64,000 nt of DNA from Sporosarcina sp. BI001-red (GTDB taxonomy: Bacteria > Bacillota > Bacilli > Bacillales_A > Planococcaceae): the NCBI RefSeq assembly GCF_003384035.1, contig NZ_QQAK01000009.1:434001-498000 (forward strand), given 5' to 3'. Shown piece after piece: positions 1 to 64,000 of the stretch. Position numbers and translations under genes: made by a program. Position 1 is the first letter of the stretch. Every line of letters starts with the position of its first letter. The notes beneath the pieces are model-generated. The model had not been told where the DNA came from and made no database searches. It saw only the letters and a program-made list of their open reading frames with translations.

Positions 1-1
1 A

Positions 2-70
2 GTATTGCAAAAAGGGTATACGTTGAAAGATCGTGTGCTCCGACCGGCAATGGTTAAAGTAAACGAATAA
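2..70 (+). CDS. grpE: GrpE nucleotide exchange factor, 3' end only
   Basis: The window opens inside this gene; only the last 22 codons and the stop are present. They read VLQKGYTLKDRVL then RPAMVKVNE, the conserved end of the GrpE beta-domain. GrpE releases ADP from DnaK in the cytoplasmic chaperone cycle. dnaK follows after 48 bp, the usual hrcA-grpE-dnaK-dnaJ order, so hrcA and any CIRCE operator would lie upstream of the window. Confidence 0.9.
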   Translation, partial: VLQKGYTLKDRVLRPAMVKVNE

Positions 71-82
71 GCATTCAACTAA

Positions 83-1945
<1,863 letters not shown>

Positions 1946-1964
1946 ATCAGTAACTGATTGACGG

Positions 1965-2000
1965 AAAAGTCAAAGTCCGATATTCCGGCTTTGGCTTTTT
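1965..2000 (+). terminator. Hairpin between dnaK and dnaJ
   Basis: A stem of about 15 bp with G:U pairs (AAAAGTCAAAGTCCG against CGGCTTTGGCTTTTT), a short loop and a terminal T-run follow the dnaK stop. Because dnaJ follows in the same direction, it may be a partial terminator or processing site that lowers dnaJ relative to dnaK. Confidence 0.7.
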
Positions 2001-2073
2001 CGTTTGTTACCATATCTTACTCAAAAAGTGTTACAATGCACACAATGCTAAATGAGTTTCGGGAGTGTAGACA

Positions 2074-3216
2074 ATGAGCAAACGCGATTATTATGAAGTG
2101 CTTGGTGTGCCGAAGACGGCTACCAAAGAAGAAATCAGGAAAGCGTATCGTAAACTTTCTAAGCAATTCCACCCTGACTTGAACAAAGAGGAAGGCGCGG
2201 AGGCGAAGTTTAAAGAAACAACAGAAGCATTCGAAGTGTTAAGCGATGAAAATAAGCGCGCATCCTACGATCAGTATGGTCATGCAGATCCTAACCAAGG
2301 TTTTGGCGGAGGAGGCTTCAGCGGCTTTGGTGGCGGAGGCGATGGCTTTGGATTCGACGACATTTTCAGTTCATTCTTTGGCGGAGGCGGTGGTGGAAGC
2401 CGACGTCGCGATCCCAATGCTCCACGTAAAGGAGATGATCTCCAATACACAATGACTGTTGATTTCATGGAGGCTGCATTCGGTAAGGAAACGGAAATTG
2501 AAATACCACGCGAAGAAGTGTGTGATACATGTGACGGAACTGGCGCAAAAAAAGGTACATCAGTAAAAACTTGTACAAATTGTGGTGGAACAGGACAGAT
2601 TTCAGTTACTCAAAACACACCACTCGGTCAAATGGTAAACCGAAAAGTATGTAACGTCTGTCAAGGAACAGGTAAGATTATTCCGGAGAAGTGCGAAACT
2701 TGTCACGGTAACGGTAGAGTCAAGAAACGTAAAAAAATTAAGATAACAATTCCTGCAGGTGTAGACGACGGGCAACAGTTACGCGTAGCAGGTCAAGGTG
2801 AAGCTGGTGTGAATGGCGGACCATCAGGGGATCTGTATATCGTATTCCGTGTACGACCGCATGAGAAGTTCATTCGTGAAGCTGATGATATTCTGTTGGA
2901 GGTCTCACTGACATTCCCGCAAGCAGCTCTCGGGGATGAAATAGAAGTGCCGACGATTCATGGTTCGGTGAATTTGAAAATTCCTGCTGGCACACAGCCG
3001 GGTACTACATTCCGTTTACGTGGAAAAGGGATTCAGAATGTACATGGGCATGGAATTGGTGACCAACATGTAATTATAAAATTGCTGACACCTAAGAAAA
3101 TGACCGAAAAACAAAAAGAACTGCTTCGTGAATTCGCTTCGATTGATGGCGGCGCTCCGGGGGAATATTCAAGTTCACTATTTGATAAAATCAAACGATC
3201 GATTAAAGGTGATTGA
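2074..3216 (+). CDS. dnaJ: Chaperone protein DnaJ (Hsp40)
   Basis: DnaJ delivers substrates to DnaK and stimulates its ATPase. The 380-residue protein has a J domain at residues 4-70 with the HPD tripeptide (FHPDLN), then a Gly/Phe-rich linker at about 75-110. Four CxxCxGxG zinc motifs follow ([32 protein letters not shown]), and then the beta-rich C-terminal substrate domains. It is full-length type I DnaJ. The start has a GGGAGTG ribosome binding site. The dnaK terminator-like hairpin lies upstream. Confidence 0.98.
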
Positions 3217-3231
3217 AAGGACTGAGCTTAC

Positions 3232-4176
3232 GTGAAATGGTCTGAAATAGCGATTCATACGACAAATGAGGCAACTGAGGCAGTTGCTAACATTCTCCAT
3301 GAGGCAGGGGCGAGTGGTGTAGTCATTGAAGACTCCGGCGAACCGGAACGCACCCATGAAGATCGTTTCGGCGAAATCTACGATCTGGATCCGGAAGACT
3401 TTCCCTCTGAAGGTGTTGTCGTGAAAGCATATTTACCGGCAAGCAGCTTCTTAAAAGAAACCGTACAAGAAATTAGCGAATCGATTGATAAACTTCAGCA
3501 ATTCAATTTAGATACAGGGAAGAAAGCCATCACGACAACTGAAGTGGATGAAGAAGACTGGGCGACTGCTTGGAAAAAGTATTATCATCCAGTGAAGATT
3601 TCAGGCCGCTTCACAATTGTTCCAACATGGGAAACATATGAACCAGTGGAATCCGATGAGCTCATCATTGAACTGGATCCAGGCATGGCATTTGGCACAG
3701 GGACTCATCCAACTACCGTCATGTGTTTGCAAGCACTTGAAAAGTATGTGAAGCCAGAAGACTATGTGATCGATGTTGGAACGGGGTCAGGTGTTCTCGC
3801 AATAGGTGCTACCTTGTTGTCTGCTAAACGAGTATTAGCTCTAGATCTAGATGAAGTTGCCGTTCGCTCAGCCAAAGAAAATATTGAGTTAAACCATTGC
3901 GATAAAAGAGTAGACGTTATGCAGGGGAATCTTTTGGATTCTGTAAAAGAGCCGGCAGATTTAATCGTAGCAAATATCCTAGCTGAAGTGATTGTCACAT
4001 TCTCTCAAGATGCCTATCAATTATTAGCCGATAATGGACTGTTTATCGTATCAGGAATTATCGGTGCGAAAAAAGACTTTGTAAAAGAAGATCTTATTCA
4101 AAAAGGATTTGAAATCGTTGAATCTGTTGTAATGGAAGACTGGGTTGCCTTGATTGCCCGTAAACGGGGGGAATAA
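3232..4176 (+). CDS. prmA: Ribosomal protein L11 methyltransferase
   Basis: PrmA trimethylates ribosomal protein L11 using S-adenosylmethionine. The 314-residue protein has the N-terminal L11-recognition domain and a Rossmann methyltransferase domain with the SAM loop DVGTGSGVLAIG near residue 180 and the NILAEV motif typical of PrmA. Translation starts at GTG 3232 behind AAAGGACTGAG. The gene sits 15 bp after dnaJ and 1 bp before rsmE, in the same order as yqeT-yqeU-yqeV of B. subtilis. Confidence 0.95.
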   Translation: MKWSEIAIHTTNEATEAVANILHEAGASGVVIEDSGEPERTHEDRFGEIYDLDPEDFPSEGVVVKAYLPASSFLKETVQEISESIDKLQQFNLDTGKKAITTTEVDEEDWATAWKKYYHPVKISGRFTIVPTWETYEPVESDELIIELDPGMAFGTGTHPTTVMCLQALEKYVKPEDYVIDVGTGSGVLAIGATLLSAKRVLALDLDEVAVRSAKENIELNHCDKRVDVMQGNLLDSVKEPADLIVANILAEVIVTFSQDAYQLLADNGLFIVSGIIGAKKDFVKEDLIQKGFEIVESVVMEDWVALIARKRGE

Positions 4177-4177
4177 C

Positions 4178-4918
4178 GTGCAACGCTATTTTCTTGAAAA
4201 GCCGTTTGATGTTGATGGCTATGCAGCAATAACTGGTGAAGATGAAAAACATATTACACGTGTTATGAGAATGCGAGAAGGCGAAGAGATTTGTTGTGTG
4301 TCTGAAGGTGTTGGCCACATTGCAACGATACATCGGATGGATGAAAATAGGGTAACTGTTCAGGATACTGGCACTATTTCTTCACAAGCAGAGCTTCCAG
4401 TCCAAGTTACTTTAGCATGTGGTTTACCTAAAGGGGATAAGTTGGAGTTAATAGCCCAAAAAGGAACTGAACTAGGAATGACAGGCATCATCCCTTTCCA
4501 AGCGGAGCGTTCAATTGTAAAATGGGACGAAAAAAAGGGCGACAAAAAAACAGCGAGGCTTCGTAAAATTGCAAAAGAAGCCGCTGAACAATCTCATAGG
4601 ACAGTCATTCCAGAGATTTCCGAACCACTCACTTTTAAAGAGATTGTGAAGCTAGCAGAGTCTTTCGATGTTTGCCTCTTTGCAGACGAAGAAGAAGCAA
4701 AAGAAGGAACTTCTAAAAGAATTGCAGTACGTCTGGAGAAGGTGTATCATGGACAATCGATACTGGTCTTATTCGGACCTGAAGGTGGTCTATCAAGATC
4801 TGAAGCTGAAATTTTAAGGGTTGCTGGGTTCTTACCTATATCGCTTGGACCTCGTATTCTTCGCACAGAAACTGCGCCATTATATGTGTTATCCGCTATG
4901 TCTTACGAATTCGAATGA
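4178..4918 (+). CDS. rsmE: 16S rRNA (uracil-1498-N3)-methyltransferase
   Basis: RsmE methylates U1498 of 16S rRNA. The 246-residue protein begins MQRYFLEKPFD and has the small N-terminal PUA-like domain. The C-terminal SPOUT domain carries the knot motifs LFGPEGGLSRSEAE and SLGPRILRTETAP. The GTG start at 4178 is preceded by GGGGGGAA; an upstream in-frame start inside prmA has no such site. It lies in the dnaJ-prmA-rsmE-mtaB run. Confidence 0.95.
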   Translation: MQRYFLEKPFDVDGYAAITGEDEKHITRVMRMREGEEICCVSEGVGHIATIHRMDENRVTVQDTGTISSQAELPVQVTLACGLPKGDKLELIAQKGTELGMTGIIPFQAERSIVKWDEKKGDKKTARLRKIAKEAAEQSHRTVIPEISEPLTFKEIVKLAESFDVCLFADEEEAKEGTSKRIAVRLEKVYHGQSILVLFGPEGGLSRSEAEILRVAGFLPISLGPRILRTETAPLYVLSAMSYEFE

Positions 4919-4934
4919 AAGAGGTGAGCAGCTG

Positions 4935-6272
4935 ATGTCATTGGTTGCCTTCCATACATTGGGCTGTAAAGTGAATCACTATGAAACTGAAGCAATCTGG
5001 CAACTTTTCAAGGATGCTGGATATGACCGTACTGACTTTGAAAAAAACTCCGATGTTTATGTCATTAATACATGTACAGTTACGAATACAGGGGACAAAA
5101 AAAGCCGGCAAGTCATTCGTCGTGCGGTTCGCCAAAATCCAGATGCAGTCATTTGTGTAACAGGTTGTTATGCACAGACATCTCCAGCTGAAATCATGGC
5201 GATCCCTGGCGTGGATATCGTTGTCGGAACTCAAGATCGTACTAAATTACTAGGGCTCATCGAAGAATATCGTGAAGAACGACAGCCAATTAATGCAGTC
5301 CGTAACATCATGAAAAATCGGGTGTATGAGGAACTGGATGTACCTGCATTCACTGACCGTACACGTGCATCATTGAAAATCCAAGAAGGATGTAACAACT
5401 TCTGTACTTTTTGTATCATCCCTTGGGCTCGTGGACTTATGCGATCACGTGACCCTGAAGAAGTTGTCCGTCAAGCCCAGCAATTAGTCGATGCTGGATA
5501 TCTGGAAATCGTATTAACAGGTATTCATACCGGTGGCTATGGTGAGGATTTGAAAGACTATAATCTAGCTAAGTTATTGATAGACCTCGAAACAAAAGTT
5601 AAAGGGCTCAAAAGGCTTCGCATTAGTTCGATTGAGGCAAGTCAGTTGACCGATGAAGTGATAGAGGTGTTAAATAACTCGTCAATTATCGTTCGCCATT
5701 TGCACATACCCATCCAATCCGGTTCTAATACGGTTCTAAAAAGAATGCGTCGTAAATATACAATGGAGTTCTTTGCGGAGCGTTTGGATCGTCTTCGTGA
5801 GGCATTGCCCCATCTAGCGATCACATCAGACGTGATTGTCGGATTCCCAGGTGAAACGGAAGAAGAGTTTATGGAGACCTATAATTTCATCCGTGATCAT
5901 CGTTTCTCTGAGCTGCATGTATTCCCATACTCAAAGCGTACAGGAACACCTGCAGCACGCATGGAAGACCAAGTCGATGAAGTCGTCAAAAACGATCGCG
6001 TTCATCGACTGATCGAATTGAATGATCAACTTGCAAAGCAGTATGCAGCTGAATTTGAAGGGGACGTTCTTGAAGTTATCCCGGAAGAAAAGTTCAAAGA
6101 AGATCCAGAAAGTGACTTGTACGTAGGGTATACGGACAATTATTTAAAAGTGGTATTCCCTGCTGACGAGGCAATGGTCGGTAAAATTGTTCGTGTGAAA
6201 GTATTGAAAGCAGGATATCCATATAACGAAGGACAATTTGTTCGAGTGCTAGAACAAGAATTAGTCCACTAA
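4935..6272 (+). CDS. mtaB: tRNA t6A37 methylthiotransferase MtaB
   Basis: MtaB is a radical-SAM enzyme that converts t6A37 to ms2t6A in tRNAs. The 445-residue protein has the N-terminal UPF0004 domain with three cluster cysteines (TLGCKVN, NTCTVT, VTGCYAQ), the radical-SAM motif CNNFCTFC near residue 155, and a C-terminal TRAM domain. ATG 4935 is preceded by GAGGTGAGC. It ends the heat-shock operon and is followed by a terminator. It corresponds to B. subtilis YqeV. Confidence 0.95.
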   Translation: MSLVAFHTLGCKVNHYETEAIWQLFKDAGYDRTDFEKNSDVYVINTCTVTNTGDKKSRQVIRRAVRQNPDAVICVTGCYAQTSPAEIMAIPGVDIVVGTQDRTKLLGLIEEYREERQPINAVRNIMKNRVYEELDVPAFTDRTRASLKIQEGCNNFCTFCIIPWARGLMRSRDPEEVVRQAQQLVDAGYLEIVLTGIHTGGYGEDLKDYNLAKLLIDLETKVKGLKRLRISSIEASQLTDEVIEVLNNSSIIVRHLHIPIQSGSNTVLKRMRRKYTMEFFAERLDRLREALPHLAITSDVIVGFPGETEEEFMETYNFIRDHRFSELHVFPYSKRTGTPAARMEDQVDEVVKNDRVHRLIELNDQLAKQYAAEFEGDVLEVIPEEKFKEDPESDLYVGYTDNYLKVVFPADEAMVGKIVRVKVLKAGYPYNEGQFVRVLEQELVH

Positions 6273-6274
6273 TT

Positions 6275-6310
6275 AAAACCACTGGGCAGTGTGCCTAGTG
6301 GTTTCTTTTC
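6275..6310 (+). terminator. Terminator after mtaB
   Basis: A 12-bp stem (AAACCACTGGGC with GCCTAGTGGTTT, one G:U) is followed by TCTTTTC. It marks the 3' end of the grpE-mtaB transcript. Confidence 0.8.
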
Positions 6311-6370
6311 TAGCGGGCTTAATTCTGATATGATGGAAGAGGTACGTACATCCTCCAGGAGGTCATAAAA

Positions 6371-7039
6371 ATGAATTCAATAGCAAAAATGATCGATCAC
6401 ACACTTTTAAAGGCAGATGCAACAAAAGAACAGGTTATAGAACTTTGCAATGAAGCTAAGCAATATGAATTTGCTTCTGTTTGTTTGAACCCGACATGGG
6501 TAAAAATGGCTGCAGAACTGCTTAAGGGAACATCAGTAAAAACGTGCACAGTTATTGGTTTTCCTCTCGGTGCAACAACGTCTGATGTAAAAGCTTTTGA
6601 AACGAGAAATGCAATTGAAAATGGTGCTAGCGAAATCGATATGGTCATTAACATCGGCGCTTTAAAAAGTGGAGATACGAAATCGGTGCAACAAGATATC
6701 GAAGCTGTTGTCAACGCAGCTGCAGGCAACGCAATCGTTAAAGTGATTATTGAGACGTCTCTGCTAACCGATGAAGAAAAGCGTACAGCTTGTGAATTAG
6801 CGGTTCTAGCGAAAGCGAATTTCGTGAAAACCTCGACAGGCTTTTCAACTGGAGGAGCAACAATAGAAGATGTTAAATTGATGCGCAGTACGGTTGGACC
6901 TAAAATGGGCGTTAAAGCTTCGGGTGGAGTTCGCAGTTTAGAAGACTTAACAGCTATGAAAGAAGCGGGTGCAACTCGCATTGGTGCAAGCTCCGGCGTA
7001 GCGATCATGAATGGTCTTCAGTCAAAATCCGACTATTAA
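6371..7039 (+). CDS. deoC: Deoxyribose-phosphate aldolase
   Basis: DeoC cleaves 2-deoxyribose-5-phosphate to glyceraldehyde-3-phosphate and acetaldehyde in deoxynucleoside catabolism. The 222-residue TIM barrel shows [11 protein letters not shown] at the N-terminus, the catalytic segment [10 protein letters not shown], and the Schiff-base lysine in FVKTSTGF. The start has CAGGAGG eight bases upstream. It stands alone here: mtaB ends in a terminator before it, and rpsU has its own leader after it, so no other deo genes are adjacent. Confidence 0.96.
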
Positions 7040-7139
7040 TTTCATCTTTTATATTGACCGTTAGAAAATAATACGTTATAATTTTCAAGTACATAGCAGT
7101 ATGCTATGTTCGAAGTGTGTTCGGAGGGAGGGACAAGAG

Positions 7140-7313
7140 ATGACTAAAACAACTGTTCGTAAGAACGAATCACTTGAAGATGCTCTTCGCCGCTTCAAAC
7201 GTACTGTATCAAAGAGTGGTACGATACAAGACGTAAGAAAGCATGAGTTTTATGAGAAGCCAAGTGTTAAGCGTAAAAAGAAATCTGAAGCTGCTCGTAA
7301 ACGCAAATTCTGA
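7140..7313 (+). CDS. rpsU: 30S ribosomal protein S21
   Basis: This is a 57-residue, strongly basic ribosomal protein with the S21 motif [12 protein letters not shown] and a Lys/Arg-rich tail. ATG 7140 has GGAGGGAGGGAC upstream; a longer in-frame reading from 7101 would run through the ribosome binding site. In B. subtilis rpsU is followed by yqeY, but here a terminator follows directly and yqeY is absent. Confidence 0.97.
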
Positions 7314-7365
7314 TTAACTCCTATATTGTTTGCTTAAAGCAACGTTAACCCAGTAAAATGCGCGT

Positions 7366-7405
7366 AAGCCGGAAATCCTATGGATTTTCCGGCTTATTTT
7401 TTTGA
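7366..7405 (+). terminator. Terminator after rpsU
   Basis: A strong GC-containing hairpin (AAGCCGGAAATCC with GGATTTTCCGGCTT) is followed by ATTTTTTTG. Confidence 0.9.
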
Positions 7406-7505
7406 ATCTACAATCGGATTGCTTGTTTGTAGAGCTTTTCAAATATAATCAATAATACACATCATCGACTAACGAACTTATTTATTCACAAAACTTTTCG
7501 GATAG

Positions 7506-7531
7506 TGAAACTTACGTGTGTTTCGTTCGTA
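7506..7531 (+). promoter_or_regulatory. Sigma-W-type ECF promoter for nfeD-floA
   Basis: TGAAAC at 7506-7511 is separated by exactly 16 bp from CGTA at 7528-7531, matching the B. subtilis sigma-W consensus (TGAAAC-N16-CGTA). The orthologous yqeZ-yqfA operon is known to belong to the sigma-W envelope-stress regulon, which supports the call. The distance to the nfeD start is about 48 bp. Confidence 0.75.
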
Positions 7532-7579
7532 TAATAGGTATACTTGAAGGACAATCAACTTAGAAAGTAGGTGGGATAA

Positions 7580-8920
7580 TTGCAGAAGCTCATAAGAGGA
7601 TTTCTGCTAGTGACACTTATAGTATCAGCCATTGCAATTCCGTTTTCGGCTACATCACTAGCGAAAACTGGAACCGTTTACAAAGTACCGATTCATAATG
7701 AAGTAGAAAAAGGCTTGTATGCCTTTCTGAAGCGGTCTTTTAAAGAAGCCGAGGAATCAGGTGCAGATGTAATTGTGCTTGATATTAATACACCAGGCGG
7801 CTTTACAGACGCTGCTGATGAAATCGCGAAGCTAATGGATGAAACCGAGCTTGATATTGTCGCATACATCAACAAAAGGGCATTATCAGCTGGTGCGTTT
7901 CTAGCCCTTCATGCAGACAAAATCTATATGGCTCCAGGTTCTACAATAGGTGCAGCGGCAATAATTGACGGCTCAGGCAATGCGGCAGACAAGAAAGCAC
8001 AAAGCGCATGGTCTGCGGCTATGATAAACGCTGCAAAGTCGCAAGACAGAGATCCAAGATTTGCGTTAGCTATGGCAAATCCAGAAGAAGATATACCGGA
8101 ATTTCGTGCAGGTAAAGGTGAATTGTTAACATTAAGAGATGAAGAAGCCGCCTTACCCGATGTCCGTTACAGTGAAGGGACGGTCGCTAATTATGGTGAG
8201 TTGTTAGCGGAAATCGGGATGAAAGATGCAACAACTATCTCTACCGATCCAACGTTCAGTGAACAAATTGCCCGGTTCATTACCAATCCTGTAGTCGTTC
8301 CGATCTTGCTGTCAATAGCAGGACTTGGTTTAATCGTAGAATTGTACTCTCCAGGATTTGGAGTTGCGGGAACAATGGGAGGATCAGCGTTGTTACTCTT
8401 TTTCTACGGACATTTGATAGCCGGTTTAGCAGGCTATGAAGCAATTCTCTTGTTCCTCCTTGGTGCGGGATTAATTGTCGCGGAGTTGTTCTTGCCTCAT
8501 GGAATTGCAGGAGTAGCAGGTGCAGTCGCTGTAACCGGTAGTATTATAATGGCAGGTGCGAATCCTGCATATATGGCAATATCAGTGCTCATTGCAATCG
8601 TGATTGCTATAACGGGGATGGTGGTTATTATGAAATTCTTTGGAAAGAAGCTGCATTTGTTAAACAGAATGATTCTTATGGATGCTACAGACACCGAAAG
8701 TGGGTATGTTTCGAATGTAAACCGTGTCGACTGGCTTGGTAAAACAGCAGTCACGCTGACACCTCTTCGTCCGTCGGGAGCAATTGTAATGGATGGAGAA
8801 CGTATTGATGTCGTTTCAGAAGGAAACTACATCGATAAAGGAAAGCATGTTAAGATAGTGAAAGTTGAAGGATCTCGGACAGTTGTCAGGGAACTTCAAG
8901 AAATGGAGGGAAATGAATAA
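7580..8920 (+). CDS. nfeD: NfeD-type membrane-bound serine protease (YqeZ)
   Basis: This 446-residue membrane protein has a signal-anchor segment (residues 5-28) and a ClpP/SppA-like protease domain. DINTPGGF and [11 protein letters not shown], containing the likely nucleophilic serine, are visible. Four or five membrane helices lie around residues 235-360, and a C-terminal OB-fold NfeD domain follows. NfeD proteins pair with flotillins, and floA follows with a 1-base stop/start overlap. Translation starts at TTG 7580 after GTAGGTGGG. A sigma-W-like promoter lies upstream, implying an envelope-stress role. Confidence 0.9.
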
Positions 8921-9921
8921 TGATCAGTGGTAGTCTAATTGGGATTGTAGTAATCGCCGTCGCTGCGATTATCGTGTTGTCTGTGTTCTTTACGTTTGTA
9001 CCTGTTGCATTGTGGATTTCCGCAATATCAGCAGGAGTTAGAGTGAGTATCTTAACACTCGTCGGAATGCGTCTCCGTAGAGTTATTCCGAGTCGTGTTG
9101 TAAACCCACTCATTAAAGCGCACAAAGCTGGAGTGGATGTGACGATTAATCAGCTAGAAAGTCACTACCTTGCGGGTGGTAACGTGGACCGCGTCGTTAA
9201 CGCATTGATTGCAGCTCAACGTGCAAATATTGAATTGACGTTTGAACGTGCTGCAGCAATTGACCTTGCAGGTCGTGACGTGTTGCAAGCTGTGCAAATG
9301 TCTGTAAACCCTAAAGTTATAGAAACACCATTCATCGCAGGTGTTGCGATGAACGGTATCGAAGTAAAAGCGAAAGCACGTATTACTGTTCGTGCTAACA
9401 TCGACCGCCTCGTCGGTGGTGCTGGTGAAGAGACAATTGTTGCGCGTGTTGGTGAAGGTATTGTTAGTACAATCGGTTCTTCTATCAATCACGCAAAAGT
9501 GTTGGAGAATCCGGATTTGATTTCTCAAACAGTCCTTACAAAAGGGTTGGATTCTGGAACAGCATTTGAAATCTTATCCATTGATATCGCGGACGTTGAT
9601 ATCGGTAAGAACATTGGTGCAGAACTTCAAACTGAGCAAGCACAAGCAGATAAGAATATTGCACAGGCAAAAGCGGAAGAACGTCGTGCAATGGCTGTTG
9701 CAAGTGAACAAGAAATGAGTGCCAAAGTTGTTGAAATGCGCTCTAAAGTAGTGGAAGCAGAAGCAGAAGTACCACTTGCTATGGCTGAAGCACTTCGTAG
9801 CGGCAATATCGGCGTGATGGATTATATGAATTACAAGAACCTTCAAGCAGATACAGGTATGAGGGATTCCATCGGGAAAATAAGCGGTTCTGGTGATGAG
9901 GACAATAAGCCGAAGAACTAA
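8920..9921 (+). CDS. floA: Flotillin-like protein FloA
   Basis: FloA is a membrane-associated scaffold of functional membrane microdomains. The 333-residue protein has an N-terminal hydrophobic hairpin (residues 3-35) and an SPFH-like domain. An Ala/Glu-rich coiled segment (about 235-300: [20 protein letters not shown]) follows and mediates oligomerisation. It is the ortholog of B. subtilis YqfA. Its ATG overlaps the nfeD stop (TAATG), indicating translational coupling. Confidence 0.96.
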
Positions 9922-9957
9922 TGGTAAGCCGCAACTTCCCGGAAAGGGGATGTGCTG

Positions 9958-10488
9958 ATGGAACAAATTATAATTCTGATTGTGATCGGACTTCTCAGTA
10001 CGTTATTCAGTAAAAAGAATAAGGGCGGAGATCAGAATCAGAAGCAAGGGACACCTCAGAAAACAGAGATGCCTCAAAAGCAACCTATGACAGAGAGACA
10101 ACCGATGGCACAACGAGCTCAACCGTCTGAAACTCGGCAGGCATCTTCTTCTGAACATATGGATCCTTTTAAAAGATTAAAAGAGCTTACAGGTGAAATT
10201 TATAAGGAAATTCAAGAAGACCAGCGTAAAACGGTTGCGCAACAAGCGGCACCAGTTGAACCTGTTTCAATTCCTGAAGCACCTGTGAAGAAGCCTGTAA
10301 AGCCTCAATCAGTTCGAGCTGAAAGACCAGCGAACTCTCGATCTTCAGGTAGACTTTCAACACACAACCCAGACCAACAGCGGTTTGTGAAGAGTGAATC
10401 TCTGAATGTAGATGTTACGAGTAGACAAGATATCCTAAAAGGGATTGTATTTTCGGAAATTCTTGGACCACCGAAATCAAAACAATAA
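9958..10488 (+). CDS. Uncharacterised Gln/Pro-rich membrane-anchored protein
   Basis: The function is not recognised. The 176-residue product begins with one hydrophobic segment (EQIIILIVIGLLSTLF), followed by a low-complexity Gln/Pro/Lys tail and a conserved-looking end (RQDILKGIVFSEILGPPKS). A small protein occupies the same place after floA in other Bacillales (yqfB position), but sequence equivalence is not claimed. ATG 9958 sits eight bases after GAAAGGGGA; a GTG two codons earlier is too close. It is likely cotranscribed with nfeD-floA. Confidence 0.75.
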   Translation: MEQIIILIVIGLLSTLFSKKNKGGDQNQKQGTPQKTEMPQKQPMTERQPMAQRAQPSETRQASSSEHMDPFKRLKELTGEIYKEIQEDQRKTVAQQAAPVEPVSIPEAPVKKPVKPQSVRAERPANSRSSGRLSTHNPDQQRFVKSESLNVDVTSRQDILKGIVFSEILGPPKSKQ

Positions 10489-10499
10489 ACACATACGCA

Positions 10500-10541
10500 T
10501 TGACCCCCTGTACCGAGCATAAGAATGGTATAGGGGGTCAA
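10500..10541 (+). promoter_or_regulatory. Hairpin sequestering the yqfC ribosome binding site
   Basis: TTGACCCCCTGTACC (10500-10514) pairs with GGTATAGGGGGTCAA (10527-10541), giving a 15-bp stem with one G:U and a 12-base loop. The right arm contains the AGGGGG Shine-Dalgarno of yqfC, five bases before its TTG start. No T-run follows, so it fits translational control better than termination. Confidence 0.6.
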
Positions 10542-10545
10542 TTCG

Positions 10546-10803
10546 TTGAGAAAACTATTTGAAATGGGTTCTTTAATATCAGTGGAAGAGTTAACTTCAC
10601 TCAAAATTTTGGGTGGCTATGAGTTGGTGATAATTTCACAAGGTTTCGCAAAGATACGTAAGGAAGGCTATGTAATCCATATTAAAGGCACTGATATTCA
10701 TTTTGACATGTTAATGGAACAATCGGCGTTACTCTCCTTCACTGAGCTTCATGAACTTCGAATTATTAAAGAGTTGAAGGAAGGGGAGGTCCATGAAACG
10801 TAA
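10546..10803 (+). CDS. yqfC: Sporulation protein YqfC
   Basis: This 85-residue protein of the YqfC family carries the family-like core LKILGGYELVIISQG and ends overlapping yqfD. The family occurs in endospore formers, where the yqfC-yqfD pair is transcribed in the mother cell by sigma-E (established for B. subtilis). It starts at TTG 10546 with AGGGGG upstream, inside a strong hairpin. A CATACGCA sequence at 10492 resembles a sigma-E -10 element, but no convincing -35 is seen. Confidence 0.85.
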   Translation: MRKLFEMGSLISVEELTSLKILGGYELVIISQGFAKIRKEGYVIHIKGTDIHFDMLMEQSALLSFTELHELRIIKELKEGEVHET

Positions 10804-11887
10804 GCAATATGACATTGAATTGAGCGGGGGTGGAAAGCCTACCCATCTTGTCAATGAGATGATCCAGAATAAACAACGTGTTTCAAGTCTTGAGCATATA
10901 GATGGTGCAATTTGGTTTCGGACAGACACGAGTGGTTTGCGGTATATTCGGGCAAATAGACGACGACTAAAGTTAAAGGTTCATGTAGTTCGCATAGGGG
11001 ATGGAACCCCAGTCAATAGGTTATTCCATTCATGGTCTGCTTTACTACTCTGCATCATCCCGTTTCTCGCCGCTCTATTTTTGTGGCAAGTAAACGTGGA
11101 TTCAGAACATCCTGAAATTGCGGAACGCATTGAACAAAAGTTGGAACAATCAGCAGTCGTTCCCATGAAATTGTTACGTCAGCTACCAGATGAAGGAACA
11201 ATTCGTAGTCTGATCATGACTGATGAGCCTGACTTATCTTGGGTGCGCTTTGAAAAAAAGGGGGCAACACTCACAGTTATTCCGATGATGTCACCTAACA
11301 CTACCAGCAATGTTGAGAAAACTGGTAAGCCTGGCGAGCTAGCAGCACGCACTGGAGGGGTCATTACAGGCTTTCAGCTGAAAAGTGGGGAAAGGGTCGC
11401 TCGACTAAACCAAACCGTTAAAAAGGGAGATCTGCTGGCGACTGGTGTATTAGAACAAGGCGACAAGGTGTCGGTAGTAGGTGCGGAAGGCGCTGTCTTT
11501 GCAGATTATTGGCTTGAGTACAAATTCACGTTACCTAAAACGATTCAATACCGTGCAGCTGGGGAGAAGAATGTGGTACTAGAATGGCACCTACCCTGGT
11601 TGAAACAAACATCGCCCGATCGTCCATTTTGGAAAATTGTAGAGTGGAAAGAAGAAGTGGATGACACCGTTAAAACAATTACGTTAGAAGAAGGAACGGA
11701 GAAAAAAATTTTAGTGCCGTTATTAAAACATAAATTACTCTCTGAAACCTCATTTGAAAAGGATATAAAGGATGAAAATATTTTACAGGTGACGTTTGAT
11801 AGTGATAAAGTAACAGGGACTATCCTTTTTCTGATCAACGAAAATATCGCGGTAAAAAGACCATTATCCCAAGGGGGAGACGATTAA
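10793..11887 (+). CDS. yqfD: Sporulation protein YqfD
   Basis: This is a 364-residue stage IV sporulation-type membrane protein. After a variable N-terminus, one membrane helix (about residues 80-100, WSALLLCIIPFLAALFL) precedes a beta-rich domain with ARTGGVITGFQLKSGE and VKKGDLLATGVLEQG, typical of YqfD. ATG 10793 follows AAGGGGAGG and overlaps the end of yqfC by 11 bases. It forms a pair with yqfC, and phoH starts immediately after its stop. Confidence 0.9.
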   Translation: MKRKQYDIELSGGGKPTHLVNEMIQNKQRVSSLEHIDGAIWFRTDTSGLRYIRANRRRLKLKVHVVRIGDGTPVNRLFHSWSALLLCIIPFLAALFLWQVNVDSEHPEIAERIEQKLEQSAVVPMKLLRQLPDEGTIRSLIMTDEPDLSWVRFEKKGATLTVIPMMSPNTTSNVEKTGKPGELAARTGGVITGFQLKSGERVARLNQTVKKGDLLATGVLEQGDKVSVVGAEGAVFADYWLEYKFTLPKTIQYRAAGEKNVVLEWHLPWLKQTSPDRPFWKIVEWKEEVDDTVKTITLEEGTEKKILVPLLKHKLLSETSFEKDIKDENILQVTFDSDKVTGTILFLINENIAVKRPLSQGGDD

Positions 11888-12844
11888 TTGAGTGAACAAC
11901 TACTTCAACTACACCTAGAAGATCCAAACGAAGCGATCATGTTGCTTGGCATTTCCGACCAAAACATTAAACTTATTGAAGAAAATCTATCCGTAGTTGT
12001 ACTGTCACGAGGTGAAACGATTTCTCTTAAAGGGTCAGAAGAGAACACGGATGCAGCGAAACAGCTTTTGGAACAACTTTTAAAAGTGATTCGTAAAGGA
12101 ATTCAAATCAACCAACGAGATGTTGCAACTGCTATTGAAATGGTGAATAATGGTACTATTGAATACTTTGCTGAACTGTATGACGTGGAAATCGCTCGTA
12201 ACAGTAAAGGTAAAGTCATCCGAGCTAAAACAATCGGACAACGTGAATATGTTCAAGCGATCCGACAGAACGATCTGACATTTTGTATTGGACCTGCTGG
12301 AACAGGAAAAACGTATCTTGCGGTTGTACTTGCAGTCCATGCGATGAAAACCGGTTCCGCTAAACGAATCATTTTATCGCGACCGGCAGTGGAAGCAGGA
12401 GAGAGTTTAGGCTTTTTACCTGGCGACTTAAAAGACAAAGTCGATCCGTATTTGCGTCCGCTTTACGATGCGCTCCATGATATGTTAGGGGCTGAACATA
12501 CGGAACGGTTAATTGAACGTGGCACTATAGAAATTGCTCCGCTGGCTTACATGAGAGGACGGACACTTGACGATGCATTTGTCATTCTCGATGAAGCGCA
12601 AAACACGACGCACGCTCAAATGAAAATGTTCTTAACTCGTTTGGGATTCAACTCTAAAATGGTTATTACAGGAGATAAGACACAAATCGATTTACCAAAA
12701 GGTGCAAAGTCTGGGCTTATTGCAGCAGAATCTATTTTGTCTAAAGTCCGGGAAGTCCACTTTCAATATTTGGAGCCGGCAGACGTGGTACGACATCCTA
12801 TTGTTGCAAAAATCATCGAAGCCTACGAAGAAGAGCAGTCCTAA
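11888..12844 (+). CDS. phoH: PhoH family ATPase
   Basis: This is a 318-residue cytoplasmic P-loop ATPase related to the nuclease/helicase-associated PhoH family and linked to RNA metabolism through its neighbour YbeY. Walker A is GPAGTGKTYLAVV (near residue 138) and Walker B is FVILDEAQN. A KH-like N-terminal segment precedes them. TTG 11888 directly follows the yqfD stop, with AAGGGGGAG upstream. Confidence 0.95.
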   Translation: MSEQLLQLHLEDPNEAIMLLGISDQNIKLIEENLSVVVLSRGETISLKGSEENTDAAKQLLEQLLKVIRKGIQINQRDVATAIEMVNNGTIEYFAELYDVEIARNSKGKVIRAKTIGQREYVQAIRQNDLTFCIGPAGTGKTYLAVVLAVHAMKTGSAKRIILSRPAVEAGESLGFLPGDLKDKVDPYLRPLYDALHDMLGAEHTERLIERGTIEIAPLAYMRGRTLDDAFVILDEAQNTTHAQMKMFLTRLGFNSKMVITGDKTQIDLPKGAKSGLIAAESILSKVREVHFQYLEPADVVRHPIVAKIIEAYEEEQS

Positions 12845-12898
12845 CCGGACTGCTCCTTACATACTTTTTGTATTTCAGACTGAAAGGGGATTCAAGGG

Positions 12899-15016
12899 AT
12901 GCTAAAGCCGTTGATCCAACTGTTCAAGTCCTTAAAATTACATCTAACTGTCTGGTTGGTTATTGGATTATCTGCAGTCCTCCTATTTTTCTGCATTTAT
13001 GATGATGTGAAGCAAGAGACATATGAGTTAACACCCTTCCAAATTTCTCCAAGTACAATCCGTTCCTTAAAGACGGTAGAGGATACTGTGAAAACTGAAG
13101 AAGAGCGTGACCGTGTGGCAGAAGAACAACCACCTGTCTATCAGTTCAATGAAGAGATTTCTACCAATCGACAGTCAATCGCAACCTCGCTGTTCGACTA
13201 TATTCTTGAAGTCAAAAAAAGTACATTGAGTGAAGATGATACAATTTCAGCAACCTCGCTGAAAGCGGCAATTCGTGAAATGAATAAAAAGTTAAAGGAA
13301 TTAAAAGAGACTGAACCAGACTTTTATTTAAGTGAAACTGTTTTAACGGGACTACTCACTGAAAATGAAACTGTGTTATTAGAGATGCGCTCTGAGCTGA
13401 CTAAAATCGTGGCAGCCGAGTTATCGAAACCGATCAAAGCAAAAGATGTAGCGGTTGCTCAATATGATGCGGAACGAGAACTTAGAACTTCTTCAAAGAT
13501 TCCTGATGGACAAGTTCAAACGATGATTCAGCTCGTCAGACCATTAATTGTTCCTACAGAAACTATAAACAAAGAGTTAACAGAGCAACGTTTGAAACAA
13601 TCTAGAGATAGCATTGAGCCTACTAGAATACTACAAGGGCAAGTAATCGTTCGGGATGGCCAAGTGATTGATAAGGAAATTTACCGACAGCTGGAAGTAA
13701 CGGGATTGCTAACAAATCAAACGTCTACTAAACCGATACTTGCACTAATTTGTTTAATTGTTCTTTTGTCAGGTCTTGTCTATATTTATTTCATGTCAAG
13801 AAAAGAAGATAAACAGGTCTTGAAGAAATCACTCCTCATCTTTTATACGATTTTCTTTTTAGTTATTGTAATGATGAAGTTTACAGGTGTGTTGGAAAAA
13901 GAGTTCGATGTCCAAGTTTCTTTTCTTTTTCCTGCAGCATTAGCACCTTTGCTCGTGAAAATCCTTACGAATGAACGCTTGGCCATTCTCTCAGTTGTCA
14001 TGATTGCTGCTACAAGTGGCCTTATCCTACAAGAAGGCGTTACGTCGATCATGCAAATGGAAGTGGTATTGTATTTCCTATTAAGCGGTGTAACGGCGCT
14101 CCTTGCCCTTGGTGGAAGTGGAAGACGTCTCACGATTATGAGAACAAGCTTGGCGGTGGCCGGTGCAAACTTGTTGTACGTTGCGTTTTATCTACTAATG
14201 ACGCAATCTACGTATACGCTTTCGGAAATACTTTTCTATGCGATAGCCGCTATTAGCTCAGCCATTATATCTGCAGCACTCACGATTGGCTTGTTACCGT
14301 TCTTTGAATCGATATTTGGAATCGTCTCGGATATGCGCTTAGTCGAGTTGTCTAATCCCAACCATCCGCTATTGAAAAAGGTGTTAACAGAAACACCTGG
14401 AACGTATCATCACAGTGTGATGGTTGCCAATTTAGCAGATGCCGCGTGTGAAGCGATTGGAGCGAATGGACTACTGGCTAGAGTTGGCAGTTATTATCAT
14501 GACATCGGAAAAACTGTAAGACCTTTGTACTTTATCGAAAACCAGCATGGTGTGAACCCGCATGACCAGCTAACACCTAAAGAAAGTCGAGATATTATTA
14601 TTGCGCATGCAGCAGACGGTGCAGACCTACTGGCTGCAAAGAAAATGCCCCAGCAAATTATAGATATCGCACGTCAACATCATGGAACTAGTTTCTTGAA
14701 GTTCTTTTATTTTAAAGCGAAAGAACAAGATGATGACGTGGTGGAGGATGACTTCAGATACTTCGGTCCTAAACCGCAAACAAAAGAGATTGCTGTCATT
14801 TCGATCGCAGATAGCTGTGAAGCGGCGGTTCGCTCCATGAAGGAACCAACACCTGAAAAAATATCAGGTCTGGTAAAATCGATTGTGAAAGATAAACTAA
14901 ATGATGGTCAATTCGATGAATGTGAGTTGTCCATGAAAGAAATACGTATTGTAGAACAAGTGATCTGTGAGACGTTAAACGGTATTTTTCATAGCAGGAT
15001 CGAATATCCGAAATAA
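12899..15016 (+). CDS. pgpH: Cyclic-di-AMP phosphodiesterase PgpH (7TM-HD)
   Basis: PgpH hydrolyses the second messenger c-di-AMP. The 705-residue protein has an N-terminal membrane helix (about 14-34), a large extracellular 7TMR-HD domain (about 40-275), seven membrane helices (about 278-475) and a cytoplasmic HD domain. Metal-binding motifs TYHHSVMVANLAD, YYHDIGK and RQHHGT are intact. It sits between phoH and ybeY as in B. subtilis (YqfF). Confidence 0.95.
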   Translation: MLKPLIQLFKSLKLHLTVWLVIGLSAVLLFFCIYDDVKQETYELTPFQISPSTIRSLKTVEDTVKTEEERDRVAEEQPPVYQFNEEISTNRQSIATSLFDYILEVKKSTLSEDDTISATSLKAAIREMNKKLKELKETEPDFYLSETVLTGLLTENETVLLEMRSELTKIVAAELSKPIKAKDVAVAQYDAERELRTSSKIPDGQVQTMIQLVRPLIVPTETINKELTEQRLKQSRDSIEPTRILQGQVIVRDGQVIDKEIYRQLEVTGLLTNQTSTKPILALICLIVLLSGLVYIYFMSRKEDKQVLKKSLLIFYTIFFLVIVMMKFTGVLEKEFDVQVSFLFPAALAPLLVKILTNERLAILSVVMIAATSGLILQEGVTSIMQMEVVLYFLLSGVTALLALGGSGRRLTIMRTSLAVAGANLLYVAFYLLMTQSTYTLSEILFYAIAAISSAIISAALTIGLLPFFESIFGIVSDMRLVELSNPNHPLLKKVLTETPGTYHHSVMVANLADAACEAIGANGLLARVGSYYHDIGKTVRPLYFIENQHGVNPHDQLTPKESRDIIIAHAADGADLLAAKKMPQQIIDIARQHHGTSFLKFFYFKAKEQDDDVVEDDFRYFGPKPQTKEIAVISIADSCEAAVRSMKEPTPEKISGLVKSIVKDKLNDGQFDECELSMKEIRIVEQVICETLNGIFHSRIEYPK

Positions 15017-15037
15017 GAAAAACAGAGGAGGGAGAAT

Positions 15038-15508
15038 ATGTTGGAGATCGATTTCATAGATGAAATAAAAGGGGATGGAAAAGCTGCCGAACAGCTCATT
15101 CAAAAACTTCTAACCTTTGCTGCTGAAGCAGAAGGACTTGAAGATGGGACGGAGCTCTCTGTAACTTTTTTAGATGACGATGCGATACAACAGGTCAACC
15201 GGGATTACCGAGGTAAAAATCAGTCGACTGATGTCATCTCGTTTGCATTGGAAGAAGAGGGTGAAGGAGAGGGAGTTATCATCGGAGCAGACGATATGCC
15301 CCGCCATTTGGGAGATTTGCTCATTTCCGTAGAAACAGCTCAACGCCAAGCTGAAGAATACGGACATAGTGTGGAACGGGAGCTTGGATTCTTGGCATTG
15401 CATGGCTTTTTGCACTTGCTCGGATATGATCACATGACGGAAAACGATGAAAAGAAAATGTTCGGGCGACAAGATGAAATTTTACAGTCGTTCGGACTCA
15501 AGAGATAA
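15038..15508 (+). CDS. ybeY: Endoribonuclease YbeY (16S rRNA maturation)
   Basis: YbeY is a metal-dependent single-strand endoribonuclease acting in 16S rRNA 3'-end maturation and ribosome quality control. The 156-residue protein has the zinc motif H-x3-H-x5-H in HGFLHLLGYDH, plus NRDYRGKNQSTDVISF upstream. AGGAGGGAG precedes the ATG. It follows pgpH, and dgkA begins 4 bp after its stop. Confidence 0.97.
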   Translation: MLEIDFIDEIKGDGKAAEQLIQKLLTFAAEAEGLEDGTELSVTFLDDDAIQQVNRDYRGKNQSTDVISFALEEEGEGEGVIIGADDMPRHLGDLLISVETAQRQAEEYGHSVERELGFLALHGFLHLLGYDHMTENDEKKMFGRQDEILQSFGLKR

Positions 15509-15512
15509 TACG

Positions 15513-15863
15513 GTGAAAAAATTTTTTAAAGCATTTACCTACGCTTGGATGGGCATTGTCCACGGAGCAACTCAGGAACGGAACGTGAAGTTTCATCTAT
15601 TTGCGGCAATTGTCGTAGTAGTTGCAGGCTGGTGGACAGGGTTAAGTAAACTTGAATGGATAATCATTACCACTGTTATTGCATTGATGATTGCATTAGA
15701 ATTAATGAATGCTGCAGTTGAGCGTGTGGTAGACTTAGTTACGCAGGAAAGACATCCTTTAGCAAAACAAGCAAAAGACCTCTCAGCCGGGGCTGTGCTT
15801 GTTTTTTCTATCGCCAGTGCGATAATTGGTGTGCTCATCTTTTTACCTAAATGGCTGATGTAA
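15513..15863 (+). CDS. dgkA: Diacylglycerol/undecaprenol kinase family protein
   Basis: This is a small integral membrane lipid kinase; in Firmicutes this family mainly phosphorylates undecaprenol. The protein has about 116 residues with three membrane helices and the signature ALELMNAAVERVVDLV around residues 63-78. GTG 15513 follows the ybeY stop by 4 bp and has a weak ribosome binding site, suggesting translational coupling. An in-frame ATG at 15474 inside ybeY is an alternative start. It lies between ybeY and cdd, as in B. subtilis. Confidence 0.9.
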   Translation: MKKFFKAFTYAWMGIVHGATQERNVKFHLFAAIVVVVAGWWTGLSKLEWIIITTVIALMIALELMNAAVERVVDLVTQERHPLAKQAKDLSAGAVLVFSIASAIIGVLIFLPKWLM

Positions 15864-17184
<1,321 letters not shown>

Positions 17185-17214
17185 TCGTCCCGCACAGTAG
17201 TGGAGGCGAACGTC

Positions 17215-18000
17215 ATGATGAACAAATGGGAAGGGATTGTACTGCGTACAATGCCTTACGGTGAGACAAACAAGATTGTAACGCTTTTAACGAAGGAAGC
17301 AGGGAAGATGACCGCGATGGCTCGGGGGGCAAAAAAACCAGCTAGTCGGTTGTCTTCGATTACTCAGATTTTCGTCTATGGTTCTTTTTTAATGCGAACA
17401 GGAAAGGGGATGGGTTCTCTCGAACAAGGGGAACCCATCGATTCCATGCGGCACATTCGTGAAGATTTGGAAGCCACTTCCTATGCGAGTTATATCGTGG
17501 AGTTGGTAGATAGACTTACGGAAGATGGTGAGCGATCATCAGGCGTTTTTAACCTTTTATACGAAGCATTGCACGCGATTAATGAGGGATATGATCCTGA
17601 AGCCATTGCGTTGTTTGTGGAGTGGAAGATGCTTCCGGTAGCTGGAATTCACCCTGTGTTGCATCAGTGTGCGTCTTGTGGTTCAGTTGAAGGGGAATTT
17701 GCATTTTCATTTCAGGAAATCGGATTTTTATGTCATCGTTGCTTCCATACCGATCCATATATCGTAAGAATAACCCCTGCTCAACTGAAGCTTATTCGTA
17801 CATTTGCAACGGTACCGATCACGCAAGTAGGTTCCCTTACGTTGAAAAAACCGACTAAGCAATTCATGAAAAAATTGGTTCGTCAAATTTATGATGAACA
17901 AGTAGGACTGCGATTGAAATCACGGTCTTTTCTTGATCAGCTTGATCGGACACCAAGTCTATTGCCACCCAAAGAAAAACCGGTAGAGTCAGATGAATAA
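17215..18000 (+). CDS. recO: DNA repair protein RecO
   Basis: RecO loads RecA onto SSB-coated single-strand DNA in the RecFOR pathway. The 261-residue protein has an N-terminal OB fold (WEGIVLRTMPYGETNKIVTL) and a zinc-finger region with CASC and CHRC cysteine pairs near residues 148-180. GTGGAGG lies eight bases before ATG 17215. Its stop lies inside a bidirectional terminator shared with glyS. Confidence 0.96.
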   Translation: MMNKWEGIVLRTMPYGETNKIVTLLTKEAGKMTAMARGAKKPASRLSSITQIFVYGSFLMRTGKGMGSLEQGEPIDSMRHIREDLEATSYASYIVELVDRLTEDGERSSGVFNLLYEALHAINEGYDPEAIALFVEWKMLPVAGIHPVLHQCASCGSVEGEFAFSFQEIGFLCHRCFHTDPYIVRITPAQLKLIRTFATVPITQVGSLTLKKPTKQFMKKLVRQIYDEQVGLRLKSRSFLDQLDRTPSLLPPKEKPVESDE

Positions 18001-18022
18001 TCTGATTCTGCCGGTTTTTTGT
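17975..18022. terminator. Bidirectional terminator between recO and glyS
   Basis: A long inverted repeat (AAAAACCGGTAGAGTCAGAT with ATCTGATTCTGCCGGTTTTT) has A-runs and T-runs on both sides and overlaps the 3' ends of the convergent genes. Confidence 0.9.
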
Positions 18023-19401
18023 TAAAATGCGATACGTTCTTCGATATAAGCTTTTAACTCTTCAATCGGCAAGCGAACTTGCTCCATTGAATCACGGTGG
18101 CGTACAGTTACTTGACGATCTTCTTCAGAATCGAAATCGTACGTAATGCAGAATGGAGTTCCAATCTCATCTTGTCGACGGTAACGTTTACCAATGGACT
18201 GTGAGTCGTCGTACTGTACAGGGAAGTGCTTGCAAAGCTCTGCATACACTTCTCCTGCACCTTCAGCGAGTTTCTTGGATAACGGCAACACAGCAGCTTT
18301 AACAGGTGCTAATGCGGGATGGAAACGCATAACTGTACGTTTGTCATCGCCTTCCAGCTCTTCTTCATCGAAAGCGTCGCATAGGAATGCAAGAGTGACT
18401 CGATCCGCACCGACCGATGGTTCGATACAATATGGGACAAATTTTTCATTTGTAATTGGGTCTTGGTAATGGAAGTCTTCATTGGAATGCTCCATGTGAC
18501 GGTTCAAGTCAAAATCTGTGCGGTTAGCGATTCCCCATAGTTCTCCCCAACCGAACGGGAATTTGAACTCGATATCGACTGTTCCTTTTGAGTAGTGGGA
18601 GAGTTCGTCCTCATTATGTTCACGAAGACGCATATTCTCTTCAGTAAGTCCGAGGTCGAGTAACCAGTTCTTAGAAGCATCGCGCCAGAAAGCATACCAC
18701 TCTTCATCCTCGCCTGGTTTACAGAAGAATTCGAGTTCCATTTGTTCGAATTCACGCGTGCGGAATGTGAAATTACCCGGAGTAATCTCGTTACGGAAAC
18801 TTTTACCGATTTGAGCGATTCCGAAGGGGAGTTTTTTACGCATTGAGCGTTGAACATTTTTAAAGTTCACAAAAATACCTTGAGCTGTTTCAGGACGTAA
18901 GAAGATTTCGTTTGCGGAAGAATCGGTAACCCCTTGAGTCGTTTTGAACATCAAGTTGAACTGACGGATATCCGTATAGTCCAATGCGCCACATGAAGGA
19001 CAGACGATATTATGTTCCATGATCAAGTCTTTCATCTTCTCAAATGGCATTCCGTCAACGACAATTTCCATGCCTTTCGCTTCGAGTGCATCTTCGATTA
19101 GTTTGTCAGCGCGATGACGCGTTTTACACTTTTTACAGTCAATCATCGGATCATTAAAGTTCCCGATATGACCAGAAGCTTCCCAGACTTTCGGGTTCAT
19201 CAAGATTGCAGCATCTAGTCCAACGTTATGCGGAGATTCTTGAACGAATTTTTTCCACCACGCTCGTTTAATATTGTTTTTGAGCTCAATTCCAAGTGGA
19301 CCGTAATCCCATGTGTTTGCAAGCCCTCCATAAATTTCGGATCCAGGGAATACAAATCCCCGCTGTTTAGAAACGTTCACAATTTGTTCCATTGTATACA
19401 T
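18022..19401 (-). CDS. glyS: Glycyl-tRNA synthetase, single-chain alpha-2 type
   Basis: This class II aminoacyl-tRNA synthetase charges tRNA-Gly. The 459-residue single-chain enzyme starts [16 protein letters not shown] and carries class II motifs, including [10 protein letters not shown] and [18 protein letters not shown] ([10 protein letters not shown]) near the end, plus an anticodon-binding C-terminal domain. The glyQ/glyS heterotetramer is not used. The start has GGAGGG upstream on the minus strand. Expression is controlled by the T-box leader directly upstream. Confidence 0.97.
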
Positions 19402-19424
19402 ATTAATCCCTCCAATTAAAATAA

Positions 19425-19624
19425 GCACCCATCCTCGGACATATGTCCGAGGACGGGTGCGTAATGCCCCGCGGTTCCACCTCAATTGACTGCACAAAAA
19501 CGAACAGCCCTCTTTAAACTAACAATGGCTCCAGGTTGCCTTTTCATGTCAAGTACGGGCTTTCACTATCCCCGATCGCTTTGGTTGACAGTACTTATTG
19601 ACCTTTCTTTGCCTATTCAAATGT
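19425..19624 (-). promoter_or_regulatory. Glycyl T-box riboswitch upstream of glyS
   Basis: Read on the minus strand, the leader contains the conserved T-box sequence AGGTGGAACCGCGG near 19470-19483. It is followed by a 16-bp terminator stem (GCACCCGTCCTCGGAC with GTCCGAGGATGGGTGC, 19425-19460) and TTATTTT. Uncharged tRNA-Gly binding would pair its 3' end with this box to form the antiterminator. The GGC specifier codon could not be placed with certainty. Confidence 0.92.
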
Positions 19625-19631
19625 TAAGTTC

Positions 19632-19660
19632 AGTTTAGCACGGTTCACGATTCTTCGCAA
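19632..19660 (-). promoter_or_regulatory. Promoter of the glyS T-box transcript
   Basis: On the minus strand TTGCGA (19660-19655) is 17 bp from TAAACT (19637-19632), with a TG-type extension just before the -10. The predicted start near 19625 gives a leader of about 225 nt. Confidence 0.55.
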
Positions 19661-19726
19661 TAGAACTTAATTTGTTATATACTGTAGACAGATATGTTTA
19701 TTTGAACGCTGAGGACGGTGACATAG

Positions 19727-20356
19727 ATGGAACTCAATAAGCGCCAGACGGAGATTGTCGAGATCGTCAAGGCGGATGGACCGATCACAGGAGAACATAT
19801 TGCCGAACGGTTAAATTTAACTAGAGCTACCATACGACCGGATCTCGCCATCTTGACGATGGCAGGCTACTTGGATGCTCGTCCTCGTGTCGGCTATTTC
19901 TACTCAGGCAAAAAGCAAGTGCACTCTGTGGGAGATGAAATGATCGGTATGCAAGTGGGCGACTTTCAATCCACTCCTGCTGTTGTAACTGAACATAGTT
20001 CGGTTTATGATGCTATATGCCAGATGTTTTTACAGGACGTTGGTACCTTGTTTGTGGTAGACGATAAGGCGTGTTTAACAGGAGTCCTGTCCCGAAAAGA
20101 TTTGTTGAGGACAAGCATTGGAAATACAGAACTTGAAAAGATACCTGTGCATGTCATTATGACCCGAATGCCGAATATTATCTACTGTCATAAAAAAGAC
20201 ACACTTTTATCTGCTGCTCGTAAAATGATCGACAAGCAAATTGATTCATTACCTGTTATTGGAACAGAGCGGGAAGGGTTAGAAGTGGTTGGTAGAATCA
20301 CAAAAACAAATATTACTGCAGCATTTTTAACGCTGGCACAAGATCATGAGCTATGA
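19727..20356 (+). CDS. ccpN: Transcriptional repressor CcpN (gluconeogenesis)
   Basis: CcpN represses gluconeogenic genes (gapB, pckA in B. subtilis) when glycolytic substrates are present. The 209-residue protein has an N-terminal winged helix-turn-helix (ITGEHIAERLNLTRATIRPD) and two CBS domains (about 75-205) that sense adenylate nucleotides. GAGGACGGTGAC precedes the ATG. yqfL follows with an 11-bp gap, the conserved ccpN-yqfL pair. Confidence 0.93.
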   Translation: MELNKRQTEIVEIVKADGPITGEHIAERLNLTRATIRPDLAILTMAGYLDARPRVGYFYSGKKQVHSVGDEMIGMQVGDFQSTPAVVTEHSSVYDAICQMFLQDVGTLFVVDDKACLTGVLSRKDLLRTSIGNTELEKIPVHVIMTRMPNIIYCHKKDTLLSAARKMIDKQIDSLPVIGTEREGLEVVGRITKTNITAAFLTLAQDHEL

Positions 20357-20366
20357 GGTGGGTCCT

Positions 20367-21209
20367 ATGAAAAAACTCAAGTTTTTTATTGTTTCAGATT
20401 CTATCGGCGAAACCGCTGAACTAGTTGCAAAAGCAGCGGCAAGTCAATTTCGTCAAGACTTAGATACAGTTTCTATGAAACGATTTTCCCATATCGAAGA
20501 AAAAAGTCAGCTTGAGGAAATCGCATGGCTAGCGGAACAACAACGCGCAGTTATTGTGTATACACTTGTTCGTAGCGATATGAGGGACGCGCTAATAACG
20601 TGTTGTGGAAAACGTGACGTTCATTGTATCGACCTCTTGGGGCCTATCATGCAGTCAATTGGACAAGTGCTTGATGAGAAGCCTACTGAAGAACCAGGGC
20701 TAGTCCGACAATTGGATGAGGACTACTTCCGAAAGATTGAAGCGATTGAATTTGCCGTTAAATATGATGATGGACGTGACCCGCGCGGTGTATTAAATGC
20801 TGATATTGTGCTTGTGGGGATTTCAAGAACATCCAAAACTCCACTTTCTCAGTACTTGGCCCACCAGCGCTTTAAAGTCGCGAATGTCCCTCTCGTTCCA
20901 GAAGTTGAACCACCTGCAGAGCTCTATGAACTCGATCCTAGTAAATGTTTCGGGTTGGTCATCTCTCCTGAAATTTTGAATTCGATTCGAAAAGAGCGTC
21001 TGATTGCTTTAGGACTGAAAGATGATGCCAGTTATGCAAAAGTCGACCGAATCGAGCAAGAACTCGATCATTTTAACAAGGTAGTCAATAAAATTGGTTG
21101 TACGGTGATTGACGTCTCAAACCGAGCAGTTGAAGAAACTGCAAATATGATAATATCGAATATGAATAGCAGAAAGTTCGAGAAAATTCGGAAGGACCTC
21201 CATCGTTAG
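20367..21209 (+). CDS. yqfL: Pyruvate,phosphate dikinase regulatory protein (YqfL)
   Basis: This is a bifunctional serine/threonine kinase and phosphorylase family protein (DUF299) that regulates PPDK or PEP synthase. The 280-residue protein shows FFIVSDSIGETAE at the N-terminus and the P-loop GISRTSKTPLSQYLA near residue 150. ATG 20367 follows GAGGTGGG; an in-frame ATG at 20346 lies within ccpN. Pairing with ccpN suggests control of carbon flux around pyruvate. Confidence 0.92.
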   Translation: MKKLKFFIVSDSIGETAELVAKAAASQFRQDLDTVSMKRFSHIEEKSQLEEIAWLAEQQRAVIVYTLVRSDMRDALITCCGKRDVHCIDLLGPIMQSIGQVLDEKPTEEPGLVRQLDEDYFRKIEAIEFAVKYDDGRDPRGVLNADIVLVGISRTSKTPLSQYLAHQRFKVANVPLVPEVEPPAELYELDPSKCFGLVISPEILNSIRKERLIALGLKDDASYAKVDRIEQELDHFNKVVNKIGCTVIDVSNRAVEETANMIISNMNSRKFEKIRKDLHR

Positions 21210-21225
21210 GCGGTCCCTCTTTTTT
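21194..21225 (+). terminator. Terminator after yqfL
   Basis: The stem GGACCTCC with GGCGGTCC has one internal mismatch, overlaps the stop codon and is followed by CTCTTTTTT. Confidence 0.6.
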
Positions 21226-21372
21226 CGTTCAAGATCTCATTTAGCGACTATACTAGTATTCCTGGACCGTTTCCTGTAAAATAGCAGTTTCGAAGAAAAA
21301 TAAAAAATTTGTCGAATAAGAAGGATTTTTAAAGTATACATCGAATCTATAGACAGTGAAGATGGTGATAGT

Positions 21373-23184
21373 GTGTCAAAAATTCCTGAACAGACGATAG
21401 AAGAGATTCGTACAAAGACGGATATAGTGGATCTAATCGGTGAACATGTCCGGCTTACGAAGAGAGGGAAGAACTGGTTCGGCCTATGTCCGTTCCATGG
21501 AGAAAGTACGCCTTCTTTTTCGGTTTCTGAAGAAAAACAGCTCTTTCACTGTTTTGGCTGTGGAGCTAGTGGGAATGCAATCACTTTTGTTATGGATGTC
21601 GATAACCGTCCATTTACAGAGGCCGTTGTTCATCTTGCTGAGCGGCTTAATATTCCGATTGATGCATCAGTTGAGATGGGAAATCGGTCAGAAAAAGATG
21701 TAGCTCATAAACAGATGTATGAAGCCCATGAATTCGCGGCAAACTTCTATAACCACCTTCTTTTAAATACTGTGGAAGGTGAAAAAGCATATCAGTATCT
21801 TGAACAAAGAGGATTTACAAGGGAAAACATCGAAAAGTATAGTATAGGGTGGGCTCTTGATGACTGGGAAGCGTTATCTTCCCTTTTACAGCGTCAAGGT
21901 TTCGATATGAACGAGATGGAACAAGCGGGACTTGTCATCCAACGTGATAGCGGAACTGGTTTTTTTGATCGGTTCCGTGGAAGGATTATGTTTCCCCTTT
22001 ATGACGATCATGGTACAATAGTCGGGTTCTCTGGGAGAGTGCTTGAGAAGTCGGAAAAAGAAGCAAAGTATCTTAATAGTCCAGAAACCCCGATATTCGA
22101 AAAAGGTCGAGTGCTGTACAATTTTCACCGCGCACGTCTTAATGCTCGAAAAAAGGGTAATGTAATAGTATTCGAAGGATTTATGGATACGCTGTCTGCG
22201 GACCGTAATGGTGTTGAAAATACTGTAGCAGTCATGGGGACGGCGTTATCAGATACACAATTGATCAAGTTAAAGCGCATTACCAACGACCTTATTATTT
22301 GTTGTGATGGAGATAACGCTGGTTGGGAAGCATCAAAACGTTTTGCGGAGCTTGTTATGCAAAAAGGGTTTTCCCTAAAAATTGCAACGCTTCCGAATAA
22401 AATGGACCCTGATGATTACATTTCTGAAAATGGTATTGATGCATTTCGGGAAAAGATCTTAGACCGCCCACATTCGTTTATGTCTTTCATAATGTTATAT
22501 GCAAAAAGATCAAAAAACCTGTCACATGAAAATGACGTATTGCAATATATTCATGAAGTGATGGAAGAGCTTGCTGGGGTTTTAACACCTGTCGAAAAAG
22601 ACATGATGCTAAGACAGCTATCGATGGATACAAATGTATCTGTTGATGCACTTGAACAACAGTATGCAAAAGCTACAGGAAAAGCAGTTAGGAAAACACA
22701 AACTGACAGCTTTACAGAGCCAGTGATACCGATTATCCAACAAAAGAAGCAAAACATCTCCGCAACAGGACGTGCTGAGCGTTTGCTTCTAAGTCACTTG
22801 TTGAATGATGGTTCCTTATTTGACACGATTCAGAACCACCACGAAGACCTGTTTGTTCATGAGGACTATGCCACAATATATATCCGTTTGGCAGGATTCT
22901 ATGAGCAATATGGTGCTCCTGATTTTCATCGATTTGCAGAAACGATTGAAGATCGCGGTTTGCGAAGAATTGTATTGGAAGCTGCTGTCATGGAGCGGGA
23001 TCCCGAACATGCGGATAAAGAAGTGGAAGATTGTGTAACGCATTTAAAGAAACATCGAATTCAACAGCTTATTACACAAAAAATGCATGAATCAAAAGAC
23101 GCAGAAAAAATGAACGATCTACCCGCAGCACTTCAGCTAGCGAGAGAGATCATACAGCTCCGGAAATCATTATCGGCAATGTAA
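21373..23184 (+). CDS. dnaG: DNA primase
   Basis: DnaG synthesises RNA primers at replication forks. The 603-residue protein has the CHC2 zinc domain (C39, H42, C60, C63), the catalytic core with TOPRIM motif VIVFEGFMD and the acidic CDGDNAG segment, and a C-terminal helicase-binding domain. GTG 21373 has only a weak ribosome binding site (GATGGTGATAG), which may keep expression low. It precedes sigA, the conserved macromolecular-synthesis operon arrangement. Confidence 0.97.
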   Translation: MSKIPEQTIEEIRTKTDIVDLIGEHVRLTKRGKNWFGLCPFHGESTPSFSVSEEKQLFHCFGCGASGNAITFVMDVDNRPFTEAVVHLAERLNIPIDASVEMGNRSEKDVAHKQMYEAHEFAANFYNHLLLNTVEGEKAYQYLEQRGFTRENIEKYSIGWALDDWEALSSLLQRQGFDMNEMEQAGLVIQRDSGTGFFDRFRGRIMFPLYDDHGTIVGFSGRVLEKSEKEAKYLNSPETPIFEKGRVLYNFHRARLNARKKGNVIVFEGFMDTLSADRNGVENTVAVMGTALSDTQLIKLKRITNDLIICCDGDNAGWEASKRFAELVMQKGFSLKIATLPNKMDPDDYISENGIDAFREKILDRPHSFMSFIMLYAKRSKNLSHENDVLQYIHEVMEELAGVLTPVEKDMMLRQLSMDTNVSVDALEQQYAKATGKAVRKTQTDSFTEPVIPIIQQKKQNISATGRAERLLLSHLLNDGSLFDTIQNHHEDLFVHEDYATIYIRLAGFYEQYGAPDFHRFAETIEDRGLRRIVLEAAVMERDPEHADKEVEDCVTHLKKHRIQQLITQKMHESKDAEKMNDLPAALQLAREIIQLRKSLSAM

Positions 23185-23217
23185 GCCGACCGGCGTACTA
23201 AGGAGGAACAGGTTATT

Positions 23218-24336
23218 ATGGCTAAAAAAGAGGAACTAACTGGAGAAACAGAGACAACGTTGGAAGAAGTCAAAGCTGCTTTGCTGGAAACCGGTAAAAA
23301 GAGTGGCGAGTTGACAATAGAAGAAGTCACTGAAAAATTGGCTACTTTTGAAATGGAGCCCGACCAGTTTGAAGAGTTCCTGGATCAAATCGAGGCAGCT
23401 GGTATTGAGATGGAAGGCAAAGAGGAAAGTTCTGAGGAAGCGCCGGGAAAACCTGCTGCAGATGAAGAACGATTCGATTTGAATGACCTAAGCGTCCCAC
23501 CGGGTGTGAAAATTAATGACCCTGTCCGCATGTACTTAAAAGAAATAGGCCGAGTTGACCTGCTTACCGGTAAGGAAGAAGTAGCTCTTGCTAAACGTAT
23601 TATTGCTGGAGAAGAAGAAGCTAAAAAACGCTTGGCTGAAGCTAACTTACGTCTCGTTGTAAGTATTGCAAAACGTTATGTTGGAAGAGGCATGCTGTTC
23701 TTGGATTTGATCCAAGAAGGAAACATGGGTCTTATTAAAGCCGTTGAAAAATTTGACCATACTAAAGGGTTCAAGTTCAGTACGTATGCAACTTGGTGGA
23801 TTCGTCAGGCAATTACTCGTGCAATCGCCGACCAAGCGAGAACAATACGTATCCCGGTTCATATGGTAGAGACAATTAATAAACTTATTCGTGTCCAGCG
23901 GCAGTTGTTACAGGACCTAGGTAGAGAACCTTCACCTGAGGAAATCGGTGAAGAGATGGAGCTGACTCCTGAAAAAGTTCGTGAAATCCTTAAAATTGCA
24001 CAAGAGCCGGTTTCACTTGAAACGCCGATTGGTGAAGAGGACGATTCGCATTTAGGAGATTTCATAGAAGATTCGGAAGCGCAGTCTCCTTCTGACCATG
24101 CGGCCTACGAATTGTTAAAAGAGCAACTTGAAGATGTGTTGGATACACTGACAGACCGCGAAGAGAATGTCCTTCGTTTGCGTTTCGGATTGGATGACGG
24201 TCGCACTAGAACCTTAGAAGAAGTTGGAAAGGTATTCGGAGTAACTCGTGAGCGTATCCGTCAAATCGAGGCGAAGGCGCTTCGTAAATTACGACATCCT
24301 TCTCGTAGTAAGCGTCTGAAAGACTTTTTAGAATGA
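23218..24336 (+). CDS. sigA: RNA polymerase sigma factor SigA (RpoD)
   Basis: SigA is the housekeeping sigma factor. The 372-residue protein has region 1.1 at the N-terminus and region 1.2/2 ([26 protein letters not shown]). Region 3 follows, and region 4 carries the -35-binding helix [27 protein letters not shown] precedes the ATG. It lies 33 bp after dnaG. Confidence 0.98.
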
Positions 24337-24341
24337 GAAAT

Positions 24342-24376
24342 TGGCACCGGGCAAATTCCTTGCCGGTGTCTTTTTT
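24342..24376 (+). terminator. Terminator after sigA
   Basis: GGCACCGGGCAAA pairs with TTGCCGGTGTC around a short loop, followed by TTTTTTC. Confidence 0.85.
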
Positions 24377-24397
24377 CAGTAGAAGGAGAGAACGTTT

Positions 24398-24955
24398 ATG
24401 AATGCACAGCGTAAACGAATCATTATGTCAGAAATACATTATTGGAAAAAGAATCGTCTATTACCAGAGCATTATTGTGATTTTTTAATAACATTATATA
24501 CTCAAGGGGATGAACAATCAGCAACAGACGTAAAGGTTGAAAAAGCAATTCTGGAAAAGGAGCGGTCTTCGGTTACGAAGAAAATGATTTTGTTGGTAAT
24601 CTTAGCAACAGGTCTTTGCGCTTTGATGTTTACAGTTGGTAATTATCCTATAATTATGATTACGGTCTCCTCCATTTTTGTTCTTGGTTTACTAATAAGG
24701 TTAATGATGAGTAAACCATTTCGTTCTGCTCTTATTCCCTTTACATATATTATTGCCGCATTTATGTTGCTCGGTATATCACTTAAAGTATGGTTTGCTT
24801 TCTTTGAAGGAGAGACAATGTTGTTATTAGGCATACTTATGTTGAATAGCATTTTGTGGCTTTTTTCAGGACGTTTACTCAAATTATTGTATTTTACGAT
24901 TTCAGGTGCTGCTGGCTTACTCATGATTATCGGATTCTTGCTCATTTCCTATTGA
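24398..24955 (+). CDS. Uncharacterised four-to-five-helix membrane protein
   Basis: The function is unknown. The 185-residue protein has an N-terminal soluble segment with EIHYWKKNRLLPEHYCDFL, a short motif seen at the N-termini of several uncharacterised Firmicute membrane proteins. Five hydrophobic helices follow between about residues 65 and 185. AAGGAGAGAAC precedes ATG 24398; an ATG at residue 10 is an alternative start. It is a single gene between terminators, after sigA. Confidence 0.85.
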   Translation: MNAQRKRIIMSEIHYWKKNRLLPEHYCDFLITLYTQGDEQSATDVKVEKAILEKERSSVTKKMILLVILATGLCALMFTVGNYPIIMITVSSIFVLGLLIRLMMSKPFRSALIPFTYIIAAFMLLGISLKVWFAFFEGETMLLLGILMLNSILWLFSGRLLKLLYFTISGAAGLLMIIGFLLISY

Positions 24956-24972
24956 GCAAGAATTCTTTTTTT
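24934..24972 (+). terminator. Terminator overlapping the end of the membrane-protein gene
   Basis: A perfect 11-bp stem (ATTCTTGCTCA with TGAGCAAGAAT) is followed by TCTTTTTTTC. Confidence 0.85.
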
Positions 24973-24996
24973 CTGTTAAACTATCGGCTAATTCTG

Positions 24997-25022
24997 TATA
25001 ATGAAATTTGTAAGCGTTCACA
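24997..25022 (+). promoter_or_regulatory. -10 box and CcpA cre site upstream of acyl-CoA dehydrogenase
   Basis: A TATAAT -10 element at 24997-25002 is followed at 25009-25022 by TGTAAGCGTTCACA, a full match to the Bacillus cre consensus TGWAANCGNTNWCA. The site overlaps the expected transcription start, the usual arrangement for CcpA-mediated glucose repression. Confidence 0.8.
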
Positions 25023-25039
25023 AAAAAGGGGATGTCATA

Positions 25040-26182
25040 ATGGATTTCAATTTATCATCAGAACAGCAAATGATACAGCGTACAATTCGGGAGTTTGCAA
25101 ACGAAGTTGTCGCACCTGGGGCAATCGAACGGGATCGCACAAATGAGTTTCCTGTAGAAATTTTTAAACAGCTTTCTGAAATGGGGATGATGGGACTTCC
25201 GTTTTCAGAAGAGTATGGGGGAGCTGGGGCGGACACAATCAGTTTTGCAATCGTGACAGAAGAATTGAGTCGTGCTTGTGCGTCTACCGGAATTACATAT
25301 TCAGCACACATTTCTCTTGGAGGAGCGCCTCTTAGCTTATTTGGGACAGAAGAACAAAAACAAAAGTACTTGCGTCCTATATGTGAAGGAACTTCATTTG
25401 GTGCGTTCGGATTGACCGAACCAAATGCTGGATCAGACGCAGGTGGCACTCAAACAACAGCTAAACTTGAAGATGGAGAGTATACCATCAATGGTTCAAA
25501 AGTATATATCACCAATGCCAGTTATGCTAAAAATCTTGCGTTGACTGCCATAACGGGACAGACTGAAAAAGGTGGAAAAGAAATTAGCGCTATAATTGTT
25601 CCTACAGATGCAGAAGGATTCAAAGTGATTGATAACTATGAAAAGATGGGGCTGCATGCTTCCAATACAACAGAACTCGTGATGGAGAATGTACAAGTAC
25701 CTGAAGAGAATCTACTCGGTAAAAAAGGGAACGGATTCCGTCAATTTTTAGTAACATTAGATGGTGGACGAATTGGAATTGCAGCGATGGCAGTTGGTAT
25801 TGCTCAAGCAGCCTACGATCGTGCAATGAAGTATGCAAAAGAGCGGAAACAGTTTGGAAAGTCGTTATCTGAGTTCCAGGTAACACAATTTAAACTGGCG
25901 GATATGGCTTTGAAAATTGAGCTTGCAAGAAATATGGTCTATAAAGCAGCTTGGTTGAAAGACGAAGGAAAGCCGTTTACAAAAGAAGCAGCGATGTGTA
26001 AGTTGTATGCCTCAGAAATTGCAATGGAAGTTGCAGACGAAGCCATTCAAATTCACGGTGGTTACGGTTATATGAGGGAATACGAAGTAGAGAGATATAT
26101 GCGCGATGCGAAGTTATTGGAAATTGGGGAAGGAACTTCGGAAGTTCAACATATGGTAATTGCCCGACAAATCGGATGTTGA
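25040..26182 (+). CDS. Acyl-CoA dehydrogenase (short-chain/butyryl type)
   Basis: This FAD enzyme catalyses the first step of fatty-acyl or branched-chain acyl-CoA oxidation. The 380-residue protein has the family signatures FGLTEPNAGSDAGG (near residue 124) and QIHGGYGYMREYEVERYMRD-type motif near residue 336. The catalytic glutamate region ends in LEIGEGTSEVQ. The exact substrate cannot be set from sequence; AcdA/MmgC/BCD-like are possible. ATG 25040 is preceded by AAAAGGGGATG. A cre site in the promoter points to catabolite repression. It is monocistronic. Confidence 0.92.
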   Translation: MDFNLSSEQQMIQRTIREFANEVVAPGAIERDRTNEFPVEIFKQLSEMGMMGLPFSEEYGGAGADTISFAIVTEELSRACASTGITYSAHISLGGAPLSLFGTEEQKQKYLRPICEGTSFGAFGLTEPNAGSDAGGTQTTAKLEDGEYTINGSKVYITNASYAKNLALTAITGQTEKGGKEISAIIVPTDAEGFKVIDNYEKMGLHASNTTELVMENVQVPEENLLGKKGNGFRQFLVTLDGGRIGIAAMAVGIAQAAYDRAMKYAKERKQFGKSLSEFQVTQFKLADMALKIELARNMVYKAAWLKDEGKPFTKEAAMCKLYASEIAMEVADEAIQIHGGYGYMREYEVERYMRDAKLLEIGEGTSEVQHMVIARQIGC

Positions 26183-26327
26183 CAAAAAAAGTTCACAAAG
26201 TATGTCCAAATTGTCACAAAAGAGAAAAGTCCATTGATATGTCTTTCGATTTTATTCGAAATACAGTACAATAAGAGTTGTGCACTATATACTACAGAAT
26301 AGTTTCTGGTGAAGGAGGTTAAATTCG

Positions 26328-26699
26328 TTGAGTAAAAATCCTGTTATTCCTTATATTTTGATTTTCGCACTAGGAATTGGACTCATTTTCTTCATGTCCC
26401 TTTATGGTATTGATCAGAAGAAAGAAATTGCCGATGGCGATGGTGAAGCAACTGAAGAAGGTACGAAAGAAGAAGGCGCATCCTCTGAATTCGATGCTGA
26501 AGCTGTTGCTCAGCAAAAATGTATCGGATGTCACGGTGGAGACCTAAAAGGATCTGTTGGTCCAAACCTTCATGGTGAAGACAAAGATGCTAAAGAACTT
26601 CACGAGATCATTAAGAATGGTAAAGGCGGTATGCCTGCTGGACTCATCCCTGATGAGAACATCGATGATATGGTCGATTACATTCTAACACTAAAATGA
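26328..26699 (+). CDS. cccA: Membrane-anchored cytochrome c550
   Basis: This is a small c-type cytochrome on the outer face of the membrane. The 123-residue protein has an N-terminal membrane anchor (residues 6-26), an acidic linker, and one haem-binding CIGCH motif near residue 65. A distal methionine ligand is likely in GGMPAG. TTG 26328 follows GAAGGAGG. It precedes trmK as in B. subtilis. Confidence 0.93.
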   Translation: MSKNPVIPYILIFALGIGLIFFMSLYGIDQKKEIADGDGEATEEGTKEEGASSEFDAEAVAQQKCIGCHGGDLKGSVGPNLHGEDKDAKELHEIIKNGKGGMPAGLIPDENIDDMVDYILTLK

Positions 26700-26704
26700 A
26701 CATC

Positions 26705-26754
26705 TAAAGAGCAATCAGTGTAGCGGAACTTCGCTGCCTGGTTGCTCTTTTGTT
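26705..26754 (+). terminator. Terminator after cccA
   Basis: AAAGAGCAATCAG pairs with CCTGGTTGCTCTTT and encloses a smaller stem (AGCGGAACTTCGCT). TTTTG follows. Confidence 0.85.
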
Positions 26755-26842
26755 TGATACGTGCAAAAGCGTATTATTTTCGATAAGATAACTAGGAGAA
26801 GTCGACGTCGAATTTTACGTCTACTGAAAGGTGGAACAAAGT

Positions 26843-27541
26843 GTGAACGCGAAAAATTTATCAGAGCGATTGCGGTTGGTCGCATCATTTGCAAAACAAG
26901 GAACTGTCCTTGCAGATATCGGGAGTGACCACGCTTATTTACCATGCTGGTTAATTCAAGAAGGGCAAATATCTCGAGCTATTGCAGGAGAAGTTGTAAA
27001 AGGGCCATTTGAATCTGCCAAGCGAAATGTTGCGAAGGAAGGCTTAACAGATAATATTGTTGTACGCCTCGCAAATGGCCTACAAGCTATTTTGCCTGAA
27101 GATGGAGTTGAAACCGTGACCATCGCGGGGATGGGTGGATCATTAATAGCCTCGATATTAGAAAATGACCCAGAGAGGTTAACAGGAGTCAAGAGGATTA
27201 TTGTACAGCCGAATATACATGCTATGGCAATCCGTGAATGGGCAGTCAGACATTCATGGGGAATCGTTAATGAAGCCATCCTTAAAGAAGATCATAAAAT
27301 CTATGAAATTCTTGTACTCGAGCGAGGGGAACAGTCTTATAAATCGGAACAGTTACTAATGGGGCCGATTCTTTTACAAGAACGTTCTGACGTTTTCCAG
27401 GAGAAATGGATAGGTGAGCTAAATGAGATATCACGTGTCATCAATGTGCTCACACAGTCTGCACAATCTGAAGAGGCTAAGGTGAAACGCAAGCAACTGA
27501 GTGATACCAAGGACTTGATAGAAAGGGTGTTGAAGTCATGA
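26843..27541 (+). CDS. trmK: tRNA (adenine-22-N1)-methyltransferase TrmK
   Basis: TrmK methylates A22 in tRNAs with SAM. The 232-residue protein has a Rossmann fold with ADIGSDHAYLPCWL and the catalytic-region motif VTIAGMGG near residue 95, plus a C-terminal coiled extension. GTG 26843 is nine bases after AAGGTGG. Its stop overlaps the yqfO start by 4 bp (ATGA). Confidence 0.94.
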   Translation: MNAKNLSERLRLVASFAKQGTVLADIGSDHAYLPCWLIQEGQISRAIAGEVVKGPFESAKRNVAKEGLTDNIVVRLANGLQAILPEDGVETVTIAGMGGSLIASILENDPERLTGVKRIIVQPNIHAMAIREWAVRHSWGIVNEAILKEDHKIYEILVLERGEQSYKSEQLLMGPILLQERSDVFQEKWIGELNEISRVINVLTQSAQSEEAKVKRKQLSDTKDLIERVLKS

Positions 27542-28347
27542 AAAACGTGAATGGATATGAAATCATTCAAGTATTTGAAGAGTGGGCACCGAAAAAACTA
27601 GCAATGGAAGGCGATCCGATCGGCTTACATATTGGTCAATTGAATCGTCCGGTTGACACCGTCTTAGTTACATTGGATGTGAATGAAACGGTAGTTGACG
27701 AAGCAATTGAGCGGGGGGCAACTTTAATCATTGCACACCACCCTCCCTTATTTAGACCTGCTAAACACATTTGGACAGATACCCCCCAGGGACGAATGAT
27801 TGAGAAATGCATTAAACACGATTTGTCCGTTTATGCTGCGCACACAAACCTGGATATCGCAAATGGCGGGGTAAATGATCTACTTGCGGAAAAACTAGGA
27901 CTCACACAATTGAAAATAATTGAACGAACTTCTGTCGAGTCTGGTGAGGAATTTGGGTTAGGACGAGTCGGCATCTTATCTTCTAAGATGACACTAGATC
28001 AGTTTGCCTGCTATGTGAAAGAGAAGCTAGAAGTGCCTGCAGTCAGAATGGTAGGGGATAAAGATCGTTTGATTCAAAAAGTGGGTGTTTTAGGGGGAGA
28101 TGGGAACAAATACATCTATGCCGCTAAACGTGCTGGAGCTGATGTGTTAGTTACAGGAGATTTGTATTACCATGTCGCTCAAGATGCTGAAGCAGTTGAT
28201 TTATGTGTTGTGGATCCTGGTCATAATGTTGAAAAAGTGATGATTCGAGGCGTTGCAGAAAAAATGACTGCACAATGTGAAAATCGTCAATACAACGTTA
28301 CTTTTTTACAATCCCAAATAAATACAGAGCCATTTACATTCGTTTGA
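27538..28347 (+). CDS. yqfO: Nif3-like dinuclear metal centre protein (YqfO, short form)
   Basis: This Nif3/DUF34 family protein is annotated as GTP cyclohydrolase 1 type 2-like, though its physiological substrate is unsettled. The 269-residue protein has metal-site motifs AHHPPLF, HTNLD and TGDLYYH. The B. subtilis ortholog is about 373 residues because of an inserted PII-like domain, and this copy lacks that insert. It is coupled to trmK by an ATGA overlap. Confidence 0.92.
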   Translation: MKNVNGYEIIQVFEEWAPKKLAMEGDPIGLHIGQLNRPVDTVLVTLDVNETVVDEAIERGATLIIAHHPPLFRPAKHIWTDTPQGRMIEKCIKHDLSVYAAHTNLDIANGGVNDLLAEKLGLTQLKIIERTSVESGEEFGLGRVGILSSKMTLDQFACYVKEKLEVPAVRMVGDKDRLIQKVGVLGGDGNKYIYAAKRAGADVLVTGDLYYHVAQDAEAVDLCVVDPGHNVEKVMIRGVAEKMTAQCENRQYNVTFLQSQINTEPFTFV

Positions 28348-28348
28348 A

Positions 28349-28386
28349 AAAATCCCCCATCTTCTCAAGAAAAGAAGTGGGGGATT
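28349..28386. terminator. Bidirectional terminator between yqfO and ispH
   Basis: AAATCCCCCATCTTCT pairs with AGAAGTGGGGGATTT; A/T runs flank both sides. It serves the convergent genes. Confidence 0.85.
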
Positions 28387-28393
28387 TACGTAT

Positions 28394-29365
28394 TTAAACA
28401 TAAGGTTCAATTCGTGTAACGGGTGCTGGGTTTTTAATCTTTGGTAATAGTCGATTCAAGTCAAACTTACGCTCAGCAATATGTGTTGATGGGTCTTCAG
28501 GATCAAACTTGGTCAAGTATTCAATTACTTCACGAACAATTAAAGTAGGAGTAGAAGCACCTGCTGTAACTGCCACTCGGTCTACCCCTTCTAACCAACT
28601 TAACTCGATTTCAGAGACGTCTGAAATTCTGTAAGATGGGGTATTGGCGATTTCCACTGAAACTTGTGTCAAGCGGTTGGAGTTATTACTCTTCGGATCA
28701 CCGACCACAATTAGCAACTCTGCTTCGCCCGCTTGCTCGGCAACTGCTTCTTGTCTAACTTGTGTCGCCATACAAATTTCTTTATGGACTTCAATATGAG
28801 GATATTTCTTTTTTAAGTCTTCCATGAGGTGAACGACGTCCCACTGACTCATAGTTGTCTGATTTGTGACAAGTAATTTGTCGTTTTGAAGGGATAACTT
28901 TTCGATATCCTCAGCATTTTCAACTAAATGGACTCTTCCAGGAGCCACTCCAAGAGCCCCTTCAGGTTCCGGATGATGTGCCTTGCCAATATAGATGATG
29001 TCGTAGCCTTCAGCGGTTTTCTCGCTAATCAAGTCATGAGTCACAGTTACGTCAGGACACGTAGCATCAATTGAAACGAGTCCTTTTTTTCGTGCAAGCT
29101 CCCGTACTTCCGGAGAAACCCCGTGTGCTGTAAATATTACAGTACCCGTTTCTACCTGGTTGAGAATCTCGAGACGATTATTACCTTCTAATGTGATGAT
29201 GCCATCTTCCTCAAAGGCATCTGTCACGTGCTTGTTGTGTACAATCATGCCCAATATATAAATCGGTCTCGGCAATGATTCGTCGAGTGCCGCATTTCTA
29301 GCAATCACCATTGCATCGACGACCCCGTAGCAATAACCTCTCGGGGAAATCTTCAATACTTTCAT
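28394..29365 (-). CDS. ispH: 4-hydroxy-3-methylbut-2-enyl diphosphate reductase
   Basis: IspH catalyses the last step of the MEP pathway, making IPP and DMAPP. The 323-residue iron-sulfur enzyme starts [15 protein letters not shown] and carries the three cluster cysteines (GYCYG, ATCPDVT, EICMATQ). Substrate motifs [11 protein letters not shown] and TAGASTP are present. AGAGGAGTGAG lies upstream on the minus strand. ispG is in the same window (35380-36504), so the MEP pathway is used. Confidence 0.96.
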
Positions 29366-29432
29366 TTTTTCGCTCACTCCTCTAAAGGGATCTATCCCTA
29401 TTATAGCGGAGATGGCTAAAAGGTTCAAAGTC

Positions 29433-29912
29433 TTAGATTGGCGGTTGGAATACTTTTGGTACGGATGGCAATGGACCCGTTGCTATGGGTGCTGCTGCGC
29501 GTGCAACTGAAGTTGCGGCAGATGCTCCTGCTATCCCTGCATCCGGAAGAGATTGAAACCCTCTGTATAATTTCCACATGGCGGGTATGTTTTGAAGCAT
29601 GGGTGCAAACTGTTGTACCATAGGGGCATATTGTTGCACAGTTGACATAAAACGATTGGCGGTTTCCATATACATTTCAGGTTTTGAAAGACCAGCCCCT
29701 GTAGGCGCTCCACCTTGAGCTTGCTGTTGACCACCAAACCCAGGATCCATTCCAAATGGGGAAGGTTGCTGATTCGCTTGGCCTTGTGCTAATGGTGCCG
29801 CAGGTCCCTGCATAAAGGGATTTGCCTGCTGAAAGTTTCCACGAAACATCTGTTGGCCAGCAGGAGCTTGCCGTTGCTGGTTGGCAAATGGATAAAAAGA
29901 TTGATATCTCAT
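29433..29912 (-). CDS. yqfQ: YqfQ/VrrA-like Gln/Pro/Gly-rich protein
   Basis: This 159-residue low-complexity protein has an N-terminal half rich in Gln, Pro, Ala and Gly ([18 protein letters not shown]), and a conserved hydrophobic region near residues 75-125 ([20 protein letters not shown]). Position next to ispH and cshB matches yqfQ of B. subtilis and the vrrA locus of B. anthracis. The function is unknown. AAAGGAGATC precedes the ATG. Confidence 0.75.
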
Positions 29913-30022
29913 AATGATCTCCTTTCCCAAAGAGTACTTTGTCTATAATGTATCCTATGCGAAAAAACCAACCAGCGGTACAGTTTCGTGCTACAATGAA
30001 CGAATGATAGGAGGACACGAAC

Positions 30023-31318
30023 ATGTCTAGATACACTGATTACCAATTTAAACCGTTTCTTCGCGAAGCGATAGAACAGTTGGGCTTCACAAGTCCAACC
30101 CCCATCCAAAAGGAAATGATTCCGCTCATATTAAAAGGTCAGAGCGCAATCGGACAAGCACATACAGGAACAGGGAAGTCTCATAGCTTCCTAATTCCAA
30201 TTTTACAGCGCATTAATACTGAAGAGGATGAGCTACAGGCAGTCATCACAGCTCCTACACGTGAGCTTGCTCTCCAGTTATTTGATGAAGTGAAAAAGCT
30301 GACGGCTACTTCAGAAGTCCGCACAAGTTTATTGATTGGCGGGACAGATAAGAAGCGTTCTGCTGATAAATTGAAATCGAACCCTCATTTAATAGTTGGA
30401 ACGCCGGGACGTATCCGAGATATGTCAGATACAGGTGCGTTGTCGATTCACACGGCTCGAATTCTCGTTATTGACGAAGCTGATCTAGCGTTTGATATGG
30501 GATTCATTGAAGATATCGACCAATTTGCAGGGAAAATGCCAAGTGACTTAGAAATGTATGTTTTCTCTGCGACAATTCCAGAAAAACTTAAGCCTTTCCT
30601 AGCTAAATATATGAACTCACCTGTTCATGTGCAGCTAGGTACGAAAAAGCCGTTAACAGAAGGCATGCACTATTCGCTAGTTCCAGTACGAGGAATGGAT
30701 CGCAAGAAGAAACTGTTGAACGTCATCGAGGCCATCAATCCGTATTTGGCGATTATTTTCACAAATACTAAACAGAATGCAGATGAACTTGCAGGTTATC
30801 TTGCCACTCAAGGTGTGAAAACTGGGAAAATTCATGGTGACTTAAATGCCCGGGAACGTACACGTATGATGAAACAAATTCGTGACCTAGAGTATCAGTT
30901 CATTGTAGCGACAGACTTAGCAGCACGTGGTATAGATATCCCTGGTGTGAGTCACGTCATTAACTATGAGCTCCCCGAAGACTTGGAATTCTATATTCAC
31001 CGAGTTGGACGTACAGCGCGTGCTGGATTAGAAGGGGTCGCAATCACGTTATTTGATCCTTCCGAAGATGATGCTATCGTTAAGATCGAGAAAATGGGTA
31101 TCCCATTTGTACATGAAGATGTTAAAAATGGAGAATGGACGCAGCTAAAAGACCGTCACTCTAGAAAAAATCGCCCTAAAGAACAGGACGAAATCGACAA
31201 GAAGGCTACAGCTTTAATCCGGAAACCTATGAAGGTGAAACCTGGTTATAAAAAGAAGCGTGCTGCGGAAGTAGATCGTTTTAAAAAGCGTGAAAGGAGA
31301 ATGAAAAATAAAAAATGA
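30023..31318 (+). CDS. cshB: DEAD-box RNA helicase CshB
   Basis: This ATP-dependent RNA helicase acts in cold-shock adaptation and ribosome or mRNA metabolism. The 431-residue protein has the Q motif (FTSPTPIQ), motif I AHTGTGKS, Ia PTRELA, II DEAD (VIDEADLAF), III SAT and [11 protein letters not shown] Lys/Arg-rich C-terminal tail follows. GGAGGACACG precedes the ATG. It overlaps nfo by 4 bp. Confidence 0.96.
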
Positions 31319-32232
31319 GTGAACAACCTATCTTAATCGGGTCCCATGTTTCTATGAGCGGAAAAGACATGTTGCTTGGCTCCAGTAAAGACGCTGCTGA
31401 CTTCGGTGCTTCGACGTTCATGATTTATACAGGAGCTCCCCAAAACACGCGACGTAAACCAATTGAAGAGTTGAACATTGACGCTGGACAAGCGCATATG
31501 GAGGAGCATGGTCTATCATCGATGGTCGTCCATGCACCTTATATCATTAACATCGGTAATACAGTGAAGCCAGAGACTTTCCGGTTGGGCGTTGACTTCT
31601 TGCAAGAAGAGATCCGACGGACTGCAGCCCTTGGTGCGAATCAGATTGTTTTGCATCCGGGAGCGCATGTAGGTGAAGGTGCAGACAAGGGTATTGCAAA
31701 AATTATCGAAGGTTTGAATGAAGCTTTAGCTGAAGACGCGAATGTCCGGATCGCCCTAGAAACAATGGCTGGTAAAGGCACAGAATGCGGAAGAAGCTTT
31801 GAAGAACTAGCGAAGATTTTTGATGGCGTTAAAAATAACGACCGCCTCTCGGTTTGTTTTGACACGTGTCACGTTCATGATGCAGGATATGACATTGTAA
31901 ACGATTTTGAAGGTGTTTTGGAAGAGTTTGATCATTTCATTGGCAGAGACCGTATTTCAGTCATTCACGTTAATGACAGTAAGAACGTCTGTGGTGCTGG
32001 GAAAGACCGTCATGAAAATATTGGCTTCGGTCATATCGGTTTTGACCCCTTGCACTATATCGTCCACCACCCTTCATTCATACGTGTTCCTAAAATACTG
32101 GAAACACCATTCATTGGAACGGACAAGAAGAACAAAACCGCGCCATATAAAGAAGAAATTATGATGTTGAAAAGCGGCGAATTCACCACCAAATATCGTG
32201 ACGCACTATTAAACGAAGAGACAAGCGTATAA
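31315..32232 (+). CDS. nfo: Endonuclease IV (AP endonuclease Nfo)
   Basis: Nfo cleaves abasic sites in base-excision repair; in spore formers it protects spore DNA. The 305-residue TIM-barrel zinc enzyme shows [35 protein letters not shown] and VIHVNDS, which carry the trinuclear zinc ligands. Its ATG overlaps the cshB stop, so the two are translationally coupled. Confidence 0.96.
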
Positions 32233-32325
32233 TATTCTGTATAAGACTTCTTCTCGTTGTAATAAATACCAAGAAACAACGATCTTTTCTTGGAAGTCAA
32301 TAACATATAGGGTGCTACTCTCTAA

Positions 32326-32379
32326 AAAAAGAAGGCTGTCGAGCAAATCAGTGATTACTGATCTGTTCGACAGCCTTTA
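32326..32379. terminator. Bidirectional terminator between nfo and yqfT
   Basis: AGGCTGTCGA pairs with TTCGACAGCCT, and an inner stem AATCAGT/ACTGATC extends it; A-runs lie on the left side. It serves the two convergent genes. Confidence 0.75.
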
Positions 32380-32380
32380 C

Positions 32381-32629
32381 CTACTTACGCATATTCAAGT
32401 AATCATCCAACAACTGATTCGTACGTTTCTGACCTAGAACCCGTTCAACCTTTGAAATAAAACTCTCTGGAACCCCTGTCAAAATCCAATGCATCGAAAT
32501 CTCATCCAACAACGGTCTTAATTGTCTGATTTCCTCAACGGTAAAGTCCAATCCATATGCCCTCGACATTTTCAACATCTCTTCATCGCTTCTTTTTTTC
32601 ATCTCCAACAACAAACGTGTGTAATCCAA
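32381..32629 (-). CDS. yqfT: DUF2624 family protein (YqfT)
   Basis: This is an 82-residue mostly helical protein of unknown function. Size, sequence character (SRAYGLDFTVEEIRQLRPLL) and position after nfo match YqfT/DUF2624 of Bacillales. It starts at TTG 32629 with AGGTGAAG upstream on the minus strand, and is transcribed divergently from znuC. Confidence 0.8.
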   Translation of the reverse strand: MDYTRLLLEMKKRSDEEMLKMSRAYGLDFTVEEIRQLRPLLDEISMHWILTGVPESFISKVERVLGQKRTNQLLDDYLNMRK

Positions 32630-32653
32630 CTCTTCACCTAGCTCTCTTTAGAT

Positions 32654-32709
32654 TTGTAAGCCCACGCCATTTGGTTTATAATCATTTGAGTGAATCGTAA
32701 TCATTACTA
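32654..32709 (+). promoter_or_regulatory. znuC promoter with Zur box
   Basis: TTGTAA (32654-32659) and TATAAT (32677-32682) are spaced by 17 bp. Immediately downstream, TCGTAATCATTACTA (32695-32709) differs at one position from the Bacillus Zur consensus TCGTAATNATTACGA. Zur-Zn bound here would cover the transcription start and repress the operon when zinc is plentiful. Confidence 0.8.
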
Positions 32710-32728
32710 TTAATTAAAGGATGATCGT

Positions 32729-33502
32729 ATGCAAGAAAGTCTAGTGAACTTAACGGATGTAACTTTCAATTACGGCAACTCAACGGTGTTGAAAGATATC
32801 ACCTTAACCGTACAACCAGGGGAATTTTGGGCACTTATTGGTCCGAATGGATCTGGGAAATCGACGCTTATCAAAATTCTTCTAGGATTGTTAAAGCCGG
32901 ATACAGGATCGGTTGAACTATTTGGTGAGCCGATTTCTTCTGTCAGCCATAAAGAACGCATCGGCTACGTTTCCCAAAAATCGAATTCATTCAACAGCGG
33001 ATTTCCAGCAACTGTTTTGGAAGTTGTGAGAAGTGGATTGACGAAAAAAACAGGATTGTTCAAGCGTTTTTCAAAAGAAGATACAGAAGCAGCTATGAAT
33101 GCACTTCTTGAGGTGGGTATGGAAAAATTCGCTGATCGTAATATCGGTGAGCTTTCTGGTGGACAACAGCAACGCGTCTTCATTTCACGAGCACTCGCAG
33201 CGAAACCGGATTTGCTCATAATGGACGAACCGACTGTAGGTGTCGATCAGCAAAACTCTGCTTCTTTCTATTCTATGCTTGAAAAATTGAATCGTGACAA
33301 TGGCATAGCTATTATTTTAGTTTCACATGAAATTGACCTTGTAACAGATCTCGCTTCACATGTTGCTTGTTTGAATCTTACAATGCATTTCCATGGAGGA
33401 AGAAGAGACTTTGCGAAGCTGAATGATAAGGATTTATCACGTTGGTATGGTCATTCTGTCCGTCTCATTCATCAAGAGGAAGGAGACTCTTCCAATGATT
33501 GA
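32729..33502 (+). CDS. znuC: Zinc ABC transporter ATP-binding protein
   Basis: This is the ATPase of a high-affinity zinc importer. The 257-residue protein has Walker A GPNGSGKST, the signature LSGGQQQR, Walker B LLIMDEP and a switch histidine in VSHEIDL. The operon with znuB and the regulator zur, and the Zur box upstream, support zinc as substrate. No substrate-binding lipoprotein gene lies in this operon, so that gene must be elsewhere. Confidence 0.92.
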   Translation: MQESLVNLTDVTFNYGNSTVLKDITLTVQPGEFWALIGPNGSGKSTLIKILLGLLKPDTGSVELFGEPISSVSHKERIGYVSQKSNSFNSGFPATVLEVVRSGLTKKTGLFKRFSKEDTEAAMNALLEVGMEKFADRNIGELSGGQQQRVFISRALAAKPDLLIMDEPTVGVDQQNSASFYSMLEKLNRDNGIAIILVSHEIDLVTDLASHVACLNLTMHFHGGRRDFAKLNDKDLSRWYGHSVRLIHQEEGDSSND

Positions 33503-34358
33503 TGCATTATTTACCTATGAGTTCCTGCAGAATGCTTTTTTCTCAGGATTAATTATCGGGGTGATTGCACCCATGCTTGGGCTTTTCATTGTTGTGAGAC
33601 GTCTCGCGTTAATAGCAGATGCACTGAGCCACGTTTCACTTGCGGGGATTGCGGGGAGCCTGTATTTGAGTCAGCAAGTGTTGTTTTTTGCAGGACTTAA
33701 TCCGATTTATCTAGGAATGGCGGCAGCCGTAGGCGGATCATTGTTGATCGAACGATTACGGCGGGTGTATCGAAATTTTGAGGAACTTGCGATTCCGATC
33801 ATTCTGTCTGCAGGGATCGGATTCGGTGCTATTTTCATTTCCCTTGCAAAAGGATTTGGTGCGGATCTAGTCGGCTATTTGTTCGGTTCGGTATCTGCTG
33901 TAAGTAGACAAGATTTGTTAGTTGTCGCAGTTCTGGCAATCGCCGTTTTTGTATTCATTTATTTGTTTTATAAAGAATTATTCACGCTATCATTCGACGC
34001 TGATTATTCAACAGCATCGGGTATCAAAGGACGTTGGATTCAAATGCTTTTCATGGTGCTAACCGCACTAGTAATCGGAGCCTCCATGCGAATTGTGGGG
34101 ATCCTTCTGGTCTCCTCACTCATGACGCTTCCGGTGGCTGCGGCGATACAAGTAGCGAAAAGTTTTAAATCTGCCATGTTGCTATCGATACTGTTTGGAG
34201 AGGTATCTGTCATTGCAGGACTATTTGCTGCGTATCACTTGGATATTGCGCCAGGAGGTACGATTGTAGTGACGGCTATCATCATTTTGTTATTCGTGTT
34301 AATTGGTAAATGGTTGACCGGGAAGGGTACTGTAAGAAGGAAGGGGGAAGTACTGTGA
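33495..34358 (+). CDS. znuB: Zinc ABC transporter permease
   Basis: This is an ABC-3 family permease of 287 residues with about eight membrane helices. Typical segments are RRLALIADALSHVSLAG and GILLVSSLMTLPVAAA. ATG 33495 is used because GGAAGGAG lies just upstream; it overlaps the end of znuC by 8 bp. zur follows with a 4-bp overlap. Confidence 0.92.
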   Translation: MIDALFTYEFLQNAFFSGLIIGVIAPMLGLFIVVRRLALIADALSHVSLAGIAGSLYLSQQVLFFAGLNPIYLGMAAAVGGSLLIERLRRVYRNFEELAIPIILSAGIGFGAIFISLAKGFGADLVGYLFGSVSAVSRQDLLVVAVLAIAVFVFIYLFYKELFTLSFDADYSTASGIKGRWIQMLFMVLTALVIGASMRIVGILLVSSLMTLPVAAAIQVAKSFKSAMLLSILFGEVSVIAGLFAAYHLDIAPGGTIVVTAIIILLFVLIGKWLTGKGTVRRKGEVL

Positions 34359-34765
34359 ATGTAGAAAAAGCATGGGAGACGTTAAAGGAACATTCTTTTA
34401 AACGGACTAAGAACAGAGAAGCGATTTTAGAGTTTCTGGCAGAGCGTGATGGATATACTGCAGCAATGGACGTTGGTGAATTTCTGAAAAAAGATAATCC
34501 CGGAGTTAGCTTCGATACGATTTACAGAAACTTAGCCACATTTGCGGAACTTGATATTCTGGAAGAAACCGAGCTGAACGGCGAACGTCAATATCGGATT
34601 CACTGTGATCCAGGCGTTCATCACCATCACTTTATATGTACGGTATGTGGAAAGACGAAACATATACCATCTTGTCCAATGGATCATATCGCGGTTAACT
34701 TACCTGGAGTGGAAATACAAGGGCATAAGTTTGAAGTGTACGGGAAATGTCCACAATGCAAATAA
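34355..34765 (+). CDS. zur: Fur-family zinc uptake regulator Zur
   Basis: This zinc-responsive repressor has 136 residues. The winged helix is at residues 10-80 (KRTKNREAILEFL; GVSFDTIYRNLATF). The HHHHFICTVCGK metal region follows, with two CxxC pairs (CTVC, CPQC) that form the structural zinc site. GTG 34355 overlaps the znuB stop. Genomic linkage to znuCB and the Zur box upstream of znuC favour Zur over Fur or PerR, and imply autoregulation. Confidence 0.9.
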   Translation: MNVEKAWETLKEHSFKRTKNREAILEFLAERDGYTAAMDVGEFLKKDNPGVSFDTIYRNLATFAELDILEETELNGERQYRIHCDPGVHHHHFICTVCGKTKHIPSCPMDHIAVNLPGVEIQGHKFEVYGKCPQCK

Positions 34766-34803
34766 AAAAGGAAAGACTCAAAATTGAGTCTTTCCTTTTT
34801 ATT
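34765..34803. terminator. Bidirectional terminator between zur and yqfW
   Basis: AAAAAGGAAAGACTCAA pairs perfectly with TTGAGTCTTTCCTTTTT. It overlaps the end of the convergent yqfW gene. Confidence 0.9.
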
Positions 34804-35383
34804 TCACTGGAGTTGTTAAAAAGTTGTGTTGTATCCATTCGTTCGCTTCGTTCCAGTTATTGACCCGGATGACACCCTGCGGAATCGGGTTTCGATTATA
34901 GGGAGTGTCAAAAAGGATAACTGGAATGTCGAGTTCATCATGTAGATCGACAGCATTATCGTGTTTGTCTTCGAAAAATACGTCTGTACCAAACTTACGT
35001 GCAGTTTCTATTTTGCGATGACTGCCGATAAGCTCGACATGGTCATAGGGGAGTTGCTCACGTTCGAACCATTTCATCGTGGCATCCATTACTTCAGATC
35101 CGCGAGCAGAGATGTAAAACAACTCTACTTGCTGTTTCTGCCAGTCCGTCAAAAATTGTTTGGCTTGCTCTTGTGTAGTGGATGTCAGACAAATCTCTGG
35201 TTCGGCCTCTTTATACCACTTGTAAAACTCTAAAGGATCGACATCAAATGCAGTTGTCAGATCATACTCTTTAATGTCATCTAAAACGAGATCGCATCCG
35301 AACTTCTTATTAATATGCGGAAGTAGTGAGGATGGAGTCGTTACCGTTCCGTCAATATCGATACCGAATCGATAATTTTTCAC
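34799..35383 (-). CDS. yqfW: HAD-family 5'-nucleotidase-like protein (YqfW)
   Basis: This 194-residue HAD-superfamily phosphohydrolase carries the catalytic aspartates in [11 protein letters not shown], motif II serine in YISARG, and acidic motif IV in [11 protein letters not shown]. It resembles the NT5C/YorS-type nucleotidase family; the actual substrate is unknown. It overlaps the end of ispG by 4 bp on the minus strand. Confidence 0.85.
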
Positions 35384-36504
35384 TTAGAGGCTCCGCTTTC
35401 TTCCAGCAGTTCTTCTTGTCTCTTTTTCTCGAAGTACTCTTCCGCAAGTTTATCGATTTCAATCTTCAATTCCTCAACCATTGTTTCTTCAGGTACTTTA
35501 CGGACTGTTTTTCCGTGCATGAAGAGAAGACCTTCACCGCGGGCACCTGCTATACCAATATCGGCTTCTCGTGCTTCTCCTGGACCGTTAACAGCACAGC
35601 CAAGAACTGCCACTTTAAGTGGTGCTTTAATGTGTGAAATATATTCTTCCACTTCATTCGCAATTGATATCAAGTCAATCTCAATACGGCCACAAGTCGG
35701 ACATGAAATGAGAGTAGCTGCATTTGATGAAAGACCGAATACTTTCAATAGCTCACGCGCTACTTTAACTTCTTGTACAGGGTCAGCACTCAATGATACA
35801 CGCATCGTGTTCCCGATACCTGCCGATAATAACGCTCCGAGACCTGCAGAACTTTTGATGGAACCGGTAAATAGTGTACCGGATTCAGTAATACCCAAGT
35901 GAAGAGGGTAGTCGAATGCAGCAGCAGCTTTCTTATAAGCTTCGATTGCCAAATTCACATCAGACGCTTTCAATGACACGATGATGTCATGGAAATCGAG
36001 ATCTTCTAGAATCTTAATGTGGTGCAACGCACTTTCAACCATACCATCAGCTGTTGGATAGCCATACTTTTCAAGAATTTTTTTCTCAAGAGATCCGGCG
36101 TTTACTCCGATTCGAATAGGAATCCCTTTTGCTTTAGCTGCATTTACGACAGCTTCCACTTTTGCTTGCTTACCGATGTTACCTGGGTTTATACGAATTT
36201 TATCAGCACCCTGTTCAATCGCAATGAGTGCCAGTTTATAGTTAAAGTGAATATCGACAACGAGAGGAATGTTAATCTGTGCTTTAATCGCGCCTATTGA
36301 ATAGGCTGCGCGCTCATCTGGGCAAGCAACACGGACAATCTGGACCCCTGCATCTTCTAAACGCTTAATCTCTGCAACAGTTGCTTCTACGTCATGTGTT
36401 TTAGTGGTCGTCATACTTTGGATGAATAATTCGTTACTTCCTCCAATTGTAAGGTTTCCGACTTTAACAGGACGAGTGTTGGATCGATGTATCATTTCAG
36501 TCAT
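35380..36504 (-). CDS. ispG: 4-hydroxy-3-methylbut-2-en-1-yl diphosphate synthase
   Basis: IspG is the [4Fe-4S] enzyme that converts MEcPP to HMBPP in the MEP isoprenoid pathway. The 374-residue protein has the TIM-barrel N-terminus ([12 protein letters not shown]) and C-terminal cluster cysteines in ISCPTCGR and [21 protein letters not shown] precedes the ATG. Order ispG-yqfW and the nearby ispH follow B. subtilis yqfY and yqfP. Confidence 0.97.
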
Positions 36505-36596
36505 TAATCTCTCTCCTTACTTCGAATTACTACTGTTTACTAATGTTCATTTTATCAATCATTGTGCTAAAAAGACAAGGAACTGCCCTCCGCACA

Positions 36597-36932
36597 CTAT
36601 TGTTTTGAGCAAAATGTGACGGTTTCACTACTAAGTGGAATTTCAATCTGCTCTCCACCTACAATGTCTTGAAGTTGCAAATGAGGGTTTAGTTCATAAA
36701 AAACCGTTAAGCGATCAATGAAAGGCATACTAGGATCCGGATAGAGTGCAAATAGTGTTTCGATTGTATCGCCTTGAACTGTTGTGACGACAATCGACAC
36801 AGGCTTGTCCACGTCTTGACAAGTGGGTTCATCTGAAGCGAAAGCTGCAAGTTGAATCGTGCCTTCCATCAAATCACTTTTCAGCATATGAATAAGTGCG
36901 AATACAGCGAGCGCGGTAACTAGTAATCTCAT
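36597..36932 (-). CDS. yqfZ: LysM-like exported protein (YqfZ position)
   Basis: This 111-residue protein has an N-terminal hydrophobic segment and a LysM-like C-terminal half (TVQGDTIETLFALYP; LNPHLQLQDIVGGEQIEIP). It probably binds peptidoglycan outside the membrane; the role is unknown. GGGAGG precedes ATG 36932. Location next to ispG matches yqfZ. Confidence 0.7.
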   Translation of the reverse strand: MRLLVTALAVFALIHMLKSDLMEGTIQLAAFASDEPTCQDVDKPVSIVVTTVQGDTIETLFALYPDPSMPFIDRLTVFYELNPHLQLQDIVGGEQIEIPLSSETVTFCSKQ

Positions 36933-36975
36933 AGTAAAACCTCCCTTCGCACACAATATGCATGAAGGAGGAGCA

Positions 36976-37497
36976 TTATGCTTGTTTTACTTTTGTTTGT
37001 GGCTGTTTCGGATAATAGTTTGCGGCCAATACCAAATAGATGGTATGCAAAGTAGCCGTTATTGGAAAATTGAAGGAGTTTACAACATGGACGATATCAA
37101 GAACTAAAGACACTAAAATTGGCACAGTAATTGAAATTGCTGAAGTACGCCACATATGTCTGTACTCTCCACGTCTCTTGAAAAGTTTAAGTATTCCAAG
37201 TCCAACAAGACCAAAGAAACTAACCCGAATGAATAAATAAAACGTGCTGATGACAAGCTGAAGTACAAAGGCCATTGGATAGAGCAATCCACCAACAGTC
37301 GCTGCGTAGTCAATCAGTTCCTGAGAAGCGCCAAACAAGTCAATATCGCCCGTTAGGAATCGTATAAATGACACTAAAGTTGAAAGGATTACAAAAAGAA
37401 ACACATATTGAAATACTTTCCCAATAGGAAGCAATCGGAAAGCTGCGAGTTTTTTTGGCTCAAAAATGGAAGCAAGAAACAATTGATAGTTCTTCAA
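36976..37497 (-). CDS. yqgB: DUF1189 membrane protein (YqgB)
   Basis: This 173-residue membrane protein has four to five helices and a basic N-terminal segment (ASIFEPKKLAAFRLLPIGK) typical of DUF1189. Function is unknown. It lies next to yqfZ on the minus strand, in the same order as B. subtilis. AAAGGAGAC precedes the ATG. Confidence 0.8.
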   Translation of the reverse strand: MKNYQLFLASIFEPKKLAAFRLLPIGKVFQYVFLFVILSTLVSFIRFLTGDIDLFGASQELIDYAATVGGLLYPMAFVLQLVISTFYLFIRVSFFGLVGLGILKLFKRRGEYRHMWRTSAISITVPILVSLVLDIVHVVNSFNFPITATLHTIYLVLAANYYPKQPQTKVKQA

Positions 37498-37694
37498 AGA
37501 GGTGTCTCCTTTCTTGGTATACCGTTAGTTTAGCATCGGTAGCATACAATTGGGTAGGAATTCTCAAACCACCATTCAGTTTGGCGTTTCAATTGTTAAG
37601 GGATTGTAAAGATTGACCGATGTCTATTTACATATACGAACCCGGCGACAATAATAGGAGGGTATACATATCGTTATTGGAGGTTGCACATTAC

Positions 37695-39326
37695 ATGGAT
37701 ATTAACTGGCAGGAAGTGGCGTTTCAATTTCTTGGGGGATTAGGTATTTTTCTTTTCGCCATTAAATACATGGGGGACGGTCTTCAAAAAGTAGCTGGAG
37801 ATAGACTACGATCAATTCTTGACCGTTTTACAACGAACCCGTTCATGGGTGTGCTAGTCGGTATTATTGTGACTTGTCTCATTCAGTCTAGCTCGGGCAC
37901 AACAGTGATCACAGTTGGTCTCGTAAGTGCAGGATTCATGAAGCTTAGACAAGCAATTGGAGTCATTATGGGAGCGAATATCGGGACAACCGTTACTGCA
38001 TTCATCATTGGCCTTGATGTCGGTGCATACGCGCTGCCAATTATGGCTGTTGGAGCCTTCCTGATTTTCTTCATTCAAAAGTTGACGGTTAAACACATCG
38101 GCGAGGTCATCTTCGGATTCGGTGGATTGTTTTTAGGCCTTGAATTGATGAGCACGGGAATGCAACCTTTACGGACACTGGACTCGTTTTCAGATTTGAC
38201 TGTGTCAATGTCAAACCATCCAATGCTCGGAGTGGTTGCAGGGACAGTATTCACCTTGATCGTTCAGAGTTCCAGTGCAACTGTCGGGATTTTACAAGGT
38301 TTGTACGCAGAGAATCTCATCGATTTGAAAGCGGCATTGCCTGTTTTGTTCGGTGACAATATTGGAACAACGATAACAGCTATTTTAGCTTCCATAGGCG
38401 CATCTGTTGCTGCTCGCCGTGCTGCTGCAACCCATGTCCTGTTTAATATTCTGGGAGCGGCAATATTCATGGTTCTTCTTATTCCATTCACCCATTATGT
38501 TGAATGGATGACAAGTACACTTGGTATTGAAAAGAAAATGCAAATTGCCTTCGCACACGGTTCCTTTAACGTTGTGAACACAGCAATCCAGTTTCCATTC
38601 ATTGGTGCTTGGGCGTATTTTGTAACGAAACTGATACCTGGTGAAGATGTGACCATTGAATATAAACCAAAGCACTTGGATCCACATTTCATCCATCAAT
38701 CTCCAGCAGTTGCAATTGGACAAGCAAAAGAAGAAATTATTCGTATGGGTTCTTTTGCAGTGCAAGGGCTAGAGGAAACATTTGAATACTTGAAGAGTAG
38801 TAAGAAGAGCCATGCAGAAACTGCGTATCAAATAGAAGACGCCATTAATAATTTGGATCGAAAAATTACGGATTACTTAGTTGAGATTTCGGCGGTTAAT
38901 ATTTCGACAGTCGAATCCGTTCGTCACGTCATGTTAATGGATACCGTCCGTGACATTGAGCGAATTGGCGATCATTTTGAAAATATCATTGAGCTCATCG
39001 ACTTTAGAGAAGTGAATAAGGTCAAGCTTTCCGAGGACGCGATGGAAGAACTAGCGGAAATGTTTGCATTAACTATTGGAACTGTTCAAAAAGCGGTGGA
39101 GTCCCTGGATACAAATGATTGGGAACTTGCACGTACTGTCGCTAAACAAGAAGAGTTGATCGACAAAATGGAACGGAAATGTAGAAAGAGTCATATTATC
39201 CGTCTGAATGAGGGTGGCTGTTCTGCACAAGCTGGTATTGTATTTGTCGATATCGTATCTAATCTAGAGCGGATCGGAGATCATGCTGTCAATATCGCGG
39301 AAGCCGTTTTAGGAAAACGAGCATAA
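37695..39326 (+). CDS. Na+/phosphate cotransporter family protein with PhoU domain
   Basis: This is a sodium-dependent phosphate transporter (NptA/YjbB type). The 543-residue protein has two inverted Na/Pi repeats carrying the QSSS motifs (IQSSSGTTVITVGLVSAG, IVQSSSATVGIL) and GDNIGTT. A cytoplasmic PhoU-like helical domain spans about residues 340-540. ATG 37695 follows TTGGAGG; an upstream in-frame ATG at 37620 has no ribosome binding site. Confidence 0.9.
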   Translation: MDINWQEVAFQFLGGLGIFLFAIKYMGDGLQKVAGDRLRSILDRFTTNPFMGVLVGIIVTCLIQSSSGTTVITVGLVSAGFMKLRQAIGVIMGANIGTTVTAFIIGLDVGAYALPIMAVGAFLIFFIQKLTVKHIGEVIFGFGGLFLGLELMSTGMQPLRTLDSFSDLTVSMSNHPMLGVVAGTVFTLIVQSSSATVGILQGLYAENLIDLKAALPVLFGDNIGTTITAILASIGASVAARRAAATHVLFNILGAAIFMVLLIPFTHYVEWMTSTLGIEKKMQIAFAHGSFNVVNTAIQFPFIGAWAYFVTKLIPGEDVTIEYKPKHLDPHFIHQSPAVAIGQAKEEIIRMGSFAVQGLEETFEYLKSSKKSHAETAYQIEDAINNLDRKITDYLVEISAVNISTVESVRHVMLMDTVRDIERIGDHFENIIELIDFREVNKVKLSEDAMEELAEMFALTIGTVQKAVESLDTNDWELARTVAKQEELIDKMERKCRKSHIIRLNEGGCSAQAGIVFVDIVSNLERIGDHAVNIAEAVLGKRA

Positions 39327-39342
39327 GTGAGGGGGATGTAGG

Positions 39343-39825
39343 ATGGAATGGATTGCGTGGATTGTAGCTAGTTTGTTTTTCGCCATTGCTTTTTTGGGTT
39401 TAATCTATCCGATCATACCTTCTGTTCTTTTCATCATTGGTGGCTTTTTGCTTTATGGTCTAATTGATACGTTCAGTTCAATGGGATGGCTATTTTGGAC
39501 AATCCAACTCTTATTCACCATTTTATTGTTTGGCGCAGATACGCTAGCAAACCTTTTCGGTATTAAAAAATTTGGTGGTTCGAATGCCGGTGGGTGGGGC
39601 AGTACAATAGGTCTTCTTGTTGGGCCATTTGTCATCCCAGTAGCAGGTATTCTGATTGGTCCGTTCCTAGGGGCTGTTATAGCGGAATTACTCATAACGC
39701 GTTCGGGTTTTAAACAAGCTTTACGTTCCGGGGTGGGCTCGTTGATCGGCTTTTTGACGTCTGTGCTTGTCAAAGCTGTTGTAATGATTGTGATGATTGG
39801 AATCTTCATATTCTTCGTCACGTAA
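39343..39825 (+). CDS. yqgC: DUF456 membrane protein (YqgC)
   Basis: This 160-residue membrane protein has four or five helices and a glycine-rich GxxxG repeat region (GWGSTIGLLVGPFVIPVAG) typical of DUF456. Function is unknown. GAGGGGGATG precedes the start. It precedes sodA, as in B. subtilis. Confidence 0.85.
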   Translation: MEWIAWIVASLFFAIAFLGLIYPIIPSVLFIIGGFLLYGLIDTFSSMGWLFWTIQLLFTILLFGADTLANLFGIKKFGGSNAGGWGSTIGLLVGPFVIPVAGILIGPFLGAVIAELLITRSGFKQALRSGVGSLIGFLTSVLVKAVVMIVMIGIFIFFVT

Positions 39826-39909
39826 AAGACAAGATAATTGAATGCCTATGGGAAGTTTGATACCCTTGAAGAGTAGGAAAGAAATCAATCATTCAAGGAG
39901 GAATTGGAA

Positions 39910-40518
39910 ATGGCTTACAAATTACCTGAATTGCCTTATGCATATGATGCACTAGAACCACACATCGACAAAGAAACGATGGAGATCCACCACACGAAGC
40001 ATCATAATACGTACGTTACTAATGTGAATAATGCATTGGAAGGACATGCTGATCTTGCTGCTAAATCTGTAGAAGAACTTATCTCGGATTTGAATGCAGT
40101 TCCTGAAAACATTCGTACGGCAGTTCGCAATAATGGTGGAGGTCATGCGAATCACTCCTTATTCTGGACACTTCTTTCACCAAACGGTGGCGGAGCGCCA
40201 ACAGGTACTCTCGCTGAAGCAATTGACAAGAAGTTCGGAAGCTTAGACAAATTCAAAGAAGAGTTTGCGAACGCTGCAAAAACTCGCTTTGGTTCTGGAT
40301 GGGCTTGGCTCGTTCTTGATAACGGCGAACTTTCAATTATGTCAACACCAAACCAAGACAATCCATTAATGGAAGGTAAGACACCACTTCTTGGACTTGA
40401 CGTTTGGGAGCATGCATACTACTTAAACTACCAAAACCGTCGTCCTGATTACATTTCAGCATTTTGGAATGTTGTTAACTGGGATGAAGTACAAAAGCAT
40501 TACACAGAAAATAAGTAA
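39910..40518 (+). CDS. sodA: Superoxide dismutase (Mn type)
   Basis: SodA dismutates superoxide to peroxide and oxygen. The 202-residue protein has metal ligands in [16 protein letters not shown] and [13 protein letters not shown]. The residue pattern GGHANHS and Gln in NQDNP favour manganese. AAGGAGGAA lies before ATG 39910. It is monocistronic with its own terminator. Confidence 0.96.
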
Positions 40519-40532
40519 GCGATTGATGCAAC

Positions 40533-40574
40533 CAAGCACACATCTTGTTCGTCAAGATGTGTGCTTTTTCATTT
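40533..40574 (+). terminator. Terminator after sodA
   Basis: AAGCACACATCTTG pairs with CAAGATGTGTGCTT around a 4-base loop, followed by TTTCATTTTTT. Confidence 0.9.
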
Positions 40575-40624
40575 TTTAATGCTATAATTCATTTGATGTG
40601 CACCTATTTAAGGAGGAGGAAAAC

Positions 40625-42820
40625 GTGAGGAAAAACCAGCGTAAAGTCGATCAGGCAAAAGTACGTCAGCGCAAATTGACTTCCTTCAGAATGAACTTTT
40701 TATTCTTTTCTATATTCGTTTTGTTTTCATTGCTGATTTTCCGTTTGGGATATTTGCAAATTGTTAAAGGGGAAGATTATAAGCTTTTATTAGAACGTAC
40801 AGAAGAAATAGCAGTGAACACCAGTGTTCCAAGAGGACGTATTTTTGATCGTAGTGGCCATTTGCTTGTAGATAACGAACCACGAAATGCAATTACATAT
40901 ACGAAAACAACGTCTACAACTTCTGATGAAATGTTAAAAACGGCTAAAAAGCTAGCCAAGTTGATTGAAAAACCGACGACCCGAATCACACTTGGCGATA
41001 AGAAAGATTATTGGATTCTTTTACATCCTAATGAAGCAATTGAAAAAGTTACAAAAAAAGAATTATTAGCAATTCAAAAAGACGAATCCATTACAAAAAA
41101 AGAAGCACAACGTAAAATCACCAAAATGACACGCGACCGCATCACAGATAAAGAATTGGACTCATTTACAGAAAGTGAACTTGAAGTTCTCGCAATCTAT
41201 CGAGAAATGATGTCTGGATATGCATATACACCTCAAATTGTTAAGAGTGAAGATGTGACAGATACCGAATTTGCCACAGTTTCGGAACAACTGAGCTCAC
41301 TTCCAGGTGTTAATACAACAACAGACTGGGAGCGCGTCAAGATGTCTGATAGCGCAATTCTAGGTACGACAACTAGTCCACTTGAAGGTATCCCTAAATC
41401 GGATCTGGATTACTTCTTAGCTCGTGGTTATTCACGGAACGACCGGGTAGGTAAGAGTTATATAGAACGATATTATGAGGATCTGTTAAAGGGTCAGAAG
41501 ACTGTTGTGAAAAATATTAAAGATCGAACAGGTAAAGTAGTTGAAACGAAAACTGTACGGGAAGGTGAGCCAGGAAAAGATCTGATGTTGACGTTGGATA
41601 CGGAACTGCAATCCCATCTCGAAAAAATTGTGGAAGACAATTTATTGAAAGCTAAGCGTATGGGAGGCTCCCAATTTTTGGACCGTGCTTTCCTAGTAAT
41701 GATGGATCCGAATACAGGTGAAGTACTTTCTATGGTGGGTAAACGAATTGTCAAAGATAAAGAAACAGGTAAGCTGACTGTTCAGGACTATACATTTGGT
41801 GCGTTCAGTACTTCATATGAAGTAGGATCGACTGTTAAATTGGCGACTATGCTGACTGGATACAAGTATAATGCAGTGCATATAGGCGAGACAAAAATTG
41901 ATGAGCCTATTTATGTGGGGAAACAGCGCAAGGCATCGCTTTTTAACCAAAACTCTCGTGTTGCTATTAACGATGTTGAAGCACTAGGCCGTTCTTCTAA
42001 CGTGTATATGTTTAAGATTGCGATGTCAATTGCGAATTATCATTATGTAAAAGGTGGAAGTTTGAATATTGACTTTGATGCATTTAATAAAATGCGCGAT
42101 AGCTATGCATCGTTTGGTCTTGGTGTTAAAACAGGCATCGACTTGCCCGGTGAAGTGTCAGGGTCATCACCAGACCCAAACCGGAAAGAACCAGGTAAAC
42201 TCCTTGACTTAGCGATTGGACAGTATGATACGTACACGCCTCTTCAACTTGCACAGTATGTATCTACCGTTGCAAATGGGGGATACAGAATAGCACCTCA
42301 TGTACTGAAAGCGGTATATGAACCTTCAAAGGATGGGGAAGAATTCGGGGCTCTTCTGCAACAAGAAGCTTCACAGGTCCTTAATCGTATTGATAATACA
42401 CCTGAGGAAATTGCTCAAGTGAAAAAAGGTATGCATTATACGTATTATGAACCTCGTGGAACTGCGTATAACATCTTCCAAGGTGAAGATTTCGATGCAG
42501 GCGGAAAAACGGGTACAGCGCAGGCAGGTTATTATGAGGGCGATGATCGTTCCCTATGGGGAACTCAAACAGTTTCTGTTGCCCATGTAGGGTTTGCGCC
42601 TTATGATAACCCTGAGATTGCCTATTCCGTCATCGTGCCGCACGTCTCGACGTATACTAATGGGTATGCTCATCCGAACAATGATATCGCTCAAGCGGCT
42701 GTCAAAGAATATTTTGCCCTTAAGAAAAAACGAGCTGAGTCTGAAATTTTCTCTACAGAAACTCCGGCTATCCAGCCACCTTTAGATGAAAAAGCTGAAA
42801 CTGAAAAAGAGAAAAAATAA
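40625..42820 (+). CDS. pbpA: Penicillin-binding protein 2 family transpeptidase
   Basis: This class B PBP cross-links peptidoglycan during lateral wall synthesis. The 731-residue protein has a cytoplasmic basic tail, a membrane helix (about 23-45) and a dimerisation domain with RGRIFDR. The transpeptidase domain has S402-T-V-K, S457-S-N and K628-T-G. GTG 40625 follows AGGAGGAGG. Its place after sodA matches B. subtilis pbpA (yqgF). Confidence 0.93.
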   Translation: MRKNQRKVDQAKVRQRKLTSFRMNFLFFSIFVLFSLLIFRLGYLQIVKGEDYKLLLERTEEIAVNTSVPRGRIFDRSGHLLVDNEPRNAITYTKTTSTTSDEMLKTAKKLAKLIEKPTTRITLGDKKDYWILLHPNEAIEKVTKKELLAIQKDESITKKEAQRKITKMTRDRITDKELDSFTESELEVLAIYREMMSGYAYTPQIVKSEDVTDTEFATVSEQLSSLPGVNTTTDWERVKMSDSAILGTTTSPLEGIPKSDLDYFLARGYSRNDRVGKSYIERYYEDLLKGQKTVVKNIKDRTGKVVETKTVREGEPGKDLMLTLDTELQSHLEKIVEDNLLKAKRMGGSQFLDRAFLVMMDPNTGEVLSMVGKRIVKDKETGKLTVQDYTFGAFSTSYEVGSTVKLATMLTGYKYNAVHIGETKIDEPIYVGKQRKASLFNQNSRVAINDVEALGRSSNVYMFKIAMSIANYHYVKGGSLNIDFDAFNKMRDSYASFGLGVKTGIDLPGEVSGSSPDPNRKEPGKLLDLAIGQYDTYTPLQLAQYVSTVANGGYRIAPHVLKAVYEPSKDGEEFGALLQQEASQVLNRIDNTPEEIAQVKKGMHYTYYEPRGTAYNIFQGEDFDAGGKTGTAQAGYYEGDDRSLWGTQTVSVAHVGFAPYDNPEIAYSVIVPHVSTYTNGYAHPNNDIAQAAVKEYFALKKKRAESEIFSTETPAIQPPLDEKAETEKEKK

Positions 42821-42828
42821 CAAAAAGA

Positions 42829-42863
42829 CAAGCTCAGCGACGCTAAGCTTGTCTTTTTGTTAT
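42829..42863. terminator. Bidirectional terminator after pbpA
   Basis: AAAAAGACAAGCT pairs with AGCTTGTCTTTTT, with inner AGCG/CGCT pairing. It overlaps the end of the convergent gene. Confidence 0.85.
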
Positions 42864-43324
42864 TGCTTTACTGTTGTGAGTTCTTTGGCAAGAGCTGCAA
42901 AATTCATGGAAGAGTCTATTTTATGCTGTCCGATTTGCATCTTCCCAGAAAGACCGTTCTTTGTTAAATAAGATTCAAACTCCGATGCACTTTTTATAAT
43001 CCCGGATTTCTCGAGGGTGTCCGATGCATCTTTTGAAGTATCACCGGACGAGATGGTTAGAATTGTCTGGATGACAGGCTCTTTGTTTTCGGATTCTTTG
43101 TTTTCTTCCGTAGCCACATCTGTTTTCTTATCAGCTTTAGAGGACTGCTGTGCATCCGCTAATGCTGCTTTTACATCTGCTAATTGTAGTTTTAGTTCTG
43201 AAATCTGTGTGTCTTTATTTGCGTTTCCTTTATCTTCAGACGAGAAAGGCTGGCTGGTTAAATATAAAACAGCCCCTGCTGTTAAGAGTGCTATACCGAT
43301 TAGTTGGAGGAGATGGCGGATCAT
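42860..43324 (-). CDS. Membrane-anchored protein with MltG/YceG-like C-terminal segment
   Basis: This is a 154-residue protein with an N-terminal membrane helix and a charged linker with coiled-coil character (ISELKLQLADVKAALADAQ). The last 60 residues (SGIIKSASEFESYL; SGKMQIGQHKIDSSMNFAALAKEL) resemble the substrate-binding repeats of endolytic transglycosylase MltG. The catalytic domain is absent. It overlaps the upstream minus-strand gene by 4 bp. Confidence 0.7.
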   Translation of the reverse strand: MIRHLLQLIGIALLTAGAVLYLTSQPFSSEDKGNANKDTQISELKLQLADVKAALADAQQSSKADKKTDVATEENKESENKEPVIQTILTISSGDTSKDASDTLEKSGIIKSASEFESYLTKNGLSGKMQIGQHKIDSSMNFAALAKELTTVKQ

Positions 43325-43680
43325 ACGTGCACACCTTTCGAGCGCAGGACAGACAGTACTCGATCCGTAGTAAGGGAAGAGCGTTTGGAAATTTCCTCAA
43401 TTGAGTATCCTTGCCCGTGAAGCGCAGTAATCTGACTGACAATAATCGAGTGCACCGGTTTTGTTGTGTCTGCTGTTCGAAGAGCTTGAGTGATCGGCGT
43501 GGGCTCTAGCATCAACTCTTCTTCAAGTGCTTTTAATCGTTTTTTTAAGTGACTTGTTTCTTGATGTAAGCTGATCGAAACTTGTTCGATCTCGTCTGTA
43601 CTTGTTTGTTTGGTTCCAGCAAAGATCGAAACTATCAATGCAGCAATCCCAATAATCATAAGGACAATAGGCAGTGACAC
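43321..43680 (-). CDS. Membrane-anchored protein with C-terminal helix-turn-helix
   Basis: This 119-residue protein has an N-terminal membrane helix (residues 3-22), a coiled-coil (HLKKRLKALEEELML) and a C-terminal helix-turn-helix-like segment (GYSIEEISKRSSLTTDRVLS). It recalls the small SwrB/YlxL-like (DUF6115) proteins; orthology is not claimed. It is the first gene of a two-gene minus-strand operon; AAGGAGGC precedes the ATG. Confidence 0.7.
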   Translation of the reverse strand: MSLPIVLMIIGIAALIVSIFAGTKQTSTDEIEQVSISLHQETSHLKKRLKALEEELMLEPTPITQALRTADTTKPVHSIIVSQITALHGQGYSIEEISKRSSLTTDRVLSVLRSKGVHV

Positions 43681-43757
43681 AATTGTCGCCTCCTTGGTTC
43701 ATTAGTTTACTTAATCGTACCATATCAAAAACCAATTAGGGAATTTAGATTTCTTGC

Positions 43758-43785
43758 TAGACAATCATTGAATTTATGATACAAT
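43758..43785 (+). promoter_or_regulatory. Promoter of rpmG
   Basis: TAGACA (43758-43763) and TACAAT (43780-43785) are 16 bp apart, with a TG extension before the -10. The predicted transcript starts about 55 bp before rpmG. Confidence 0.5.
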
Positions 43786-43849
43786 AGAAAAGTCGTATAA
43801 ATCATGCTCATAAATACTCTACTATCGCTGATGAGTGGGAGGGACAACA

Positions 43850-43999
43850 ATGCGCGTAAATATTACACTTGCTTGCACAGAATGTGGTGAGCGTAACTAT
43901 ATCACAAAGAAAAACAAGCGTAACAATCCAGAACGTCTTGAAATGAAAAAATATTGCTCACGTGAAATGAAGCAAACGCTTCACCGTGAAACGAAATAA
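43850..43999 (+). CDS. rpmG: 50S ribosomal protein L33, three-cysteine form
   Basis: This short ribosomal protein has 49 residues, starting [19 protein letters not shown] and ending LHRETK. Zinc-binding L33 has two CxxC pairs, while zinc-independent forms have none. Here the first pair (C9, C12) is intact, but the second is reduced to one cysteine ([12 protein letters not shown]36). GGGAGGG precedes the ATG. Position before the 5-formyl-THF cyclo-ligase gene matches B. subtilis rpmGA. Confidence 0.93.
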
Positions 44000-44007
44000 T
44001 TGCTCAT

Positions 44008-44037
44008 GCCAAAACCTTTTACGGTTTTGGTTTTTTC
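44008..44037 (+). terminator. Terminator after rpmG
   Basis: CCAAAACC pairs with GGTTTTGG around a 6-base loop, followed by TTTTTTC. Confidence 0.85.
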
Positions 44038-44065
44038 TTTCAAAAAGAAGGGAAGAGAGTATATA

Positions 44066-44635
44066 ATGAAAAATTTACTTAGAAATGATTGTTTATTCAA
44101 ATTGGAAAATATGTCTACGGACGAATACATAGAGAAGTCGGATTGTATCCGATTGCGTTTTCTTGAAACTGCAGAGTTTAAAGAGGCCAAGACTGTGGCT
44201 ATCACTATGTCGCGTCCGACGGAAGTTGAAACTAGAAGGATAATTGAAACATGCTGGATAGCAGGAAAAAATGTGGTTGTCCCGAAATGTAACACTAAAG
44301 ATAAAACAATGGACTTCAGGAGGATTACATCTTTCAAACAGCTGGAGACAGTGTACTTGGACATACAAGAACCTGATCCATTATTGACACCGTCTGTAGA
44401 GGAAGCTGAAATAGATTTAGTAATAGTACCTGGGGTAGTATTCACAATCGAAGGTTATCGCATAGGCTATGGAGGTGGATATTACGATCGTTATCTGGAA
44501 AGCTTTTCTGGTGCGACACTGTCCATTGCTTTTGAATTACAGCTAGTTGACCAGGTTCCAAGAGAAAGTCATGACTTGCCAGTAGGGAAAATAATTACAG
44601 AAGAGCGTGAAATTGAATGCAACAATCAGGATTAA
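44066..44635 (+). CDS. yqgN: 5-formyltetrahydrofolate cyclo-ligase (YqgN)
   Basis: This enzyme converts 5-formyl-THF to 5,10-methenyl-THF in folate recycling. The 189-residue protein has the family signatures LVIVPGVVFTIEGYRIGYGG-type motif near residue 125 and YYDRYLE. ATG 44066 follows GGGAAGAGAG; the longer in-frame reading would begin within the rpmG terminator. It overlaps yqgQ by 19 bp. Confidence 0.93.
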   Translation: MKNLLRNDCLFKLENMSTDEYIEKSDCIRLRFLETAEFKEAKTVAITMSRPTEVETRRIIETCWIAGKNVVVPKCNTKDKTMDFRRITSFKQLETVYLDIQEPDPLLTPSVEEAEIDLVIVPGVVFTIEGYRIGYGGGYYDRYLESFSGATLSIAFELQLVDQVPRESHDLPVGKIITEEREIECNNQD

Positions 44636-44838
44636 AAGAGTTTTGGGATGTCATAAGACTGATGAAGCGTTTCGGCGCATATATCTATACGGGCGACAGA
44701 AGAGCAGATATACTATTAATGCAGTCCGAACTGAAGGATTTATATGATGACGGACTTATTATGAAAGAAGACTATATCAGTGCATCATTACTCATACGGA
44801 ACGAGTTGTCCGAATTCAGTGGAAAAACTGAAAAGTAG
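44617..44838 (+). CDS. yqgQ: DUF910 protein YqgQ
   Basis: This is a 73-residue small helical protein of unknown function. The YqgQ/DUF910 pattern KEFWDVIRLMKRFGAYIYTG and RRADILLMQSELKDLYDDG is clear. It overlaps the 3' end of yqgN. In B. subtilis it lies between the rhomboid gene yqgP and glcK, and both of those are absent here. Confidence 0.9.
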   Translation: MQQSGLKEFWDVIRLMKRFGAYIYTGDRRADILLMQSELKDLYDDGLIMKEDYISASLLIRNELSEFSGKTEK

Positions 44839-44941
44839 AGGACTCAGTCCGATGAATTTGTGTTGTAGTGAAACTTTTGTATGTCTTAAAACGTTATTAT
44901 AAGTTATAGGTATTTTTACGATTTAGAAAGGACGAGATGAA

Positions 44942-46846
44942 ATGAGCAAATTTAACTGGCCGAAGCATTCGGTTCTAGTGATTGCAATAGTTGCGACTTG
45001 GCTAACGACCTACTTTGGCTATTTGGCAAGTTTTAATATGAGTATTGACAATATGGTTCAACAATTGATTCTCTTTATAAACCCATTAAGTTTCCTATTA
45101 TTAGTGTATGGGGTAGCGCTATTTATCAAAACAACGAAACGTCGGAATGCTTATTTAATCACTGTAAGTGTTTTGACATCTATTGTCATGTTTTCTAATG
45201 CAGTGTTTTATCGTTTCTTCAGTGATTTCATAACGATTCCGTTACTCTTCCAAACAAATAACTTTGGAGACCTCTCATCGTCAATCACTGCAAATCTTCA
45301 TGGAACTGATATTTTCTTTTTCACTGATGTAATTATTGTGGCACTGGCTGTGAAATTTATTCCCCAGCCAACTGAGACGGTACGCCAATTTAAAATGGGG
45401 CGTCGGCTATACTTCATTGCAACAGCAGCTATGTTCATGGTGAACTTAGGGCTTGCAGAAGCAGAGCGTCCGCAATTATTGACACGAAGCTTTGATCGAG
45501 AATTACTTGTAAAAAACATTGGAACTTATAACTATCATATCTACGACTTGATTATCCAATCGAAGTCACATGCGCAACGTGTATTAGCTGATGGCAGTGA
45601 ACTTTCTGAAGTAGAGAACTATGTACATGCGAATCATAAGGAACCGAGTGTAGATATGTTTGAAGATGCAAAAGGTCGTAACATTATTACAATTTCTCTT
45701 GAATCCCTTCAAAGTTTTGTCATTAACCAAGAAATGGACGGTCATGTAATTACACCATTCCTTAACGAATTGACAAAGGATAAGGATACATTTTACTTTG
45801 ATAACTTCTACCATCAGACAAGTCTTGGAAAAACATCGGATGCAGAATTTATTGTTGAAAACTCTATCTATCCGCGAAATGGTAGCGCTGTATTCTTCAC
45901 CCACAGCGGAAATACGTTCGATTCAATGTCAGAGAAGCTCGCAGATAACGGCTATTTTACTAACGTCATGCATGCGAATAATCGTAGCTTCTGGAACCGT
46001 GATATCATGTACAAGGCACTTGGCATCGAGAAGTTCTATGATGTTGAGAGCTACCAAATCGGTGAAGGTCAGGCAGTGAACTGGGGCTTAAAAGATATTC
46101 CTTATTTTGAACAATCTGTAGATATGATGAAGGATATGCCTCAACCTTTTTCTTCTCGTTTGATTACGTTAACGAATCACTATCCGTTCGATTTGGATGA
46201 TGAGGATATGCTAATTCCACCTTACAATTCAAACTCTAAGACTTTGAACAAATATTTCCAAACATCTCGTTACCTAGATGAATCAATCAAAGATCTATTT
46301 GAAAAACTGAAGGAAAGCGGTCTATACGATAATTCCATTATTGTGATGTATGGTGACCACTATGGTATCTCCGAAAATCACAATAAAGCAATGGGCATGT
46401 ATTTAGACAAAGAAATTACGCCTTTTGATAATGCTGAGCTTCAAAAAGTTCCGTTCTTCATTCACATTCCTGGCAATGGTAAAGGGAAAGTGATGCATGA
46501 ACTGTCGGGACAAATGGATATACGACCGACTGTGTTGAACTTAGCTGGAATTGATACTAAAGATGACTTGCAATTCGGTTCTGACTTGTTCTCTAAGGAT
46601 CATGAGGACTTTGTCATCTTTAGAGATGGTAGGTTCATAACAGACAAATATGTTTATACACATGAAGTCTGCTATGATGCAAAAACTGGCGAGCCTACTG
46701 ATTCTGAGTCGTGTGCTCCCTATGTTAAGCGAGCTACCCAGGAACTTGAAATCTCTGATTCGATTATCAATGGTGACTTACTACGATTTAAAGACGATCA
46801 AGGTGAACCTCAACAACAGCAACCGGAAATTAAAGGTAAAGAATAA
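44942..46846 (+). CDS. ltaS: Lipoteichoic acid synthase (LtaS family, YqgS-like)
   Basis: This enzyme polymerises glycerol-phosphate from phosphatidylglycerol onto the glycolipid anchor outside the membrane. The 634-residue protein has five N-terminal membrane helices (about 8-190) and an extracellular sulfatase-fold domain. LESLQSF supplies the metal-binding Glu, the catalytic threonine is in TSLGKTSDAEF, and MYGDHYGISENHNKAM follows. GAAAGGACGAG precedes the ATG. Position matches B. subtilis yqgS. Confidence 0.94.
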   Translation: MSKFNWPKHSVLVIAIVATWLTTYFGYLASFNMSIDNMVQQLILFINPLSFLLLVYGVALFIKTTKRRNAYLITVSVLTSIVMFSNAVFYRFFSDFITIPLLFQTNNFGDLSSSITANLHGTDIFFFTDVIIVALAVKFIPQPTETVRQFKMGRRLYFIATAAMFMVNLGLAEAERPQLLTRSFDRELLVKNIGTYNYHIYDLIIQSKSHAQRVLADGSELSEVENYVHANHKEPSVDMFEDAKGRNIITISLESLQSFVINQEMDGHVITPFLNELTKDKDTFYFDNFYHQTSLGKTSDAEFIVENSIYPRNGSAVFFTHSGNTFDSMSEKLADNGYFTNVMHANNRSFWNRDIMYKALGIEKFYDVESYQIGEGQAVNWGLKDIPYFEQSVDMMKDMPQPFSSRLITLTNHYPFDLDDEDMLIPPYNSNSKTLNKYFQTSRYLDESIKDLFEKLKESGLYDNSIIVMYGDHYGISENHNKAMGMYLDKEITPFDNAELQKVPFFIHIPGNGKGKVMHELSGQMDIRPTVLNLAGIDTKDDLQFGSDLFSKDHEDFVIFRDGRFITDKYVYTHEVCYDAKTGEPTDSESCAPYVKRATQELEISDSIINGDLLRFKDDQGEPQQQQPEIKGKE

Positions 46847-46850
46847 AGTA

Positions 46851-46892
46851 AAGCCCGATTGTGTAGTATTCGCAATCGGGCTTTTGTTATTT
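46851..46892 (+). terminator. Terminator after ltaS
   Basis: AAAGCCCGATTG pairs with CAATCGGGCTTTT, followed by GTTATTTT. Confidence 0.88.
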
Positions 46893-46906
46893 TATACTGG
46901 AGAAAA

Positions 46907-46950
46907 CAAAAAAACGTCTTTTGCACTTAAGCAAAAGACGTTTTTTCTTT
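46907..46950. terminator. Second hairpin, terminator for yqgW on the minus strand
   Basis: AAAAAACGTCTTTTGC pairs with GCAAAAGACGTTTTTT around ACTTAA. Symmetry lets it act on both strands; it lies just before the end of the convergent yqgW gene. Confidence 0.8.
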
Positions 46951-46955
46951 CGTGA

Positions 46956-47135
46956 TCAGTGTAGTGATGGTGGATAGCCTTGGAATACAATTGTTGCAAT
47001 AGTAAAACCACCAAAAATTACGGCTGCCAATAGATTAAAGACAATACTGAGCAAGTTACGCTCTTTGAATCCTTGCACGGTTCCAACTACAGCTAAAATT
47101 GCAATAAGACCAAAAATAACCATTAAAAGATTCAT
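46956..47135 (-). CDS. yqgW: DUF2759 membrane protein (YqgW)
   Basis: This 59-residue protein has two membrane helices flanking a short basic loop (GFKERNLLSIVFNLLAA). It matches DUF2759/YqgW in size and place. Function is unknown. AAAGGAGTG precedes ATG 47135 on the minus strand. Confidence 0.82.
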   Translation of the reverse strand: MNLLMVIFGLIAILAVVGTVQGFKERNLLSIVFNLLAAVIFGGFTIATIVFQGYPPSLH

Positions 47136-47296
47136 AAATAATGACACTCCTTTCAAAAAAGAACAGATAAATGCCTAGTTAACAATACTCATCTCCTATT
47201 GTACTGTTTCGATGAAGGTTTGTCGAGCTGTAAACGTGACGTTTGTTTGAAATCTTAGCGAAGATTTCGTACTATAAAGAGGAGGAGGCGATTCCA

Positions 47297-47932
47297 ATGA
47301 AAATTAAAACATTACCACTCGGACCTATACAAGCAAATTGTTATCTGATTAGTGATAACAACGGTAATTGCCTAATAATCGATCCGGGAGAACAGGCAGA
47401 GAAAATTGAAGAGGTAATCGAATCATCAAATTTGAAGCCGCTTGCAATTTTACTGACCCATGCGCACTTTGACCATATTGGAGCGCTTGAGCCGATCAGA
47501 AAAAAATATGACATTCCGGTTTACATCCACAAAGATGAGAATCTTTGGTTGCGTAATCCAGAGTTAAATGGATCTGCGAAATACCCGATGTTTCCACCAG
47601 TTGTTTGTGAACTTGCAGATCATATAATTGAACGTGAAGGTACAATGCAAATCGGTCAGTTTGAATTTGAGGTGCGTCACACCCCAGGACATTCACCAGG
47701 AAGCGTAAGCTACGTCTTTCACGAGAATAGGTTCGTAATTGTAGGGGACACGCTATTCCGTCAAGGAGTGGGTCGTACAGACCTTCCTGGAGGGAATACA
47801 CATCAATTGCTGACAGCCATTGAACAAAAGCTATTGTCCTTGGATGACGACTACAAAGTCTATCCAGGTCACGGACCTAAAACAACACCTAAAGACGAGA
47901 TGGATTCAAATCCATTTTTAAATGGATTTTAA
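47297..47932 (+). CDS. yqgX: Metallo-beta-lactamase-fold hydrolase, glyoxalase II family (YqgX)
   Basis: This is a 211-residue hydroxyacylglutathione-hydrolase-like or bacillithiol-linked hydrolase. The MBL metal motif THAHFDHIG, the HTPGHSPGS motif and a late VYPGHGPKTT histidine are present. ATG 47297 follows GAGGAGGAGG. The thiol substrate is not known from the sequence. Confidence 0.88.
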   Translation: MKIKTLPLGPIQANCYLISDNNGNCLIIDPGEQAEKIEEVIESSNLKPLAILLTHAHFDHIGALEPIRKKYDIPVYIHKDENLWLRNPELNGSAKYPMFPPVVCELADHIIEREGTMQIGQFEFEVRHTPGHSPGSVSYVFHENRFVIVGDTLFRQGVGRTDLPGGNTHQLLTAIEQKLLSLDDDYKVYPGHGPKTTPKDEMDSNPFLNGF

Positions 47933-47934
47933 AA

Positions 47935-47964
47935 AAAACAGCCGAAATTCGGCTGTTTTACTTT
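47935..47964. terminator. Bidirectional terminator between yqgX and yqgY
   Basis: AAAACAGCCGAA pairs with TTCGGCTGTTTT; A and T runs on either side. Confidence 0.85.
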
Positions 47965-48206
47965 TAGTGTCCTGCTCCTGGTACGTGAATGAATGTTGCA
48001 TAGTACGTGAACCCAACTGTAAATAACATTAAGTACGCGCCAAACATGTACAAGTACATTCTTTCAGTAAGTTTCATGTAGCCAAGCAGCATGAAGAAAA
48101 TAGTACTAGCGACAAATAAAAGTGCGACTTGGTCCATATGACCAACAAAAAACATAACTGCGAAAATTCCTGTCCAGAAACCACACAGCTTGAACATATT
48201 ATCCAT
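47964..48206 (-). CDS. yqgY: DUF2626 membrane protein (YqgY)
   Basis: This 80-residue protein has two or three membrane helices (FKLCGFWTGIFAVMFFVG; YLYMFGAYLMLFTVGFTYY) and a C-terminal HVPGAGH. Size, sequence and place next to comG match YqgY/DUF2626. Function is unknown. GGAGGGACGC precedes the ATG on the minus strand. Confidence 0.85.
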   Translation of the reverse strand: MDNMFKLCGFWTGIFAVMFFVGHMDQVALLFVASTIFFMLLGYMKLTERMYLYMFGAYLMLFTVGFTYYATFIHVPGAGH

Positions 48207-48470
48207 AAGTGCGTCCCTCCTTACAACAATACAATAAACTCCTCTTTATTATATAGGATAGTGCTGACAAAAGTAAACTGAAAGTAAATGACTTGATGTG
48301 ACAAATCAGTGATTATTGAGGAATATTCTTTAAATTGAAATTGAATTCACATACGGCTATGGGTATCCAAAATACTACTTTCGCACAAAGCATTCCATTT
48401 TGTTGAAGGGGGCATTATACTATGGGCAAGACATAAAGCGGTCTTATGTTTCTAGAGAGAGGGGTGTGCA

Positions 48471-49472
48471 TTGGATACTCAAGAAAATGTGATTGAACAA
48501 AAATGTTTTCAACTACTGCAGAAAGCCATAGACGTAGATGCAACTGACGTCCATCTCGTCCCTACAGAAGAGGGCTATGGCCTATTTCACAAAAAAAGTA
48601 CGAAGCTCGAACGGATCGGCAAACTTCCCCCACAGTTGGCGACCCGAATGATTTCATTCTATAAATTCTTATCTTCCCTCGATATCAGCGACCGCCGAAA
48701 ACCTCAAAGCGGTTCTTTCCACAAACAATTCAACAATCAGAACTTCTCATTTCGAATTTCAACTATTCCGTCTATACATCTAAACGAAAGTGCGGTTATC
48801 CGTATTCAACAGCATGATCGAGTAGTTTCGCTTGATCAGTTATGTCTGGAACCATCCTGGGCAGATATGCTGAAAAACTCTATTACTAAGCAGCAAGGGC
48901 TTTTCATGATCACAGGTCCAACGGGCTCCGGAAAAACCACGACTATCTATTCGTTGACTGCGCACTGCGTCAATGAGTTAGATCGTCATGTGATTACGTT
49001 AGAAGACCCTGTTGAAAATCCTCACAGTCACTTATTGCAAATCCAAGTGAATGAACGTGCTGGAATGTCGTATGCGGCAGGACTCAAAGCAATTTTACGG
49101 CATTCTCCTGATGTCATCATGATTGGTGAAATACGGGATGCTGAAACAGCTAAAATCGCTGTGCAGGCTTCATTAACGGGTCATTTAGTGTTGACGACAG
49201 TCCATGCAAAAGATCCATTAGGCTGCTTTTACAGGATGATGGATTTCGGCATTTCGGCTGAAGAACTTCGACAAACGGCTGTTTGTATCTCCGCTCAACG
49301 CTTGATTCGTAAATCTGATGGAGAACTAGCCGCTGTTTTTGAAATTTATCAAGATGAAGAATTAGAACGTCTTAAAAATTCACTTAGTAATAAGGAACCT
49401 ATCTTCCTCACTGAAGAAGGGAGAGTAGAGGCCCTTGCGAGAAAGTACAGCAGCTCCAATTATTCTTCGTAA
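48471..49472 (+). CDS. comGA: Competence traffic ATPase ComGA
   Basis: ComGA powers assembly of the competence pseudopilus for DNA uptake. The 333-residue secretion ATPase has Walker A GPTGSGKTTTIYSL, an Asp box ITLEDPVE, Walker B GEIRDAETA and a His box (TGHLVLTTVHAKD). TTG 48471 follows GAGAGGGGTG. It is the first gene of comG and overlaps comGB by 38 bp. Nothing in it suggests decay, although comGC downstream is interrupted. Confidence 0.95.
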   Translation: MDTQENVIEQKCFQLLQKAIDVDATDVHLVPTEEGYGLFHKKSTKLERIGKLPPQLATRMISFYKFLSSLDISDRRKPQSGSFHKQFNNQNFSFRISTIPSIHLNESAVIRIQQHDRVVSLDQLCLEPSWADMLKNSITKQQGLFMITGPTGSGKTTTIYSLTAHCVNELDRHVITLEDPVENPHSHLLQIQVNERAGMSYAAGLKAILRHSPDVIMIGEIRDAETAKIAVQASLTGHLVLTTVHAKDPLGCFYRMMDFGISAEELRQTAVCISAQRLIRKSDGELAAVFEIYQDEELERLKNSLSNKEPIFLTEEGRVEALARKYSSSNYSS

Positions 49473-50520
49473 ACGCTGGTATTCAATTAAGAAAGACCCA
49501 TTATTCATCGTGACAGACAAGTCACTATTTTTATTGAGAGCATCTGAATTGCTACAAGAAGGTTATACGATCCATGAATGTTTTTCGTTATTGCTCCCGC
49601 ATCATAGTGCGAATAGTTTGAGCCTAATAACGAAGGTAGAAGACATCTTTAGGGAAGGTGCAAACGTTTCCGAAGTATTAAGAGTGCTTGGATTTCCAGA
49701 TAGGATTTTATTGTCTGTCGAGCTATCCGAGAGTGATGGCAGATTGGCAGAAGCTTTAAATGGCGCCTCTGTTCGTCTAAAAGCTGCGCAAGTGAGAAAG
49801 CAGAAATTCATACAAGCTGCGACCTATCCTGTCGTGCTCATGTTTGCCATGGCACTATTGCTTATCGCGTTTAAAATCTATTTTTTACCGAACTTTGAAA
49901 CCCTAGCAACCTCACGCGCTTCAACGACTCAAGGGGTTGAAAAGTATTTACCTCGTATTGTAGCAAAAGCCCCTGATTTCCTGTTATTTGGTATCGGAAT
50001 GGGGGGAGCATTATTCCTAGTAGGTAGATTCTATTTACGACGATTACACCCAGGAGCAAAAATAAAGAGAGTATTGGCCATCCCGTTTGTTGGTGATATG
50101 TATAGTAGCATTTTGACCCGACTTTTTGCTTCTGAGACCGGGAATTTACTTAGAGCGGGAAATTCAATTCAAGAAGCGATGCTCATTTTAAAGAATCAAC
50201 AAACGGATCTCATTTTAGCACAAGTCGCAACGTCGATTCATGAAGAAGCTGGAAAAGGAGAGCCATTTCATATGGCGATAGAACTAACAGATGGACTTAC
50301 TCGTGACTTATCTTTCTTTGCTAAACATGGTTCTGATAGTGGGCATTTACCGAAGGAGTTACTTCTCTATAGCGAACAGTTAGGTAATGCGATAGATCTA
50401 AAAGTGAACCGGTTGATGGCCATGCTTCAACCTATCTTATTCGTCATTCTAGCGGTGTGTATAATAGCAGCCTATTTAGCACTACTTTTACCCGTCTATG
50501 GAATGATAAAAAACATGTAA
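49435..50520 (+). CDS. comGB: Competence pilus platform protein ComGB
   Basis: This is a PilC/GspF-type inner-membrane platform protein of the competence pseudopilus. The 361-residue protein has two GspF domains and three membrane helices (near 123-145, 178-200 and 335-358). TTG 49435 lies inside the end of comGA with GGGAGAG upstream; later starts are possible. Sequence is intact. Confidence 0.9.
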   Translation: MRESTAAPIILRKRWYSIKKDPLFIVTDKSLFLLRASELLQEGYTIHECFSLLLPHHSANSLSLITKVEDIFREGANVSEVLRVLGFPDRILLSVELSESDGRLAEALNGASVRLKAAQVRKQKFIQAATYPVVLMFAMALLLIAFKIYFLPNFETLATSRASTTQGVEKYLPRIVAKAPDFLLFGIGMGGALFLVGRFYLRRLHPGAKIKRVLAIPFVGDMYSSILTRLFASETGNLLRAGNSIQEAMLILKNQQTDLILAQVATSIHEEAGKGEPFHMAIELTDGLTRDLSFFAKHGSDSGHLPKELLLYSEQLGNAIDLKVNRLMAMLQPILFVILAVCIIAAYLALLLPVYGMIKNM

Positions 50521-50533
50521 AGGAGCAAATTCA

Positions 50534-50755
50534 ATGAAGTTCTTACGGAATGAAAAAGCTTTTACATTAATTGAAATGATGATTGTTTTGCTAATTATTT
50601 CTGTACTCATTTTAGTTGCGATTCCAAATGTGACAAAACACTCCAAATCGATAGATTCGAAGGGCTGCGATGCTTATTTGAATATAATTGTAATGAAAAG
50701 CAACCTATATGAAAAACTCAATGGTTTCAAGGGTTACAGTGTTTTTGAGGAGTGA
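50534..50755 (+). pseudogene. comGC: comGC 5' fragment, interrupted by the mobile element
   Basis: ComGC is the major pseudopilin of the DNA-uptake filament. This part encodes the prepilin leader KAFTLIEMMIVLLIIS, the membrane helix and SKSIDSKGCDA (47 residues). At ATGCTT (50670-50675) the frame enters the element and ends after 26 foreign codons. The rest of the gene is at 60741-60934. Joining at the core gives GCD-A-F-I-K-M-V in frame and a normal 109-residue ComGC. AAAGGAGC precedes the ATG. As it stands the product lacks the C-terminal pilin domain. Confidence 0.93.
50661..50706 (+). repeat. Left junction (attL) of the comGC element
   Basis: Host comGC sequence up to AGGGCTGCG is followed by the core ATGCTT (50670-50675) and the element arm ATTTGAATATAATTG. 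A GCAACCT arm at 50700-50706 is the inverse of AGGTTGC at 60728-60734, so it belongs to the reconstructed phage-type site. Confidence 0.8.
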
Positions 50756-50788
50756 TATATAAATCTAATGGAAGAAGGCGATGGTGAA

Positions 50789-51070
50789 ATGCGGACAGTA
50801 GTAGAGAAATTAAAAGGACAATTGGATATGTTGCCAGGGGCTATCATAATTACAGTTCAGCGCAAAGACTTGGAAATGTTGATACATGAATTGGAAGAGA
50901 AGACGGAAGAGTGGTCAAATCAGTCGTGTTTAGGTTATGTCATTCAGGGGCTAAATGATGCGGGTCTGGATGGAGCGGAGGGAAGAGAGCTTGTGAGGTA
51001 CGTTCAAAGAGCCGCTGATTCGAAAACACTTAAACAGGCAACGTCTATTTTTAAAAAGTCGAGGATATAG
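50789..51070 (+). CDS. Small acidic protein of unknown function at the left end of the element
   Basis: A product of about 93 residues starting MRTVVEKLKGQLD (an upstream in-frame ATG at 50768 would add 7). It is predominantly helical and charged, with no recognised family. Position next to the attachment site is one where recombination-direction factors are sometimes found, but there is no sequence support for that role. The ribosome binding site is weak (GAAGG), so coding status is less certain. Confidence 0.55.
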   Translation: MRTVVEKLKGQLDMLPGAIIITVQRKDLEMLIHELEEKTEEWSNQSCLGYVIQGLNDAGLDGAEGRELVRYVQRAADSKTLKQATSIFKKSRI

Positions 51071-51315
51071 ACGAACAGCAGGCTTGTAACCCTAAAGAAC
51101 ATGAAGTTAAATGTTAAACCATGGAAATTAGTGTTGACAACACTTATAACATAAAAACATGAAAAATAAAAGGTGCTTTTGCCCTATCTTTCAATAAAGT
51201 GTTGAAGTACTATGATGCACGTGATATTGTATTCAACAGAGTAAAGCAACCTTGCGAATTTATTTGTACTGGCTGTTGATATAACAACAAATTAAAAACA
51301 GAAGGAGATTTAAAA

Positions 51316-51924
51316 ATGGGAAGAACAAAAAAGAGTGAGCAATGTAGAACAGTTAGCAAATTATTTCTTGAAAATGATATTGATTTGTCTTTGGTTAGTG
51401 CGGGTGTAACTCTCTATCAGTCATTAGCAAAAGCTGAGGAGCGTACTCGCAAGAGAAAGGACTACGTTGTTAAAGGGATTAAATTCATGTTTGATTCTGA
51501 GGATAGAAAAGCCTTACTTGAAGTAATTAAAGGTGATAAGGATTTTTGGCAAGCGTGGGTAAACCAAAATAAAAGTTTTGAGAGAACAGGACTTGAAAGT
51601 GATAGACCAACTATCCACAGATTGAATCCTGATGGCAACTATGAGATTGGGAATATTGCAGTACTTCCTTATGGAGAACATCAACAGGAACACGCTAAAG
51701 CTGTTTTGATTATTGACACTGATGATTGTGAAATATATAGCCATAAAAGTCTAACAAAAATGGCTCAATCAGAGGGCGTTAAACAATCCAAAGTCAATGC
51801 CATGAGCAAAGCTTTTCGTGAAGACGATGTTTTTCTACAGCAAAAGAAGAAAGCTAAAAAAAAATTAGCTGATAGAAACAGGGAGTTTTGTGAAAAGCAA
51901 GGCATAGAATACCGACCAATTTAG
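51316..51924 (+). CDS. Putative HNH-like/DNA-interacting element protein
   Basis: The function is not recognised. The 202-residue protein has a central segment RPTIHRLNPDGNYEIGNIAV near residues 97-116, which resembles the beta-beta-alpha hinge of HNH/homing-type nucleases (the DGxYExGN pattern). Canonical histidines are only partly present. The C-terminus is Lys-rich. AGAAGGAGAT precedes the ATG, so it is a well-formed gene. It precedes the Rep-like gene. Confidence 0.7.
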   Translation: MGRTKKSEQCRTVSKLFLENDIDLSLVSAGVTLYQSLAKAEERTRKRKDYVVKGIKFMFDSEDRKALLEVIKGDKDFWQAWVNQNKSFERTGLESDRPTIHRLNPDGNYEIGNIAVLPYGEHQQEHAKAVLIIDTDDCEIYSHKSLTKMAQSEGVKQSKVNAMSKAFREDDVFLQQKKKAKKKLADRNREFCEKQGIEYRPI

Positions 51925-51949
51925 AATGGGTGTATTTCTTTTTAGCTCA

Positions 51950-51982
51950 GACAAAGTGCCTTTCTTTTGTGGGTGCTTTGTC
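51950..51982 (+). repeat. Stem-loop upstream of the Rep gene
   Basis: GACAAAGTGCC pairs with GGTGCTTTGTC, allowing two G:U, with an 11-base loop. No clear T-run follows, so termination is less likely. It could be a leader structure or origin-associated hairpin. Confidence 0.5.
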
Positions 51983-52096
51983 GTCCTATAATAACACTAG
52001 GATATGGTTGTTTTTTAGAAATCTAATCTTAGTTTTAATCCTAATTATTAATCAATTAGTAACAACTTCAATGTTGGCAGAAAGAGAGTCGTTTCA

Positions 52097-53050
52097 ATGG
52101 TAGCAGTAATAAACAAAAAAGCAGTAATAGGAAAGAGTATTTCATTCATTTCAAACAGGCATAAGCCTTACTTTGAAGTCGATGAAAACAATGCAATCAC
52201 ATCGTACAAGCGGAGTATTTGCATTGATAGAGTAGAGCTAAAAGTAAGATTAGCAGAGGAAGATATTGAGGAATTCACTTCAATGTTCCGTTACCATATC
52301 GAGCATGACCTAAAGCCGAATGGCTATAATTTAATAACCTATGTCATGGATTTGTCAGAACAATTTGGTGTGTATATCAAGATTCAACCGTTTATCAAAT
52401 CTAAAGTGAATGCAGTGATTCAACTTCAATCCAAATTCACGAACAACCTACAAGGTAACAGCCCCTATATACTTGACCTACTGAACCGCCACAAATGGTT
52501 TATAACCCGGTTAGACGTAGCTTTTGACTATAAGACACCCTTCAATACAAGCGCCTATCTAAGGAGGCATGGAGGGCAAAAACAAAAGAACTATGATACA
52601 TCATCATGGGCGGGTTCAATGAGAAACTATAAGCGTACAGCAAACGATTCCCATTATGACCGCAAGGCGGAGAATGAATCACTGGATAGTCGATATACTA
52701 ATCGTTTTGAGGTCAAGTTAAACTTTCTAGAGAGCGATAATATGACATTTTCTAATCTAAATCATTCATTGATAGCTAACCGTCTACGAGCAGAAATGTT
52801 CATTCCATGCCTAAAATACTCCTATTTTTATGAGCGGAAAGTAAAGACGAACAGAGGGCAGAAGGGCTTCATTGACCTTATCAAGCGTTCCAAAAAAGTG
52901 GAGAACGAAAACTATGTGAAATTGCTCCTTAGTGATAGTCAATGGAAAACATTTCGTAAGCATTTCAAGGCGTGTCGTGATGATATAGAGGATTGGTACT
53001 TGCAGAATAGCCATGTTATATATGATTTTCTGTTGCGAAAAGAAAATTAA
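52097..53050 (+). CDS. Rep_trans-like rolling-circle replication initiator
   Basis: This 317-residue protein resembles pT181-type RepC initiators. Shared features in order are the WFITRLDVAFDYK motif (residues 133-145), a tyrosine-containing HYDRKAEN near residue 195 that aligns with the YNKKQE active-site segment, RFEVKLNF near 211, and LLLSDSQWKTFRKHF near the C-terminus. It would nick the origin and start replication of the excised circle. Recognition is by motif memory, not a search. It is preceded by AGAAAGAGAG and long AT-rich sequence. Confidence 0.6.
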   Translation: MVAVINKKAVIGKSISFISNRHKPYFEVDENNAITSYKRSICIDRVELKVRLAEEDIEEFTSMFRYHIEHDLKPNGYNLITYVMDLSEQFGVYIKIQPFIKSKVNAVIQLQSKFTNNLQGNSPYILDLLNRHKWFITRLDVAFDYKTPFNTSAYLRRHGGQKQKNYDTSSWAGSMRNYKRTANDSHYDRKAENESLDSRYTNRFEVKLNFLESDNMTFSNLNHSLIANRLRAEMFIPCLKYSYFYERKVKTNRGQKGFIDLIKRSKKVENENYVKLLLSDSQWKTFRKHFKACRDDIEDWYLQNSHVIYDFLLRKEN

Positions 53051-53082
53051 TGGGGACAACTCATCTATGAATAACCCTAAGT

Positions 53083-53138
53083 AGGCCGTATACACGTCCT
53101 GTGAGTAACTTCTATACTTTAAGGGGTGTTTACGGTCT
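53083..53138 (+). repeat. Inverted repeat downstream of the Rep gene
   Basis: AGGCCGTATACAC (53083-53095) is imperfectly complementary to GTGTTTACGGTCT (53126-53138), spaced by 30 bp. Similar structures act as replication origins in rolling-circle plasmids; here this is only a structural observation. Confidence 0.4.
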
Positions 53139-53167
53139 TGAGGGCTTATATGAGCGTTTAGGAGTAA

Positions 53168-53425
53168 TTATACCGTAGTGCGTTTAATATTGTATTCTTT
53201 AAATTCGTTTTCCAGTAATTGAACAAATTCAGATGGTTTTATCTCTAATCCATCTGATAACAGAAAAATTGTTGTTATAGTTGGTTGTTTAATATTCCTT
53301 TCCATCATGCTGATATAAGTTCTATCTAAACTGCTTCTATGAGCTAACTCCTCTTGTGATAGTTTCAGAGATTTACGTAGCCTTTTTAAAACCGCACCAA
53401 CTGTAATATTTTCAATTTCATTCAA
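53168..53425 (-). CDS. Xre-family helix-turn-helix regulator
   Basis: This 85-residue repressor-like protein has an HTH of the Cro/CI type (LKLSQEELAHRSSLDRTYISMMERN, described here by its first and last positions near residues 23-47). TTG 53425 is used since AAAAAGGAG lies nine bases upstream. It is the only gene on the minus strand of the element, placed between rep and the following gene; it may control rep or recombination genes. Confidence 0.82.
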   Translation of the reverse strand: MNEIENITVGAVLKRLRKSLKLSQEELAHRSSLDRTYISMMERNIKQPTITTIFLLSDGLEIKPSEFVQLLENEFKEYNIKRTTV

Positions 53426-53659
53426 GAGATAAATCTCCTTTTTAAACAATTACAATGGTAAAAAGCATTCATAACCACGTACTACAGTCTACAAAAAAGA
53501 ATAAGTATCATTAACTTGAGGTGTATAGTAAAATATACACTGTATACTATAGTCTCATTTTACGTTGTGAAAAAGTGTTTTTTATTTGTGTTATTAAGCC
53601 GAGGTTATTTGGTCTGTGTAATGGGCGTTGAAATGAAATAGCAGCAAGGAGTGGTAGGT

Positions 53660-54391
53660 ATGATGAAAAATAAGGTTTTTAGAGGGTTTTTATTCTATGC
53701 ATCTGCGACTTTCATAATTATAAGCGTATTTGCAGGAGTCTCATGGTTGTTTTATTACCAAGATGAGGTAGATAACAAGAAAACACTGGCAAATCAAAAA
53801 AAGTCTTTCTATGACGAACAAATGAAGTTACTCAAAGAGGTTTCAAATGATAATAAATCTGAAGAAAGCTTGGAAGTTGCTATGATTTCATATGATATTA
53901 TCAAGGAGATTGAACGTGATGATAGTTATTATCAGAGATATGAAGATGGTAATGAGTATTTGGAGAAGTTGGAAGTAGAGACCACGAAAAGGCTTAATGA
54001 TTCTCTCGAATATCTGTTAGGTAAGGAGTACGATGCTGAGGTATACGGTGAGCTTATGGATTTTTATAGAGAAATCCCTGATTACATCAGTAAAGAGAAT
54101 TCGGTTTTATTGGCGCAAGCAGAAAAAATAGCGGATGAAGAATTGCAAACTGAGATTGCCAAGATAGAAGAAGAGAACAAAGATAAAAAGAAGTATACAC
54201 ATGAAAATAGAAAGAGAGCTTTGCAATCAATTTTCCAAACAGGTATGTCAGTTAGTGAAGTGAAGAGTGCAATCGGCCCTCCAACTAAGAAATACAGAAG
54301 TGACGAAGCCGAATTTTGGAACTATGAAGATGCCGTGATTTTAACAATAAAGAACGGATTCGTGTATGACATTACATATCCTTCTAATTGA
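53660..54391 (+). CDS. Membrane-anchored protein with SmpA-like C-terminal domain
   Basis: This protein of about 243 residues has an N-terminal membrane anchor (residues 8-32), a long helical and highly charged middle part, and a C-terminal segment FQTGMSVSEVKSAIGPPTKK that resembles the start of SmpA/OmlA-fold domains. That points to an exported, surface-side location. Function is unknown. AAGGAG lies ten bases before ATG 53660. It is followed by a terminator. Confidence 0.75.
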   Translation: MMKNKVFRGFLFYASATFIIISVFAGVSWLFYYQDEVDNKKTLANQKKSFYDEQMKLLKEVSNDNKSEESLEVAMISYDIIKEIERDDSYYQRYEDGNEYLEKLEVETTKRLNDSLEYLLGKEYDAEVYGELMDFYREIPDYISKENSVLLAQAEKIADEELQTEIAKIEEENKDKKKYTHENRKRALQSIFQTGMSVSEVKSAIGPPTKKYRSDEAEFWNYEDAVILTIKNGFVYDITYPSN

Positions 54392-54413
54392 GTACAAATT
54401 ATTTTATGAAGTT

Positions 54414-54443
54414 GGAGGTAGAGTTTATAGCTCTACCTTTTTC
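54414..54443 (+). terminator. Terminator after the membrane-anchored element protein
   Basis: AGGTAGAG pairs with CTCTACCT around a 7-base loop, followed by TTTTC. It starts the 416-bp non-coding stretch to the resolvase. Confidence 0.75.
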
Positions 54444-54698
54444 TATACGCATCGGTAGCAAAAATGAATGACCGTTACCTCAGGCGAGACGATAGCTTTT
54501 AGTGGGAATGACATTTAGTCATTGATGAATCAAGATGAAATACAAATAAAACCTGTATAACTCTCGTCACATGATTGATGAGACATATAGTGACGGTACG
54601 TAAGTAAAAACTTATCATTGTTTGAACTGTGTGATTATGGAAGATTATTTTCACGCAGAAACATAGGCTTTAACGATGGCGCTTACAGAAGCACTTCT

Positions 54699-54780
54699 GG
54701 TGTCGTAACTTAAAAGTATTGACACCGAAAGCCTGACGCCGTAATATCAAGGTATCGAATGGTGTCACATCAAGGTGTCA
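54699..54780 (+). promoter_or_regulatory. Candidate res site upstream of the small resolvase
   Basis: A cluster of six related hexamers occurs within 82 bp: GGTGTC (54699), GACACC (54721), GACGCC (54735), GGTATC (54751), GGTGTC (54761) and GGTGTC (54774). The first two form an inverted pair. Several spaced half-sites just before a resolvase gene are the layout expected of a res recombination site. Confidence 0.5.
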
Positions 54781-54807
54781 TAAATATATGTGGAACGAGG
54801 AAATGAA

Positions 54808-55386
54808 ATGACAGTATATGGATATGCGAGGGTATCGACTAAGGGACAAGACCTAGAGGTACAGATTACGGACTTAACCAGGGAGAATGTTGAACACATC
54901 TATCAAGAGAAGTTCACAGGTACTTCAACTGACAGACCGCAACTAAAAGAACTGCTTAACATCTTGCAAGGTGGCGACAAATTGGTTGTAACCAAATTAG
55001 ACCGCTTGGCAAGAAATACAAGGGAAGGAATTGATTTAATAAATTCCCTATTTGAAAAGGGAGTTAAGGTTCATGTTTTAAATGTTGGCTTACTAGAAGA
55101 CACAAGTATGGGGAGATTCTTTTTAACAACACTATTGGCGGTTGCTGAAATGGAACGTAACATGATTGTTGAGCGTACACAGGAAGGAAAAGCGATTGCA
55201 AGACTGAATCCCAACTATCGTGAGGGTCGTAAACCTACATATACAAAGGCGCAGTTAGAACATGCTCTAAGCATGTTGGAGGGTCATTCCTACAATCAAG
55301 TGGCAGAAAAGACGGGTATCAGTAAAAGCACTCTAATCAGAGCCATGAATAAGCGTAAGGCAAAAGAAGCGACTCGGGATAGCTAA
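54808..55386 (+). CDS. Small serine recombinase (resolvase/invertase family)
   Basis: This 192-residue serine recombinase starts [14 protein letters not shown] with the nucleophile Ser10. The catalytic domain includes [12 protein letters not shown] and the long helix [14 protein letters not shown]. The C-terminal Hin-type DNA-binding HTH is [23 protein letters not shown] lies upstream of ATG 54808. It probably resolves multimers of the excised circle using the res-like cluster upstream; an inversion role cannot be excluded. Confidence 0.9.
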
Positions 55387-55759
55387 TAAGTATCGGTGAC
55401 ATTCGGCTGAAGACTTTGCGAAATGGAGTGCTTTTGCGAAGGTGACGTTCAGGTAATTAGATAAGAAAATGAGTATTCCGTTAGGCTTTTTTTCTTATCT
55501 AATTACTTCATGAATTCTTGTGAAATATTGATTTTATTAATAGGGTAGTAAGTTGTTCTAAAGATAGTCTGAGAGGTTGTAGAAGCGTCACAGTACCTCT
55601 TTGAAACTGGGGTTGATATACAAACAAGCAGAGAAGTTCGAAGGGCATCAACGGGTCGTTTAATGGGTAGCCCATCCTTTCCGATATTCGATAAAAGTAT
55701 AAAATGGAATATGCCGTACCAGATGCACACACACACCGAAAGAGAAGGAGCGAAACGAC
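55387..55759 (+). other. 373-bp intergenic region between the two recombinase genes
   Basis: No coding sequence is supported. It contains a direct repeat GGTGACATTC (55395) / GGTGACGTTC (55441), a repeated TTTGCGAA between them, and the perfect 17-bp inverted repeat described separately. The remainder before the large recombinase shows nothing convincing apart from a ribosome binding site (AGAAGGAG). Confidence 0.6.
55453..55506 (+). terminator. Perfect 17-bp inverted repeat, probable terminator
   Basis: GTAATTAGATAAGAAAA (55453-55469) is perfectly complementary to TTTTCTTATCTAATTAC (55490-55506). It lies after the small resolvase and has a T-run inside the right arm. It could end the resolvase transcript or be a recombinase-binding dyad. 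Confidence 0.55.
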
Positions 55760-57508
55760 ATGACGGGAAATAGAGTAGTAGTTTATACGAGGGTTTCAAC
55801 AGACAAAGAGGAGCAGAAAAAGTCTTTGGAGAATCAGATGCAGATTTACACTGACTATTGCAATCATAAAAATCTAGAGTTAGTTGAAATCTATGCTGAT
55901 GAAAGAAGTGGAACAAATGCGAGGCGTAAAGGCTTCATTAGAATGATGTATGATGCGGGATTGAACTACATAAAGGATGATGAGAATGTTGATACCTTTG
56001 TTACTACAAAGAGAGAGCCAAAATTTGACCTAATCATAGTCAAAGATACAACCAGATTCAGCAGAAATGCAGAGATAGCGGAATCAGTTGTCAAACGATT
56101 AATGAGAATGGGAGTACAAATATTGTTTGAAAATGTAAACCTTAAAACGTCTGATGAAAATTGGGGGTTAATTGGTAGCTTTCTTTTCAAAATGGGGGAA
56201 AATGAGTCAGCTAGTTTAGGTAAGAAAATCAGACAAACGAAGTATTATAACGCTATAAATATGAGGTATAGACCTGCCAGGCTTCCATATGGCTACACTT
56301 GGGATGAGGAAAGAAACATTGTAAAAGTTCCAGAACAGGCGGAAATTGTGGAACGTATTTACAATAGTTACGCTAAAAAAGGTTCTATGATATTAACGAA
56401 GGAATTAAACAATGAAGGGATTAAAACCCAAAAAGGTCATGAGTGGTCGGGGGACAAAATAACACGTATTATTAAGAATCGTATTTACACAGGTACAGCG
56501 GTTGTTAACCGCTCTTACAAAGCTAATGTGACAGACACAAAGCGCTTACAACGTGATGAGAGTGAGTACATCCTCATTCCAAATGCAGTACCATCTATCG
56601 TTACATTAAAGCAGTACGAAGAGGTGAATAAGATACGGGAAAGCCGAATCAATAAATCTGATAAGAATAGACGTGGTCGGAAGATTTCTTATGATGATAT
56701 CTACTTTCAGAAAATAAAATGTGGTTCGTGTGGTAAAGGGTTTAAGAAGCACACAACTATAGGCAGTGGTAAAAAGAAGAAAATCAATTACATGTGTATG
56801 GGAAGAGCAAAGGGTAACAACTGCAATACTAGGGGAATTGCATTGAACAATCTGGACAAGGGATTAAGTGAAATAACAATAAATTCCCATGTAGAATCAA
56901 TAAAGGAGCAAGTAGAGTTCATGCAGTTAATGGATAGATTAGAAATTGAGCTTGAACGCATTGAAGAAAGTAGAAGTCAATTACAGGAGGAATTGAGTGA
57001 GCTAAAAAGTGATTGTGATAGATTTTTGAGTACGATAGATAGCTACAGAAAAAATGGACAGGAGAAATTAGCTTTGGGTTTTGAAATAAAGTATGACAAC
57101 GCTACACTGGAACTAGGGGCATTAGAAACGCAACTTGCGGATATAAGCTTTGAAAAGATTCAAAGGTTAAAAATCAAAGTGGAGCATAAGAAAGAGCTTA
57201 TTCAGCAATTAACCCATAGCAAGAGTTTAAGTAATGAGGGAAAACTTAAACTCCTAAAGAAGGTTGTTGTGACTGACTATGAGCTTGAATACTTCTTTAC
57301 AATGCCAAATTATGACGACGAAATCCAAGAGTTCAATAGTATTTTCAAGGGAAATCCAATCGAAAATGGATTTCAACCGAATTCTAGTGGAATTACTGTA
57401 AGAAGAAATCATAAAGAAGCTCGGGAGTATTTCAAACAGCTAATCGAGAGTTATGAAGACTGGGATAATTTTAAACGAGATTATCCATATCAGGATTGTG
57501 GAGATTAA
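55760..57508 (+). CDS. Large serine recombinase (integrase of the comGC element)
   Basis: This 582-residue site-specific recombinase probably drives integration into and excision from comGC. The N-terminal resolvase domain has VVYTRVSTDKEEQ with nucleophile Ser13 and KDTTRFSRN near residue 95. The recombinase domain is at about 160-290, and the zinc ribbon uses C321, C324, C346 and C355. A coiled-coil region (about 385-490) precedes a C-terminal tail. AGAAGGAGCG precedes the ATG. It stands inside the element, about 3.2 kb from the right junction, not adjacent to an att site as is common. Confidence 0.95.
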   Translation: MTGNRVVVYTRVSTDKEEQKKSLENQMQIYTDYCNHKNLELVEIYADERSGTNARRKGFIRMMYDAGLNYIKDDENVDTFVTTKREPKFDLIIVKDTTRFSRNAEIAESVVKRLMRMGVQILFENVNLKTSDENWGLIGSFLFKMGENESASLGKKIRQTKYYNAINMRYRPARLPYGYTWDEERNIVKVPEQAEIVERIYNSYAKKGSMILTKELNNEGIKTQKGHEWSGDKITRIIKNRIYTGTAVVNRSYKANVTDTKRLQRDESEYILIPNAVPSIVTLKQYEEVNKIRESRINKSDKNRRGRKISYDDIYFQKIKCGSCGKGFKKHTTIGSGKKKKINYMCMGRAKGNNCNTRGIALNNLDKGLSEITINSHVESIKEQVEFMQLMDRLEIELERIEESRSQLQEELSELKSDCDRFLSTIDSYRKNGQEKLALGFEIKYDNATLELGALETQLADISFEKIQRLKIKVEHKKELIQQLTHSKSLSNEGKLKLLKKVVVTDYELEYFFTMPNYDDEIQEFNSIFKGNPIENGFQPNSSGITVRRNHKEAREYFKQLIESYEDWDNFKRDYPYQDCGD

Positions 57509-57560
57509 GCAGACTGAAAGACTAAGTCCGGAAGGGTTACTGGAGTTTCTTCTATATGGA

Positions 57561-57604
57561 TTGTGCGATTCATTTGACCTAAATGAATCGCACAATTTTT
57601 TTGT
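57561..57604 (+). terminator. Terminator after the large serine recombinase
   Basis: TGTGCGATTCATTT pairs with AAATGAATCGCACA around 5 bases, followed by ATTTTTTTG. The remaining AT-rich region up to 57803 shows no gene. Confidence 0.88.
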
Positions 57605-57803
57605 ATTATAATGAGCTTGTTTTTCTTAAAGCAAGTAGTCATAGCATCGGGTTTTATTAGAGTGCCAAAGATTAATAACAGAAATTACTTTCAATAATAC
57701 ATACAAGTGATAAAATAGGATTAAAGCCACTAAACTATAACAACTTTTTGGTAGATAAATAGTCATCTGAAATGAAAAATGCAATATAAATTCAGGGTTA
57801 GCT

Positions 57804-57809
57804 ATAATT
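57804..57809 (+). promoter_or_regulatory. -10 box of the nuclease/ATPase operon
   Basis: A perfect TATAAT lies about 22 bp before the TTG start of the nuclease gene; the matching -35 (TGCAAT, 17 bp upstream) is weak. An independent promoter fits the strong terminator upstream. Confidence 0.5.
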
Positions 57810-57830
57810 AATCTTTAAGGGGCGAACATA

Positions 57831-58811
57831 TTGACCGAACAAAAGAGGATAGACAATGGCGGAGCAGAAGCTATACGAGGTTTTAATTTCCAAAAAGCAA
57901 ACCTAATTTTATTGGCAATTAATAATTATATGAAACCAAATTTCAAGATTTATGTTGAAGCTGAAGATGATATCGTTGTAACTTTTGATGATTATAAGGC
58001 AATTATTCAAGTGAAGAAACAAAGTCATACATTTAATAGTCTTACGAAAAAAGAAAAACCTAAAGGTTTAAATAAAGACGGTAGTAAAAAAAATACTGAA
58101 AAACTATCAATATTAGAGAAAAATTTGAGTGCCGGTGAAAAGGATGATGTCTTCAAAATATTTGTCAAAGATATAGGTAAAACAGATAAAAAACGATTAA
58201 TAGTTAAGAAGCCTGGACAAATCTGCGTCAATTTACACCAACTGAATGATGAAGCAAAAACTGAAATTCTTTCCAAGTTGCCTAGCGAAGATAAAACTAA
58301 ACTTGATAACTTTTATTTGCATATTTCACCACTCGGCGAAGAATATGATGATGCTCAAACCTATTTAATTGGTACTTTAAATAAAAATGATATTTCTGTA
58401 GATAATAATCAAGGACGAGCAATTATTGCAGAACTCACTCTTAACATTGACCATAAATCGCAACATATAATTCAAGATATTTCTGACAAGGAATTAAAGT
58501 ACATGGATTCTGAGTACTTTTCAAATATTTTTATAACCTCTACTGCGATTATTAAGTTTGAGAAGGTATTAGATACCCTTCAATATGGTGATATAAAAAG
58601 TACAAGAATTAAAAAGGAAAGACTGAAAATTGATTTAACAAGAGTTACATTAAAAGAAGACATAAAAGGTTTTATCCAAAGCTTGGATGACGTAGAAGAT
58701 TTGTCGAATTTAGAAATTGTAAAAATAGTGTTAGAGAAATATTTGGATAAAGACGACCAAAATTTATTAATTGCTATAGCAATTGAAGCCATCTGTGAAA
58801 TTGGGGAGTGA
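57831..58811 (+). CDS. Cap4/DUF4297-like nuclease, Lamassu LmuA-like
   Basis: This 326-residue protein begins with a nuclease-like segment of the DUF4297/Cap4 kind. GGAEAIRGFNFQKANLILL (residues 10-28) is followed by EAEDD at 43-47 and IIQVKKQ at 58-64, a PD-(D/E)xK-type arrangement. The remaining 200 residues resemble no family I can name. It is followed after 6 bp by a Rad50/SMC-like ATPase. That pairing is seen in Lamassu (LmuA+LmuB) and in related ABC-three-component defence systems. TTG 57831 follows AAGGGGCG. Confidence 0.7.
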   Translation: MTEQKRIDNGGAEAIRGFNFQKANLILLAINNYMKPNFKIYVEAEDDIVVTFDDYKAIIQVKKQSHTFNSLTKKEKPKGLNKDGSKKNTEKLSILEKNLSAGEKDDVFKIFVKDIGKTDKKRLIVKKPGQICVNLHQLNDEAKTEILSKLPSEDKTKLDNFYLHISPLGEEYDDAQTYLIGTLNKNDISVDNNQGRAIIAELTLNIDHKSQHIIQDISDKELKYMDSEYFSNIFITSTAIIKFEKVLDTLQYGDIKSTRIKKERLKIDLTRVTLKEDIKGFIQSLDDVEDLSNLEIVKIVLEKYLDKDDQNLLIAIAIEAICEIGE

Positions 58812-58817
58812 TACGAA

Positions 58818-60482
58818 GTGATAATTGAAAATATCATCATACATGATTACATAAATAATGGGATTAATAAATTCACTTTTGATTCAAGGGTTAATCTATT
58901 TGTAAGCAAAACAAATACTATAGGGAAATCAAGCTTAATGAAATCCATATATCATACTTTGGGGTATAGCATAAAAATTTGGCCTAGTGAATGGAATGCA
59001 AAAGATATGATATTTCAGTTGAATATTTTGATTAACAATGAAAGATATTCTATTACTAGACATAAAGACTTGTTTTACATAAACGGAAAAGAAAGTATAT
59101 TAAATGAACAAGAATATTCTAGTTGGTTACAGGATTTATTGAAAATAGAAATAAAGATAAAAAGTAAAAAAAATAAAAAGCTTACAAATGTCTATGCAAG
59201 TGAAGTATTGCTACCTTTTTACATTGACCAGGATAAGTCTTGGAATGGTTATGTCTTCTCAAAGTCTTCCGATTCATACGGTAGATATAGTGATACAGTT
59301 AAAGATATATTCAATTTCTATTTTGATATAACCAATAATAAAATCCTGGATTTAGAAGTTGAGAAGAGCGAATTAGAATTGAAAATAAAAACAATTGACA
59401 AAAAAGGAGAAGGATTAGCCCTTATAGGAGACGAATTCCAACCTAAAGAAACACAGGTTTATGTTTCGAAAGTCGAGGAATTAGAAAATAGCTTAAGTGA
59501 AATTCAACTAAATAACTATCTCGAAAAACTAAATATCATAAATTCTTCTTTAGCTGAAAACGATAAAGAAATAATTGAATTAGATAAAAAAATTAACATA
59601 CTAAATCGAGATTTAGTAGAATTAGAAAAACTAAAATCATCCTACTCAAAGAGGTTTGAAGATATTAAGCATAAATGTATATATTGTAATTCAAATCTCA
59701 CTGACGAACAGTCATTAACTAGACTTAAAATCAGAAATAACTTATTTGAAATTACTGAACAAACTGATAAAAATAAGCTTAAATTTAATAGCCTAAAGTT
59801 AGAAAGGGATAGAAAGATTGATAAGAAAGATGAACTTGTTTCTGAACAATTTACCTATGAGAATATCGTTAATAACAGCAGAGAAGTAGAAAATCTTATA
59901 GAAAATATAGTCAAACAAGAAATGTTTAATAACTATGTAAGTATAGAACAGGAACTAATCCTCTCTAAAAATTCAACTATAGAAGAAATAAATACCATCA
60001 AAAATTCAATTAAAGCAGAAAAGAAGGTAGGAAACAAAAAACGTACTGTCATAAGAAAAAAATATATGGAATTACTTAGTCAATATGAGCTAAACCTACG
60101 GAAGGTAAAATTAGATGAAATTAAACTTTATAATTTCAAAGAAGTTTCTGGTAGTGGTAATGACTCTAATAAAAAAATGCTAGCTATATACATATTATAC
60201 TCAAATCTAATCAGCCAGTTTTCAAATGTAGAAATTCCTTTTGGTATGGACTCTTTTATTAAAAATGAAACTTCCGTTGAATTTAAAGAAGAGATGTTTG
60301 GTTTTCTATCCAAGTATTATTTAACTATTCCGAGCCAAGTGTTTTTTTCGATTATAGATGAAAACATAATCTATTTAGACTCGGAAATGGATTATAACAA
60401 AATTGAATTGGAACGACCAATATTAAAGGAAGTAAATAAAGGAAATCAACACCTTTTAGAACATTTTACTTTTATTGAATAG
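58818..60482 (+). CDS. Rad50/SMC-like ATPase with CxxC hook, Lamassu LmuB-like
   Basis: This 554-residue ABC ATPase has a split head. The N-terminal P-loop region is TNTIGKSSLMK (G36-K37-S38; the first P-loop glycine is replaced by K31), and a Q-loop-like LPFYIDQDKSW lies at 132-142. A long coiled-coil (about 175-435) contains the hook C287-IY-C290, and the C-terminal half has VSGSGNDSNK and the Walker-B-like IPFGMDS (473-479). GTG 58818 follows GGGGAGTG. It is probably the sensor ATPase that controls the upstream nuclease; a repair role is the alternative. Confidence 0.75.
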   Translation: MIIENIIIHDYINNGINKFTFDSRVNLFVSKTNTIGKSSLMKSIYHTLGYSIKIWPSEWNAKDMIFQLNILINNERYSITRHKDLFYINGKESILNEQEYSSWLQDLLKIEIKIKSKKNKKLTNVYASEVLLPFYIDQDKSWNGYVFSKSSDSYGRYSDTVKDIFNFYFDITNNKILDLEVEKSELELKIKTIDKKGEGLALIGDEFQPKETQVYVSKVEELENSLSEIQLNNYLEKLNIINSSLAENDKEIIELDKKINILNRDLVELEKLKSSYSKRFEDIKHKCIYCNSNLTDEQSLTRLKIRNNLFEITEQTDKNKLKFNSLKLERDRKIDKKDELVSEQFTYENIVNNSREVENLIENIVKQEMFNNYVSIEQELILSKNSTIEEINTIKNSIKAEKKVGNKKRTVIRKKYMELLSQYELNLRKVKLDEIKLYNFKEVSGSGNDSNKKMLAIYILYSNLISQFSNVEIPFGMDSFIKNETSVEFKEEMFGFLSKYYLTIPSQVFFSIIDENIIYLDSEMDYNKIELERPILKEVNKGNQHLLEHFTFIE

Positions 60483-60547
60483 GAATTTAATATCGGGAAC
60501 TATTCGAAGTAATTAGGGAAAGATAAAAGGTGCTATAGTCAAACGAT

Positions 60548-60598
60548 AAAAATCCTCCATTGATAAATGAATGGAGGATTTTTAACTTTTTTTTTTTA
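60548..60598 (+). terminator. Terminator after the nuclease/ATPase operon
   Basis: AAAAATCCTCCATT pairs with AATGGAGGATTTTT, followed by a run of twelve T at about 60587-60598. It would also stop readthrough into the comGC 3' fragment. Confidence 0.88.
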
Positions 60599-60727
60599 CA
60601 AATGCTCGTCTCTAATTAAAACAATAATCAAAATTGCAGTATTAAACTATTCTTTTTAATTAGGTTCTTTCTATATAATATGTGCGATTTATCAACCAAA
60701 AATGAGTCAGACATTTAGTGTGTTAAA

Positions 60728-60760
60728 AGGTTGCATTTCAATGCTTTTATAAAAATGGTG
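60728..60760 (+). repeat. Right junction (attR) of the comGC element
   Basis: The element arm AGGTTGCATTTCA ends at the core ATGCTT (60741-60746), after which host comGC resumes (TTATAAAAATGGTG). Joining this arm to the left junction arm rebuilds a site with TTCAA-N7-TTGAA symmetry centred in the core and outer AGGTTGC/GCAACCT arms. Confidence 0.8.
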
Positions 60761-60934
60761 GAGGGACAAGTTCAAGCATACAAGATGGATACCAATGAAA
60801 TCCCTACAAGCTTGGCGGATCTTACGGCAAAGGATTATTTACCTAAGGACGCTAAATGTCCAGATGGTACAGAACTGACTATAGAAGCGGATGGAAAAGT
60901 TATCAATCCAAAGGCAACTTCTAGTAAGCAATGA
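60741..60934 (+). pseudogene. comGC: comGC 3' fragment
   Basis: This part encodes the C-terminal pilin domain beginning FIKMVEGQVQAYKMD and containing SLADLTAKDYLPKDAKCPDG. The cysteine in AKCPDG is the partner of the cysteine in KGCDA of the 5' fragment, which forms the ComGC disulfide. It has no credible start codon with a ribosome binding site of its own. The stop overlaps the comGD ATG by 4 bp. Confidence 0.92.
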
Positions 60935-61368
60935 CAAGTTCGTCTGAACACGGAATGACATTTTTGGAGTTGCTTCTCGTCCTCACAATTTTGGGGGTTC
61001 TGACGGTGATTGTTATACCCGTCAGTAGTGGTTGGACAACTGAGCAAACAGAAAGAGATGCACTTGAAGCGTTTAAAGCGACTGTGCAGCAGATGCAAGC
61101 ACATTCAATTGCTCATGAAACCATAACTTGGCTCGGGTTCTCAAATGGAGGAAAAACATATACAGTGACTTACTTTGATACAAATGAAAAGATAATAAGT
61201 CATTTTCCTCCGACCATTAAATTCGACCACACGAGTACATTACGGAATGTAAGTTTTCAAGGGAATGGCAATATGTACAATACCGGAACCTTGACCTTTG
61301 AAACTGCAAGCGGAACGAAGAAAATTAAGTTTCAGTTTCAAAGGGGAAGGATGTTACTGTATGAATGA
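60931..61368 (+). CDS. comGD: Competence pseudopilin ComGD
   Basis: This minor pseudopilin has 145 residues. The prepilin cleavage motif and helix read EHGMTFLELLLVLTILGVLT, cut before Met by ComC. A soluble C-terminal domain follows. The ATG overlaps the comGC stop. With comGC split, it is cut off from the comGA promoter by the element's terminators. Confidence 0.9.
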   Translation: MTSSSEHGMTFLELLLVLTILGVLTVIVIPVSSGWTTEQTERDALEAFKATVQQMQAHSIAHETITWLGFSNGGKTYTVTYFDTNEKIISHFPPTIKFDHTSTLRNVSFQGNGNMYNTGTLTFETASGTKKIKFQFQRGRMLLYE

Positions 61369-61657
61369 ATCTGGGTACTCTTGGCCGGAAGCGATTTTAA
61401 CGTTAACGATTATGATGGTCATTTTTAGCACTCTACTGCCATTGTCGTTTCGAATGCTTACCGGATTGGAAGATAAAAAACATGAAATGAGAGCAAAAGA
61501 GACCATGTACCAAGGGGCATTGCTCTATACAACCTATGGAATTACAGATGGAGTTCGAACTGAGAACGGTGCTGAATATGTCTGGACGGCAGAAAATGGT
61601 CGACTTTGCGTTACCTATCCATCCTCTACTAAAACGGAAAAGACGTGTACACCGTGA
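61361..61657 (+). CDS. comGE: Competence pseudopilin ComGE
   Basis: This minor pseudopilin has 98 residues with N-terminal NESGYSWPEAILTLTIMMV, a less canonical prepilin motif, and one hydrophobic helix. ATG 61361 follows AAGGGGAAGG and overlaps comGD by 8 bp. Confidence 0.82.
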   Translation: MNESGYSWPEAILTLTIMMVIFSTLLPLSFRMLTGLEDKKHEMRAKETMYQGALLYTTYGITDGVRTENGAEYVWTAENGRLCVTYPSSTKTEKTCTP

Positions 61658-62097
61658 ACAAGGTTCGTAATGAATCGGGATACACATTGCTTGAAAGTTT
61701 GTTTCAACTAATTATTGCTGCTACTTTCCTTCATTTGATTGTCCTATTTCTCCTTTTTAAGGAGTCCACACATCATCAATTGACAGATAGTCAAACGACT
61801 GAATGGGAATTATTTATGGTTGATTTGCAACTAGACTTATCAGTTGTACAAACGATTAACGTCAATGATACGGGGACTGTCTTAACTGTTTATTCGATGG
61901 ATGTAGAAGATAACAAAGAATACTCCACCGTAGGAGGAGTTGTCCGGAGGAGAGTTGGAAATCAAGGACATGTTCCGTTACTGACATATGTGCAGTCTGT
62001 CAGATTTATAGATGAAGGCCCAATGGTTGCGGTCTCTGTAACGCTCCAAGATGGAACGGAGCGGTTAAGGAGGGTTGCAGTTGGACTTCGTGAATGA
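61645..62097 (+). CDS. comGF: Competence protein ComGF
   Basis: This minor pseudopilin-like protein has about 150 residues with NESGYTLLESLFQLIIAATF at the N-terminus, then a beta-rich domain with the ComGF-typical RRRVGNQGHVPLLTYV. It overlaps comGE by 13 bp. GTG 61645 is chosen, but GTG 61654 is equally possible; ribosome binding signals are weak for both, so translation is likely coupled. Confidence 0.85.
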   Translation: MYTVNKVRNESGYTLLESLFQLIIAATFLHLIVLFLLFKESTHHQLTDSQTTEWELFMVDLQLDLSVVQTINVNDTGTVLTVYSMDVEDNKEYSTVGGVVRRRVGNQGHVPLLTYVQSVRFIDEGPMVAVSVTLQDGTERLRRVAVGLRE

Positions 62098-62257
62098 TGA
62101 ACGTGGAGTGGCACTTATGATGGCACTTGCATTATTATTTTTCGTCTCCCTCTTTCTTTTTACATTCGTTTCATGGCATAGTAGTTTATATGGATCGTAT
62201 GATTCGCTGGGAACGATTTACGAGAAGGCAGCGATAACAAAAATGCAGAGCGGATGA
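62081..62257 (+). CDS. comGG: ComGG-like protein, short form
   Basis: This short protein of 58 residues has a positively charged-to-hydrophobic N-terminal segment (NDERGVALMMALALLFFVSL) and ends soon after the helix. B. subtilis ComGG is about 124 residues, so the C-terminal domain is missing. TTG 62081 lies six bases after AAGGAGGG. It overlaps comGF, ends comG and lies 4 bp before aroK. Confidence 0.7.
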   Translation: MDFVNDERGVALMMALALLFFVSLFLFTFVSWHSSLYGSYDSLGTIYEKAAITKMQSG

Positions 62258-62261
62258 TTTG

Positions 62262-62822
62262 ATGAACAAAGTATACCTAGTTGGATTCATGGGATGTGGA
62301 AAAAGTGCAATCGGCAAAAGGCTGAGTTTTTTTACCAAGCTCCCTTTTTATGACATGGATCATGAAATCGTACAGAAAACGGGTATGACAATCCCGCAAA
62401 TATTTGCAACCTACGGGGAAGAACGATTTCGTGAGATGGAGACCGAATTTCTGAAGACGTTTCGAGACGAAATGTGCATAATTGCCACCGGGGGTGGTGT
62501 TGCGATGCGTAAGGAGAACCGTAAGCTGATGCGTGAAAGTGGGCTCGTCTTTTTCCTTGACGCTCCTTTTCGAGACATCTGGCGACGGATAGCAACCGAT
62601 AAAAATAGACCGATCGTTCAGCGGTCGACCCGTTCTGAGATTGAAAAGCTCTACCAAAAACGTTACGATGCGTATAAAGAATCTGCGCATTTCCTTGTTC
62701 AGACACGCCAACGTTCACTCAGTAAAGTCACGGAATACATCGCGTTTCAAATGGAACGCTTGTCCAGTAAGTCTATTTTCATCACTGCTGCTCAAGACAC
62801 ATCCAGAAGCACTCAAAAGTAA
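62262..62822 (+). CDS. aroK: Shikimate kinase
   Basis: This enzyme phosphorylates shikimate in aromatic amino acid synthesis. The 186-residue protein has the P-loop GFMGCGKSAIGKRL (residues 9-22), substrate motif DMDHEI, RFREMETEFL, ATGGGVAMR and the lid region around FRDIWRRI. Its ATG follows comGG by 4 bp, without a strong ribosome binding site. Confidence 0.93.
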   Translation: MNKVYLVGFMGCGKSAIGKRLSFFTKLPFYDMDHEIVQKTGMTIPQIFATYGEERFREMETEFLKTFRDEMCIIATGGGVAMRKENRKLMRESGLVFFLDAPFRDIWRRIATDKNRPIVQRSTRSEIEKLYQKRYDAYKESAHFLVQTRQRSLSKVTEYIAFQMERLSSKSIFITAAQDTSRSTQK

Positions 62823-62851
62823 TTGCACTTCAATCTACAAACTGGTAAGAT
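62823..62851 (+). promoter_or_regulatory. Candidate promoter of the gcv leader
   Basis: TTGCAC (62823-62828) and TAAGAT (62846-62851) are spaced by 17 bp, just after the aroK stop. The predicted start near 62858 gives a leader long enough for the riboswitch. Confidence 0.4.
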
Positions 62852-62910
62852 AGGTTCGAAAGATATTAGTTTTCCGAATCTTAAACTATTTCGTAACGAA
62901 TTGAATAGTG

Positions 62911-63078
62911 CGGATGAATACATGGGGAGAGAGCGCACAAAGCGCCGCCGAAGGAGCAAGTGACAATGTCATGAATCTCTCAGGCAAAAAGACTCATGTT
63001 GGACGCATCTCTGAACAGTGTTGGCTAAAGCCAGCCTCTGAAATTAGCCCCCGCAATGGGGAGCGTTCAGGAGATTGG
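62911..63078 (+). ncRNA. Glycine riboswitch aptamer (gcvT motif)
   Basis: The conserved glycine-aptamer elements occur in order: GGGGAGAGAGC, GCCGCCGAAGGAGCAAG and AATCTCTCAGGCAAAAAGAC (to about 63000). ACATG at 62920 pairs with CATGT near 62997 as the P1 stem. The following domain lacks the second CCGAAGG junction, so this looks like a single aptamer with a structured 3' partner (ATCTCTGAAC with GTTCAGGAGAT). Glycine would control the downstream gcv genes. Confidence 0.9.
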
Positions 63079-63080
63079 AC

Positions 63081-63122
63081 AGAGGCTCTCTTTTAATAAA
63101 AAGGGGGTCTCTTTCTTTTTTT
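63081..63122 (+). terminator. Expression-platform terminator of the glycine riboswitch
   Basis: AGAGGCTCTCTTTT (63081-63094) pairs with AAAAGGGGGTCTCT (63099-63112) through several G:U pairs, then TTCTTTTTTT. The left arm AGAGGCT can instead pair with AGCCTCT at 63033-63039, giving a mutually exclusive antiterminator. Confidence 0.8.
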
Positions 63123-63145
63123 GAAGATGAATGGGGGAAATTGTG

Positions 63146-64000
63146 TTGTCAGTAACTTTGAAACGAACACCACTTTTTGAAAGCTATGTTCCTTATAATG
63201 GAAAAACTATCGATTTCGGTGGCTGGGAATTACCAGTTCAATTTTCAAGTATAAAAGCAGAGCATGAAGCTGTCCGAACGGCTGCTGGACTGTTCGATGT
63301 ATCCCATATGGGAGAAGTCGTTGTCAGCGGAGAAGGTGCACTATCTTTCTTGCAAAAACTGGTGACGAATGATGTTGCAAAACTAGTCGACGGGCAAGCT
63401 CAATATACGGCTATGTGCTACGAAGACGGCGGCACGATTGATGATCTGTTAATCTATAAAAGAAGTGATAACGACTTTCTTTTAGTTGTAAACGCATCCA
63501 ATATTGAAAAAGACGTCAGCTGGATGAAGCAACAAGCTGGCAATGATGTTGAAATTGACAATCAGTCCGATAGCTGGGCATTACTAGCATTACAAGGTCC
63601 AAAAGCAGAAACGATTTTACAGCGACTAACAGACGAATCACTGACTGACATTCGGTTCTTCCGATTTAAAGACAAGGTGAATGTAGCTGGAGAATCGACA
63701 CTAGTATCACGAACAGGCTACACAGGAGAGAACGGATTTGAAATCTACTGTTCGCCTGAAGCGGCCGTGAAGCTTTGGGATGCAATTTTGGAAGAGGGAA
63801 AAGAAGATGGTCTAGTGCCAACAGGCTTAGGCGCGCGCGACACCCTTCGTTTCGAAGCGGGACTGCCGTTATATGGTCAAGAATTGTCGAAAGATATTTC
63901 ACCACTGGAAGCAGGACTTGGTTTTGTAGTGAAATTGAAAAAAGAAGAGGACTTCCTTGGGAAATCCGCGTTAGCTGCACAGAAACAGGACGGGGTTCCG
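63146..64000 (+). CDS. gcvT: Glycine cleavage system T protein, 3' truncated by the window
   Basis: This aminomethyltransferase of the glycine cleavage system transfers the methylene group to tetrahydrofolate. The first 285 codons are present and the gene runs past the window end. [20 protein letters not shown] and FDVSHMGEV lie at the N-terminus, with [11 protein letters not shown] and [14 protein letters not shown] later; all are typical of GcvT. TTG 63146 and GTG 63143 are both possible behind ATGGGGG. It is controlled by the glycine riboswitch upstream. Confidence 0.95.

What the first reader, a model, noticed from the sequence alone, without database searches (positions are those of the whole stretch)
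50534..60934. comGC is split by a 10,071-bp recombinase element, and removal at the shared core restores the gene in frame
Seen directly: the 5' part ends at GGC TGC GAT GCT and the 3' part begins with TTT ATA AAA ATG GTG. ATGCTT occurs at both junctions (50670 and 60741). Excision gives GCDAFIKMVEGQVQAYKMD, the expected pseudopilin join, and a 109-residue ComGC. The element carries its own large serine recombinase. By analogy with the Listeria comK prophage, this could be a reversible switch of competence (inference).
Basis: partly seen in the sequence, partly recalled or inferred. Interest (0 to 1): 0.95.

Follow-up and report, generated by a model that had tools for sequence, protein, structure and literature searches.

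The report
Defence element splits competence gene comGC
A 10-kb mobile element carrying genes that match the Lamassu anti-phage defence system sits inside comGC, the gene for the main subunit of the DNA-uptake pilus, at the same codon that related phages and elements occupy in five other bacterial species, and it likely switches off natural DNA uptake for as long as it stays there.

Summary
Element, coordinates, length (10,071 bp) and in-frame reconstruction of a 109-residue ComGC are real; the stated crossover is not. ATGCTT is incidental. The predicted core is AA at 50681-50682 / 60752-60753: joined there, the circle has a 50-bp attP with 19 of 24 symmetric arm positions, and the gene reads GCDAYLKMVEGQ, as in four of five closest relatives (the fifth has GCAAYLKM).

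LSR relatives occur in 6 of 261 family genomes, own included; in all six comGC is split at codon 50. Two inserts are tailed prophages (30 and 28 kb). Four are 10-18 kb elements sharing a predicted rolling-circle Rep, orf202 and a small resolvase, with variable cargo (Lamassu here).

Serine-integrase prophages in comGC/comYC are published, but two printed att sites (pneumococcus, Macrococcus) fall in the pilin motif, elsewhere in the gene. So: a new variant of a known kind. Loss of competence is likely but untested. A reversible switch is possible but unsupported: no excised form or directionality factor is known; comG genes show no clear decay.

The parts
48471..49472 (+). comGA (competence pilus ATPase)
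   Evidence: ORF of 333 aa; tblastn matches left of five other interrupted comGC genes; gene name from family knowledge
49435..50520 (+). comGB
   Evidence: ORF of 361 aa; same order in relatives; name from family knowledge
50534..50682 (+). comGC 5' part, codons 1-49 plus the two core bases AA, which are the first two bases of codon 50 on joining
   Evidence: N_methyl motif 1e-08; 49 codons differ from five relatives by 1-3.5 nonsynonymous changes
50657..50706 (+). predicted attL: attB left half + AA core (50681-50682) + attP right arm TATAATTGTAATGAAAAGCAACCT (50683-50706)
50768..51070 (+). orf100, unknown; next to attL
   Evidence: no match in Pfam, PADLOC, PHROGs or NCBIfam
51316..51924 (+). 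orf202, conserved element gene of unknown function
   Evidence: 27-29% identity to genes in the G108, G104 and G258 elements (G258 weakly, E 4e-4)
52097..53050 (+). rep317, predicted rolling-circle replication initiator / Rep_trans-like relaxase
   Evidence: model pLDDT 78.6; Foldseek 4cwe RepDE E 1.5e-6, prob 1.00, TM 0.47-0.53; relatives in 3 other comGC elements; no Pfam or meaningful PDB sequence match
53168..53449 (-). HTH_3 repressor-like gene
   Evidence: PF01381 1.8e-14
53651..54391 (+). orf246, unknown; hydrophobic N-terminus by eye
   Evidence: no family match
54790..55386 (+). small serine resolvase/invertase
   Evidence: PF00239 1.2e-37, PHROG DNA invertase 3.3e-65; 67% identical relative in the G258 element
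55760..57508 (+). large serine recombinase (integrase)
   Evidence: S13 and Cys 321, 324, 346, 355 invariant in 6 of 6 relatives, which I read as the catalytic serine and zinc-ribbon cysteines (family knowledge; Zn_ribbon_recom 24.2 bits is just under its cut-off)
57831..58811 (+). lmuA, Lamassu effector (by homology)
   Evidence: PADLOC LmuA 6.8e-96; PDB 9ux7_C LmuA 1.4e-42 over residues 6-326
58818..60482 (+). lmuB, Lamassu SMC-like ATPase (by homology)
   Evidence: PADLOC LmuB 8.1e-161; PDB 9ux7_A LmuB 2.9e-83
60728..60772 (+). predicted attR: attP left arm AGGTTGCATTTCAATGCTTTTATA (60728-60751) + AA core (60752-60753) + attB right half
60752..60934 (+). comGC 3' part, codons 50-109 and stop
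   Evidence: 60 codons, open; 5-19 nonsynonymous differences from five relatives
60931..61368 (+). comGD
   Evidence: NCBIfam ComGD 4.5e-16 (below its cut-off); matched in 60 of 61 genus genomes, own included
61361..62097 (+). comGE and comGF (named by position), open

Best explanation
A 10,071-bp element carrying a large serine recombinase, a predicted Rep gene and a Lamassu-type gene pair splits comGC at codon 50; it was likely inserted there by that recombinase, which would recombine a 50-bp attP on the element's circle with a conserved comGC attB across an AA core, and it is predicted to abolish the competence pilus, and so transformation, until excised. Shown by sequence: the anatomy, the symmetric attP, the in-frame wild-type-like join, and the same codon being split in five other genomes with related recombinases. 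Inferred: the enzyme acts on these sites; truncated ComGC (73-residue ORF) is non-functional; Lamassu is active. The likely advantage to the element is that a non-transformable host cannot remove it by recombination with imported element-free DNA (the chromosomal-curing idea of PMC4774983 and PMC12637031), while Lamassu would exclude phages and competing plasmids. Whether excision happens often enough to act as a switch is open.
For: attP symmetry 19/24 at AA versus at most 10 at any other matching dinucleotide near the junction and at most 12 in 120 other registers. The same register is best within 20 bases in 6 of 6 elements and first of 121 registers in 5 of 6. The joins of three Planococcus/Planomicrobium elements give KGCKAFVQMVQGQVES, against KGCKAFVQMVQGQVESYRMD in 6 of 7 intact relatives fetched; the seventh has Y for F. 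LSR relatives: 6 of 261 family genomes, all six elements in comGC. Of 58 loci found in named genomes, the 6 that match over more than 400 residues at 35-41% have the comGC 3' part downstream; the other 52, weaker or shorter matches and some on short contigs, show none at E 0.01. Lamassu identity. Other competence genes remain: an open ComEC-family gene and ComK-family genes.
Against: No experiment and no reads: neither integration, excision nor loss of transformation is shown, and nothing I read shows natural transformation in this organism. G258's attP is only weakly symmetric (12 of 24, tied for first with one other of 121 registers and so ranked second; 2.3% of positions reach it). In G221 (same genus) the left junction is at the same codon, but the two bases there read GC and the contig ends within about 1.7 kb, so the core rule is not proven there.
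Confidence: 0.85

Rival explanations
1. One reading: crossover at ATGCTT and a reversible, regulated competence switch like the Listeria comK prophage.
For: ATGCTT is shared by both junctions; the join is in frame; recombinase and att sites look intact; comG genes show little or no decay.
Against: attP symmetry at ATGCTT axes is 5-10 of 24; the join gives F where 28 of 28 relatives have Y; no directionality factor, circle or same-strain empty site is known; no record covering 80% of the LSR at E 1e-30 in 50,697 phage records and no Rep match in 72,556 plasmid records.
Confidence: 0.1
2. A locked element: integrated once, unable to excise, so comGC is simply dead and the strain is permanently non-transformable.
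For: No directionality factor identified; the assembly shows one LSR copy and only the two comGC pieces, no intact comGC. comGC 3' has pN/pS above the sister range in three of five comparisons and comGF in one of five, a faint hint of relaxation.
Against: The main element genes are open; both att sites look intact; comGC 3' and downstream comG frames are open. A recent insertion would also look like this.
Confidence: 0.35
3. A phage satellite that shares its integration site and recombinase type with helper prophages.
For: Tailed prophages in Planococcus halocryophilus and Savagea serpentis use related recombinases at the same codon.
Against: No packaging or capsid-related match among the nine element proteins scanned; a rolling-circle-type Rep fold and a resolvase point to plasmid/IME ancestry. 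Helper prophages elsewhere in the genome were not sought; only this LSR was.
Confidence: 0.12

Closest known systems
Serine-integrase prophages in comYC/comGC of Streptococcus, and a related prophage in Lactococcus (PMC4774983, PMC8637289, PMC11357604; passages read)
   Same: Mobile element inserted inside the major competence pilin gene; argued to block transformation and so chromosomal curing
   Different: Those are prophages; the printed pneumococcal PPH100 att site translates to LVEML, the pilin motif, about 35 codons upstream of the site here; the printed 10-base S. agalactiae att could not be placed and lactococcal sites were not seen; INPHARED holds no record matching 80% of this LSR at E 1e-30
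Macrococcus prophage phiMC1 in comGC (PMC6008420, PMC12016501; passages read)
   Same: Insertion in comGC in Bacillales, proposed loss of transformation
   Different: ~50-kb prophage; printed att translates to TLIEM in the pilin motif
Listeria comK prophage (active lysogeny; mentioned in PMC7029219 and PMC4774983 passages, otherwise recalled)
   Same: Integrase-borne insertion in a competence gene whose excision restores it
   Different: Excision was shown there; here nothing is shown, and no phage structural gene was found in the element
Integrative and mobilizable elements with Rep_trans/MobT proteins (PMC5704250, PMC5357655; passages read)
   Same: Smaller than ICEs, serine integrase in some, Rep_trans-related protein, disruption of dispensable genes
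   Different: oriT, coupling protein and transfer not shown here; 'competence' and 'comG' do not occur in the main text of PMC5704250, 'comGC' not in PMC5357655
Lamassu (LmuA-LmuB) defence system
   Same: Both proteins nearly full length to the profiles and adjacent
   Different: No third component LmuC seen; a review says it is lacking in some systems (PMC10586767, passage)

Membership tests
LSR element targeting comGC/comYC | insertion interrupts the comGC reading frame | tested here: met
LSR element targeting comGC/comYC | large serine recombinase encoded by the element | tested here: met
Pneumococcal/Macrococcus comGC prophage group | same attachment site in the gene | tested here: not met
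   printed PPH100 and phiMC1 att sites translate to the pilin motif, not codon 50; a third printed att (S. agalactiae) could not be placed
Pneumococcal/Macrococcus comGC prophage group | integrase of the same family (SP670_2190-like) | tested here: inconclusive
   only 3 partial relatives in INPHARED at E 1e-30; SP670_2190 itself was not compared
Serine integrase att site | attP about 50 bp, symmetric around a central dinucleotide identical in attL and attR | tested here: met
   rule from PMC3783163 passages
Reversible gene switch (active lysogeny) | precise removal would restore the reading frame | tested here: met
   by sequence only:
Reversible gene switch (active lysogeny) | excised and integrated forms coexist or alternate under regulation | not testable with these tools
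   no reads or cultures
Lamassu | adjacent LmuA effector and LmuB SMC-like ATPase | tested here: met
Lamassu | anti-phage or anti-plasmid activity | not testable with these tools
   homology only
Integrative and mobilizable element | own integrase plus relaxase or Rep_trans-type protein, no mating apparatus | tested here: inconclusive
   integrase met; Rep fold match is moderate; no conjugation gene among the nine proteins scanned; oriT not sought
Tailed prophage | capsid, portal, tail and lysis genes | tested here: not met
   nine element proteins scanned against PHROGs: only a regulator, recombinases and one unknown family

The most novel reading that the evidence does not exclude
A family of comGC-resident, plasmid-like defence elements alternates between two states: integrated, it turns DNA uptake off; excised, it replicates as a circle through its rolling-circle Rep, so the cell regains a wild-type ComGC and can transform without losing the element or its Lamassu shield. 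Competence would then be gated by a defence element rather than by a phage.
Probability: 0.12. Interest if true: 0.85.

Novelty: new variant of a known kind. Interest (0 to 1): 0.52.

Why it matters
It adds a further integration site in the major competence pilin gene, used by phages and by small elements, some with defence genes, in four genera of one family, with the crossover predicted to two bases. Repeated attacks on one 109-codon gene by unrelated machinery (this LSR group, a second LSR group near codons 24-27 in two genomes, and an insert encoding TnsD in one) support the idea that mobile elements gain by silencing transformation. Because this element carries defence genes and no detected virion genes, it lets one test whether blocking uptake and excluding foreign DNA act together. 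The predicted attP/attB pairs are also candidate serine-integrase tools.

Tried and rejected
ATGCTT as core: rejected (attP symmetry, residue at codon 48). Chance or assembly error: unlikely, since five other genomes are interrupted at the same codon. Circular plasmid form in PLSDB: Rep had no match; LSR matches were partial, none covering 80%, the 15 listed of 81 at 27-29%. Free phage form in IMG/VR: 28 LSR relatives, none with comG pieces at E 0.01. Decay of comG genes as a clock: no clear decay, but synonymous changes are near saturation, so it cannot date the insertion. Rep identity by sequence: no meaningful PDB match; only the fold search spoke. Directionality factor: none identified; orf100 has no match in the four libraries. 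Rfam gave only a glycine riboswitch; no tRNA gene was found in the window. Placing the printed S. agalactiae att by translation gave nothing usable.

Print searches, all in one open-paper library: 'Lamassu'+'comGC' 0 papers; 'comGC'+'serine recombinase' 2, both pneumococcal; 'comGC'+'prophage' 41, 25 listed; 'comYC'+'prophage'+'insertion' 12; four of five terms on defence islands and natural transformation 27, 15 listed; 'Lamassu'+'plasmid'+'natural transformation'+'mobile genetic element' 12; two of three terms on IME/MobT/serine integrase 22, 10 listed; three of 'Sporosarcina', 'competence', 'prophage', 'comG' 94, 8 listed.
Full report
What is there. The window (G000:C9:434001-498000, a 3.5-Mb genome) carries the comG operon. 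comGC is cut: codons 1-49 lie at 50534-50680 and codons 50-109 at 60752-60931, 10,071 bp apart in register. No call names the organism. So it is a member of the Planococcaceae (family name from my knowledge); Sporosarcina is my guess from the best named Rep relative.

The crossover. For each dinucleotide identical in both junctions I rebuilt attP and counted complementary positions between its 24-bp arms. AA at 50681-50682/60752-60753 gives AGGTTGCATTTCAATGCTTTTATA-AA-TATAATTGTAATGAAAAGCAACCT, 19 of 24; ATGCTT positions give 5-10. Positions within the element reach 19 or more at a rate of 0.0001 (n = 9,820), and AA ranks first of 121 registers. A 50-bp attP around a central dinucleotide is what serine integrases bind (PMC3783163, passages). 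The join gives GCDAYLKMVEGQVQAYKMD. Of 29 relative loci from the genus, 28 showed the motif uninterrupted, all 28 with Y at codon 48; L035 was not matched by the pattern. The five closest, with ComGD 73-82% identical, are all uninterrupted; four read GCDAYLKMVEGQVQAYKMD and one (G212) GCAAYLKMVEGQVQAYKMD.

The same site elsewhere. LSR relatives at E 1e-60 occur in 6 of 261 genomes of the family, own included; a profile search at E 1e-100 over 261 genomes (asked as 'order') returned the same six. In the five others the comGC 5' part matches through codon 48 and the 3' part resumes at codon 50, or 51 in G258's alignment. In all six the best matching dinucleotide within 20 bases is the first two bases of codon 50: AA, CA, CA, CA, AA, AG in G000, G087, G108, G104, G148, G258, with arm symmetry 19, 15, 15, 17, 15, 12. 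Over 121 registers this position is first in five and ranked second, tied at 12, in G258, where 2.3% of element positions score as high. Three joins give KGCKAFVQMVQGQVES, the sequence of 6 of 7 intact Planococcus-group genes fetched, the seventh differing by Y for F. In named genomes the LSR profile found 58 loci. The 6 that match over more than 400 residues at 35-41%, including Lederbergia citri, have comGC 3' downstream; the other 52 show none at E 0.01, though some are short contigs. G221, of the window's genus, has a left junction at the same codon with a closely similar attP right arm, but its contig soon ends and the two core bases read GC.

Two kinds of passenger. G087 (29,991 bp) and G148 (28,477 bp) are tailed prophages: head, tape-measure and Dit matches in three G087 proteins scanned, and Dit, tail or neck-appendage and endolysin matches in four G148 proteins. 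G000 (10,071), G108 (10,912), G104 (14,330) and G258 (18,265) share relatives of orf202, rep317, the small resolvase and the LSR in that order (orf202 in G258 only at 4e-4). Not every gene of those three was scanned. Rep has no Pfam or meaningful PDB sequence match, but its model (pLDDT 78.6) matches the rolling-circle initiator RepDE (4cwe, E 1.5e-6, TM 0.47-0.53); the match is moderate, so 'predicted'. Eight contig lengths, own included, recur in both the Rep list (38 proteins) and the LSR list (50 proteins), which suggests linkage but is only a length coincidence. In the family, Rep matches occur in 7 of 261 genomes: four in comGC elements, three others partial or broken. Cargo varies: here lmuA-lmuB between LSR and attR, G+C 0.28 against 0.36 for the rest of the element; in G258 an AAA ATPase-HNH pair (PADLOC PDC-M62A/B) in the same slot and a restriction-enzyme-like gene near attL; in G104 an Abi-alpha gene; the two G108 cargo proteins scanned against PADLOC matched nothing.

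Lamassu. LmuA and LmuB match PADLOC profiles at 6.8e-96 and 8.1e-161 and the solved pair 9ux7 at 1.4e-42 and 2.9e-83. A review says Lamassu restricts plasmids and phages, thought to be by abortive infection (PMC10586767, passages). Activity here is untested.

Function. The 5' fragment runs into the element as a 73-residue ORF without the pilin's C-terminal part, and no intact comGC was found elsewhere in the genome, so no full ComGC can be made while the element is in place; loss of transformation is inferred from the known need for ComGC. Other machinery examined is present: one ComEC-family domain over cut-off and four ComK-family matches, three near full length. pN/pS of the comG genes against five relatives lies mostly within the range between those relatives. 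The exceptions are comGC 3', where three of five values (0.158, 0.158, 0.188) exceed the sister range (0.049-0.141), and comGF, where one of five (0.281) exceeds it (0.159-0.251). So there is no clear decay; recent insertion, slight relaxation and recurrent excision all fit.

Comparison with print. Insertion of prophages into comYC/comGC is established in Streptococcus, Lactococcus and Macrococcus, with serine integrases named in the pneumococcal and S. agalactiae papers, and is interpreted as anti-transformation (PMC4774983, PMC12637031, PMC6008420, PMC12016501, PMC11357604, PMC8637289: passages read). Printed att sites for pneumococcal PPH100 and Macrococcus phiMC1 translate to LVEML and TLIEM, the prepilin motif, not codon 50; the S. 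agalactiae site could not be placed and the lactococcal one was not seen. The LSR has only 3 partial relatives at E 1e-30 among 50,697 phage records. I therefore file this as a new variant: known strategy, with a different site from those two and, as far as tested, another integrase lineage, in a plasmid-like, defence-carrying vehicle.

Switch or block. A reversible switch is not excluded but nothing supports it specifically. PMC12637031 suggests that even transient restoration of a disrupted competence gene would likely enable transformation (passage), which would make frequent excision costly to an element that gains from blocking transformation. The bold alternative, that excised circles replicate through Rep so that the cell becomes competent while keeping the element, is set out as the novel case.

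Noticed in passing
G048 (L143, L144) and G163 (L145, L146): comGC is split at about codons 24-27 by ~55- and ~41-kb inserts with a different LSR group (80% identical to each other, 21-22% to the LSR here).
   Followed up: partly
G110, L147-L148: comGC is split at about codon 43 by a ~26-kb insert encoding a TnsD protein (PF15978, 9e-91): apparently a Tn7-like element in the competence pilin gene; its ends were not mapped.
   Followed up: partly
L149 (G221:C87): Same genus as the window: left junction at comGC codon 50 with a closely similar attP arm; contig soon ends, core reads GC, and no comGD match was found in that genome.
   Followed up: partly
L041/L050 (Viridibacillus arenosi element): Septu-like AAA ATPase-HNH pair in the slot between LSR and attR and a methyl-directed restriction-enzyme-like gene near attL.
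   Followed up: partly
L059 (Lederbergia citri): LSR relative followed by the comGC 3' part; left end not reached; one neighbour matches a cation efflux family.
   Followed up: partly
six comGC att sites: The predicted core dinucleotide varies (AA, CA or AG) with the host's codon 50, so integrases of this group seem to track the host codon.
   Followed up: no
window 62914-63005 +: Glycine riboswitch (Rfam RF00504, 71 bits).
   Followed up: no
window 62075-62257 +: The ORF at the comGG position is only 60 aa and ends just before the next ORF; the matching 60 codons have high pN/pS among the relatives (0.198-1.087).
   Followed up: no
G140, G009, G010: Family genomes without a ComGC match at E 0.001, G140 being a single-contig genome; possible loss or divergence of comGC.
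   Followed up: no
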